In this document: positions 1 to 52,460 of the stretch, piece after piece
Position numbering within the stretch: the first letter of the stretch is position 1
How the letters are laid out: each line of letters starts with the position of its first letter
Source of the DNA: Halobacteriales archaeon QS_5_70_17
GTDB taxonomy: Archaea > Halobacteriota > Halobacteria > Halobacteriales > Haloarculaceae
Direction of reading: 5' to 3'
Length of the DNA stretch: 52,460 nt
Assembly (NCBI GenBank): GCA_003021975.1
Contig: PXRR01000031.1
Location: forward strand, 1 to 52,460
The notes under the pieces: generated by a model
Databases searched by the model: none
What the model was told of the DNA's origin: nothing
The model's input: the letters and a program-made list of their open reading frames with translations, nothing else
Translations under genes and position numbers: made by a program

Positions 1-1
1 G

Positions 2-1063
2 GCCCGCCACGAGGCGTGGCTGACGGCGACGTTCCGCCGCCTCGATCAGCAGTACGGCTACCTCGAGGAGCGCACGCCGATCTCGCGGCGGGACGAACTG
101 CTCGCTGCCAGCGACGACTCGCTGCGCCGCGTCGAGATCCAGCGGTTCGCCGAGCGCGTCACGGAGCGCTACCGGAACCGGTTCGACGCGCCGCTGGTGC
201 TCGTCCCCTGCTCGGCGCGCAAGCCCTACTCCGAGTCCCAGAGCCACGGCCAGTTCCACGACGCGATCAACTACCGCGCGCACAAGGTGTCGATGACCTC
301 GCCCATCGGCGTCGTCCCCCAGGAACTGGAGCTGACCTACCCCGCCCAGCACTACGACTCCGTGGTGACCGGCCGGTGGACCGAGACCGAGATCGAGTTC
401 GTCGCGAGCGTGCTCGCGCGCTACCTGGCAGCGACCGACTACCCGCGCCACGTCGCCCACGTCCCCCCCGGCGGCTACGCCGACATCGTCGAGCGGGCCG
501 CCAGCGAGGCGGGCGTCGACTTCGAGTTCACCGTCGCCGACCACCCGACGACCGACGAGTCGCTGGCCGCGCTCCGGGAGACGCTGGCCGGCGAGCCCCG
601 CTACCGGAAGCGCGAGCGCGAGCACAACACGGTGCGGGCCGTCGCGGACTACCAGTTCGGGGCCGGTGCGGGACGCGACCACGCCCGGGGCGCGGGCGAC
701 GACCTCCTCGGCGAGATCGGGACCGAGGGCCGGTACCCCTCGCTGCGCGTGACCGAGGGCGACGAGCAACTCGCGACGCTCGTCCCCCAGTACGGGACGC
801 TGGCACTGACGCTGGCGGGCGGGCGCCGCTGGCTGGAGAGCCCGGTCCCCGCCAAGCGCGTAGGGATCGACGGGTTCGTCCCCGAGGGGAGCGTCCTCGC
901 GCCGGGCGTGCTCGACGCGGACCCGTCGATCCGCGTCGGCGACGAGGTGGTCGTCGAGGGGCCGCGGGCGTTCGCGGTCGGCAAGGCCGCGATGCACGGC
1001 GACGAGATGGCCCGCTCGGCCCGCGGGATCGCAGTCGACGTCCGCCACAGCGAGGAGCGGTGA
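2..1063 (+). CDS. arcS: Archaeosine synthase ArcS (TgtA2), 3' part; 5' end is outside the window
   Basis: Frame is open from the window edge. Contains LVPCSARKPYSESQSHGQFHDAI (DUF5591-like core) and a C-terminal PUA-like domain (VPEGSVLAPGVLDADPSIRVGDEVVVEGPRAFAVGKAAM). Confidence 0.85.
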   Translation, partial: ARHEAWLTATFRRLDQQYGYLEERTPISRRDELLAASDDSLRRVEIQRFAERVTERYRNRFDAPLVLVPCSARKPYSESQSHGQFHDAINYRAHKVSMTSPIGVVPQELELTYPAQHYDSVVTGRWTETEIEFVASVLARYLAATDYPRHVAHVPPGGYADIVERAASEAGVDFEFTVADHPTTDESLAALRETLAGEPRYRKREREHNTVRAVADYQFGAGAGRDHARGAGDDLLGEIGTEGRYPSLRVTEGDEQLATLVPQYGTLALTLAGGRRWLESPVPAKRVGIDGFVPEGSVLAPGVLDADPSIRVGDEVVVEGPRAFAVGKAAMHGDEMARSARGIAVDVRHSEER

Positions 1064-1118
1064 TCGGCGCCGGCAAAGACGGCCTTTAGTCGCGTCTAAT
1101 CCTTCTCCCAGACAGGAC

Positions 1119-1493
1119 GTCGAGAGCGACCGCGTCGGCGCCTACGGGGGCGTCCTCACGAGCTTCGTCCGCGTCCTGTTCGCCGAGTTCGGCGACGAGA
1201 CCCAGGCGCTGACGGTCAACCTCGCCATCGGCTTCCCGGACGCGCCGCTGTCGGTGTTCGCCGGCGTCGTCGCCGCCCTCGGCCTCCAGACTGGCGTCGA
1301 CGCGGTCGTCGGCGAGCGCGTCGGGGCGCACCTCCCCGTCGGCCTGATCGAGGGCGCCGCCGCGGCCGTCTTCATCGCCTTCGGACTGCTCGTGTTCGGG
1401 ATCCTCCCGCCGCGGGCGCTCGCGGGGACGCTCGCGGCCGTCGCCGCGGTCGTCCTCGGGTGGATCGCCCGCGACCGGTGGGTAGCTTCTTGA
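1119..1493 (+). pseudogene. Fragment of UPF0016/TMEM165-GDT1 family cation exporter (C-terminal half only)
   Basis: FVRVLFAEFGDETQALTVNLAI matches the E-x-G-D-[KE]-T motif of the second repeat. The first repeat is absent and there is no obvious start codon before the motif. Confidence 0.6.
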
Positions 1494-1515
1494 CGAGTCG
1501 CTCCCCACGGGCAGT

Positions 1516-2031
1516 ATGATCGAGGCCGGCGACACCGCCCCCGCGATCGAGGCACCGATGGCTACCCCCGCGGCCGCCGCCGGGAAGCGCGGCGAGTACA
1601 CCGCCGACGACGTCGAGGAGTTCGCGCTCGCGGACGCGCTCGCGGACGGCCCGGTCGTGCTCGCCTTCTTCCCGGGCGTGTTCTCCCGGACCTGTACCGA
1701 GGAGCTCTGCCGGATGGGCGACTGGTGGGACGACCTGGGCGGCCTCCCGGCGTCGGTCTACGGCGTCAGCGTCGATCCCCCCTTCCCGCAACTGGCCTTC
1801 CTCGACTCGTACGACGTCCCCATCCCGCTGATCAGCGGGTTCAACACCGGCGTCGTCGCCGACTACGGCGTGCGCCGCGAGGAAGGCCTGCTGCGGGGAA
1901 TCGCCGAGCGCGCCGTCTTCGTGATCGATCCCGAGGGGACCGTCCGGTACGACTGGCTGGTCACCGAACCGCAGGTCTTCCCCGACCTCGAGGCGATCCG
2001 GGAGGCCGTCGCGGCCGCCGCCGGGGACTGA
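1516..2031 (+). CDS. Peroxiredoxin-like redoxin-domain protein
   Basis: AhpC/TSA-like fold pattern: GDTAPAIEAP, VVLAFFPGVFSRTCTEELC, VYGVSVDPPFPQLAF, AVFVIDPEGTVRYDW. Confidence 0.8.
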   Translation: MIEAGDTAPAIEAPMATPAAAAGKRGEYTADDVEEFALADALADGPVVLAFFPGVFSRTCTEELCRMGDWWDDLGGLPASVYGVSVDPPFPQLAFLDSYDVPIPLISGFNTGVVADYGVRREEGLLRGIAERAVFVIDPEGTVRYDWLVTEPQVFPDLEAIREAVAAAAGD

Positions 2032-2110
2032 CCGGCGGGGGAACGCGGGGACGACACGAAAGGGGAAGCGGTACAGCACGGTTTTGCCCCTCCCGTCCGA
2101 ACCCCGGCGC

Positions 2111-2506
2111 ATGGAGGAAATCTCGCTGGGCGTTCCCCAGCCGATCATCGACTCGCTCCCGAACGAGGACGACACCGCCGCCAGCGACATGCAACGGGCG
2201 GTCGAGAACATCGAGTCCCGGCTCAACCAGGAGATCAGGGGCGCCGACGACGACCCGGAGGCCGCGAGCTTCGCGCTGGACGTCATCGAGCACCTCGAGA
2301 ACCGCGCCCAGCGCTACGACGAGTTCGTCCCCGAACTCCGGGCGTGGGGGCAGTCGCCCATCTACGCCATCGCGTGGCGCAACCTGCAGGCCGACCTCAT
2401 CGCCCAGCTCTACGAGCACGAGGAGCTCGCCGAGCGCCTCGACCGCGAGCGCAACGCCCGCATCGTCGAGGACGGCATCAGCCTCAGCGACCTCTACGAC
2501 GACTGA
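2111..2506 (+). CDS. Conserved-looking haloarchaeal hypothetical protein
   Basis: ATG at 2111 (MEEISLGVPQPIIDSLPNEDD), acidic composition, plausible spacing. Confidence 0.65.
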   Translation: MEEISLGVPQPIIDSLPNEDDTAASDMQRAVENIESRLNQEIRGADDDPEAASFALDVIEHLENRAQRYDEFVPELRAWGQSPIYAIAWRNLQADLIAQLYEHEELAERLDRERNARIVEDGISLSDLYDD

Positions 2507-2513
2507 GCCGGCG

Positions 2514-3416
2514 CTACGACGGGAACAGCTCGTCGAACCGGGCGGCCTGCTCGGGGTCGTGGCCGTAGACCACCCGCGCGCCGGTCCGCCGCTCCACCTC
2601 CCGGCAGCGCCGCAGGCTCCGCCGCCAGTCGGTCCGGCTCCAGAGCAGCCCCGCGCCCAGCGGCTGCCCGGCCTCGTAGTTGGCCGCGACGTAGGCCTGG
2701 TCGCCGGTCAGCAGGATCGGGCGGTCGTCGCTCCCGGTCCGCTCCCCCTCACCCCCTCCGGGGTCGCTCCCGGAGGCGGTCGCGTCCGGAGACCGGGGCG
2801 CGCCGGTCGCCGTGGCGTCAGCGTCCGCGCCGAGCAGCGTGCCGAGCAGGCCGGGCGTGTGGCCCGGCAGGTGGAGCAGGTCGATCCCGTCGAGCAGGCG
2901 CGTTCGCTCCCCGTGGACCACCTGCCAGTTCAGGTCGCGGTCGAAGTCGCTGCGGGCGTACGCGAGCGCGCCGTCGGCGGGGGCTCGCCCGGGAGCGGTC
3001 CGGGCGCGGGCATGACCGAGTTCCTCGCGGTGGACGTACACCGGCACGTCCGTCCCGTCGAAGGCCGCGAGACCGCCCGCGTGGTCGACGTGGAGGTGCG
3101 TGGCGACCACCAGGTCCACCTCGCCGACGCCGCGGCCGACCGCCTCGAGACTCGCCGCGAGCGACGGGGTTTCGAGCGGCGCGAACGCCTCCCGGGTGGC
3201 CGCGGGCCAGCGCTCGGCGGCGTCGGGGTGCATCCCCGTGTCCCACAGCACCGTCGCCTCGGGGTGGTCGATCAGGAGGGCGTAGACCGGCCCCTCGGCG
3301 TACAGCGTCTCGGGGTCGCGGTCGCTCGCGGTTGCGGTCCGCAGTCCCTCGACCACGCGGTTGGCGTCGATGCCGACCCGGCCGCGGTCGAGGACTGTCA
3401 CCGGCGGTACGCTCAT
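2514..3416 (-). CDS. MBL-fold metallohydrolase, N-acyl-homoserine-lactonase-like
   Basis: THLHVDHAGG motif, LPGHTPG, LTGDQAYV, VVYGHDPEQ. Confidence 0.85.
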   Translation of the reverse strand: MSVPPVTVLDRGRVGIDANRVVEGLRTATASDRDPETLYAEGPVYALLIDHPEATVLWDTGMHPDAAERWPAATREAFAPLETPSLAASLEAVGRGVGEVDLVVATHLHVDHAGGLAAFDGTDVPVYVHREELGHARARTAPGRAPADGALAYARSDFDRDLNWQVVHGERTRLLDGIDLLHLPGHTPGLLGTLLGADADATATGAPRSPDATASGSDPGGGEGERTGSDDRPILLTGDQAYVAANYEAGQPLGAGLLWSRTDWRRSLRRCREVERRTGARVVYGHDPEQAARFDELFPS

Positions 3417-3424
3417 AGATCGAT

Positions 3425-3439
3425 CCGTCCGGCGGACGG
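3425..3439. promoter_or_regulatory. 15-bp odd palindrome in the divergent MBL hydrolase/AOR promoter region
   Basis: CCGTCCG-G-CGGACGG. Confidence 0.35.
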
Positions 3440-3498
3440 GACATAGCCGTTTCCCGTAGTGATACGCTTATCAACGCGAGCGCCCAACCCGGAGTCGG

Positions 3499-5328
3499 AT
3501 GAGCGACCGCCAACGGGACGCCGTACTCCGGGTCGACCTCTCTGCGGGGACCGTCGAGCGCGAGCGCGTCCCCGACGAGTGGCGCCGGAAGTACCTCGGG
3601 GGGAAGGGCCTGGGCGCGCGCTACCTCTACGAGGAACTCGACGCCGGTACGGACCCCCTGGGCCCGGGGAACCTGCTCGCCTTCATGCTCGGGCCGCTGT
3701 CGGGGTACCTCCCCGGCGAGTCCCGGTACGCCGCAGTGACGAAGTCGCCGCTGACGGGCGCGTTCCTCGACTCCTACAGCGGCGGTGCGTTCCCAGACGC
3801 GTTGGCGGGCGCGCTGACGCCCCCCGACGGCGAGACGAGACCGGATCGCGGCGAGAGAGCGGACGCGAACGGAGACTCGACGGGTACCCCACCGACCGGC
3901 GGCGGCCTCGGCGTGCTCGTGACCGGGGCGAGCGAGCGCCCGGTCGTCCTCGTCGTCGAGGACGGCGAGGGGCGCCTCGAACCGGCCGAGACCTGGGGCG
4001 AGGACGTCGCCGCGACCTGCGCGGCCCACGAGGGGAGCGTCGCCTGCGTCGGCCCCGCCGGCGAGAACGGCGTGGAGTACGCCACTATCGCCTCCGGCGG
4101 CGGCGACCACCACGCCGGCCGCGGGGGCGCCGGCGCGGTGATGGGCGCGAAGGGACTGAAGGCGGTGGTCGCGCGCGGCGACCCCCCCGAGGGGCTCGCG
4201 GACCTCCGCGAGCGGTACGGCCGCGAGTACGCCGAGAGCGACGTCGGCCGCTGGCAGGCCGCCGGCGAGACGATCGAGAGCGTCGACTTCGCCAACGAGG
4301 TCGGCGCGCTGGCCACGCGGGGCTGGCAGGCGACGACCTTCGAGGGCGCCGACGGGATCGGCATCGAGGCGGCCAGCGAGGCGGCCGGCGACGACATCCC
4401 GGGCGGGTTCCGGATCGAGACCGACGACGGCGAGAGCGTCCCGCGGGGGGCCGCGCCGATGAGCCTCGGGGCGGGGCTGGGCATCGACGAGTTCGACGCC
4501 GTCGCGGAACTCGGCGAGGTCTGCGACCGCCTCGGGACGGACGTCATCAGCGCGGGCAGCGCGGTCGCGTGGGCGATCCGGGCCGGCGACCGGGGCCTGA
4601 TCGACCGCGAGTTCTCCTTCGGCGACCCCGACGGCGCCCGCCGGCTGATCGAGGAGATCGCGACGCGGTCGACGCCACTGGGCGACGCGCTGGCCGACGG
4701 CGTCGCGGCCGCGGCCGACCGCTACGGCGGCCGCGACCTCGTGCCGACGGTGAAGTCCATGGAGCTGCCGGCCTACGACCCGAGCGACTCGCCGGCGATG
4801 GCGCTGGCCTACGCCACGAGCGACCGCGGTGGCTGTCACCGCCGGGCCCGGCCCATCGAGGAGGAGGCGTTCGACCCCGACTGGAACCTCGCCGACCGGG
4901 TGCGGGCCGTCGCGGGCGCCCAGACCGCGCGGTCGGTGCTCTGGTGCCTCGTCGTCGACGACTTCGTCGGCGAGGCGCTGTCGGACCTGGGCGCCGAGTG
5001 GCTCGCGGCGGTCGGACTCGACTACGACGACGAGGAACTGGCCCGGACCGGCGAGCGGATCTGGACGCTCGTGCGCCTGTTCAACGCTCGCGAGGGGTTC
5101 GACCGGAGCGACGACGAACTGCCGCCGGCGGTCGCCGGCGAGGGGCGGATCGACCCGGCGGCGTTCCAGCGCCTGCTCGACGCCTACTACGCGACCCGGG
5201 GGTGGGGGCCGAACGGCCTGCCGACCCGCCGAGCGCTAGCGCGCTTGGACGTCGCCGGCCTCCCGGACGCCGCGACCCCGCTTGACGACCGCACGGCGAA
5301 CGTGACACCCGAAACTGCCGATGACTGA
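3499..5328 (+). CDS. Aldehyde ferredoxin oxidoreductase family protein lacking the CxxCxxxC cluster motif
   Basis: YLGGKGLGARYLYEE, HAGRGGAGAVMGAKGLKAVV, YDPSDSPAMALAYATSDRGGCHRR are AOR pterin-binding signatures. Confidence 0.85.
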   Translation: MSDRQRDAVLRVDLSAGTVERERVPDEWRRKYLGGKGLGARYLYEELDAGTDPLGPGNLLAFMLGPLSGYLPGESRYAAVTKSPLTGAFLDSYSGGAFPDALAGALTPPDGETRPDRGERADANGDSTGTPPTGGGLGVLVTGASERPVVLVVEDGEGRLEPAETWGEDVAATCAAHEGSVACVGPAGENGVEYATIASGGGDHHAGRGGAGAVMGAKGLKAVVARGDPPEGLADLRERYGREYAESDVGRWQAAGETIESVDFANEVGALATRGWQATTFEGADGIGIEAASEAAGDDIPGGFRIETDDGESVPRGAAPMSLGAGLGIDEFDAVAELGEVCDRLGTDVISAGSAVAWAIRAGDRGLIDREFSFGDPDGARRLIEEIATRSTPLGDALADGVAAAADRYGGRDLVPTVKSMELPAYDPSDSPAMALAYATSDRGGCHRRARPIEEEAFDPDWNLADRVRAVAGAQTARSVLWCLVVDDFVGEALSDLGAEWLAAVGLDYDDEELARTGERIWTLVRLFNAREGFDRSDDELPPAVAGEGRIDPAAFQRLLDAYYATRGWGPNGLPTRRALARLDVAGLPDAATPLDDRTANVTPETADD

Positions 5329-6229
5329 CAGCATCGACCTCGACGACATCGAGGCGGAGAGCGAGGAACCGACCGAAGACGACCGCAACCGTGGCGACTG
5401 GTTCTGGCGCGGCGAGGGCGACCCCGAGGACGAACCCGCCGGCGACACCGGCGACGTCGGCCCCGGATCGGACGGACCGACCGGACCGACCGGCCCCGGC
5501 CTGGAAACCGAGACAGACGCGGACGCGGACGCCGAGGCCGACGGGAGCGACGACGCGAGCGATGCCGGCGGCGCCATCCCGCGGGTGCCCCGCGAGAACG
5601 AGGACCGGCCCGTCGGCATCCCCGTCGAGAGCGGGGGCGCCGGCGGCGCGGACGCCCGCCGCGCCGGCGAGCGCGACCGCGAGCGGACCCTCGACCCCGA
5701 CGCGGACCACGTCGAGAGCGAGAGCGGGAATGGAAACGGGAATGGGAGTGGAGACGCCGCCGCGACCGCGCCGAGGACCCCCGAGGCGGAACCGGGCGAC
5801 GCCGGCGAGAGCGGCGACGCGCCCGCAACCGCTTCCGGCCCCCACGGCGGCGGCGTCGACGACCGGACCCAGGCGTTCACCTACCGGTCGCTCAGGCGCC
5901 TCGAACACCTGCACACGGCGCTGGCCGACGCGGAGTCCTGGAGCGACTGGGTCGGCGTCGTCGGCGACGTCCCCGCCCACGTCATCAACAAGTTCCAGCG
6001 GGAGAACCAGGTCGACGTCGACTTCTTCAACGGCGCCGGGGCCGGGCCGGGCGAGCGCCTCGCGGAGATCGGCCCGAGTTCCATGTTCTACGCCGAGCGG
6101 ATGGTGCTGGTCGGCCTCGAGGACGAGGCGTGGATGGCCGAGGTCGCCGGCTGGGAGTTCGTCCCCCTCGCCGAGGCCGCCGAGGCCGCCGGCTGGGAGC
6201 TGACCGACGCCGACGAAGGCGACGCCTGA
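5321..6229 (+). CDS. Haloarchaeal hypothetical protein with long acidic low-complexity linker and conserved-looking C-terminal domain
   Basis: ATG overlaps the AOR stop region by 8 nt. N-terminal NRGDWFWRGEGDPEDEP, C-terminal WSDWVGVVGDVPAHVINKFQRENQVDVDFFNG. Confidence 0.75.
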   Translation: MTDSIDLDDIEAESEEPTEDDRNRGDWFWRGEGDPEDEPAGDTGDVGPGSDGPTGPTGPGLETETDADADAEADGSDDASDAGGAIPRVPRENEDRPVGIPVESGGAGGADARRAGERDRERTLDPDADHVESESGNGNGNGSGDAAATAPRTPEAEPGDAGESGDAPATASGPHGGGVDDRTQAFTYRSLRRLEHLHTALADAESWSDWVGVVGDVPAHVINKFQRENQVDVDFFNGAGAGPGERLAEIGPSSMFYAERMVLVGLEDEAWMAEVAGWEFVPLAEAAEAAGWELTDADEGDA

Positions 6230-6279
6230 CCGACCGACGGCTATAAGGCTTCGTCGGGAGAACCCTGACACAGACACGC

Positions 6280-6552
6280 ATGAGCCTGAGAAATTCGATG
6301 CGGCAGTCCCGGGTGCTGACGCTCGTCCTGCTGACCCTCATGGTGTGGCTGCTGGTGACGATACTCCGGATCGGGGTCGACGTGACGAGGCGCTGGGAGC
6401 CCGGCGCCGCGGGCGAGTACATCGGCGCGAGCCCTATCGGCGGGGCGATGGGCGTTCTGGTCATGCTCGGAGTGCTCGTCCTGCTGCTCGTGCTCTACAG
6501 CGAGGTCGGGCACTCAGAGCCGGGACCGAGCACCTGGCCGCCGGAGAAATAA
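6280..6552 (+). CDS. Small two-TM membrane protein
   Basis: VLTLVLLTLMVWLLVTILRI and GGAMGVLVMLGVLVLLLVLY hydrophobic segments. Confidence 0.65.
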   Translation: MSLRNSMRQSRVLTLVLLTLMVWLLVTILRIGVDVTRRWEPGAAGEYIGASPIGGAMGVLVMLGVLVLLLVLYSEVGHSEPGPSTWPPEK

Positions 6553-6695
6553 TGCAGTACGAGTGCACCGAGTGCGGACAGCTGGGCCGGTTCGTCACCG
6601 AGGAGGCCCCGTTCACGGCGCCGTGTCCGATCTGCGAGGAGCGGACCCTCTGGACGGCGGCCTTCGAACCCGAAGGGGAGGGGATCTCGTTTTGA
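6552..6695 (+). CDS. Small zinc-ribbon (CPxCG-type) protein, 47 aa
   Basis: MQYECTECGQLG...APCPICEERTLW; start overlaps the previous stop (TAATG). Confidence 0.7.
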   Translation: MQYECTECGQLGRFVTEEAPFTAPCPICEERTLWTAAFEPEGEGISF

Positions 6696-7051
6696 CCCTT
6701 CAGTTCACCGTCGGCGACCGGTTCCTCGACGCCGCCCGGGAGTGGGGGGATTCCCGCCTGATGGACGCCGAGGAGGCGCTCGAGGCGAAAGCCGAGCAGG
6801 CGCTGCTCGAGATCGAACACCTCGTCTCCGGGGCGCACGAGGTGTCGTTCGCCGTCGACCTCGACCAGGAAACCGGAGAGGCGACGATCGCCCACGAGCC
6901 GAGCGACGAGCTGTCGGCGTTTCTCGCCGCCCAGTCCGAGGAGAGCGGCCTCGACGAGGCGGCGCTGCTGAAGCTCCACGTCGACCTCTTCGCGCGGGTG
7001 TTCCTCGAGGAGGACACCAAGCGCCCGCCGAACGCCCCGCCCGAGGAGTGA
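6692..7051 (+). CDS. Haloarchaeal hypothetical protein
   Basis: TTG start overlapping the previous TGA (TTGA); acidic coding sequence LTLQFTVGDRFLDAAREWGDSRL. Confidence 0.55.
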   Translation: MTLQFTVGDRFLDAAREWGDSRLMDAEEALEAKAEQALLEIEHLVSGAHEVSFAVDLDQETGEATIAHEPSDELSAFLAAQSEESGLDEAALLKLHVDLFARVFLEEDTKRPPNAPPEE

Positions 7052-7110
7052 CCGGGCCGCCCGCCCGTCGAAACGGTTAAGCCGGCCTCGGAGCAATACC
7101 GCGACATACC

Positions 7111-7263
7111 ATGTCGCACCACGAGAGCGGTTGGCAGCCGGAGGGGGCCACCGAGACGTACAACGGCTTCGAGGTCTGGGACCACGGGGTCCACCCCGAC
7201 GAGGTCAACTGCCGGGACCACGACTGCGAGGGGGAGGCCGACGACCACGCGGACGACGACTGA
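7111..7263 (+). CDS. Small acidic hypothetical protein (50 aa)
   Basis: ATG at 7111: MSHHESGWQPEGATETYNGFEVWDHGVHPDEVNCRDHDCEGEADDHADDD, stop TGA at 7261. Confidence 0.5.
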   Translation: MSHHESGWQPEGATETYNGFEVWDHGVHPDEVNCRDHDCEGEADDHADDD

Positions 7264-7418
7264 ACCCGCCGGTTCCGTTCTCCCGCCGAGACCGTCCCCG
7301 TCAAACGACAGGTCCAGCCGGTTCTCCGATGGACCCGCCGCGCGACCGGCCCGCGGCGCTCTCGCCGGGTCCGCAGTTCTCACCGAGGTCCCTCGTCGAC
7401 CGTGACCGCGACCGCCGC

Positions 7419-8657
7419 CTACCGCATCGGGAACGAGCGGCGGTTCCGGGGCGGAACGTAGAAGTTCGCACGGGAGGTGACGGTGACGAAGTCGAGGATG
7501 CCGTTGTTCTCGCGGTCGGTGATCGCCTCGCTGTCGTCGCGAACGTACCAGCCGTTCATCGCCTTGCGCGTGCTCCGGAAGTCCGCGAGCGACCGCTGGA
7601 ACGACATGAAGTGGACGCCGGGACGGCCGCCGTCGACGGTGTTGAAGTCCCGCCGGAGGATGACCGGTTCGCCGTCCCGGCGGGTCTGGGCGACCTTCTC
7701 CTGGTGGCCGACGACGTCGAAGTCCGCGGCGTGCTCCTGGACCGCGTCGGAGAACGGGACCTCCGTTCCGAACCCCGAGACGTCCTCGGGGGAGAACTCC
7801 GGCGAGAACATGCGGGCCACGCGGCCGGCCTCGTCGAAAGCGTCGTACCACGTCTCGAGGTCGAGGCGGAGGTGGCTGAGGTGCATCGTCGTGCCGTCGG
7901 CGAACTGCCCGTCCCGGACGGCGACCCGGCCCTCGGAGGCCTGAGTACCGTCCCGGTCGGAGAAAAATCCCATGAACTCGGTGTCCTCCGGCGAGAGGGC
8001 GTCGCCCGGGACGCCCTCGGCGTCGGCGTGTTCGGCCGGCAGTCCCTCGCCGACGAACCCCGTCCGGCGCTCGCTGACCGAGAACACCTCCCCGAGGGCG
8101 TTGTCGCCGTCGATCGACTCGCCGTTCAGGTCGTCGCCGGCGCCGAACATGGCGTGTTCGACCGCCGAGAGGTGCGAGGGGACGTCGCTGGCGAGCACGA
8201 GGACGGCGTCGAACCCCAGAAGCGCGGGATCGTCGGTTCGAGAGAGCACCTCGGGTTCGCTGATCGGCGCCGCCGAGAGCTCCCCCAGTCGGTCGAAGTA
8301 GGCGGTGCCCCATCCGAGCGCGTGGAAGAGCCCCTCAGGCGACCAGTCGTAGGCCGCCTCGAGGGTTCGCATCGCCCGCTCGACGACCTGCTCGGCCTGC
8401 AGCGACGGCTCCTCGTCGAGGTCGAGCAGGAGGAGCCGCCGGTAGCGCGGCGGGACCGTGTTGCCGTCGTCGTCGGTCGTCAAGGTCGCCGACTGGGCGT
8501 ACTGCCTGACCGGGAGTTCGTCGGCCCGCGGATTGGCGGGTAACCCCTCTACGCCCGGATCCCCCGCCGACCGGGCCAGGATCCGGCTACACCCCGCAAA
8601 TCCGGCGCTGCTCGCGGCGACAGCGAGCCGCCCTAGCAACCCCCGTCGAGATACCAT
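7419..8657 (-). CDS. Tat-exported lipoprotein, DyP-type peroxidase-like
   Basis: MVSRRGLLGRL Tat motif, AGFAGC lipobox, EFMGFFSDRDGTQ resembling the DyP GxxDG motif, HLRLDLETW. Confidence 0.65.
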   Translation of the reverse strand: MVSRRGLLGRLAVAASSAGFAGCSRILARSAGDPGVEGLPANPRADELPVRQYAQSATLTTDDDGNTVPPRYRRLLLLDLDEEPSLQAEQVVERAMRTLEAAYDWSPEGLFHALGWGTAYFDRLGELSAAPISEPEVLSRTDDPALLGFDAVLVLASDVPSHLSAVEHAMFGAGDDLNGESIDGDNALGEVFSVSERRTGFVGEGLPAEHADAEGVPGDALSPEDTEFMGFFSDRDGTQASEGRVAVRDGQFADGTTMHLSHLRLDLETWYDAFDEAGRVARMFSPEFSPEDVSGFGTEVPFSDAVQEHAADFDVVGHQEKVAQTRRDGEPVILRRDFNTVDGGRPGVHFMSFQRSLADFRSTRKAMNGWYVRDDSEAITDRENNGILDFVTVTSRANFYVPPRNRRSFPMR

Positions 8658-8746
8658 GGAACTGTCCGAGCGAACGGGACGAGCGGAAAAAAGGGTTGCT
8701 TCCCGCGAGCCACAACGGTTTTTTCCTCGCTGGTCCAACGGCGACT

Positions 8747-8890
8747 ATGCAACGTCTCCCCCTGCACGAGGGGACGGAGCTCCCGCTGGCGACCGACGTC
8801 GCGATCCTGGTCATGGCGTTCAGCCTGCTCGTGCTGGGGATCGTCGCGTACGACGCGTACCGGGCGTACGACGGGGAGGACACGACATGA
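8747..8890 (+). CDS. Small single-TM hypothetical protein
   Basis: MQRLPLHEGTELPLATDVAILVMAFSLLVLGIVAYDAYRAYDGEDTT. Confidence 0.55.
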   Translation: MQRLPLHEGTELPLATDVAILVMAFSLLVLGIVAYDAYRAYDGEDTT

Positions 8891-8962
8891 ACGGGACGGG
8901 CAACAGAATCGGGACCGCGGAGGACGGAAGCGAGAGCGGGCGCGCGCCCCGGAGGGGTCGCC

Positions 8963-9256
8963 GTGGCGCTTGAGGAGCCGACGGTCGGAGCCGCCGACGA
9001 CGGGGGGCGGTCGACCGGCGCGACCCTGATCGGCTACCTCCGGCGGATCGTCTACCTGCTGGCGTCGCTGGTCGCCCTCTCGCTGTTGCTCGTCGGCACC
9101 GTCGCCGTCATCGCCGAGGTCAAGGGCACCTGGCACTGGGCGATCCACCTCGAGTCGACGATCAGCTACATGGGGCTGTTCGTCTACTACCTGCTCGCGG
9201 CGCTCGTGCCGCTGACGGGACTGCTGTTCGTCGGCCAGTGGTGGCACGATGGTTGA
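8963..9256 (+). CDS. Small two-TM membrane protein A of a tandem pair
   Basis: GTG start; VGTVAVIAEVKGTWHWAIHLESTIS followed by a second TM segment; overlaps the next ORF by 8 nt. Confidence 0.6.
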   Translation: MALEEPTVGAADDGGRSTGATLIGYLRRIVYLLASLVALSLLLVGTVAVIAEVKGTWHWAIHLESTISYMGLFVYYLLAALVPLTGLLFVGQWWHDG

Positions 9257-9485
9257 CCTCGACCTCCCGGACCTCCTGCGGGGGACGGCGATCCTGTCGG
9301 TCGTCGGTCTCTGTCTCGTCGTCGCGGGGGTCGCGGTCGTCGCCGTCGTCGCGGAGGCCTACCAGACCTGGACCTGGTACTTCCGCATGGAACAGGCCAT
9401 CAGTGCCGGGACGCCCATCGCGCTGGGGTTCACGGGGCTGGCCATCGTGAGCTCCTTCGGACTGGTCTACGCCGCCGGCGACTGA
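9249..9485 (+). CDS. Small two-TM membrane protein B of a tandem pair
   Basis: MVDLDLPDLLRGTAILSVVG...AVVAVVAEAYQTWTWYFRMEQAIS, two TM segments, overlapping upstream ORF. Confidence 0.6.
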   Translation: MVDLDLPDLLRGTAILSVVGLCLVVAGVAVVAVVAEAYQTWTWYFRMEQAISAGTPIALGFTGLAIVSSFGLVYAAGD

Positions 9486-9535
9486 CCGGCGACGGGGGAG
9501 GACAGTCCCGCCGCCGGGCCGTTCTCGCCGCGTCG

Positions 9536-10168
9536 CTATCCCGCGACCATCTGGGCGACGATCTCGTCTTCGAACTCCACCAGCCCCAGGAACAGCGACG
9601 CCGCGGCGCGGTAGAGATCCTCGTCGGTCTCGTCGCTGACGTCCGCGTGGAACTCCTCGACCCAGGTCGAGAGGTGCTCGTCGATGAAGACTCGCTCGTA
9701 GCCGAACGCCTCCTCGTGGCCGTCGCGCTGGAGACCGATCAGGTACCGGAGGAAGGCGAGTTCCACGGCGATGAAGTCGTTCTCCTCGCCGTAGTCCTCC
9801 GGGGGGTTCCAGCCGGCGGCGGCGTAACTGGCCTCGACATCGGCGAGGCCCTCGCCGATGAAGTCGGTGTCCTCGCGGTAGTAGGTCTCGTGGGCCAGCA
9901 CGGGCGGGCGCGGGCCGACGAACACGGTCGTGTACTCCGTCTCCAGTTCCTCCTGGACCGCGGCGGGATCGCGCGCCCGGTTCTCTTCGACGAACGTCCG
10001 GAGGCGGTCGAACCCCTCGTCGAGGTGCTCGTTGACGCCGTCCTCCGGGAACCGGAGGTCGCCGTCGAGCAGTTCGGCGACGAACTCCTCGCCGGGGACG
10101 TCCCAGAACGCCTCGATGAGGAAGTCGACGATCTCGATGCGCGCCTCGTAGACGGCGTAGTCGTCCAT
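9536..10168 (-). CDS. TorD/DmsD-like molybdoenzyme maturation chaperone
   Basis: All-helical acidic protein: LETEYTTVFVGPRPPVLAHETYYRE, ENDFIAVELAFLRYLIGLQ, FIDEHLSTWVEEF. Start overlaps the upstream gene stop (TGATG). Confidence 0.8.
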   Translation of the reverse strand: MDDYAVYEARIEIVDFLIEAFWDVPGEEFVAELLDGDLRFPEDGVNEHLDEGFDRLRTFVEENRARDPAAVQEELETEYTTVFVGPRPPVLAHETYYREDTDFIGEGLADVEASYAAAGWNPPEDYGEENDFIAVELAFLRYLIGLQRDGHEEAFGYERVFIDEHLSTWVEEFHADVSDETDEDLYRAAASLFLGLVEFEDEIVAQMVAG

Positions 10169-12288
10169 CAGCGCCCACCCCCTTCGAACAGCACCGCTGC
10201 ACGGCAGTTGTTACAGTACTCGAAGACGCTGTGATCGGCGTCGGGGGCGATCCCCTCGACGCGGTCGCCGACCTCGTCCATCACCTTCTGGGCCGACCCC
10301 GCGCTGGTGAAGGGATCGCCGCAGCGGACGCACTCCAGCATCTCGCCGTCGTGGACGGTCTCCCAGGCCGCGCCGTCCCGGCGCTCCGGGAGCCGCGTCA
10401 GGTCGAGGCCGTCCTCCATCGTGATCGCCGTCTCGGGACAGCCCTCCTCGCAGAGCCCGCAGTTGACACACCGCTCGTGGTTGAACTGCAGGTCGCCGCC
10501 GTCGGTCCGCCGGATGGCGTCGGTCGGGCACATGCTCGAACAGGTCGGCGTGAGGTTGCACGCCTCGCTGACCGACATCCGGCCGAAGTTGTCCAGTCCG
10601 CGGATCACGTCGCGCTCGGGCGTCGAATGCTCGATGATCGCCCGGACGCTCTCCAGGGCCCAGTCGTGGTTGTTGAACGCGGGACGGCCGGTGCCCCCGT
10701 CGACGACTCCCTCGGCCTCGTGGTCGCCCTCGGGAACCGGCGTCGCGTCGAGACCGGCCTCGAACGCCCTGAGGTCCTCGACGAACCCCTCGGTGTCGTC
10801 GGGGTCGGGGGCGAAGAACTGCACGCGCTCGCCCAGTCCGAGGTCGCCGCTGGCCCGGTTGAGTCGCTCGACCAGTTCGGCCCGCGGGTCGGGGCCGGTG
10901 TGGAGACAACCGTCGCCACAGCCGACGACGGCGACGCCGTCGGCGCCCGCCGCCAGCGCGTGCATGGCGTGGGCCTCGCCGACGGTGGCGGTGCAGTTGA
11001 CCCGGACCGGGAGGATCGGCGGGTAGCGCACGTCGTCGCCGCCCGCGGACTGCCGGCCGTAGGCCCGCAGGGCGTCGGCGGCCCGCTCCGAGCAGACGAA
11101 CGCGACGATGGGCGTCTCGATGCCCGACCGCCCGCCGAACAGCCAGCCGCCGGAGTCGTCGGTGGGATCGAGCAGCGCCTCGACCTCGCGGGCGATCCGG
11201 CGATTGGAGGGCTCGCGGAGCATCGTCGCCCCGGTCGGGCAGTCGCTGGTACAGGCCCCGCAGTTCTGGCAGGCGACCTCGTCGAACTCGACGGAGTCGA
11301 TGGTCGGCCGCTCGACGGCGTCGTGCGGGCAGGCCTCGACGCAGGCGTTACAGCCCATCTGACTGGACTCCCCGGAGGCGCAGACCTCCATCTCCAGGTC
11401 GAGGAACTTCGGCTTCTCGACGCCGCCGAGCAGGCTCTCGACGGCGGCGATCTTCGCGCTGTCGATGGTCCCGGTGTAGAAGCCCAGTCGCCCGCCCCGC
11501 GTGGCCGGCGCCGCGCCCGGGTAGAGCACCTGGTCGAACTCCAGGGTCCGCTCGACGCCGTCCATCTCGATCGCGTCGGTGGGACAGCAGTCGGCCCACT
11601 CCCCGTCGGGCGCGTCCGGATGGATGTCGACGGGGCGGCGCGTGACCATCCCGTCGGGCCCCTCCTCGACGCACTTCATACACGAGACGCAGTCCTCGGT
11701 GACCCGCGAGCGCACGAGCAGTTCGTAGCCGCCGTACTCCCCGTCGACGGCGACGACCCGCCCGCGCTCGATCTCGACGTCCTCCAGGGAGGCGTCGGCG
11801 TCGTGGAACTCCCGGCCGTCGGCGACCAGCGTCACGTCGGCGGAGTCCGCGAGCGCCGCGGCGGTCCCGGCGTCGCCGACCACGGCGACGCTGTCGCCGG
11901 CCTCGCGCTCGACGGTCCGGGAGATCGCCTCCTCCTCGAGGCCGGCCCGTCGGGCGTTGATCATGCGCGCGGTCTTGGCGGTGGCGGCGCCCTCCCCGTG
12001 GACCCACCCCGCGCCCTCCCGGTGGTCGACGAAGGCCGTCGCCTCCGGGTGGAGCCCCTTCTCCTTCGCGAGCGACCGGAAGGTGTCCTGGCAGTTCGGC
12101 TCCGGCGTCGTGACGATCAGCTGGTCGAGGTCGTACTCGTCGATGACCTTGTCCATCCCCCCCAGCCCGTCCCGGCAGAGCAGCTCCGAGCTGGCGACGA
12201 CGTCGACGTCTGTCACGCCGTCCCGGACAGCCTCCAAGTCGATGTCGCAGGTCCCCCCACAGGAACACACGAACGCTCCGACGTTCAT
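10168..12288 (-). CDS. HdrA-like polyferredoxin fused to an MvhD-like domain (CoB-CoM heterodisulfide reductase/hydrogenase delta related)
   Basis: N-terminal CSCGGTCDIDLEAVRDG; Fe-S motifs CVSCMKC..CCPTDAI, CNACVEACP, CQNCGACTSDCP, CNLTPTCSSMCP, CVNCGLCEEGCP; MvhD-like segment VRVNCTATVGEAHAMHALAAGADGVAVVGCGDGCLH. Confidence 0.75.
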   Translation of the reverse strand: MNVGAFVCSCGGTCDIDLEAVRDGVTDVDVVASSELLCRDGLGGMDKVIDEYDLDQLIVTTPEPNCQDTFRSLAKEKGLHPEATAFVDHREGAGWVHGEGAATAKTARMINARRAGLEEEAISRTVEREAGDSVAVVGDAGTAAALADSADVTLVADGREFHDADASLEDVEIERGRVVAVDGEYGGYELLVRSRVTEDCVSCMKCVEEGPDGMVTRRPVDIHPDAPDGEWADCCPTDAIEMDGVERTLEFDQVLYPGAAPATRGGRLGFYTGTIDSAKIAAVESLLGGVEKPKFLDLEMEVCASGESSQMGCNACVEACPHDAVERPTIDSVEFDEVACQNCGACTSDCPTGATMLREPSNRRIAREVEALLDPTDDSGGWLFGGRSGIETPIVAFVCSERAADALRAYGRQSAGGDDVRYPPILPVRVNCTATVGEAHAMHALAAGADGVAVVGCGDGCLHTGPDPRAELVERLNRASGDLGLGERVQFFAPDPDDTEGFVEDLRAFEAGLDATPVPEGDHEAEGVVDGGTGRPAFNNHDWALESVRAIIEHSTPERDVIRGLDNFGRMSVSEACNLTPTCSSMCPTDAIRRTDGGDLQFNHERCVNCGLCEEGCPETAITMEDGLDLTRLPERRDGAAWETVHDGEMLECVRCGDPFTSAGSAQKVMDEVGDRVEGIAPDADHSVFEYCNNCRAAVLFEGGGR

Positions 12289-12479
12289 CAACTCAAGGTA
12301 CGCGACGACGATGAAAGCTCTTGCGTCCTCGGGTCGGAGAACCGTCGACACAAGTCTTAGGTCGGCCAAAAACCGGGGGCGCTCCCGGAACTTTCAAGTA
12401 GCAAGGGGGTATTCTTGCGTGTCAATGCGTGGTAGAGAAATTCGCCGTACAGCGGTTCTGACGGGGGGAACGGTAATCG

Positions 12480-12491
12480 ACCGAATTCGGT
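12480..12491. promoter_or_regulatory. 12-bp perfect palindrome upstream of formate dehydrogenase
   Basis: ACCGAATTCGGT, centred ~25 nt before the ATG at 12511. Confidence 0.4.
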
Positions 12492-12510
12492 TAGCCGATC
12501 CGTAGTCACA

Positions 12511-15500
12511 ATGGGAACTGAACCTGTTTCACTTGATCTCGACCGGCGGTCGTTCCTGAAGGCGAGCGCGCTCGCGGGCGCCGTCGCGCTGGGCGGGGCC
12601 GGCGCGGGGCAAGCGCTCTCTCAAAACGAGGGGGAGACCGACGGCACGGACACCGAGGGCGAACTGAGCAAGACGATCTGTAACTACTGTTCGGTCGGCT
12701 GTGGTTTCCGCGGCGAGCGGAAGGGCAACGCCTTCGTCGGCCAGGAGCCCTGGAAGGAGCACCCGATCAACGGGGGGTCGCTCTGTTCGAAGGGGGCCGG
12801 CATCTACGCCACCGAGCACTCCGAGAAGCGGGTGAAACACCCGATGATCCAGGAGGACGGCGAGTGGAAGAAGCTCTCCTGGGGCGACGCCTACGAGCGC
12901 CTCGGCAACGACATCAAGGCGCTCTGGCCCGACCACGATCTCAGCCCCTCGGAGGCGACCGACGTCGACGAGGAGGCGAGCCGCGAGAGCGTCATGCTGC
13001 TCGGGAGTGCCCACCACTCCAACGAGGAGTCCTACGCGATCCGCAAGCTGGCGGCGTTCATGGGGACGAACAACATCGACCACCAGGCGCGGATCTGTCA
13101 CTCCACGACGGTCGCCGGCCTCGCGAACACGTGGGGCTACGGCGCGATGACCAACACCGTCCAGGACTACCGCAACTTCGACCTGAACGTCATCATCGGG
13201 CAGAACCCCGCCGAGGCCCACCCCATCGCGATGCAGCACATCCTCGAGGGCCAGAAGCGCGGCGGGACGATCCTCTGTCTCGACCCGCGGTTCACGAAGA
13301 CCGCGGCCCACGCCGACGAGTTCATGCGGTTCCGGCCCGGCACCGACGTCGCCCTGGTGATGGGCGTCATCAAGGTGCTGCGCGACAAGCACGGCCTCGC
13401 GATGGACCCGGACGCGGACGACTCCGGGCAGAACATGCTCACCGACCGCGTCCAGGGCTGGGAGGACGTCGACGCCGAACTCGACCAGTACGACCTGGAG
13501 ACGGTCTCGGAGATCACGTGGGTCGATCCGGAGGGCATCGAGCGCATCGCGGACCTGATCCACGAGAACCGGCCCAACGTCCAGATCGAGTGGGCGATGG
13601 GCGGCACCCAGCACAACAACGGCACCCAGAACATCCGCTCGTACGCGATGGCGAGTCTCGCGTCGGGCAGCGCGGCCCGCAGCGGCGGCGGTCTGCAGGT
13701 GATGCGCGGGCACGCCAACGTGCAGGGCGCGACGGACCTCGCGGTGGCGAGCCACATCTTGCCGGGGTACTACGGGCTGACGGCCGGTGGCTGGTCGTGG
13801 TGGGCCGACGTCTGGGACAAGAGCCCCTACACGAACGGGTCGGTCTCCTTCGGGGATCTCTACGAGAAATTCGAGTTCCTGGACCCCGAGCTCTACGGCC
13901 GCCAGGAACCGAGCTTCCGCTCCGAGGACGCCGGCGACCTGCCGGCGACCCACGACGACAAGGGCCACAGCCCCGACAAGCCGGCGGACAACTCGATGAT
14001 GTTCCAGAACGGGCTGACCGTGGCCCGCTGGTTCGAGGCCGCCCTCGACAAGGAAGACCGGATGCAGGAGACGCCGATCTACCAGCCCGATCAGGTGAAA
14101 ATCGCCGTCTTCTGGGGGCACTCGGCGAACTCCATCAGCGAGATGGAGAAGATGAAAGAGGGGATGGAGAACCTCGACCTGCTGGTGGTCGTCGACGTCT
14201 TCCCCTCGGTCGCGAGCGTCCTGCCGGACTACGAGGAGGGGCCGCCGGTGTTGCTGTTGCCGGCCTCCAGTCAGTACGAGCACTACCGCTCGCTGACGAA
14301 CACGAACCGGTCGGTGCAGTGGTCCGAGCCGGTTCGGACCCCCGCCCACGACTCCAAGCCCGACCTGCAGATCATGCAGGAACTGGCCGCCGAACTCGGC
14401 TTCGCCGACCACTTCGACTGGGGCTCCGGGGCGGACCTCCACAACGGGAAGTCCACCTACGAGGACGTCGTTCGGGAGTTCAACCTCGGGACGATGACGA
14501 TCGGCTACCGGCAGACCCCCGAGCGCCTCCAGCAACACCTGGAGTACGACTACGCGTTCTCCAACGAGGACCTCCAGGCGAAAGGCGAGGGGACGCCGGT
14601 CTCCGGCGACTACTGGATGCTCCCGTGGCCGTGCTGGGGCGAGGACCACCCCGGGACGCCGATCATCTGGAACGACGACAAGAACCCCAACAACGGGGGC
14701 CAGGACTTCCGCGCCCGGTGGGGGGTGCAGGCGCCGACCCCCCAAGAGTGGGCCGAGAACCCCACCGACGAGGACTACCCCCTCGAAGCGACGATCAACT
14801 CCGACCGGTACGACAGCCAGGAGGAGGCGCTGAGCCTCCTCCGGGCGCCGTACAAGCCCGAGTGGGCCGGCCAGCGCGAGACGGCCGAGGACGGGATGAT
14901 CCACGGGGTGCCGGAGTATCCGGGCTGGAAGACGACGTTCCCGGAGAGCCTGATCGATCCCAGCCAGGAGACCCAACCGGACGAACTCACCGTCCCGTAC
15001 GAGCATGCGCTCGCGAACGACCGCTCCGGGTTCACGGCCGCGCGCGCGATCAGCGATCCGGAGAACTACCTGGAGGGGAGCCACAGCCAGGAGTTCCTGG
15101 ACCACCTCAAGAGCAAGGACGTCGGTCCGGGCTTCTACGAGCAGTACGACTACCGCCAGCCCGACGCTCCGACCGGCCGCGGGCGGGCGCGAGCGGTCGC
15201 CTGGAACTTCATGGACAAGGTGCCGGTCCACCGCGAACCCATCGAGAGTCCCCACCGCGACCTCGTCGAGGAGTGGCCTGCGAACGAAGGCCAACGGAAC
15301 TTCTACCGCCTCGACCAGAACAACCGTGTCGAGCAGGAGCAGGCCATGGACATCATCCACAATCAGGACGAGGGACCCGACCTGGACACCATCATGACGA
15401 CCGGGCGGCAGGTCGAGCACCAAGGGGGCGGCTCGGAGACCCGTTCGAACATCCACACCGCCGACCTCCAGCCGCACATGTACGCCGAGATCACGCCCAA

Positions 15501-15909
15501 CCGGGCGGAGAACCTCGGCGTCGATGGGGGGGACCTGATCGTGATCTCCTCGACCGACCGCGGATCCGTGCTGGTGAAAGCCCGCGTGACGGACCGCCCC
15601 AACGACAAGGAGATCTTCCTCCCGTACCACTGGGGCGGGGTGTTCAAGGGCGAAAGCCTAGAAGACAAGTACCCCGACGGCCACGTCCCGTACGCTATCG
15701 GTGACTCGGTCAACGGGATCACCTCCCGGGGGTACGACGTCGAGACCCAGATGCAGGAGACCAAGGTCTCGATGGTGGCCGTCCGCAAGGCGACCGAGGG
15801 GCTCCTGGAGGAACTCAACATGGACACCGACCTCGAGTTCCCCCAGGATCGCAACGGGATCGGCACGCAGAAAGACTTCGACGTGCGGGACAGCAGCACG
15901 ACCCAATAA
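12511..15909 (+). CDS. Formate dehydrogenase catalytic subunit (FdnG/FdoG-like, Cys instead of Sec), Tat-exported
   Basis: DRRSFLKASALAG Tat signal; CNYCSVGCGF 4Fe-4S; HQARICHSTTVAGLANTWGYGAMTN, where E. coli FdnG has Sec-His; TQHNNGTQNIRS; RGHANVQGATDL. Confidence 0.85.
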   Translation: MGTEPVSLDLDRRSFLKASALAGAVALGGAGAGQALSQNEGETDGTDTEGELSKTICNYCSVGCGFRGERKGNAFVGQEPWKEHPINGGSLCSKGAGIYATEHSEKRVKHPMIQEDGEWKKLSWGDAYERLGNDIKALWPDHDLSPSEATDVDEEASRESVMLLGSAHHSNEESYAIRKLAAFMGTNNIDHQARICHSTTVAGLANTWGYGAMTNTVQDYRNFDLNVIIGQNPAEAHPIAMQHILEGQKRGGTILCLDPRFTKTAAHADEFMRFRPGTDVALVMGVIKVLRDKHGLAMDPDADDSGQNMLTDRVQGWEDVDAELDQYDLETVSEITWVDPEGIERIADLIHENRPNVQIEWAMGGTQHNNGTQNIRSYAMASLASGSAARSGGGLQVMRGHANVQGATDLAVASHILPGYYGLTAGGWSWWADVWDKSPYTNGSVSFGDLYEKFEFLDPELYGRQEPSFRSEDAGDLPATHDDKGHSPDKPADNSMMFQNGLTVARWFEAALDKEDRMQETPIYQPDQVKIAVFWGHSANSISEMEKMKEGMENLDLLVVVDVFPSVASVLPDYEEGPPVLLLPASSQYEHYRSLTNTNRSVQWSEPVRTPAHDSKPDLQIMQELAAELGFADHFDWGSGADLHNGKSTYEDVVREFNLGTMTIGYRQTPERLQQHLEYDYAFSNEDLQAKGEGTPVSGDYWMLPWPCWGEDHPGTPIIWNDDKNPNNGGQDFRARWGVQAPTPQEWAENPTDEDYPLEATINSDRYDSQEEALSLLRAPYKPEWAGQRETAEDGMIHGVPEYPGWKTTFPESLIDPSQETQPDELTVPYEHALANDRSGFTAARAISDPENYLEGSHSQEFLDHLKSKDVGPGFYEQYDYRQPDAPTGRGRARAVAWNFMDKVPVHREPIESPHRDLVEEWPANEGQRNFYRLDQNNRVEQEQAMDIIHNQDEGPDLDTIMTTGRQVEHQGGGSETRSNIHTADLQPHMYAEITPNRAENLGVDGGDLIVISSTDRGSVLVKARVTDRPNDKEIFLPYHWGGVFKGESLEDKYPDGHVPYAIGDSVNGITSRGYDVETQMQETKVSMVAVRKATEGLLEELNMDTDLEFPQDRNGIGTQKDFDVRDSSTTQ

Positions 15910-16586
15910 TGTCAACAGACCAAGGAAATCGCGAGCGGATGCGGGAGGGAGTGATGAGCGTCGGCGAAAGCGCTCGTATCTTCCCCGACGTGGAGGCGTG
16001 TATCGACTGCGGTGGCTGCGTCGTCGCCTGCAAGCGGACGTGGGACATCGACCCCGGCGAGCAGCGGATCAGCATCTCGACGATGCTCGAGGGCCAGGAG
16101 GCCGCCGAAGGACTCAACGCGAGCAGCGCGAAGGCCCTCAACCAGGGCGAGAGCCCGGGCGAGACGAGCATCCCGATGCAGTGCTACCACTGCGAGGAGG
16201 CCCCCTGCGTGTCGGTCTGCCCGACCGACTCGCTGATCAAGCAAGACGAGAGCGGGTTCGTCAACGTCCGCGACGACCTCTGTATCGGCTGTCAGTACTG
16301 TCTGTCGGCCTGCCCGTTCGGCGCGCCGCAGTTCCCGAACTCGGACCAGGCGACGGCCCAGATCACCGGCAACGGCGGTACGATGGACAAGTGTACGATG
16401 TGCGAGGAGCGCCAGGACGTCGGCAAGGGGCCGGCCTGCGCCGAGGAGTGTGCGACCGACGCCATCCTCGTCGGGACCTCCGGACAGATCGCGGAGGAGC
16501 TCGACCGGCGCGACAGCGGGACGTTCTTCAACGACGTGGCGATGAACATCATCTTCGGGGAGGACGAGGCCGAGGAGGTGTTCTGA
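15909..16586 (+). CDS. Formate dehydrogenase Fe-S (beta) subunit, 4 x 4Fe-4S type
   Basis: CIDCGGCVVACKRTWDI, CYHCEEAPCVSVCP, CIGCQYCLSACPFGAPQF, CTMCEERQDVGKGPACAEECATDAI. Confidence 0.88.
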   Translation: MSTDQGNRERMREGVMSVGESARIFPDVEACIDCGGCVVACKRTWDIDPGEQRISISTMLEGQEAAEGLNASSAKALNQGESPGETSIPMQCYHCEEAPCVSVCPTDSLIKQDESGFVNVRDDLCIGCQYCLSACPFGAPQFPNSDQATAQITGNGGTMDKCTMCEERQDVGKGPACAEECATDAILVGTSGQIAEELDRRDSGTFFNDVAMNIIFGEDEAEEVF

Positions 16587-16587
16587 G

Positions 16588-17061
16588 ATGGCCAGGGAGT
16601 ACCCTGAGACGAACTCCTACAGCGGACTCGCCGTGGCGATCGCCGCCCTCGCCGGCGTCCTGGCCGCGGTGGCGAGCGCCTGGGTCGCGAACGGCTTCGC
16701 GACCAACTTCGAGGAGCTGTTCCGCGTCGCTCCCACCGTCGAGAGCGGCGGCGTCGGCAGCGACTGGGTGGCCGGCAACACGCTCACGTGGCTCGATTTC
16801 CTGGTCGCCATCACCCACGCGGTCGACGTGCTGATGGGCGTGTTCATCCTCGTGATGGTGTTCATCCACTGGGCGGCGTTCCGGCGGCTGGCCGGCCGGA
16901 TGCGCAAGCCCGGCGGGCGGCGCCGCGAGGGCGTTGCCACCGACGGCGGGACGGCCGACGACGAGAGGACCGACGACGAGACCGTCACGGACGGCGGCGT
17001 CCCCGCCGACGGGACGGCGAGCGACGCGGCCGCCGACCGGCGAGGTGATCGCGGTGACTAA
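16588..17061 (+). CDS. Small membrane protein in the formate dehydrogenase operon
   Basis: Two TM segments (GLAVAIAALAGVLAAVASAWVA, AVDVLMGVFILVMVFIHWAAF); sits between the beta and cytochrome b-like subunits. Confidence 0.65.
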   Translation: MAREYPETNSYSGLAVAIAALAGVLAAVASAWVANGFATNFEELFRVAPTVESGGVGSDWVAGNTLTWLDFLVAITHAVDVLMGVFILVMVFIHWAAFRRLAGRMRKPGGRRREGVATDGGTADDERTDDETVTDGGVPADGTASDAAADRRGDRGD

Positions 17062-18061
17062 TCTCGATCACGGGAAGTTCACGCGGACGACGACGCTGTT
17101 CCACAGCCTGCTCGCGCTGGACGTGTTCCTGCTGTTCTTCACGGGATACGGGATCATGTTCAACGACGAGCTGTGGTGGCTGATCGCGCTGCTGGGCGGC
17201 TACACCGGAATCAGCGCCATCCACCGGATCGCCGGCCTCGGGCTCGTGGCGCTGATCGTCTTCTGGGTAGTGCTGATGGTCGTCTCGCCGACCGGCCGGA
17301 GTAACTTCCGGACGATCGTGCCGACCGGTGACGACATCCGAGCGTTCATCCAGGACGTGAAGTTCGTGGTGGGTCGCGCCGACGAGCGCCACCCCAACGC
17401 GCGGCAGTTCGGGGGCGACAAGTCCGGCAGCGTCCCCCTGCTCTCGTACATCGGGAAGGGCGTGGTGTTCATCTTCAGCATCGAGCTGACGCTGCTGACG
17501 ATCTCCGGGCTGCTCATCTGGAGCAAGACCGGCCTGGTGGACTTCTTCGCGACGAAGACCGCGGCGATGGGCTTCGTCGTCTTCCACGGACTGCTCGGAG
17601 TCATCATGCTGATGGGGGTGATGTTCCACATCTTCGAGCACGGCTTCCACCCGGCGTTCTACCCCGTCGAAACGAAGGCGTTCATCCCCCGGAGCATGAT
17701 CCCCGAGTCCCACGGGGACGACGAGGAACCCGAGACGACGGGCATCGAGCGCCTCGAACTCGCGCCCAGCTGGAGCTGGGTCGCCAACCTGATGGGGGCG
17801 CTGACCGTCATCGGCATCGTCAGCGTGCTCGTGGCGAGCATCTTCGACGAGGGGTACCCCGTCCCGCGCGAGCTCGCCATCGGCGGCGGCCCGACGAACC
17901 TGCTGTTGACCGTCGGGGTCAACATCGGCATCTTCGTGCTGTTCGTCGGCCTGGTGCTGTCGATGTACGGGAACCTGGTCCGGATCCGCTGGGAGCGGCA
18001 GGTCGAGCGCCGCCCCGGCGACCGCACCGCGGCCGACGGCGGCCAGCCCGACGACGACTGA
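17045..18061 (+). CDS. Formate dehydrogenase cytochrome b-like (gamma) subunit
   Basis: GTG start at 17045 or 17054. TM His residues in FHSLLALDVFLLFFTGYG, IHRIAGLGLVAL, FHGLLGVIMLMGVMFHIFEHGF. Confidence 0.78.
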   Translation: MIAVTNLDHGKFTRTTTLFHSLLALDVFLLFFTGYGIMFNDELWWLIALLGGYTGISAIHRIAGLGLVALIVFWVVLMVVSPTGRSNFRTIVPTGDDIRAFIQDVKFVVGRADERHPNARQFGGDKSGSVPLLSYIGKGVVFIFSIELTLLTISGLLIWSKTGLVDFFATKTAAMGFVVFHGLLGVIMLMGVMFHIFEHGFHPAFYPVETKAFIPRSMIPESHGDDEEPETTGIERLELAPSWSWVANLMGALTVIGIVSVLVASIFDEGYPVPRELAIGGGPTNLLLTVGVNIGIFVLFVGLVLSMYGNLVRIRWERQVERRPGDRTAADGGQPDDD

Positions 18062-18207
18062 CGGGGGCCGCGGTCCCGTTGCGGAACTCGCTTTTCCGAT
18101 CGCTCGACCGCGAGCGGCGGCTCGCGGCGTGGCGGATTCACGAGACGGGTCCGGGCGCGTCTACCGGGACGCGCGACGACCGGTGAGCCGTGAACCGGCC
18201 GGGCCGG

Positions 18208-18609
18208 TCAGCCCGAGAGGAGTTCGGCGCCCTCCGTCGAGAGCTCGACGGAGACGTCCTGGCGGGTCTGTTCGCTGATCTGGTCGAGGTTCCGCGTGAG
18301 CACCTCGAGGATGTCCTCGGGCTCGGGGTAGACCAGCATGTTGCCGTCCTGGTCTTCCATCACGAGCTGGGTGTCGGTCAGCGCGACCTGGTCGTTCTGG
18401 ATGCGGGCGACGATGGCCTTCAGCGCCTCCGCGCCGCCGGGATCGCCCTCCTCGACCATGGTGATGTAGACGGCCTCGAGGCCGATGACGTCCTTGTACT
18501 CCCGCACCCGCTTCGCACACCGGACCATGTCCTGCGTGACTGCCGACTTCTGCGGGTTGCCGTGTTCCCCCTCGAAACAGTGCTTGCACGCGCGAAGTTC
18601 CAGCCGCAT
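18208..18609 (-). CDS. Haloarchaeal hypothetical protein with N-terminal CxxC
   Basis: MRLELRACKHCFEGEHGNPQKSAVTQDMVRCAKRVREYKDVIGLEAVYITMVEEGD. Confidence 0.65.
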   Translation of the reverse strand: MRLELRACKHCFEGEHGNPQKSAVTQDMVRCAKRVREYKDVIGLEAVYITMVEEGDPGGAEALKAIVARIQNDQVALTDTQLVMEDQDGNMLVYPEPEDILEVLTRNLDQISEQTRQDVSVELSTEGAELLSG

Positions 18610-18689
18610 CAGTTGTCGACGGAAGGGGACGGGCGCCGAAATACGTTGTCATCCCCGGTTTTTACTACCGAGGAACGAGAGAACCGACT

Positions 18690-18875
18690 ATGGTATCGAC
18701 GGTACTCCAGGCCATCTACAGTGCCCTCGTGGTGATCGTCGCTGTCGGCGGGATAGCGGGAGTCATGTGGGCGACCCGGAGCAGAACCGAGCGGGACGCG
18801 AACGTCTCCAGCGCGCTGATCGTGATAGCGGTCGTAGTGTTCGTCCTGGCGCTGGTCACGAGCATGTTCCTCTGA
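18690..18875 (+). CDS. Small two-TM hypothetical protein
   Basis: MVSTVLQAIYSALVVIVAVGGIAGVMWATRSR...SSALIVIAVVVFVLALVTSMFL. Confidence 0.55.
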   Translation: MVSTVLQAIYSALVVIVAVGGIAGVMWATRSRTERDANVSSALIVIAVVVFVLALVTSMFL

Positions 18876-18973
18876 CGCCGCGGTCCGCGGTCCGTGCTCC
18901 GGGCCCGTCGCGGGCGTGCGCCCCCCGCGCGACCGGTCCGGAAGCTTATACTGCGGGGCGCCGAGGGGAGCGT

Positions 18974-19540
18974 ATGGAGCTGGAGTTGCGGTTCTTCGCG
19001 AACTTCCGATCGGCCGTCGGCCAGAAGACCATCCCCCGAGAGTACGACGACGGAGCGACCGTCGGGGACGTGCTCGCGGGTCTCGAATCCGAGTTCGACG
19101 GGCTGGAGGGGGATCTCCTCGACGACGAGGGCGAGATCCGACCGCAACTGAGCGTTCTCAAGAGCGGGCGGGAGGTCGAACACATGGACGGCGTGGAAAC
19201 CGGTCTCGAGGACGGCGACACGCTGTCGGTGTTCCCCCCGGTCGCCGGCGGCGCGACGACCCGCAGGGGGAAGGCGTTTCGGGGCATCTCGCTGCGGCTG
19301 GCGGTCCACTACCTCGAGAACCTCGGCGGCGAGCGCGTCGACGACGGACCGCCGGCCGAGGAGGCCGACGAGGCCGTCGTCGAGGGGGGCGGCTGGCGGG
19401 CCGACCTCTCGGCCGAGAAGGTGAACGCCGCCGGATCGTTACAGCTCACCGAGGTGAGCATCGGCTTCGAGGGGGACGAGGAGACCCTCGAACCGCTGAT
19501 CGAGAAGTTCTCACAGAAGGCGATGCGCGCCGGAGGGTAG
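18974..19540 (+). CDS. MoaD/ThiS-family (SAMP-like) protein with C-terminal extension domain
   Basis: MELELRFFANFRSAVGQKTI...LEDGDTLSVFPPVAGG (MoaD-type) followed by ~100 aa KAFRGISLRLAVHYLENLGG...MRAGG. Confidence 0.82.
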   Translation: MELELRFFANFRSAVGQKTIPREYDDGATVGDVLAGLESEFDGLEGDLLDDEGEIRPQLSVLKSGREVEHMDGVETGLEDGDTLSVFPPVAGGATTRRGKAFRGISLRLAVHYLENLGGERVDDGPPAEEADEAVVEGGGWRADLSAEKVNAAGSLQLTEVSIGFEGDEETLEPLIEKFSQKAMRAGG

Positions 19541-19903
19541 ATGCACCCGATCGACGGCCAGGCGCTGTTGCTGGCGACTGCCAAGGCCAGCGTCGGCCCT
19601 CAGGACCTCCCGAACCTGCTCGACGCCGTCCAGGCCGACCTCTCCGACGGTCTCCCGGAGTACCGCCGGCGGTACGAACTCGTCTACGAGGGCGACGCGA
19701 CCTGCGTGTTCCTCGTCGAGGCCGACCACTGGGCCACCGTCGCGGAGCGCGTCGGCCTGGACTCCCGGGAGCGCGACGCCGTCCGCCGGGCCCACGCCGA
19801 ACACCTCCGTCGGATCGGCAGCCGCGAGGACCGCCGCGAGGAGTTCGAGACGGCCCTCGACATCCGGTCGTGCGTCGTCATCGGCGAGTCCGACGGCGAC
19901 TGA
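19541..19903 (+). CDS. Hypothetical protein, coupled to the MoaD-like gene
   Basis: ATG directly abuts the preceding TAG; MHPIDGQALLLATAKASVGPQDLPNLLDAVQADL. Confidence 0.6.
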   Translation: MHPIDGQALLLATAKASVGPQDLPNLLDAVQADLSDGLPEYRRRYELVYEGDATCVFLVEADHWATVAERVGLDSRERDAVRRAHAEHLRRIGSREDRREEFETALDIRSCVVIGESDGD

Positions 19904-19947
19904 GCCTCCGGTCGCCCGCTCCTCGCGACCGATACGGGACGGACCTG

Positions 19948-20595
19948 CTACGTTACAGCCGGGTCGGCGACCACTCCCGTGAGCACGCCCAGCGCGCTCC
20001 GCCAGCGCTCGCGGGGCCGGAGCCCCGCCGCCTCGACGAGCGCCGCCGGCCGCTGGTTCCAGCGACAGCCCATCGACTCGAAGTGGCGGTCGGCAAAGCG
20101 GTCCTGGAGGGCCGCGAGCGGGCCGACCGCCGACCGCCCGTGTTCGAGCAGGCGGATCGACCCGCCGGGTCGACAGACCCGCGCCATCTCCCGGAGCGCG
20201 GCGACCGGATCGGGGAAGGTACACGTCGACAGCGCCGAGACGACGCTGTCGAAGCTATCGTCCGGAAACGGGAGGCGGGCGGCGTCGGCACGGAGAAGTG
20301 TCGCCGAGCGGCCCAGTCGGTCGGCGGTCCGACGGGCGCCCGCGAGCATCGCGGGGCTGAGGTCGACGCCGACGAGGTCGACGTCGCCGAGATACCGGAA
20401 GTTCGCGCCCGTCCCGCAGGCCACGTCCAGCACGCGCCCCGCGGCCGGGCCGAACACCCGGCGGCGGTACCGTCCCAGCAGGACGCCCTGTAACCGGTCG
20501 AACCGCTCGAACCGGGCGGCCGCGTCGTCGTAGATCGCGGCGAGTTCCTCGGGGGATTTGCCGGGCCGGTCGCCGCCCGGTCGCGATCGAGCCAT
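19948..20595 (-). CDS. Class I SAM-dependent methyltransferase (UbiE/MenG-like)
   Basis: VLDVACGTGANFRYLG, GVDLSPAMLAGA, ADAARLPFPDDSFDSVVSA, EMARVCRPGGSIRLLEHGRS. Confidence 0.88.
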   Translation of the reverse strand: MARSRPGGDRPGKSPEELAAIYDDAAARFERFDRLQGVLLGRYRRRVFGPAAGRVLDVACGTGANFRYLGDVDLVGVDLSPAMLAGARRTADRLGRSATLLRADAARLPFPDDSFDSVVSALSTCTFPDPVAALREMARVCRPGGSIRLLEHGRSAVGPLAALQDRFADRHFESMGCRWNQRPAALVEAAGLRPRERWRSALGVLTGVVADPAVT

Positions 20596-20720
20596 ACGCC
20601 TCGTCGGGCCCGCGGGGGCTTATTTCCGCGGGCGCCCGGGCCTGCAGCGTCCGGCACGAACGCCGGAAGTACGAATATTCAAGCCGAACGGTTTAGTCGA
20701 GAGTCCGTGAATCGGTAACG

Positions 20721-21074
20721 ATGCTCGTCTACGTGCACCAGTACCAACACGAACAGGTTCAGGACGGAAATCGGACGACCGGCGAGTCCCAGACCGAGGA
20801 CTCGGTCGACAAGGCCCCGGAGGAGTACTTCGGGGAGAACACGAGTGACCTCGACGTCGAGACCTGGGAGACGGTCGAACACGAGGGAGATCCGGTCCAG
20901 CGCCGGACGATGACCTTCGAGGCCGTCGCGGTGTCTGTTCCCCAGCAACCGGCCGAGGACGACGACCCCGACCTCCCCGGCCGGACGCTCCAGGTCCGGA
21001 CCGGCGACGGGCAGACGTTCGTCCCGCAGGCGAAGATCGTCGAGGTCGAGGACCACAACCCCGACGACATGTAG
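20721..21074 (+). CDS. Haloarchaeal hypothetical protein
   Basis: Acidic 117-aa ORF MLVYVHQYQHEQVQDGNRTTGESQTEDSV. Confidence 0.5.
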   Translation: MLVYVHQYQHEQVQDGNRTTGESQTEDSVDKAPEEYFGENTSDLDVETWETVEHEGDPVQRRTMTFEAVAVSVPQQPAEDDDPDLPGRTLQVRTGDGQTFVPQAKIVEVEDHNPDDM

Positions 21075-21429
21075 GCCTGATCCCCGCCTCCCGGCGGGGC
21101 CGTCGACCGCGTCGGTACGACGGCGGCGCGGTCGACTCGGGAACGCCGGACCGTCGCTGACCTCGCGCCGTGCTGCCCGTTGATCCGGTCGACGGAGGGC
21201 CCGCCGAGCACCCCAGTACCGATCAGCGGACGCCGCTCGCGGCCCCCTCAACGGCGCCCTCGGGTCCCCTTTCTCGTCCGTCCGTTCCGCGAGACGCGGC
21301 CTGCCTCTCCCTGCACCGCGTTTTCGCGCGGTGGCGCCGTCGGATTCGACGGATGACTGGGACGGAGAGGCCCGGGGACGCCGCGTCCTGCAGAGCGGGA
21401 ACCGACATCCGGACCGGCGGGGACGACGA

Positions 21430-22250
21430 GTGACGATCAGCGCCCGCACCGCCTTCTCGGCCGGCCTGGTGCTCGCGCTCGGAGCGCTGTCGCTTGGTCC
21501 TCCTGCCCTTCCTCTCGTGCCTGCTGGCGGCCGTGCTGCTCCCGTTCGTTCTCAGCCCGATCCACCGGCACCTCGTCGACCGCCTCGATCCCCGCCTCTC
21601 GGCGGGCGCGCTCGTCGGCGGGACCGTGCTGGTCGTCCTCCGCGGTCGAGGACCTGCTCGCCCGTCGACTGGGCGTGAACGTCTCGCTGCAGTCGCGCCT
21701 CCAGTCGGTCGCGTCGGACCTCCCCGGACAGATCGCCTCGGAGGCCCCGTCGCTGCTGAGCGGGGGCGTCGAGTTCCTGCTCGGCGTGCTCCTGTTGCTG
21801 TTCGTGGAATACTACCTCCTGAAAGACGGCGCGGCGCTCGCGTCGTGGGTACTCTCGACGATCCCTCTGCCCGAATCGGGGGCCCGGGAACTGTTCTCGG
21901 CCGCCGAGGAGATGACGTGGGCGGTGCTGAAAGGACACGTCCTCGTCGCGGCCGTCCAGGGAGTCGTCGCGGGTGTCGGCCTGTTCGTCGCCGGGGTCCC
22001 GAACGCCGCGCTCTGGACGGCGGTGATGGCCGTCCTCGCCCTGGTACCGGTCGTCGGCGTGGCGCCCGTACTCGGCGGGGCGGTGCTCTCTCTCGCCGTC
22101 CAGGGGCGGGTCCTCGCGGCGGCGCTCCTGCTGGCCTACGGTGCGACGGTCGTCGCGGTCACGACCGATGGGTTGTTCTTCGGGCCGGTGATCCTCGGCC
22201 TGCTGAAGGTGACCGTCGAGGTCTTCGAGGACCGCTACGACGTGGCGTGA
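21430..22250 (+). pseudogene. AI-2E (PerM/YdiK-type) family transporter, disrupted by frameshifts and deletions
   Basis: Homologous segments in three frames: VTISARTAFSAGLVLALGALSL / LVLLPFLSCLLAAVLLPFVLSPIHRHLVDRL / VEDLLARRLGVNVSLQS...LLFVEYYLLKDGAALASWV...GLFVAGVPNAALWTAVMAVLALVPVVG. Confidence 0.75.
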
Positions 22251-22347
22251 GCAGGGTTGGCCGCCCGGACGACCGCGACGCCGGCCGGTGCTCGGGGTCG
22301 TCGCGCGCGAAAAAACAGGAATAGAGACGGATGACCGTGGGGGCTGC

Positions 22348-24285
22348 TCAGTCGTCGCTCGGGGCGGCCGCGCCGCCGCTACTGGAGACACCGGTACCGG
22401 GGCCGACCTCGATGCCCAGATCGTCGAGCTTCTCGTCGGGGACGACGCCGTCGACCCAGCCGCGGTGGTCGTAGTACTCCTCTTTCATCTCGTCGAGTTC
22501 GCAGAGCTCGCCCTCGCTGCCGCCCTGGCCGGGGATGGCGTTCTCGTGGCCCTCGACGAACTTCCCGGGCAGGTCGTCGTCGCTGCCGTCGAAGCCCGCG
22601 AGGTTGTTGTAGTACCGCTCGAGGTTGTAGACCCGCTCGCCGGCCTCCATCAGTTCGTCCTCTGAGACGTCGAGGCCCGTCATGCCGTTGTACTGCATGA
22701 CGTACTCCTCGATGCCCTCCGCGAAGGCGTTGAACTTGCAGATGTCGAAGGAGTCGCTGATGGCGTGCAGATCCTGGAAGGTGGCGCAGAGTTCGCCCTT
22801 GCCCTCCCACTCGTAGGGATCGACCTTCTCGGGGATGCCGAGGATCTCGGCGGCGGGCGTGTACCCGCGCAGGTGGCAGGCCCCGCGGTTGGAGGTGGCG
22901 TAGCCGATGCCCATCCCCTTCATGCAGCGGGGGTCGTAGGCCGCGATGGACTGACCCTTGACGTCCAGCCGGTAGTCGTGGCCGTCGATCTCGTCGGCGA
23001 AGCCGGCGTGGCCCTCGGCCATCGCGTCGGCGAGGTCGTCCTCGCGGTGGGCGATCCGCTCGATGAGGTCGATGATCTCGTCGGCGTCGCCCCACTCGAT
23101 GCCCTCGCCGAAGTCGTCGAGTTTGCCCTCGTCGTCGGCCTCCATCGCCATGGCCATCGTGTTGCCGGCGTCGATGGTGTCCATGCCGACCTTGTTACAG
23201 CGGTCGATCATGACCGCGATCTTGTCGCGGTCGTCGTTGGCGGAGTTAGTGCCGAGCGCCCAGGCGGACTCGTACTCGTAGGACTCCATCTGGACGTTCA
23301 TCTCCTCGCCTTTGACCTCGGTCTCGACCTCCACTTCTTTCTTGCAGGCGACCGGACAGGAGTGGCAGGTCGGTTCGTCGACGAGGATGTTCTCGCGGAC
23401 GTTCTCCCCGCTGATGCGCTCGGCGTCGAGATCGGTCCCCTCGGCCTCGTTCATCGCGTTCGAGGAGGTGTACAGGCCGTTCTTCGTCGGGTGGCCGTCC
23501 ATCTCCTCGGTGACGTTCATGAGGACGTTGGTCCCGTACACCGAGAGGCCGCCCTCGTTGGGCGCGGTGACCTCCGACTCCTGGATCACCTGCATCGCCT
23601 GCTGGTGCCCCTCGCGGAACGTTTCGGGGTCGGCCGGCTTGGGCATGTCCGTGCCCGAGCGGACGACGACCGCCTTCAGGTTCTTGTCGCCCATCACGCA
23701 GCCGGTACCCCCCCGGCCCGAGGAGCGGTCGTCCTCGTTCATGACGCAGGCGTACCTGACGCCGTTCTCGCCCGCCTGGCCGATGGTCATGATCGAGAGG
23801 TTCTTCCCGAAGCTCCCCTCGACCTCCTCTTCGAGGGCGTCGCGGGTCTCGTGGGTGTCCTTCCCCCAGATGTGGGAGGCGTCCCGGAGTTCCACCTCGC
23901 CGTCCTCGACGACGGCGTAGACGGGGTCCTCGCTCTTGCCCTCGAACAGCAGGCCGTCGAAGCCGGCCCACTTGAGCCGGGCGCCCGACCAGCCGCCGTG
24001 GTGAGAGTCCGTGACCGTGCCGGTGAGGGGCGATTTCGTACAGATGGCGATCCGGCCACTCATCACCACCTGCGTGCCCGTCAGCGGTCCGTTCATCATG
24101 GCGAGGAGGTTGTCCTCGCTGCGTGGATCGACGTCCGGCCCGTTGTCGAAGACGTACTTGACGCCGAGTCCCCGCGCCCCGATGTATTTCTCCGCGTCCT
24201 CGTCGTCGATGCTTTCGTAGTCCACATCCCCCTCCGAGAGGTCGATGCGAGCTACGTTGTCTTGGAATCCTCCGAGTTCAGTCAT
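22348..24285 (-). CDS. Aldehyde ferredoxin oxidoreductase (canonical Fe-S ligands present)
   Basis: YIGARGLGVKYVFDN, SSGRGGTGCVMGDKNLKAVV, EPTCHSCPVACKKEV (CxxCxxxC), YDPRCMKGMGIGYATSNRGACHLRGYTPAAE, FDICKFNAF. Confidence 0.93.
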   Translation of the reverse strand: MTELGGFQDNVARIDLSEGDVDYESIDDEDAEKYIGARGLGVKYVFDNGPDVDPRSEDNLLAMMNGPLTGTQVVMSGRIAICTKSPLTGTVTDSHHGGWSGARLKWAGFDGLLFEGKSEDPVYAVVEDGEVELRDASHIWGKDTHETRDALEEEVEGSFGKNLSIMTIGQAGENGVRYACVMNEDDRSSGRGGTGCVMGDKNLKAVVVRSGTDMPKPADPETFREGHQQAMQVIQESEVTAPNEGGLSVYGTNVLMNVTEEMDGHPTKNGLYTSSNAMNEAEGTDLDAERISGENVRENILVDEPTCHSCPVACKKEVEVETEVKGEEMNVQMESYEYESAWALGTNSANDDRDKIAVMIDRCNKVGMDTIDAGNTMAMAMEADDEGKLDDFGEGIEWGDADEIIDLIERIAHREDDLADAMAEGHAGFADEIDGHDYRLDVKGQSIAAYDPRCMKGMGIGYATSNRGACHLRGYTPAAEILGIPEKVDPYEWEGKGELCATFQDLHAISDSFDICKFNAFAEGIEEYVMQYNGMTGLDVSEDELMEAGERVYNLERYYNNLAGFDGSDDDLPGKFVEGHENAIPGQGGSEGELCELDEMKEEYYDHRGWVDGVVPDEKLDDLGIEVGPGTGVSSSGGAAAPSDD

Positions 24286-24539
24286 GGTAACCGGTGTAGG
24301 TACGTACGGAGTGTATCGTGTTAGATGTTGCCACCGGGTCGTAACTGATAACGGTTACTCGTCTTGCCGCGCTAGTTATATTCACAACTGTCTGGCGTTT
24401 ATTTCTCCGGTAATCCGCCGTAGTTCGACTGCGAGATCCCAGTCGCCCGGGACCTCTCCGTCGGTAGTTCCGTTCGTTCGAGTCGAGGAGGCGGCGTCGT
24501 CCGGGGCATTTACCCGGGAGGCGGCGCCTCATCGACGGT

Positions 24540-24908
24540 ATGAACGCGAGCGTCCGCCGGTACGCGCTTCCGGCCGCCCTCGCCGCGGGCATCGCGCTTG
24601 CGTCGGTCGTCGACCCGGCGGGGGGCGGACCGAGGGCCGCCACCGGGCCGGTCGGGGCCGACAAGCTCGTCCACGCGGTCGGCTACGCGGTTCTGACAGC
24701 GGCGCTCCTCGCCGCGAACCGACCACGAGAGGGGAGACGACGCGTCGGCGCGGCGCTGGCGGTCACCCTCGCGACCGCGTTCGGCGCCGGCCTCGAAGTC
24801 GTCCAGGCGACGCTGCCGGCCCGCACGTTCAGCCTCGGGGACGCCGCCGCGAACGCGCTCGGGGCGCTGGCGGCGGCCCTGCTCTGGCGGCGCCGGGACC
24901 CGGATTGA
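24540..24908 (+). CDS. VanZ-like membrane protein
   Basis: DKLVHAVGYAVLTAALL, GAGLEVVQATLPARTFSLGDAAANALGAL. Confidence 0.75.
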   Translation: MNASVRRYALPAALAAGIALASVVDPAGGGPRAATGPVGADKLVHAVGYAVLTAALLAANRPREGRRRVGAALAVTLATAFGAGLEVVQATLPARTFSLGDAAANALGALAAALLWRRRDPD

Positions 24909-24991
24909 GCGGCGGCGACGACCGGTGACCGTCTCCAGATCCGGTCGCGCAGACGAAGGCGCTTTACGCGCCGCCGGGCTACCGCGGTACG

Positions 24992-26086
24992 ATGAGTACC
25001 CCGGACCCCGAGGTCTACGAGCGGGGCCGCGGGATGGACGCGCACAACAGCGTCATGCGCGAGGTGCGGTCGCGCAACGACGCCAGCTACGACCCGCGCG
25101 AACCCACCCGCGTCTGGCTCGACGAGGACAACACCCCCGGCGGCGTCAAGCGCTCGCTGACGATCATCCTCAACACCGGCGGCTGCCGGTGGGCGCGCGC
25201 CGGCGGCTGTACGATGTGCGGCTACGTCGCCGAGTCCGTCGAGGGCGGCAGCGTCGCCCACGAGGACCTGCTGGCGCAGGTCGAGGCGTGTCTCGACCAC
25301 GAGCGCGAGCACGCCGATGACCCCGCGGACCTGATCAAGATCTACACCTCCGGGAGCTTCCTCGACGAGCGGGAGATCCCCGTCGAGACCCGCGACGCGA
25401 TCGGAGAGACGTTCGCCGACCGCGATCGGATCGTCGTCGAGTCGCTGCCCGACTTCGTCGACCGCGAGAAGATCCGGTCGTTCACCGACCGGGGGCTGGA
25501 CTGCGACGTCGCCGTCGGGCTCGAGACCGCGACCGACCGCGTGCGCCGGGACTGCGTGAACAAGTACTTCGAGTTCGCCGACTTCGAGGCCGCCTGCGCC
25601 GAGGCCGTCGCGGTCGACTCCGACGCCGACGCCGCGGCCGGCGTGAAGGCCTACCTCCTCCTGAAGCCGCCCTTCCTCACGGAGTCGGAGGCCGTCGAGG
25701 ACATGCAGCGGTCGGTCCGTCGCTGCGCGGCCGTCGAGGGCTGTCACACCGTCTCGATGAACCCGACGAACGTCCAGCGGCACACGATGGTCGAGGAACT
25801 CTACCACGACGGCGGCTACCGACCGCCCTGGCTCTGGTCGGTCTGCGAGGTGCTCGAGGCGACCGCCGACGCCGACGCTATCGTCGTCTCGGACCCGGTC
25901 GGCCACGGCAGCGACCGCGGCCCGCACAACTGCGGGGACTGCGACGACCGCGTCCAGCGCGCGATCAAGGACTTCGACCTCCGGCAGGACCCCTCGGTCT
26001 TCGATCAGGTCTCCTGTGACTGCGAGCGCACCTGGGAGGCGGTCGTCGAGCGGGAGACGAGCTACGGCATGCCCCTGGCGCGGTAG
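24992..26086 (+). CDS. Archaeosine biosynthesis radical SAM protein RaSEA
   Basis: TIILNTGGCRWARAGGCTMCGYVAESVEGG radical-SAM Cys motif; IKIYTSGSFLDEREIP; VAVGLETATDRVRRDCVNKYFEF; C-terminal CDCERTWEAVV. Confidence 0.87.
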   Translation: MSTPDPEVYERGRGMDAHNSVMREVRSRNDASYDPREPTRVWLDEDNTPGGVKRSLTIILNTGGCRWARAGGCTMCGYVAESVEGGSVAHEDLLAQVEACLDHEREHADDPADLIKIYTSGSFLDEREIPVETRDAIGETFADRDRIVVESLPDFVDREKIRSFTDRGLDCDVAVGLETATDRVRRDCVNKYFEFADFEAACAEAVAVDSDADAAAGVKAYLLLKPPFLTESEAVEDMQRSVRRCAAVEGCHTVSMNPTNVQRHTMVEELYHDGGYRPPWLWSVCEVLEATADADAIVVSDPVGHGSDRGPHNCGDCDDRVQRAIKDFDLRQDPSVFDQVSCDCERTWEAVVERETSYGMPLAR

Positions 26087-26141
26087 CCGCCGGAGACCGC
26101 CCGCGGACGCTTTTTCTTACCTGAAATTCAGGCGCTAATGC

Positions 26142-26196
26142 CCCGTCCTCAAGGAGCAACGCAGGCCGAAGGCCGAGTAGCGCAGTAGGGCGGGGA
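26142..26196 (+). ncRNA. Left-side copy of an omegaRNA/right-end-like stem-loop scaffold (putative)
   Basis: CCCCGTCCTCAAGGAGC...GGCC-GAA-GGCC...GAGTAGCGCAGTAGGGCGGGG; outer arms pair with one G-U. Register also encodes CPVLKEQRRPKAE*, similar to the TnpB tail. Confidence 0.4.
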
Positions 26197-26291
26197 TACA
26201 GCGCCGTCATCGTCTCACAGATACTCCGCGACAACCGGCCCACAGGCCCACCGAAGCGTTTATCTGCCCCGACAATGTATCTACATCGTAC

Positions 26292-26435
26292 ATGGAACAG
26301 TTCACAATCAACGGCCACGAAGTCGTGGACGGCGACGTGAAAGCCACCGGCAACGGCGCTCACGTCTACGTCCCGAAACGCTGGCGTGGCGCGGACGTGA
26401 AAGTCGTCCGCACATCCGCCCCCAACGACGAATAG
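26292..26435 (+). CDS. DUF2080-type transposase-associated small protein
   Basis: MEQFTINGHEVVDGDVKATGNGAHVYVPKRWRGADVKVVRTSAPNDE; stop abuts the tnpB ATG. Confidence 0.75.
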   Translation: MEQFTINGHEVVDGDVKATGNGAHVYVPKRWRGADVKVVRTSAPNDE

Positions 26436-27665
26436 ATGAACTACAACTACAGGTATCGGCTGAACCCGTCCGACGACCTCCGCGAGCGGTTAGCGTGGAC
26501 TGTCGATACCTGTAGGCAGGTCTACAACCGCTTCCTCCACCGCCTCAACCGCCACGACGACACTTCGTCGTACTCTGAGCAGAAGCATCTGCCGGACCTC
26601 AAGAAGTGGTGGAGTGACCTCCAAGACGTTCACTCAAGCGTGCTTCAGAAAGTCGTCCAACGGTTGCATGACAACCTCTCGACGCTCAAAGGCCGGAAAC
26701 AGAACGGCTACAACGTCGGGGAGTTGAAGTGGAAAGCACCGGGGGAGTACCAGTCGTTCACCTACAGTCAGTCCGGCTTCAAACTCAAAAACACGAGTGG
26801 TCGGACTCGACTATGGCTCTCGAAGATTGGTGACATTCCCATCACGTTCCACCGCGACCTGCCCGACGACGCCACCATCAAGACCGTCACGGTCAAACGC
26901 GAACCCACCGGCAAGTGGTACGCCATCCTCGGCGTCGAAACCCCTGACGACCCGCCGGAGAAGCCCGACGAGGTGACTGACGCAGTTGGTATCGACGTGG
27001 GTATTCTGAAATACGTCCACGATAGCGATGGTCTCGCCGTCGAGTCGCCGGACCTTTCGGATGAACGCGAGCGGTTGGAACGCGCCCAACCAAACCTTTC
27101 ACGGAAAGAACATGGATCGAACAATTGGGAGGAACAGCGCAAGACGGTCGCTCGACGCCACGCCGACCTGAAGCGCAAGCGTCGTGACTTCCTACACAAA
27201 CTCTCGGCGTACTACGCCCGTGAGTACGACCTTGTGGCGGTCGAGGACTTGGACGCGAAGCGACTGGTCGAATTACCGGGCAACTCTCGGAATCGAGCCG
27301 GGGCTTCGTGGGGGACGTTCCTCCGAATGCTCGAATACAAGTGCGAGCGTGTAGGCACGCACTTCGTCGCCGTGGACCCCCGAGGAACGACGAAAGAGTG
27401 CGCGTCGTGTGGTGTCGAAACGGACAAACCGCGCTGGGTCCGCGAGCATTCGTGTCCGGCGTGTGGGTTTGAGGCGGACAGAGACGCGAATGCGTCGTGG
27501 AACATTCTTTCTCGCGGTCTCGATAAAGTAGGGACGGGCTGTCCCGAATCAACGCCTGTGGAGACTGCGCTCCCTACGGACACCGATTCGGTGTCTGCAA
27601 AGCGCGTCATGGAAGCAGGAAGCCCCACCCTCAAGGAGCGAACCGCGTCAGCGGTGAGCGAGTAG
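26436..27665 (+). CDS. tnpB: RNA-guided endonuclease TnpB family protein
   Basis: RuvC-like GIDVGILKY, VAVEDLDAKRL, DRDANASWNI; zinc finger CASCG...CPACG. Confidence 0.92.
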   Translation: MNYNYRYRLNPSDDLRERLAWTVDTCRQVYNRFLHRLNRHDDTSSYSEQKHLPDLKKWWSDLQDVHSSVLQKVVQRLHDNLSTLKGRKQNGYNVGELKWKAPGEYQSFTYSQSGFKLKNTSGRTRLWLSKIGDIPITFHRDLPDDATIKTVTVKREPTGKWYAILGVETPDDPPEKPDEVTDAVGIDVGILKYVHDSDGLAVESPDLSDERERLERAQPNLSRKEHGSNNWEEQRKTVARRHADLKRKRRDFLHKLSAYYAREYDLVAVEDLDAKRLVELPGNSRNRAGASWGTFLRMLEYKCERVGTHFVAVDPRGTTKECASCGVETDKPRWVREHSCPACGFEADRDANASWNILSRGLDKVGTGCPESTPVETALPTDTDSVSAKRVMEAGSPTLKERTASAVSE

Positions 27666-27672
27666 GGTGGGG
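27624..27672 (+). ncRNA. Putative omegaRNA scaffold overlapping the 3' end of tnpB
   Basis: CCCCACCCT / AGGGTGGGG perfect 9-bp outer stem, inner ACCGC-GTCA-GCGGT stem, overlapping the coding tail SPTLKERTASAVSE*. Confidence 0.5.
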
Positions 27673-27701
27673 AGGAAGTCACTGGACTACCAGCTTCGTC
27701 A

Positions 27702-28145
27702 GTGACGGTCGCACTCGCCCCGGAGGGACTGGAGTCGGAGGCACTGGCGGTCCTGCTCGGCCAGCTCGCGCTCGTGCTCGCCGCGGCGACGGCGCTGGGC
27801 CGGGGCGCCCGACGGCTGGGGTTCCCGCCGGTCGTCGGCGAACTGCTGACCGGAATCGTCCTCGGACCGTCGCTGTTCGGCCTCGTCGCGCTGGCGGTCG
27901 CCGTCGCCGGGAAGTTCGTCGGCGCGACCGGCGGCGCCCTGCCGGCGGGCCTGCCGACCCGGGAAGCGCTGGGGATCGGCGCCGTTCTCGACGCCCGGGG
28001 GGCGATGGAGGTGGTCGTCGCCACCGTCGGCCTCCGGCTCGGCATCCTCACCGACGGGAGCTACGCCATCGTCGTCCTGATGGGCGGGACTCGCTCCGCG
28101 GGCGACGAGGACGCGGCGGGAGCGGCGTTCGGCGGCGACCGCTGA
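27702..28145 (+). pseudogene. Remnant CPA2-type cation:proton antiporter, N- and C-terminal pieces fused
   Basis: LLGQLALVLAAATALGRGARRLGFPPVVGELLTGIVLGP (N-terminal) runs directly into KFVGATGGALPAGLPTREALGIGAVLDARGAMEVVVATVGLRLGILTDGSYAIVVLM (C-terminal). Confidence 0.8.
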
Positions 28146-28248
28146 CGCCGACCGGACCGTTCCGCCCCGGGGGAGCACCGCCATCGCCACTGCCACCGTC
28201 CACCACGGATGCGACACGCCTTAGTCGCGGCCACGGAAAGCCGGGAGC

Positions 28249-29655
28249 ATGTTGAGCAGGCAGTTCGTCCGGGAGAACCCGGACACGGTCCGCGACGCCC
28301 TCGAGAAGAAGGGCGTCGACGACGTCGACTTCGACCGGATCCTGGAGGTCGACGAGGAGTGGCGCCAGCTGAAAGCCCGGGGCGACGACCTGCGCCACGA
28401 GCGCAACGAGGTGAGCAGCCGCATCGGCGAACTCAAAGGGGAGGGCCGGGAGGAGGAAGCCCAGGAGGCCATCGAGCGCTCCCAGGAACTGAAAGCCGAA
28501 CTCGAGGACGTCGAGGCCCGCGCCGACGAACTCGAGGCGGAACTGGAGGAAGCGCTGCTGGGGCTCCCTCAGATCCCCGACGAGTCGGTGCCAGTCGGCG
28601 CGACCGAAGCCGAGAACGTCGAGCGCCGCCGCGAGGGGTTCGACGACCTCCGGGACCTCCCGGAAGAGGTCGTCCCCCACTACGACCTCGGTGAGGACCT
28701 CGGTATTCTCGACTTCGAGCGGGGCGCGAAGGTCTCCGGGGGCGGCTTCTACTTCCTGACCGGCGACGGTGCCCGCCTCGAACACGCGCTCGTCCAGTTC
28801 ATGATGGACGTCCACCGCGAGCAGGGGTACACCGACGTCTTCCCGCCGATCCCGGTCAACTCGCGGTCGATGCGGGGGACCGGCCAGTTCCCGAAGTTCG
28901 TCGAGGACGCCTACCGGATCGGCGGCGCCAACGACGAACCGTACGACGACGACGACCTCTGGCTGCTGCCGACCGCCGAGGTGCCCGTCACGAACATGTA
29001 CCGCGACGAGATCCTGCTCGACGACGACCTCCCGCTGAAACACCAGGCGTACACGCCCAACTTCCGCCGCGAGGCCGGTGAGCACGGCACCGAGACCCGC
29101 GGCATCGTCCGCGTCCACCAGTTCAACAAGGTGGAGATGGTCAACTTCGTCCGGCCCGAGGAGAGCTACGACCGCTTCGAGGGACTGGTCGACGAGGCCG
29201 AGGAGGTGCTACGCCGCCTCGGCCTCCCCTACCGCATCCTGGAGATGTGCACCGGCGACCTCGGGTTCACGCAGGCCAAGAAGTACGACATCGAGGTCTG
29301 GGCGCCGGCCGACGACATGGACGAGGGCCCCGAGGAGGGCGGGCGCTGGCTCGAAGTCTCGTCGGTGTCGAACTTCGAGGCGTTCCAGGCCCGCCGGGCC
29401 GGCATCCGCTACCGCCCCGAACGCCACGAGTCGGCGGAGCACGTCCACACGCTCAACGGATCGGGGCTGGCGCTGCCCCGCGTGATGGTGGCGATCCTGG
29501 AGTACTACCAGAACGACGACGGCACCGTCACCGTCCCCGAGGCGCTGCGGCCGTACGTGGGCGGTCTCGAGCGCATCGAGGGCCGCGACCCCGTCGGCGA
29601 GAGCGCGCTGGGCGCGGGCGACGGCAGCGGCGAGGGCGGAGACGGCGGCGAGTAG
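28249..29655 (+). CDS. serS: Seryl-tRNA synthetase (class II)
   Basis: MLSRQFVRENPDTVRDAL, coiled-coil arm, TAEVPVTNMYRDEIL, FRREAGEHGTETRGIVRVHQFNKVEM, LNGSGLALPRVMVAILE. Confidence 0.95.
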   Translation: MLSRQFVRENPDTVRDALEKKGVDDVDFDRILEVDEEWRQLKARGDDLRHERNEVSSRIGELKGEGREEEAQEAIERSQELKAELEDVEARADELEAELEEALLGLPQIPDESVPVGATEAENVERRREGFDDLRDLPEEVVPHYDLGEDLGILDFERGAKVSGGGFYFLTGDGARLEHALVQFMMDVHREQGYTDVFPPIPVNSRSMRGTGQFPKFVEDAYRIGGANDEPYDDDDLWLLPTAEVPVTNMYRDEILLDDDLPLKHQAYTPNFRREAGEHGTETRGIVRVHQFNKVEMVNFVRPEESYDRFEGLVDEAEEVLRRLGLPYRILEMCTGDLGFTQAKKYDIEVWAPADDMDEGPEEGGRWLEVSSVSNFEAFQARRAGIRYRPERHESAEHVHTLNGSGLALPRVMVAILEYYQNDDGTVTVPEALRPYVGGLERIEGRDPVGESALGAGDGSGEGGDGGE

Positions 29656-29761
29656 TCCGACGGCACCCCGGGAGGAGCGGACGGACGCTCCCTCCGCGTC
29701 GCGCGGGCCCCCGCCGGGGCCGGGGGAAACTGTTTATCGGCGGAGCGCGCCACCGTCGAGC

Positions 29762-30561
29762 ATGGCAATCGGCGACGTGAAACCGGTCACCGCCGGCGAC
29801 TGCACCGACCTCTACTACGTCGACACCGGGATGTACGACACCGCCGGCTACGGGTCGGCCTACGTCCTCGACGCCGAGCGCCCCGCCGTCGTCGAAACGG
29901 GCGTCGGGACCCACGCCAACCGGATCCTCGCGGCGCTCGACGACCTCTCGATCGACCGCGCCGACCTGGAGGTGATCGCGGTGACGCACGTCCACCTGGA
30001 CCACGCCGGCGGAGCGGGCTACCTGGCGGAGGCGTGCCCGAACGCCGAGGTGGTCGTCCACTGAGCGACGGCGACCGCGTCGACCTGGGCGATCATACTC
30101 TCAAGGTCCACCACGCCCCCGGCCACGCCCCCCACCAGGTCGTCTTCCGCGACCCCGCCAACGACGCCGTCTTCACCGGCGACGCCGCCGGCATCTACGT
30201 CCCCTCGCGGGACCGGGTCCGGGCGACGACGCCCCCCTGGAGTTTCGACCTCGAACGGGCGCTGGCGGACGTCGAGACGATCCGATCGCTCGACCCGGAC
30301 GTCCTGCTGTTCAGCCACTTCGGTCCCCACGACGACCCCGAGACAGCGCTGGCCGCGGCAGAGGAGGCGCTCCGGGAGTGGGTCGACGCCGTCGAGGCGA
30401 AGCGCGAGGAACTGGGCGACGACTCGACGACCGTCGAGCACTTCGTCGAGACGACCGGGATGGGCGACGTCTGGGGCGACGCCATGGCTGGTCCCGTCGC
30501 CGCCGTGGACGCCCGGGGCGCGCTCCACTACCTCCGGGAGCGCGAGGAGACCGAGGAGTAG
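29762..30561 (+). pseudogene. MBL-fold metallohydrolase split by a frameshifting deletion
   Basis: First part ends ...VTHVHLDHAGGAGYLAEACPNAEVVVH*; second part in another frame continues LSDGDRVDLGDHTLKVHHAPGHAPHQVVFRDPANDAVFTGDAAGIY. Confidence 0.8.
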
Positions 30562-30599
30562 TCGGGCTCATCTCCCAGTCCCGGACCCCGTCCCCCCGA

Positions 30600-30990
<391 letters not shown>

Positions 30991-31163
30991 ACCCCGGGCC
31001 CGACGGCCGGGAGCTCGATTCCCGTGGTCTTCGATCACGTTTTCCACACTTGTACCTCGCGCCTAGTGGCAACAAGGACCGAGTCCGGGCGGTCGCGGCG
31101 ACCGCGAGGCGTCCGAACACGCCGGGTCAGTGCTTATCCGGCCGCACCGCGCAGTTGCTAAAC

Positions 31164-31949
31164 GTGACCACCTCCTCGACGGTCCGGGCAGTGATCGACG
31201 TCGCCCGGGATCGGAACCTGACGCTGCTGGCGGCCGGGGTCGCCTACTACGCGTTCGTCTCGATCATCCCGCTGCTGGTCCTCGTGTTGATCGTCGGGTC
31301 GCTGGTCGGGGGCGACGCGTTCGTGAACCTCGTCGTCGGGATCCTGTCGTCGTTCCTCTCGGGGGACGGCGAGCAGGTGCTCGAGCAGGCGCTGAGCGCC
31401 GGGGCCGGGCGGACCGGCGCCGGGATCGTCGGCCTGCTGGCGGTGCTGTGGAGCGCGATCAAGGTCTTCCGGGGTCTCGACGTCGCCTTCGCCGAGATCT
31501 ACGCGACCGCCGCCGACCCGTCGCTGGTCGAGCAGGTGCGCGACGGCGTCGTCGTCGTGATCGGTATCGCGCTCGCGGTGGGACTGATGATCGTCGTCGG
31601 AGCGATCCTGGGAGCGGGCGGTCGCTCGGGGCTGCCCTACGCGAACCTCCTCGGAACGCTGGCGCTGATCGTCGGCCTCGCAGTCGCGTTCCTCCCGGTC
31701 TTCTACGTCCTCCCCCCCGTCGAGATGACCGTCCGGCGGGCGCTCCCGGGAGCGCTGGTGGTCGCCGCCGGCCTGCTCGTGCTCCAGTTCGTCTTTCAGG
31801 CGTACATGGCCGGCGCAGAGAAGTACCAGGCCTACGGTTTCCTCGGCGCCGTGCTGCTGTTCGTCACCTACCTCTACTTCACCGGGATCCTCCTCCTGCT
31901 GGGCGCGGCGGTCAACTACGTCCTCGGACCGCGGACCGTCCGGACCTGA
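31164..31949 (+). CDS. YihY/BrkB family inner-membrane protein
   Basis: LLAAGVAYYAFVSIIPLLVLVLIVG, WSAIKVFRGLDVAFAEIY, multiple TM segments, YQAYGFLGAVLLFVTYLYFTGILLLLGAAVNY; GTG start. Confidence 0.85.
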   Translation: MTTSSTVRAVIDVARDRNLTLLAAGVAYYAFVSIIPLLVLVLIVGSLVGGDAFVNLVVGILSSFLSGDGEQVLEQALSAGAGRTGAGIVGLLAVLWSAIKVFRGLDVAFAEIYATAADPSLVEQVRDGVVVVIGIALAVGLMIVVGAILGAGGRSGLPYANLLGTLALIVGLAVAFLPVFYVLPPVEMTVRRALPGALVVAAGLLVLQFVFQAYMAGAEKYQAYGFLGAVLLFVTYLYFTGILLLLGAAVNYVLGPRTVRT

Positions 31950-32001
31950 GCCGCGAGCGGCGGAGGGCGGTCGTCGGCCGCGCCCGACGTAGGGAGCGTA
32001 G

Positions 32002-34152
32002 CTACTCTGCGTCCTCCTCGTTTTTCGCGTCCTCCTCGTTCTCGCTGCCCTCGGCGCTCCCGTCCTCGCGGTCGGCGTCGGCTCCGTTCTCCCCGCTCTC
32101 GCCGTCGTCTTCCCCCTTCTCGTTCCCGCCCTCGTGCTCTCCGGGGGTGTAGACGTACAGGCAGTCGTTGGGGTACGAGCGGCCGAACTGGTCGGCGTCC
32201 TCGCAGCAGAGCACGCGGCCGTCGTCCATGACGTAGACGTTGTCGACGTTGAGGAGCGCGTCGTCGGCCACGTCCGCCGGATCGGTCGCGTCCGGGCCGA
32301 CGATGACCGGTTCGAGCGTCGAGACGTCGTAGTCCTCCTCGATCTCGGCGCGGTAGACGAGGCCGCCGTCGACCCGGTCCATCTGGACGTCGCCCGCGTC
32401 GTCGCTCATGCCGTCGTTGACCTCCGAGATACCGACGTAGATGTAGTCGCCCGGGCCGGCTCCCTCGACGCTGTCGATGCCCTCGCTCTTGCGGAACTCG
32501 ACGGTCGCGCCGATCTCCTTGGCGGCGGCGCGGGTCTCCAGGAACGGCACCCGCCGGAGGTCGTCGCGGCCCCGGTCCGCGACCGTCGACTCGGGATCTT
32601 CGCTCCACAGCTCCCCCCACTCGGCGATCTCCTCGTCGGAGATGTAGTCCTGATTCCCGTTCTCGACGACCTCGCGGTCGGCCTCCTCCAGGGCGGCCTC
32701 CAGGTCCTCCCGCCAGTCGGTGTCGGCGTGGCTCTCGAGGTAGTCGACCTGCGTGATCCCGTCGTACTCCGCGATCCAGGAGGCGACCTCCCGGTTGCTC
32801 GCCCGGCTCAGCGCGAGCCAGTCGACCTCGAGGCTCACTTCGCCGGGGGGGTTGGCCGCCGCCGCCTCCTGGTTTGCCACTTTCGCGGCGTACAGCGTCC
32901 CCTCGACGTCCATCGGGTCGTCGTAGGACGGGATCTCCTCGTCGGCGACGAACTTGTAGAACCCTTTGTTGTCACCGTCGGAACTCAGGTAGACGGTCCT
33001 CCGGTCCTCCTGGAAGTCCGGGGCCTCCCACGCGGCCCGGCCGCAGACGTAGTACTTCATCGGCTGTGGCGTCTCCGCCTCGGGGTCGCGGAAGTCGACG
33101 ATGTAGCCCGTCCGGTAGCGGTTGGGATACCCCTCTCGGAGCGGCGTCCGCGTGTTCTCCAGTGAGCCGTCGGCCTGGTCGACCGGGTCGGTCCCCAGGT
33201 AGTACGCGAGGAGTTCGACGCCCCCGAGCGCCCAGTAGCCCTGGATGTACCAGGACTCGTCGCCGTAGTAGTCGTCGACGGCCTCCTGGATCTCGGTCGG
33301 GTTCGGCCGGTTCCAGAAGTGGGCCCCGCCGCGGCGCCCGACTCCGGTCTCCGCGTCGAGCATGTCGCTGACGGTGGCGGTCAGCGACACCCTCGTGTGG
33401 GCGTACTCCTCCTCGGCCGAGACCGGCGTCCCCCACGGGCTGAGGTCGCCGTAGCAGTTGATCCGCGTCCCGCCGAGCCGGCGTAGCTCCTCGGTGTTCG
33501 CGAGGTTCAGGGTGTTCTCCAGGTCGGCACTCCACGCGCCATCCTCGTCACGGCTGATCGGCATCCGAGTGACGTTGCCCGGACTGGTCTCGAAGTTCGT
33601 GAACAGATACCCCTCCGTGCCGTCCTCGTCGGTGGGGACGAACTGGTTCATGTCGGGCGTGAACCCGAGGTCGAAGTACCGGGAGCCGGCCAGTTCGTCG
33701 ACTCCCAGTCCGTCGGGGGTCTCCGGCATCCCGAGGGCCTCGTTGTCGCCGATGTTGTCACCCTCCTGGGCGAGGAGTTCGTACTCCCCCTCCCCGACGC
33801 GGACGCGGCCCTGTTCCTCCTCCGTCGTCGGGATCGACAGTTCGTCGAAGTCGTCGCCGTCGCCGAAGTCGTGCCCCTTCACGTAGCCGATGCCGCCCTT
33901 GTTGAACGGCGCCGGGTTCCGACGGCTCGGGTGCTGGAGGCTGAAGATGAGCGTCCCGCTCCCGGTGACGAACGGCCCGGTCACCTCGGCGCCGAGCGCC
34001 GTCGTCGCGAACCGCTCTATCGTCCCCTCTACGGACGGGGCCAGCGCCGTGTCGTCGTCTCCCTCCTCGCCGCTCGCGACGCCGGTCACGCTCGCGCCGA
34101 GCGCGGCCGCGACCGACGTCTCCATCAGGTTCCGCCGAGTAAACTCGGTCAT
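32002..34152 (-). CDS. PhoX-family (DUF839) phosphatase-like Tat-exported protein
   Basis: MTEFTRRNLMETSVAAALGAS Tat signal; RINCYGDLSPWGTPVSAEEEYAHTRVS; DNVYVMDDGRVLCCEDAD; acidic C-terminal tail. Confidence 0.85.
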   Translation of the reverse strand: MTEFTRRNLMETSVAAALGASVTGVASGEEGDDDTALAPSVEGTIERFATTALGAEVTGPFVTGSGTLIFSLQHPSRRNPAPFNKGGIGYVKGHDFGDGDDFDELSIPTTEEEQGRVRVGEGEYELLAQEGDNIGDNEALGMPETPDGLGVDELAGSRYFDLGFTPDMNQFVPTDEDGTEGYLFTNFETSPGNVTRMPISRDEDGAWSADLENTLNLANTEELRRLGGTRINCYGDLSPWGTPVSAEEEYAHTRVSLTATVSDMLDAETGVGRRGGAHFWNRPNPTEIQEAVDDYYGDESWYIQGYWALGGVELLAYYLGTDPVDQADGSLENTRTPLREGYPNRYRTGYIVDFRDPEAETPQPMKYYVCGRAAWEAPDFQEDRRTVYLSSDGDNKGFYKFVADEEIPSYDDPMDVEGTLYAAKVANQEAAAANPPGEVSLEVDWLALSRASNREVASWIAEYDGITQVDYLESHADTDWREDLEAALEEADREVVENGNQDYISDEEIAEWGELWSEDPESTVADRGRDDLRRVPFLETRAAAKEIGATVEFRKSEGIDSVEGAGPGDYIYVGISEVNDGMSDDAGDVQMDRVDGGLVYRAEIEEDYDVSTLEPVIVGPDATDPADVADDALLNVDNVYVMDDGRVLCCEDADQFGRSYPNDCLYVYTPGEHEGGNEKGEDDGESGENGADADREDGSAEGSENEEDAKNEEDAE

Positions 34153-34364
34153 GCGTCGCGTGAATGACTGACACGGGAATTAAATTTAACTGTGTTATAA
34201 TTATCAGAACCTAAAGGACCGAATCGCTCGGGAGAACGTTATCGGCTCGGACTGCTCTCCCCCGACGGGTTCTTACCGCGACCGCACGGATCTTTCCCGG
34301 GCGTCGGACCCGGGGCGACGCTGTCGCGCTCGACCCGGGTCGAAACCGACGGGGTCGGCCACTG

Positions 34365-34796
34365 TCACTCCATGCCGCGCTCGCGGGCCCCCTCGCGGAT
34401 CTCTTCGGCGCGCTCCCGCACCCAGGAGACGTACCGATCGACCTTGGTCGTCTTCACCCCGTAGAAGGAGGCGACCCAGTTGACGTCCGTCCGGGGTTGC
34501 GTGAGGAGATACGCCGCGAGCGTGTCCCGCCCGGCCTGGATAATCTCCGGTGGAACCCCGCGCTCCCCGGTCCCGGCCTCCTCGAACCCGTTGACGTCGA
34601 AGTAGACGTCCGCGTACAGCGTCGCCAGTTCGGGGTCCGAGAACTCCCGCCCCTCGTGGCGGGGCGCCTCGAACCGGTAGACCGGGTCCCCCGGTCCGTC
34701 GGCGTCCTCCACGATGCGGACGCCCAGCAGATAGCTCCTGAACGTCGACTCCCCGTCCCCGTGCTCGGTCGCCGGCGCGTCGTCTGGGTGTGACAT
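34365..34796 (-). CDS. Haloarchaeal hypothetical protein
   Basis: MSHPDDAPATEHGDGESTFRSYLLGVRIVEDADGPGDPVYRFEAPRHEGREFSDPELATLYADVYFDVNGFEE. Confidence 0.6.
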   Translation of the reverse strand: MSHPDDAPATEHGDGESTFRSYLLGVRIVEDADGPGDPVYRFEAPRHEGREFSDPELATLYADVYFDVNGFEEAGTGERGVPPEIIQAGRDTLAAYLLTQPRTDVNWVASFYGVKTTKVDRYVSWVRERAEEIREGARERGME

Positions 34797-35043
34797 GTCG
34801 GGCGGCAGTCCGCGGTGTTCAGTCCCGGGGCGCGGACTTCACGTACCGGATCCGCCGAACCGCTGTTAAATCTACTGCCGGGCGCCGTCGGGGGACCGAC
34901 GACGGCCGGAGAACCCCGCCCCTCAACCGCAGGGCATTGCTCCAGTGGGGGGGAGAGCGTCCGGGGCTCCAGAAGCGAGTGGAGGTCGAGTCCCGCGAAG
35001 TGGGCGGTCGAACGGCGGGAGTCGGCGCGCGGAGCGGTCAGTC

Positions 35044-35364
35044 TCAGCGCGTGTACGTCGTCAGTCCGGTGAGCCGGCCGTCAGCGACGCGGAAGACGTC
35101 GACGAAGCCGAACCACTCGCTGCCGTCGGCCCGGAGCAGTCGCCCCTCGACGGCCACGCCGGCGTCGCTCCGGTAGACGGCGTCCACCTCGTGAGTCGTG
35201 TCGGTCTCGGGGCGCTCCTGGCGCATGAACCGGACGAACCGTTCGCGGCCGTCGAGGGTGCGGTCGGGACGGTCGTGGACGAACCCGGGGGCCAGCAGGT
35301 CCGCCAGCGCGTCGTAGTCGCCCTCGTCGATCGCGCGGTAGTACTCCCGGGCGGGCGCGTCCAT
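35044..35364 (-). CDS. SnoaL-like/NTF2-like fold protein
   Basis: [78 protein letters not shown]. Confidence 0.8.
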
Positions 35365-35490
35365 ACCTGCGTCTCGGCGGCGAGGGCCATCAGCGCACGG
35401 ATCGAGCGCCGGGCGGACGCGACAGACCGCTGGCGTCCGGTCGTCCGGCCGGGGCGCGGGGCTTTTCTCCCCGAACGGTCTACGGGGACC

Positions 35491-36012
35491 GTGGAACTCC
35501 ACGTCCGCTACGAGGGCGACGACGACCCCGAGAAGTGCAGCGCCCGGAAGCTGGCGCGGTTCGACCTCACCGACCTCCACCGCTCGGCCCGGGCGACGCC
35601 GCCGGGGATCGTGCTCGATCCCTTCGCCGAGCGGGCGCTGTCGCCGGCCGACGCCGACGCCGGTCCGGACGCGCTCGTCGCGCTCGACTGCTCCTGGGAA
35701 AGCGCCGAGGCGGAGGCCTTCCGGCTCGACGGCCCCCACCGGGCGCTCCCCTTCCTCGTCGCCGCCAACCCCGTCAGCTACGGGACGCCCTTCCGGCTGA
35801 ACACCGTCGAGGCGTTCGCCGGCGCGCTCTGTGTCCTCGGGGAGCGACCGCGGGCCGAGCGGATCCTCTCGAAGTTCACCTGGGGGCACACCTTCCTCGA
35901 ACTGAACGAGGAACCCCTCCGGCGGTACGCCGACTGCGCGGACTCGGCGGAGGTGGTCGCCGTCCAGGAGGAGTACCTCGCGGCGTCGGAGTCGGAGGGC
36001 GTCGACGCCTAA
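35491..36012 (+). CDS. DUF367/Tsr3-family rRNA aminocarboxypropyltransferase
   Basis: [95 protein letters not shown] start. Confidence 0.9.
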
Positions 36013-36143
36013 GCCGCCCGACTGCGGTTGCGGTGTGACGGCCCCGCCGCGATCCGGACGCCGGGCCAGCGGGCGACCGCTGTGAGGACGGCCTCGGCGC
36101 GCGAGGCCGCGTCGGTGTTCGATATCGTGGTGTAGGAATCCAT
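36009..36143 (-). pseudogene. Possible N-terminal remnant of a longer gene (44 aa)
   Basis: [44 protein letters not shown]; looks like the start of a haloarchaeal protein that ends abruptly over the tsr3 stop. Confidence 0.25.
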
Positions 36144-36200
36144 ACCACGGATACGTCGCACGAGGGGATCAACCCGTCGTCCCGGAACCTCCGGGACTCG

Positions 36201-37309
36201 CTACTCCGGAGAGGACCACCGGAACCCGACCCGGGCCTCGGGCCGCGCGAGCGGGGCGGTCGGCAGGCCCGCCGGCACGTCCGGATCGTTGTAGCCGCCG
36301 GGGGCGACGTCGTTGGGCCCGCCGGGGTAGAACAGGCCGGCGAGCGCCTGGATCTGCTCCCGGCCGACGCCGAGTTCGAACTGCCCGCCGCCGTACAGCG
36401 AGACGTCGCGCTCGCGGGCGTACTCGATCGTCTCGAACAGCGACCGGACGGTGCCGAACCGGGAGGGCTTGACGTTCAGCCACGACGGCTCCAAAGGCAA
36501 CTCGCGGACGCTCCCGACGCCGGTGATCGGCGCGTCCCACGAGATCCGGTCGGCCGCGCGCTCGACGAGCGGTCGGGTCGCGTCGGTCAGCGCCGGGTCC
36601 TCGACGACCGCCTCGGGAAACGCAGACAGCACTCGTTCGTAGAGATCCGGGTCAGGGGACTGGTCGACGCTCGTCCCGCGGTACTGCCCCTTCAGGTCGA
36701 GCACGCGGACGGGGTAGTCGGCGAGGTCGGCCACCAGCGCGTCGTCCCACGCGTCGGTCGGGTCGAGTTTGAACTCCGTGTCCGGGTAGGCCGCGAGAAC
36801 CCGGTCGAGCCGGTCGGTCGCGGGGGCCTCGACCGGATCGGAGCCGTCGTCGGTTCCGGTCTCGCTCCCGCTCTCGCCGGCGTCGGGAGCGAGGCGCGTC
36901 GACACGACGAACCGGACGGGGTCGTAGCGGCGGTCGAGCGCCGTCGCGAGGTCGGTGTCTGCCTGCCGGAGCGCGAGGTCCAGTCCCGCGCTCTCGAGGG
37001 CCCAGCGGCGGTAGTGCTGGGAGCTCGCTCGGGAGGCTCGGGGAACAGCGCCGCGCCGTCGAGGCGGGCCGAGAACTCCGCGAACGTGTACTCGCCGGCG
37101 AGGTCGATCGGGTGATCCCGGAGGCGCTCGTGGTCCTCGGCGTCGTAGGTGACGTCCTCGCCGCGGCCGGTCGCGCCCGCGCCGCGCAGCGCGAACGTGG
37201 TCGTCACCCGGTCGAACCCGGAGGAGGTCGCGCGCTCGCGGACGCGCCGGTCGTGGCCCTCCACGACTAGCGGGAGGTCGGCGATGCGCTCGAAGAGGTC
37301 TGCGCTCAT
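36201..37309 (-). pseudogene. Enolase-superfamily (mandelate racemase-like) protein with a frameshift
   Basis: N-terminal MSADLFERIADLPLVVEGHD...LFPEPPER and C-terminal SSQHYRRWALESAGLDLALRQ...DLKGQY...VVEDPALTD...NVKPSRFGTVRSLFETIEYARERDVSLYGGGQFELGVGR lie in different frames. Confidence 0.78.
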
Positions 37310-37358
37310 ACCCCCCGCTGGCGCGCGGCTCACTTATACCGTCGCGGGACGGGCGGAG

Positions 37359-37865
37359 CTACGTGTCCCCGTCGCTCACGCTCCCGTCCTCGTCGAGCCA
37401 GTAGTTCACGCCGTCGTCGATGCGGTAGTAGCCGTGGAGGCTCCGGTCGCCCCCGCCGCCCGGCGGGGCGCCGACGAAGACGCCGAACTTCCCCGAATCG
37501 GGGTAGACGGTCACGTCCGGGTCGTCCATCGTCGACACGGCGAGGTAGACCAGCGGGTCGTCCCCGTCGTTGATCACCCGGTGGGCGCCGCGCTCGCCGG
37601 CGGGCAGGGCGACGTAGTCGCCCTCGGCGAGCGCCGTCCGCTCGCCGTCCAGCCGGAGCGCGCCCGCTCCCGAGAGGACGAACAGCGCCTCCTCGTTCCC
37701 GGCGTGGTAGTGGTACGGCCACGACCGCTCCCCGGCCGGGAGCCGGTAGAGGCTGCAGCCGATCCGGTCGCCGCCGGCGGCCGCCGCGAGCTGTTTCCGG
37801 TCGAGGCGCATCCCCCCGCGGTCCAGGGTCGTCCACTCCAGGTCGTCGGCGTTGGCTTTCGGCAT
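37359..37865 (-). CDS. Cupin-domain protein
   Basis: YRLPAGERSWPYHYHAGNEEALFVLSGAGALRLDGERTALAEGDYVALPAGERGAHRVIN. Confidence 0.9.
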   Translation of the reverse strand: MPKANADDLEWTTLDRGGMRLDRKQLAAAAGGDRIGCSLYRLPAGERSWPYHYHAGNEEALFVLSGAGALRLDGERTALAEGDYVALPAGERGAHRVINDGDDPLVYLAVSTMDDPDVTVYPDSGKFGVFVGAPPGGGGDRSLHGYYRIDDGVNYWLDEDGSVSDGDT

Positions 37866-38063
37866 GCGGAGCCGATAGGAGCGGACCGACCTAACTCCCC
37901 CCGGGAGCGTGTGAACGAGTCTCGAAGACGGCCCGACCGACGCGGCCGCCGGACCCCGCCGAGCGACGCTCGCCCGGCGAAACCGGCGCGCCCCGGCCCA
38001 ACCTAGCCCAGCGCGGGACGGTGACACGCAATCCTTAACCGCGCGGGCCGAGACCCAACCGGT

Positions 38064-38213
38064 ATGGCTAGCTTCGAGAAGGCGGAATCCCGGATACTCG
38101 AGAAGATGATCTGCATGCGCTGTAACGCCCGCAACCCCCAGCGGGCCGACAGCTGCCGGAAGTGCGGCTACAAGAAGCTCCGACCGAAGGCCAAGGAACG
38201 CCGCGCGGTCTAG
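38064..38213 (+). CDS. rpl40e: 50S ribosomal protein L40e
   Basis: [49 protein letters not shown]. Confidence 0.95.
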
Positions 38214-38274
38214 ACCGGCGGATCCGACGCTCGTCGACCCCCGCGCGGGCGGCCGCACGCGTCACCCGCGCAGT

Positions 38275-38668
38275 TCAGAACTGTTCGGCGGTGTCGATAC
38301 CGATGACGACTCCCACTTCCTCGGGGGCGAAGCTTTCGTGGCCCCCGGACCGACTTCGCGAACAGAAGCTTCGCCTGCTCGGTAGGGACGTACCGGACGG
38401 CCGCTTCCGTCGGGTCGTCGAAGTCGAACTCCGCGAGGAACTCGTCCCAGACCGACTCGCGGACCCGGTAGGCCCGCCGGCCGTCGACGGTTACATAGTC
38501 GGTGTCGGCCTCGAGGTTCGAGTGCCGACCGATGAGTTCGGCGTGGAGGACGACCAGCGCGTCTACCAGCGAGTCGGTGCCCACGTCGGCCGGTTCGGCC
38601 GCGCGCTCGACGACCGCCGGGTCGAAGTCCACCCCGACCGCGGCGGGAGCAGTTCGTCTCTCCGACAT
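38275..38668 (-). pseudogene. Haloarchaeal hypothetical protein with apparent C-terminal frameshift
   Basis: MSERRTAPAAVGVDFDP...VPTEQAKLLFAKSV, then other-frame GGHESFAPEEVGVVIGIDTAEQF* is more protein-like than the nominal RGPRKLRPRGSGSRHRYRHRR tail. Confidence 0.55.
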
Positions 38669-38802
38669 AGTGTGAGATTGTCACTCACGGTGTCCACTCC
38701 TCGGGGTCGCGGGGGTCGAGGTCCGCCGCGACCCGCGGCGCGCTCCGGTCCCCCGCCGCGCAGGCGAGCGCCTGAAGTGCGCCCGTCCCCGACGGAGGAA
38801 CG

Positions 38803-40875
<2,073 letters not shown>

Positions 40876-40951
40876 GCGGAGGGCCGCGGCTCGGCCGGCC
40901 CGGTCTCGTTCGCCCGGTGTGAGAGTCAGTGGAGCGATCGCGGGCGGTCGC

Positions 40952-41728
40952 TCAGCGCAGTTCGTCGAAGTGGCGCTTCCCGAGCGCGATCGCGTCGAAG
41001 TCCTCGGTGCCGACCTCGTGGGTCGCCGTCCCCGACCAGCCGTCCAGCAGCGGCGCGAGCGCGGTCTCGAAGTCGATCGTCCCCATCCCGACCGGGAGGT
41101 GTTCGTCGGCGCCGCCCCGCGTGTCGCTGAGGTGGACGTGCCGGATCCGGTCGCGGTGAGCGGCGAGGAAGTCCGCCATCTCTGTCGCGGAGAACCCGTC
41201 GAGTGCGGCGTGGCCGGTGTCGAAGGTCGCCGGGAGGCCGACGGTCCCGAGGAGGTCGCCGAACGCGTCGATCGGGAACGTGTCGCCGGCGTTCTCGACG
41301 GCGAGGATCGGATCGAGCCCCGCGGTCCGCTCGCGGAGGTCCCCCAGTCCGTCGCGGACGAACCCCCGGCGCTCGTCGACCGACCAGCCCAGCCCCCACG
41401 CCCGCGACTGAGGGTGGACGACGGCCGTCTCCGCGCCGAGCGCGTCAGCGAGTTCGACGCCGGCAGCCAGTTCGGCGACGGCCCCCTCCCGGACGGGCGC
41501 GAACGGGGACCCGACGTCGACGGCGAACGGCAGGTGGACCACGAGGTCGAGACCGGCGGCGGCGAGCAGGTCGGCGACGGCCCCGCGGCGCGGTCCGAGG
41601 CGGTCCCGCGCGAACGGTCCGTCCAAGAGCAGTTCCACGAAGTCGAACCCGGCGTCGGCTCCCCACTCGATCGACCGCGAGAGGTCCGGTTCGAGCGGGA
41701 CGGTGAAGCCCGTCCGTAGCTCCGGCAT
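40952..41728 (-). CDS. Sugar phosphate isomerase/epimerase (xylose isomerase-like TIM barrel)
   Basis: GFDFVELLLDGPF, VVHLPFAVDVGSPF, LAVENAGDTFP, PATFDTGHAALDGFS, IRHVHLSDTRGGADEHLPVGMGTIDFE. Confidence 0.85.
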   Translation of the reverse strand: MPELRTGFTVPLEPDLSRSIEWGADAGFDFVELLLDGPFARDRLGPRRGAVADLLAAAGLDLVVHLPFAVDVGSPFAPVREGAVAELAAGVELADALGAETAVVHPQSRAWGLGWSVDERRGFVRDGLGDLRERTAGLDPILAVENAGDTFPIDAFGDLLGTVGLPATFDTGHAALDGFSATEMADFLAAHRDRIRHVHLSDTRGGADEHLPVGMGTIDFETALAPLLDGWSGTATHEVGTEDFDAIALGKRHFDELR

Positions 41729-41782
41729 GGTCCTCGCTTCAGCGGGAGCGGGGTACGCGTTCCGCTTCCGGTCGGAGGGCCG

Positions 41783-43009
41783 TCACTCCCGTTCCGGCCC
41801 CGACTCCGACCCGCGGACCCGATCGGCCGTCCCGCCGGCGATCTCCTCCCGGTCGGTCTCGACGCCCCCGAGGATCTCGGCGACGGCGTCGAGACCGAGC
41901 ATCTCACGGGTCTCGGCGTCGAAGTCGAGGCTGTCCAGGGAGCGGCCGTCGGTGGCGACGTCGCCGCCCGAGAGGTGCCTGCCGTACCGGCCCACCAGCG
42001 AGGTGAGTTCCTGGGGCATCACGAACGTCGTCGACTCGCCCCGTCCGATCTCCGCGAGGGTCTCCATGCCCCTCTCGACGATGGCGCGCTCGCCCATCGC
42101 CTCGGCCGACCGCGCGCGCAGCACCGTCGAGACGGCGTCGCCCTGCGCCTCCAGGATCTGGCTCTGCTTCTCGCCCTGCGCGCGGACGACGTTCGCCCGC
42201 TTCTCCCCCTCCGCGCGCTCGACGGCGCTGCGGCGTTCCCCCTGGGCCTCGAGGATCATCGCCCGCCGGCGCCGCTCCGCCGAGGTCTGTTGCTCCATCG
42301 CCCGCTTGACCTCCCGGCTCGGGTTGACCTCGCGGACCTCGACGGCCTCGACGCGGACGCCCCACTCGTCGGTCGGCTCGTCGAGTTCGCGGTGGATCCG
42401 GCCGTTGATCTCCTCGCGTCGGGAGAGCGTGTCGTCGAGTTCCATGTCGCCGAGCACCGCCCGCAGCGTCGTCTGGGCGAGATAGGAGGTCGCGCGGCGG
42501 TAGTCGTCGACCCCGAGGAAGGCCCGCTCGGCGTCGACGACGCGGATGTAGACGACGGCGTCGGCGGTCACCGGGGAGTTGTCCCGTGTGATCGCCTCCT
42601 GGCGGGGCACGTCCAGGGTCTCCGTGCGCATGTCGAACTGGTAGGTCCGGGAGACGAAGGGGGGCACGAGGTGGAGGCCGGGCCCGAGCAGTCCCCGGTG
42701 GGCGCCGAAGACCGTCAGCGCCCGCTTCTCGTAGGCCTGGACGATCTCGACGGCGTCGACGACGGCCGCGACGGCGACCGTCAGGACCACGAGCGCGGCC
42801 AGCGTCGCCGCGTCGACCCCGAGCACGCCCGTCACCCCGGCGGCGAGCAGGAGGCCGGCGCCCCACAGCAGCAGGCGGCCCCACCGCGCGGGCGACTCGT
42901 CGCCGGGGGCGCTCTCGTCGGTCTCCTCCCGACCGAGTCCCTCCTCGGCCTTGGCGGAGAGCCGACCGAGCTCGCGGAAGAGACTGTCCGTCCCCCGGGA
43001 CCCGCTCAT
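41783..43009 (-). CDS. SPFH/band 7 (stomatin-like) protein
   Basis: YEKRALTVFGAHRGLLGPGLHLVPPFVSRTYQFDMRTETLDVPRQEAITRDNSPVTADAVVYIRV..ERRRRAMILEAQGERRSAVERAEGEKR. Confidence 0.92.
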   Translation of the reverse strand: MSGSRGTDSLFRELGRLSAKAEEGLGREETDESAPGDESPARWGRLLLWGAGLLLAAGVTGVLGVDAATLAALVVLTVAVAAVVDAVEIVQAYEKRALTVFGAHRGLLGPGLHLVPPFVSRTYQFDMRTETLDVPRQEAITRDNSPVTADAVVYIRVVDAERAFLGVDDYRRATSYLAQTTLRAVLGDMELDDTLSRREEINGRIHRELDEPTDEWGVRVEAVEVREVNPSREVKRAMEQQTSAERRRRAMILEAQGERRSAVERAEGEKRANVVRAQGEKQSQILEAQGDAVSTVLRARSAEAMGERAIVERGMETLAEIGRGESTTFVMPQELTSLVGRYGRHLSGGDVATDGRSLDSLDFDAETREMLGLDAVAEILGGVETDREEIAGGTADRVRGSESGPERE

Positions 43010-43106
43010 ACGCGAACGAGGCGCTCCGCGGGCATAAACCTGTGCGATTCGTTGACACTGCGGAGCGTGCTCGCGGCGTCCGGAGGACGGCCGCCGGCGG
43101 CCGCTC

Positions 43107-43740
43107 CTACTCCGGAGACCGCAGCCCGTTGACGGCGCGGGCGCGGCCCTCGCCGAACCCCTCCAGCCGCGCGATGTCCCCGACGGAGGCGGCGAACAGG
43201 TCTTCGACTGTCGGGTACGGCTCGTGGAGCCGCGCGGCCAGCGTCGGGCCGATCCCCTCGATGTAGCCGTACGTCCGCTTGGCCGTCGGCTCCGACCGCG
43301 TCGGCACCGCGCCGGGGGCCGCCGGTCGGGCACCGGGCGACTCCACGTGCTCGCGACCCAGGCGGACCGCGATGTCGACCAGCGCCTCGCGGTCACCACA
43401 GGGGATCGCCGGAACCCCCGTCCGGGCGACCAGCGAGGCCAGCGCGCCGCGGGCGGCGGCGGGGTCGCCGGCGGCCCGGTCCAGGTCCGCGACCGTCCCC
43501 TCGACGAGGAGGGAGGGGCAGTCGAACGCGGCCGCGAGCCGCCGGAGCTGGTCGCGGAGGTCGCTGCCGCGCCGCCCCATCGCTGAGCGGACGAAGTCGC
43601 AGGGCGTCTTACGCTCGGTGCCGACCTCGCCGACGGCGACGTCACCGACGTCCAGCCGCCGGACGGCCACGCTCTCCACGTCCGAGTGAGCCGACAGGAG
43701 CCGCCGGACGCCGGCCGTCGAGCGCGACGGACACCTCCAT
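43107..43740 (-). pseudogene. ERCC4-domain nuclease with HhH, apparent frameshift near the N terminus
   Basis: MEVSVALD lies in one frame; GVRRLLSAHSDVESVAVRRLDVGDVAVGEVGTERKTPCDFVRS...GIGPTLAARLHEPYPTVEDLFAASVGDIARLEGFGEGRARAV lies in another. Confidence 0.65.
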
Positions 43741-43838
43741 GTCCGGGCAGGGGACCGCCGGGGAGAAAGCCGCGTCGTGTCGCGGCTCACCGCGGCGGGT
43801 CGAGGGCGCGGTCCGCCGGTCGACCGATCGACCGGGCC

Positions 43839-45707
43839 TCACAACCGCTCGCGGATCGTCTCGGCGGTCTTCTCGCCGACCCCGGGCACGCTCGTCAGGT
43901 CCGTGGCGCTCGCCGCCCGGACGTTCTCGACGCTGCCGAACCGGCGCAGGAGCCGCCGGCGTGTCTGCGGGCCGACCCCGGGCACGTCGTCGAGGACCGT
44001 CCGGACCTCGTCGCGGACCCGCTGGTGGTACTGGACGGCGAAGCGGTGGGCCTCGTCGCGGACCCGCTGGAGGAGGTGCAACGCGGGGTGGTCGTCGGGG
44101 AGCGACCGGTGTCGAGCGTCGCTCGACCGGCTCGTGGATTCCGGTCGGGGGGCGCCGCCGGTGGCCGCGCCGGTCGGGGCACTCGGGCCGGAGCCGGGGT
44201 CGCGGCGCTTCGCGGCCGCCGACCCGTCGGGGACGAGCAGCCGGTCGCCGTCCTCGTCTTTCGCCAGCGCGACCGCCGGCACGTCCCAGCCGGCCGCGGC
44301 GACGGCCTCGCGGGCGGCCGCCAGCTGGCCCTCGCCGCCGTCGATCACGAGCAGGTCGGGGTCGGGGCGGTCGTCCCGGCCGTCGACGGCGCGCTCGGCG
44401 CGCCAGCCGACGAGTTCCCGCATGTTGGCGTAGTCGTCGTTGCGCTCCGTGAGCTTCTTGCGCCGGTAGTCGGCCTTCTCGGCGCTCCCGTCGACGAACG
44501 CGACGTTCGAACCGACGACGGCCTTCCCCTGGGCGTGGCTCACGTCGAACCCTTCGACCCGGTCGGCGGCGTCGAGGCCGACCACCTCGGCCAGCGCCCG
44601 GGTGCCGTCGTCCCGGTCGCCGCCGGCCCGCCGGGCGTTCTTCAGCGCCAGGTCGACGAGCGTCGCCTCGCGGCCGGTGCCGGGGACGCGGACGGCGACC
44701 CCCTCCCGGTCGAGCCACGCCGTCACCTCGTCGCCGGCGGGGCGCTCGGGCAACAGGAGGGCGTCGGGGAGGTCCCGCTCGGCGTAGTACTGGGGGACGA
44801 ACGCGGCGAGCACGCCCGCGACGGCCTCCTCGGTGCCGTCGGGCGCGCGGAGGGCGTGGCGCTCGCGGTCGACCAGCTGGCCGTCCTCGCTGCGCAGGCG
44901 CGCGACGGTCGCGCGGTCGCCGGCGACGGCGGCGCCGAGAACGTCCACGACCCGCTCGCCGCGCTCGTCGTCGGGACCGCTGACCGCCGCGGCGCTTCCC
45001 TCGTGGAACGCCTCGACGGCCGCCAGCCGGTCGCGGAGGTTCGCGGCCCGCTCGAAGTTCTGCTCCTGGCTGGCGGCCTCCATCGCGCGGCGGACCGGGT
45101 CCGCGAGCACGCCGGTCTCGCCCTCCAGGAATCGCTCGACCGACTCGACGTCCGTGAGGTAGCCCTCGCGTCCGATCTCCCCCGTGCAGGGGGCCGTGCA
45201 GAGGCCGATGTCGTGATCGAGGCAGGGACGGTCCCGGTTGGCGAACTTGTGGTCGGAACAGCCCCGGACGCCGTAGGTCTCCCGTAGGGCCTTCACGACC
45301 GTCTCGACGCGCCCCTTGTTCGTGTAGGGGCCGTAGACCGCCGCCGCGTCGTCGGGGTCGCGCGTGATCTCGATGCGGGGGAACTCGTGGCCGGTCAACT
45401 GCACGAGCGGGTAGGACTTGTCGTCCTTCAGCCGGACGTTGTAGCGGGGCTGGTGGCGCTTGATCACGTTGGCCTCCAGCAACAGCGCCTGGGTCTCCGT
45501 GTCCGTCACGGCGACGTCGACGGCCGTCGCCCGCTCGACCATCCGCCGGATGCGCTCGCTGCGCGGGTCGGCGTACGACCGCACCCGGTCGCGCAGGTCG
45601 ACGGCCTTCCCGACGTAGAGGACGACCCCGTCGCCGTCGAGGAAGTGGTAGACGCCCGGCTCCCCGGGGAGGTCGGCGGCCCGCTCGCGCACCGCGGTCC
45701 CGTCCAT
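43839..45707 (-). CDS. uvrC: Excinuclease ABC subunit UvrC
   Basis: [91 protein letters not shown]-terminal HhH. Confidence 0.96.
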
Positions 45708-45820
45708 CGGTTCCACCGAAGGGCGGCGCGGACAAGAGCGTGACGCGTCCGGCGCGCGGAGCCGAGCGCCGGCTGCCGGCGGGCCCGAACCGCTTTCCGG
45801 GTCCCGGGTGTTCCGCCGGC

Positions 45821-46357
45821 ATGAGCGACGGACGCGGCGGCTGGGACCGGCTGTGGTCGCGCTCGCTCGCCGTAGGCGGGACGACCGTCGGCTACGACCG
45901 CCTCCGGCGGCCGGACGGCGAGCGGACGGGATACGGCTGGATCGGCGACCGGGGGTCGGCGGCGGTCGTCGCCCGCGACGGGGACCGGGTGGTGCTGATC
46001 GAGGAGTACCGGCCGCGACTCGGCGAGACCGTGCTGAGCTGCCCGGTCGGGAGCGTCGAGGCCGGCGAGTCGTTCCGCGAGGCCGGCCGGCGGGAGCTCC
46101 GCGAGGAGACGGGCTTCGCGGCCGGTCGCGCCGAGGTGCTGGCCGAGCACTACCCCGTCGCCTGGCTCCGCAAGCCCCGCGGCGTGGTCTTCGCGGACGA
46201 CCTCTCGGCGGGCGACCGGCGCCTCGAGGACGACGAGTTCGTCGACGTTCGGACCGTCCCCGTCGCGGACGCGGTCGAGACGGTCCGCGGACGCGAGCCC
46301 GCGACGGGGTGGACGCTGCTGCCGCTGTTGCTCGCCCGGGAGGCGGGCCGCCTGTAG
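45821..46357 (+). CDS. NUDIX hydrolase
   Basis: Nudix box [23 protein letters not shown]. Confidence 0.92.
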
Positions 46358-46479
46358 CTGTACCTGTACCCGTAGCCCGCGACTGCGAGGCGTGGCGTCC
46401 GCGGCCCCAGCGCGGGCCGCGCGGACCGGGGCGCCGTCGGAACATCAGCTACAAGCGGCCGGTGGGCGAACGCCCGCCC

Positions 46480-46761
46480 ATGAGCGACTCCGCGGACCCG
46501 GACCCGGTGCGGCTCTGGCTCGTCGAGCGCGACTACGACGATCGGAACCTCGTGACGCTGGTCTACGCGACCCCGGACGGCGAGCGCTACCACCAGCGCG
46601 AGCAGTCCGCCCACCTCCTCTCGCAGGGCGACGGGGTCACTGCCGCCATCAACGCCGACCCGGGCGACCTCGCGGCGGTCGGCGACGAGGCGACCCGCGA
46701 GCGGTACGCCAGCGAGGCCGAGCGGATGCGCGAGCGCCACGACCCCGGCGACAGCGTCTGA
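46480..46761 (+). CDS. Haloarchaeal hypothetical protein
   Basis: MSDSADPDPVRLWLVERDYDDRNLVTLVYATPDGERYHQREQSAHLL. Confidence 0.65.
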   Translation: MSDSADPDPVRLWLVERDYDDRNLVTLVYATPDGERYHQREQSAHLLSQGDGVTAAINADPGDLAAVGDEATRERYASEAERMRERHDPGDSV

Positions 46762-46811
46762 CGAGTAGGAAGGCCTTTTTCCCCGGGGTTCACAGGCCGA
46801 AACGATACGAC

Positions 46812-47753
46812 ATGCCCGCCATCGAACTGAACGGCGTCTCCAAGCGGTTCGACGACGTCGTGGCCCTCCGAGACCTCGATCTCGCCGTCCGAGAGGGTGA
46901 GATCTTCGGCTTCCTCGGTCCCAACGGCGCCGGGAAGTCGACGACCATCAACGTCCTACTGGACTTCGTCCGGCCGACCAGCGGGTCCGCGACCGTCCTC
47001 GGGATGGACGCCCAGCGGCGGTCGAAGGCGGTCCGCCAGCGAACGGGCGTGCTCCCCGACGCGTACAGCGTCTACGACCGACTGACCGGCCGCCAGCACC
47101 TCGAGTTCGCCATCGAGTCCAAGGAGGCCGACGACGACCCGATGGCCCTGCTCGAGCGCACCGGGATCCCCGAGGCCGCCGACCGGAAGGCCGGCGGCTA
47201 CTCGAAGGGGATGGCCCAGCGGCTCGTGCTCGCGATGGCGCTGGTCGGCGACCCCGACCTGCTGATCCTCGACGAGCCCTCGACCGGGCTGGACCCCAAC
47301 GGCGCCCGCGAGATGCGCGACATCATCCGCGCGGAGCGGGACCGCGGCGCGACGGTCTTCTTCTCGAGCCACATCCTCGAACAGGTCGAGGCCGTCTGCG
47401 ACCGCGTGGGGATCCTCCGGGACGGGCGGCTCGTCGCCGAGGACACCGTCGAGGGGCTGCGGTCGTCGGTCGACTCCGGGGCGACGCTCACCGTCACCGT
47501 CGACGAACCGACCGACGAGGCCATCGCAGCCGCGCGGTCGGTCGAGGGCGTCTCGGACGTCGCCGTCCGGTCCGACCAGAGCGCCATCGTCGTGACGACC
47601 GAGGACGCCTCGAAGACCGCCGTGCTGAGCGCCATCGAGGACACTGGCGTCGAGGTGCGGGACTTCTCGACCCAGAAGGCCTCGCTGGAGGAACTGTTCG
47701 TCACCTACACCCGGGACGGGCAGAGCCAGGACGAGACGGAGGTCCGGACGTGA
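46812..47753 (+). CDS. ABC transporter ATP-binding protein
   Basis: GFLGPNGAGKSTTINVLL (Walker A), GYSKGMAQRLVLAMALVGDPDLLILDEPSTGLDPNG (signature, Walker B). Confidence 0.95.
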   Translation: MPAIELNGVSKRFDDVVALRDLDLAVREGEIFGFLGPNGAGKSTTINVLLDFVRPTSGSATVLGMDAQRRSKAVRQRTGVLPDAYSVYDRLTGRQHLEFAIESKEADDDPMALLERTGIPEAADRKAGGYSKGMAQRLVLAMALVGDPDLLILDEPSTGLDPNGAREMRDIIRAERDRGATVFFSSHILEQVEAVCDRVGILRDGRLVAEDTVEGLRSSVDSGATLTVTVDEPTDEAIAAARSVEGVSDVAVRSDQSAIVVTTEDASKTAVLSAIEDTGVEVRDFSTQKASLEELFVTYTRDGQSQDETEVRT

Positions 47754-48634
47754 GCTGGACCGCCGTCGCGCGCAAGGACTTCCGGGACGCCGTGCGCGTC
47801 AAGTGGTTCTGGGCGCTGACCGCACTGTTCGTCGTCTTCGCCGGCGGGGCCGCCTACCTCTACGGGGAGGTGGAGCTGTTCTCCGGCGGAGGGCCCGCGA
47901 CCGCGACCGGGCTGATCAGCTTCCTGAGCGGGGCCTCGGGGACGCTCGTTCCGATCATCGCCCTGCTGGTCGGCTACAAGGCGATCGTCGGCGAGCGCGA
48001 CTCGGGGAGCCTGAAGCTGCTGCTCTCCCTGCCGCACACCCGCGGCGAGGTCGTCCTCGGGAAGCTAGTCGGCCGGACCGGCGTCGTCTCGCTGGCGATC
48101 CTCGTGGGCTACCTCATGGCGGTAGTGCTCGGGCTCGCCCTGTTCGACGAGTTCGCCGTCAGCGACTTCCTGCTGTTCACGCTGCTGACGATCGCCCTCG
48201 GACTGGCGTACATCAGTATCGCCATCGGCCTCTCCTCGGCCGTCTCCTCGGCGTCGCGAGCGGGCGCGCTCGCCATCGGCTTCTGGCTGGTCTTCGAGTT
48301 CCTCTGGGGGATCGTCGGCCTGCTGCTGGCCTGGACTGCCAACGGCTTCTCGCTGCAGGGCCTGTTCCAGGGCGGCCCGCCGGACTGGTATCTCTTCTTC
48401 CTCCGGCTCTCGCCGACTAACGCCTACAGCGCCGTCGTCGGGACGCTGCTGCCCGACCCCCAGGGAATCGGCGGTGGCGGCCCCGGAGCGGGACCGGGCG
48501 CCGGCGGAGGCGCCGCCCAGGCGGGCGCCGACCCATTCTTCCTGCAGGACTGGTTCGGCCTCGTGATCCTCGCGGCCTGGGTCCTCGTCCCCGTCGGCCT
48601 GGGCTACCTGCGGTTCCGCGACATCGACCTCTAG
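47750..48634 (+). CDS. ABC-2 type transporter permease
   Basis: Overlaps the ATPase by 4 nt; RKDFRDAVRVKWFWALTALFVVF, GERDSGSLKLLLSLPHTRGEVVLGKLVGR, multiple TM segments. Confidence 0.92.
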   Translation: MSWTAVARKDFRDAVRVKWFWALTALFVVFAGGAAYLYGEVELFSGGGPATATGLISFLSGASGTLVPIIALLVGYKAIVGERDSGSLKLLLSLPHTRGEVVLGKLVGRTGVVSLAILVGYLMAVVLGLALFDEFAVSDFLLFTLLTIALGLAYISIAIGLSSAVSSASRAGALAIGFWLVFEFLWGIVGLLLAWTANGFSLQGLFQGGPPDWYLFFLRLSPTNAYSAVVGTLLPDPQGIGGGGPGAGPGAGGGAAQAGADPFFLQDWFGLVILAAWVLVPVGLGYLRFRDIDL

Positions 48635-50945
48635 GGCGGACCTTTTTCGGCGGAGGCGCGGCCAGGACCGGCGTGTCCTGAGAGGCGCCGTCGGGCGGAC
48701 CGCGGGACGCGAGGTCGCTCGCTTCCGGACGCACGGACCGCGGGCCGTGCGAGTGCGACGCGACGCCCGACGGGTCGGAGTCGCCGTCCGAGTCGACGTC
48801 GATCCCCCGGTCGGTCAACAGCGACTCGAACTCCCCCCGGTCGAGAACGGGGACGTCCTCGCTCTCGGCGTCGTCGAGTTTGGTCTGCCCGGCCCCCTCG
48901 CCGGCGACGAGGTAGTCGGTGTTCCCGGAGACGCTCGCGGTCGCGTCGGCGCCGTGGCGCTCGACGAGGCCCTCGGCCTCCTCGCGGGTGACCCCCTTCA
49001 GCGACCCGGTGAACACGAACGTCAGCCCCTCGAGTCCGTCGCCGCTCTCGACGTCAGGGGTCTGCGGCTCGATCCCCCGATCGCGTAGCTCCTCGACGAC
49101 GCGACGGTTGCGCTCGCTGTCGAAGAACTCCCGGATCTCGCTCGCGACGGTCGGGCCCACGTCCTCGACCGCCCGGAGTTCGTCCTCGTCGGCGGCGATC
49201 ATGGCGTCCAGCGAACCGAACGCCCGCGCGAGGTTCCGCGCCGTCGTCGGACCGACCTCGGGGACGCCGAGCGCCGTGAGGAAGTCCGAGAGCGGCGGCT
49301 CCGTCGCGACCTCAAGCTCCTTGAGCAGGTTCTCCGCGCTCGTCTCGCCCCACCCCTCCAGCCGGGCGAGGTCGGCCGCCCGGAGGTCGTAGAGGTCCGG
49401 GATCGACTCGACCAGTCCCGCCTCGACGAGCTGGTCGAGGCGCTCCTCGCCCAGCCCCTCGACGTCCAGCCCCTCCCGGCTCACGTAGTGTTCGATGGCC
49501 CGGCGGAGCTGAGCCGGGCAGGCCAGCCCGCCCGTGCAGAACGCCAGCGGGCCGTCGCGCTCGACCGGCGAGTCACAGACGGGGCACCGCTCGGGGAACT
49601 CGAAGTGGCCGTCGCCGTCGGCCTCGACGACCTCGTCGACGTACGGGATCACGTCGCCGGCGCGCTCGATGCGCACCCTGTCGCCGACTCCGACCCCGAG
49701 GTCGGCGATCTGGTCCGGGTTGTGGAGGCTCGCCCGCGAGACCGTCACGCCCGACACCTCCACCGGATCGAGCAGGGCGACGGGGGTCAGCCGACCGGTC
49801 CGACCGACCTGGACGACGACGTCCCGGACGGTCGTCTCCTCGGTGCGGGCGGGGAGCTTGTAGGCGTAGGCCCACCGGGGCGCCCGCGAGGTGCTCCCCA
49901 GCCGCTCGCACTGCCCGCGGTCGTCGAGCTTGAAGACGGCGCCGTCGACCTCGTAGTCGAGGTCGTCGCGGTCCTCGACGAGGCGGTCGCGGTAGTCGAT
50001 GGCGGCCTCGATGTCCCCGACGCGCTCGACCCGGTCGTCGACCTTCAGCCCCCACTCCGGGAGCGCCTCGTGACGCTCGTGGTGGCTGTCGAACTCGCGG
50101 ATGGACTCCAAGACGTCGAAGAAAAAGCAATCGAGGGGCCGCTCGGCGGTCACCGAGGGGTCGAGCTGTCGGAGGGTGCCGGCGGCCGCGTTGCGCGGGT
50201 TGGCGAAGGGATCGTCGCCGCGCTCGACGCGCTCGCGGTTGTACGCCTGGAAGGCCTCCCGCGGGATGAACACCTCGCCGCGGACCGCCAGGAACTCCGG
50301 GTAGTCGCCGGCGAGGCGCATCGGGATCGACCGGATCGTCCGGACGTTCTCGGTGACGTCGTCGCCCTCGATCCCGTCGCCCCGGGTGGCCGCCCGCTCG
50401 TAGCGGCCGTCCTCGTAGATCACCTCGATGGAGACGCCGTCGAACTTCGGCTCGCAGAGGTACTCGACGGTCTCGCCGGCGTACGCTCCCAGCGACGTCT
50501 GGTCGTTGCCCGCGTCGGTTGCCCGGCTCTCGCCCGCTTTCTCGCTATCGAGGAGCCCGAGTCCATCGTGGACGCGGCGGTCGAACTCCCGGACGTCCTC
50601 GGCGTCACCGCTGGAGTCGATCGACAGCATGGGGGCGACGTGCTCGACGGTGTCGAACTCGTCGAGGGGTTCGCCGCCGACCCGGCGGGTCGGCGAGTCC
50701 TCCGTCCGGAGGTCGAAGGCCTCCTCGAGTTGCTGCAGCTGGGAGAACAGGGCGTCGTACTCCCGGTCCGCGATCCGGGGGTCGGCCTCGACGTAGTAGC
50801 GGTGATCGTGGTACCGGATGGCTTCCCGGAGCTGGTCGGCCTCCCGGCGGGCGGTCTCCTCGTCGAGGTCCTCGACGGGGTCGAACTCCGTCGGCGGCTC
50901 CTCGAGGTAGGGATTGTCGGCGGGCTCCCTGACGTCGCCACTCAT
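48417..50945 (-). CDS. ligA: NAD-dependent DNA ligase LigA, with C-terminal read-through extension
   Basis: YHDHRYYVEADPRIADREYDALFSQLQQLE, CEPKFDGVSIEV adenylation motif, Zn finger CPVCDSPV...CTGGLACPAQ, HhH, BRCT (GLTFVFTGSLKGVTREEAEGLVERHGADAT). Confidence 0.93.
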   Translation of the reverse strand: MSGDVREPADNPYLEEPPTEFDPVEDLDEETARREADQLREAIRYHDHRYYVEADPRIADREYDALFSQLQQLEEAFDLRTEDSPTRRVGGEPLDEFDTVEHVAPMLSIDSSGDAEDVREFDRRVHDGLGLLDSEKAGESRATDAGNDQTSLGAYAGETVEYLCEPKFDGVSIEVIYEDGRYERAATRGDGIEGDDVTENVRTIRSIPMRLAGDYPEFLAVRGEVFIPREAFQAYNRERVERGDDPFANPRNAAAGTLRQLDPSVTAERPLDCFFFDVLESIREFDSHHERHEALPEWGLKVDDRVERVGDIEAAIDYRDRLVEDRDDLDYEVDGAVFKLDDRGQCERLGSTSRAPRWAYAYKLPARTEETTVRDVVVQVGRTGRLTPVALLDPVEVSGVTVSRASLHNPDQIADLGVGVGDRVRIERAGDVIPYVDEVVEADGDGHFEFPERCPVCDSPVERDGPLAFCTGGLACPAQLRRAIEHYVSREGLDVEGLGEERLDQLVEAGLVESIPDLYDLRAADLARLEGWGETSAENLLKELEVATEPPLSDFLTALGVPEVGPTTARNLARAFGSLDAMIAADEDELRAVEDVGPTVASEIREFFDSERNRRVVEELRDRGIEPQTPDVESGDGLEGLTFVFTGSLKGVTREEAEGLVERHGADATASVSGNTDYLVAGEGAGQTKLDDAESEDVPVLDRGEFESLLTDRGIDVDSDGDSDPSGVASHSHGPRSVRPEASDLASRGPPDGASQDTPVLAAPPPKKVRPRGRCRGTAGSPGRRGRGPRPRGSRGRTSPAGRMGRRPPGRRLRRRPVPLRGRHRRFPGGRAAASRRRRCRR

Positions 50946-51046
50946 CGCACGAGGATTGCGAACGGGGGCTAAAAAGCGGGCCGCTCCGGCGCGGCGAGGC
51001 TTGTGGGGATGGCGAGGCTTATGCCCGCGGCAGGTAACTTCCGGGT

Positions 51047-52216
51047 ATGTCCGAGGAGTTTCTCCTGTTGAACCCGGGGCCGGTGCCGCTGTCGGAGGAG
51101 GTGCGACGCGCGATGGACCAGCCGATGGTCTCCCACCGGTCGGCGGAGTTCGAGGCCGTCTACGAGCGGGCCCAGGACGGCCTCGAGTACGTCTTCTCGG
51201 AATCGACCCTCGACGGGGAGTCGACCGGTGACGGGACGCCGCTGATCCTCAACGGGACGGCCACGATGGGCATGGAGATGGCCGTCGCGAATCTCACCGA
51301 CGAGGACAGCGAGGTCGTCGCACTGGTCAACGGGAAGTTCGGCCGGCGGTTCAAGCGGATCGCCGACCGCCACGCCGACGTGACGCCGGTGGAAGTCGAG
51401 TGGGGAGAGGCGTTCGACCTCGGGGCCGTCGAGGCGGCGGTCACCGACGACACCGAGATGGTAACCGTCGTCCACAACGAGACCTCGACGGGGCTGCTGA
51501 ACCCGGTGAGCGAGGTCGGCGAGGTCGCGCGCGACCGCGACGCCACGTTCGTCGTCGACGGGGTGACGAGCATCGGGGGCGACGAGTTCCGGATCGACGA
51601 CTGGAGCGTCGACGTCGCCGTCACGGACGGACAGAAGGCGCTCGCGGCGCCGCCGGGGATCAGCACCGTCTACGTCACCGACCGGGCGATCGAACGCGCC
51701 GACGGCGAGGGGGCCCCCTTCTACGAGGACATAGACTGGCACCTCCGGAAGGCCGACACCCACCAGACGCCGTTCACCAGCGCCGTGCCGCTGTTCCGCG
51801 CGCTCGCGGTAGCCGTCGAGGGGATCGAGAGCGAGGGCATGCCCCGGCGCATCCGCCGGCACCGCCGGCAGGCGCGGGCGTTCCGCGAAGGGTTCGCCGC
51901 GATGGGACTCGACCGGTTCCCCGACCCGGCCGGCCCGACGGAGCTATCGAACACGCTCACGGCGATCGAACTCCCCGAGGAACTGAAAGGCGACGCGGGC
52001 GCGTTCTTCGACGCGGTCGCCGAGCGCAACGTCTCCATCTCGGGGGGACAGGCCCACCTCGGCGGCGAGATATTCCGGGTCAGTAACATGGGCAATCTCG
52101 CCCCCGACCAGATCCTCCGGGGAGTGCGCGTCGTCGGCGAGGCGATGAACGACGCCGGCGTCGACTGCGACGTCGAGGCCGGCCTCGCGGCGGCGCGCGA
52201 CGAACTGGATCAGTAG
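51047..52216 (+). CDS. Class V PLP-dependent aminotransferase (alanine-glyoxylate/serine-pyruvate type)
   Basis: LLNPGPVPLSEEVRRAM, VVHNETSTGLLNPVSEVGEVA, FVVDGVTSIGGDEF, VAVTDGQKALAAPPGISTVYV. Confidence 0.92.
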   Translation: MSEEFLLLNPGPVPLSEEVRRAMDQPMVSHRSAEFEAVYERAQDGLEYVFSESTLDGESTGDGTPLILNGTATMGMEMAVANLTDEDSEVVALVNGKFGRRFKRIADRHADVTPVEVEWGEAFDLGAVEAAVTDDTEMVTVVHNETSTGLLNPVSEVGEVARDRDATFVVDGVTSIGGDEFRIDDWSVDVAVTDGQKALAAPPGISTVYVTDRAIERADGEGAPFYEDIDWHLRKADTHQTPFTSAVPLFRALAVAVEGIESEGMPRRIRRHRRQARAFREGFAAMGLDRFPDPAGPTELSNTLTAIELPEELKGDAGAFFDAVAERNVSISGGQAHLGGEIFRVSNMGNLAPDQILRGVRVVGEAMNDAGVDCDVEAGLAAARDELDQ

Positions 52217-52240
52217 ATCGCCCGGCTGCGGCGCCCCGGC

Positions 52241-52247
52241 TTTTTTT
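52241..52247 (+). terminator. T-tract terminator downstream of the aminotransferase
   Basis: GGCGCCCCGGCTTTTTTTCGCC: T7 run ~25 nt after the stop, typical archaeal U-tract. Confidence 0.45.
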
Positions 52248-52460
52248 CGCCCGCGCGATACGTCCGTGACGACCCGCGAAAACTAGACACAGGTGGAGAG
52301 AATCATTTATTTACTAGTCAGATTGCATAATTGCATCTTTGTTTCTGATGGTATACGATGCAATTTCGAGGTATATTACTCCTTGCGGCAAATATTACGT
52401 CAAACAGCCACGTCGGGGATACAGTCATACAAGGCATACGCTTATATACCAGAACGTATT

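Follow-up and report, generated by a model that had tools for sequence, protein, structure and literature searches.

A clade of haloarchaeal AOR-fold proteins without [4Fe-4S] cluster ligands is linked to formate dehydrogenase

Introduction

The closest described relatives of the protein reported here are the enzymes of the AOR/WOR family, among them Pyrococcus furiosus AOR (1AOR) and FOR (1B25) and Haloferax volcanii WOR83 (9Q1T), with which it has the AFOR_N and AFOR_C domains and the full-length fold in common. Glu313, Thr243, Tyr427 and His448 (1AOR numbering) are second-shell residues conserved in AORs, and Glu313 is universally conserved among the known AORs (2025 review, PMC12096430). 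In the open literature searched we found no published description of AORs of the clusterless type treated here, and members of the family carry the NCBI name 'aldehyde ferredoxin oxidoreductase C-terminal domain-containing protein'.

The usual sulfurtransferase-chaperone of formate dehydrogenase (FDH) is FdhD, and YqeC is a known marker of selenium/molybdenum hydroxylases. How the cofactor is inserted and sulfurated in FDH-bearing halobacteria without fdhD has been named an open question (2023 review, PMC10609526).

Results

The window is the whole 52,460-nucleotide stretch analysed from Halobacteriales archaeon QS_5_70_17, and it comes from a 73%-complete assembly of 78 contigs; the same genome has three further AOR-family matches. 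The AOR-like gene (3499..5328, forward strand; ATG at 3499, TGA at 5326-5328) encodes a protein of 609 amino acids, and both the ORF and the peptides quoted from it in the initial annotation proved correct. The Pfam scan gave AFOR domains only, PF01314 (E=1.2e-82) and PF02730 (E=3.6e-57), both above the curated cut-offs, and the FdhD domain PF02634 was absent from the protein. AFOR_N spans residues 9-105 and AFOR_C residues 238-584, with an acidic insert near 108-134. HMMER grouped the protein with AOR/FOR structures, and the AlphaFold model, a check proposed in the initial annotation of this DNA, confirmed a full-length AOR fold (pLDDT 90.9, pTM 0.93) with a Foldseek TM of about 0.85 against 9mqx, 1b25 and 1aor (P. 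furiosus AOR/FOR).

The orthologs are full length, about 55-68% identical to the window protein and distributed over 10 haloarchaeal families, and their scores are set apart by a gap, from about 800 down to 280 bits, from those of the canonical paralogs of the same genomes. In a maximum-likelihood tree the clusterless proteins formed one clade (support 100/100), whose neighbouring branch consists of cluster-bearing HHAGRGG proteins, and the median dN/dS among the clusterless orthologs was 0.12 (119 pairs). The alignment and tree that had been suggested at the outset thus show, with 96 orthologs, that cluster loss defines a conserved clade. Outside Halobacteria no clade-level scores were found in a phylum-wide sample of 394 genomes, and the best two matches there (520-543 bits) have the cluster Cys.

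For the residue counts, 96 distinct full-length orthologs were aligned to P. furiosus AOR. The former CxxCxxxC site reads GDDIPGGF in the window protein (residues 297-304; 4387..4410, forward strand), and Cys was found at columns 288, 291 and 295 in none of the 96 orthologs, so that the absence of the motif was read correctly in the initial annotation. Its count of three ligands lost out of four was too low, as the fourth-ligand column, Cys494, is Asp in 96/96 orthologs (Asp487 in the window protein). All four [4Fe-4S] Cys columns are therefore without Cys throughout the alignment, and the term clusterless is appropriate. The Cys of VLWC (C483), which had been taken to remain near the fourth-ligand position, aligns with Ser490 of 1AOR, is Cys in 32 and Ser in 64 of the 96 orthologs, and was rejected as a ligand. 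An alternative conserved four-ligand set, which had been considered as well, was not found across the clade alignment, in which the only clade-wide Cys are the scattered C183, C342 and C446.

The catalytic acid is also gone. PRGA (residues 315-318; 4441..4452, forward strand) stands in place of PEYE, with Ala318 at the position of Glu313; this column is Ala, Gly or Ser in 96/96 orthologs, and Glu311 and Tyr312 are replaced by Arg (Arg316) and Gly (Gly317), each in 96/96. The other second-shell residues, all encoded on the forward strand, are kept: Thr258 (4270..4272; Thr243 of 1AOR) and His447 (4837..4839; His448) in 96/96 orthologs, and Tyr426 (4774..4776; Tyr427) as Tyr in 92/96.

The pterin signatures had been described as intact, which proved to be half of the picture: GRGG, Arg76 (94/96 orthologs), the first DxxGxD and RG(G/A)CH are still present, and Asn93, Arg182-Ala183 and the second DxxGLC are not. 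The pterin motifs of 1AOR are two of the form DxxGL(C/D)x. The first (338-343) is kept with variation (Asp or Asn at 338, Gly341 in 86/96, Asp343 in 96/96), and the second (489-494) has become WxLxxD(D), with Trp at Asp489 in 96/96 orthologs. In the window protein WCLVVDD (residues 482-488; 4942..4962, forward strand) replaces DSAGLCL, removing both the second motif and the fourth cluster Cys. In the pterin/Mg region, HHAGRGG (residues 204-210; 4108..4128, forward strand) has His-His for Arg182-Ala183 (His in 96/96 and 92/96 orthologs, respectively), and Asn93 is Tyr in the clade. His448, Thr243, GRGG, Asp343 and Arg444 are each found in 95-96 of the 96 orthologs. The cofactor-motif columns, chosen from the 1AOR motifs plus PMC12096430, average 90% for the commonest residue compared to 73% over the whole protein.

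A haloarchaeal sister clade (HH-AOR; Natrialba magadii NMAG_RS18645 and Natribaculum longum; about 41-43% identity) has HHAGRGG, SYSGG and SDRG(A/G)CH in common with the clusterless AORs and, unlike them, retains CxxCxxxC, Glu313 and Cys494. As these sisters already possess the His-His pair, the SYSGG loop and an aromatic residue at Asp489, the pocket was remodelled first and the cluster and Glu were lost second. NMAG_RS18645 is located among amidase and transporter genes. A cluster-bearing AOR subfamily was also observed at loci L124, L125, L133-L140 and L161, in which the loop is of the HH(A)RGG type and an aromatic residue replaces Asp489; apart from this remodelled, uncharacterised pterin site, these AORs are canonical. 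In some clusterless AORs (L141/L155 of genome G038, and genomes G008, G009, G109, G172 and G212) additional residues, within the loop that once bound the cluster or close to it, split the HMM match into two pieces.

In the window, the AOR-like gene overlaps by 8 bp the start, at 5321, of a DUF7124 paralog with a long acidic low-complexity N-terminus (5321..6229, forward strand; PF23439, E=2.6e-35), which bears out the coupling to an acidic downstream protein noted earlier. About one locus in four has DUF7124 as its downstream neighbour; this family was rejected as a specific marker of the clusterless AOR, each of 80 genomes having at least one copy. A second, diverged DUF7124 paralog tends to adjoin clusterless AORs or Tat-exported FDHs. 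Further downstream on the forward strand lie a small membrane protein (6298..6552; family F7), conserved in the same arrangement, and a small conserved protein (6623..7051; family F6, start uncertain) with no Pfam match. A DUF7405 protein (7419-8657; PF24152, E=1.2e-110; family F11) is a conserved neighbour of several clusterless AOR copies.

A Tat-exported FDH-like operon lies 7 kb from the AOR-like gene. On the reverse strand there are a TorD/NarJ-type molybdoenzyme chaperone (9536..10168; PF02613, E=4.6e-26) and an HdrA2-like electron-transfer protein combining FlpD with multiple [4Fe-4S] sites (10168..12351; HdrA-like; PF02662, Fer4 domains). On the forward strand follow the Tat-exported FDH-like alpha subunit of the bis-MGD family (12511..15909; PF00384, PF01568, PF04879), the [4Fe-4S] beta subunit (15939..16586; PF13247, E=1.2e-17), an ORF for a small protein without Pfam match (16588..17061) and a cytochrome b561-type, FDH gamma-like subunit (17045..18061; PF01292, E=9.2e-20), whose formate-DH-gamma match is weak. 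The alpha subunit keeps the active-site C-H, and its best NCBIfam match, TIGR01591, reaches 389 bits, below the cut-off of 666; the cytosolic (L113) and NAD-linked (L104) FDHs of other loci exceed this cut-off, unlike the window FDH. The window also holds a canonical WOR83-type AOR with CxxCxxxC (22348-24285), about 3 kb from a ThiS/MoaD-like gene (18974-19540).

Clustering of neighbours across haloarchaea gave the MobA-like transferase, YqeC, the TorD/NarJ chaperone and FDH alpha as recurrent neighbours of the clusterless AOR, which accompanies three FDH types, cytosolic, NAD-linked and Tat-exported. The order at L113 is YqeC, MobA, F10, fdhA and AOR-like gene, with 7 bp between the last two; the AOR-like gene adjoins a NuoF-like gene and fdhF on pHTUR02 of Haloterrigena turkmenica, and fdhF and fhs in Halobellus limi. 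F10 is a haloarchaeal family of 185 amino acids beside cytosolic-type FDH (L113:6339-6896, L118:10853-11410 and further loci among L010-L187), for which no Pfam or NCBIfam match was found. Its AlphaFold model (pLDDT 93.9) has a weak likeness to archaeal 8-oxoguanine glycosylases (Foldseek E 1.3e-3, TM 0.56), and a guanine-binding fold beside an MGD enzyme would make F10 a lead for cofactor handling. It was rejected as a universal FdhD substitute, since it occurs in only 35/80 genomes, mainly with cytosolic FDH.

Among 294 halobacterial genomes the clusterless AOR was present in 160 (8 of them counted from two HMM pieces, owing to an insertion or contig break), a strong FDH in 188 and both in 158 (Fisher p 6.5e-49). 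The two AOR genomes without a strong FDH match, G270 and G287, have a divergent FDH-like gene, in G270 beside YqeC and the AOR-like gene, and were thus not kept as exceptions. The link also held within genera, in the 249 genomes with a genus assigned: the CMH z was 8.4 over 17 polymorphic genera, and 0 of 20,000 within-genus permutations reached the observed 146 (maximum 136). Genomes with listed FDH positions contain 118 copies, and among the FDH matches listed, 73 of these copies (62%) have an FDH alpha gene at a distance of at most 15 kb, with about 1% expected per FDH copy; for about 38% of the copies no listed FDH gene is nearby, though their genomes have FDH. The clusterless AOR accompanies the long FDH type in all 50 genomes, compared to 108/138 of the other FDH genomes (p 6e-5), among the FDH matches listed and with the long type called Tat-exported from match span and ORF length, so that these counts are lower bounds and the split is approximate. 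Thirty of the 188 FDH genomes are without the protein, several of them with YqeC-MobA-F10-fdhA cassettes, and it is thus not obligatory for FDH. YqeC was found in 160/160 clusterless-AOR genomes and in 187/188 FDH genomes, which suggests an FDH-related role for it. FdhD (PF02634) was found in none of the 294 halobacterial genomes, while 8 of 14 control genomes were positive in the same search.

Discussion

By fold and domains the clusterless AOR belongs to the AOR superfamily, but it does not have the features that define the enzymes (the four Cys, Glu313 and both pterin motifs). The protein has lost both the cluster, which is the known electron path, and Glu313, the proposed base, and is therefore unlikely to oxidise aldehydes in the way known for AORs. 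That a ligand is still bound is suggested by the above-average conservation of the second-shell residues and of the half of the pterin site that is kept. The second motif and Mg-proximal residues are altered, partly before the cluster was lost, and cofactor binding may consequently be weak or absent.

The link of the clusterless AOR to FDH is well supported. Given FDH, YqeC and MobA as partners and the missing FdhD, the simplest interpretation is that the protein carries the FDH cofactor or completes it. With moderate confidence we regard it as a non-redox FDH accessory, the likeliest role being that of a maturation factor or of a carrier for the Mo/W-pterin cofactor. Redox catalysis would have been abandoned along with the [4Fe-4S] ligands and Glu313, and a pyranopterin Mo/W cofactor or its precursor would be held in the remaining part of the AOR cavity, to be protected, modified or handed over during maturation of the bis-MGD FDH. 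The protein would act beside YqeC and the MobA-like transferase in FDH organisms without FdhD. The initial annotation had proposed a clusterless tungstopterin protein, perhaps a non-redox, regulatory or cofactor-handling paralog. That the protein is clusterless, non-canonical and conserved as a clade is borne out, a bound tungstopterin is at most conjectural with one pterin motif lost, and the paralog proposed can be narrowed to a probable FDH-linked accessory. The link to FDH is shown, and cofactor handling is what we infer, from the binding of pterin to its delivery to FDH and a possible part in sulfuration. AOR binds bis-MPT without nucleotide and FDH uses bis-MGD, which counts against cofactor handling. 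More tentatively, FDH of haloarchaea might mature without FdhD through a separate pathway, in which this retired tungstopterin oxidoreductase, alongside YqeC and MobA, carries the cofactor or acts as a chaperone in its sulfuration or insertion.

It is doubtful that the protein is a pseudoenzyme, an AOR scaffold without cofactor whose role is to bind FDH, or the partners in its assembly, in a structural or regulatory manner, with no cofactor transferred. The loss of all four cluster ligands, of Glu313 and of one pterin motif would agree with this, as would the close link to FDH, but a bare scaffold would need none of His448, Thr243, GRGG, Asp343 and Arg444 (95-96/96) or Tyr427 (92/96), all conserved above the protein average. 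We also consider it unlikely that the protein is still an enzyme of formate/C1 metabolism, a clusterless tungstopterin protein with non-redox chemistry, for which the W-dependent acetylene hydratase is a comparison, or with direct electron exchange with FDH. The retained His, Thr and Tyr, an Arg316 that is new to the active-site loop and invariant, and the occurrence of fhs, glyA and folate genes in the vicinity of some copies could be explained in this manner; however, the general base Glu313 and the [4Fe-4S] path are gone, and the copies accompany three FDH types with differing partner subunits.

The clusterless AOR is often found on plasmids and often close to FDH, and could be an unrelated conserved protein travelling on the same islands, but about 38% of the copies are away from a listed FDH gene with FDH still in the genome, and the correlation holds in 17 polymorphic genera and for three FDH types, making this explanation very improbable. 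Errors of sequencing or assembly and decay of the gene, which an incomplete assembly in many contigs might suggest and to which a CxxCxxxC in the closest homologs had been expected to point, can be dismissed, because the nearest outgroup does have the motif but the loss is ancient and common to a clade under purifying selection, with an identical pattern in 96 distinct orthologs and a dN/dS of 0.12.

The clusterless AORs clearly illustrate that a clade of the AOR family can lose its cluster and catalytic acid and still be under selection, and such genes should not be annotated as aldehyde oxidoreductases. The clusterless AOR and YqeC are two candidates, independent of FDH type, for the question of fdhD-free maturation (PMC10609526). 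The clade bears on how W/Mo enzymes turn into cofactor-handling proteins; if the carrier or maturation role is true, the scaffold of one Mo/W superfamily would have been recruited for building the cofactor of another.

Compared to the AOR/WOR enzymes, the clusterless AOR has His448 and Thr243, mostly Tyr427, GRGG and the first DxxGxD in common with them, and differs in having no [4Fe-4S] Cys, no Glu313 and no second DxxGLC, in the His-His for Arg182-Ala183 and in its link to FDH. Its likeness to FdhD would lie in the proposed FDH-specific cofactor handling, whereas FdhD is unrelated in fold and sequence and is absent from the same genomes. YqeC (TIGR03172) and MobA belong to families unrelated to the clusterless AOR and are its genomic partners in Mo-cofactor maturation.
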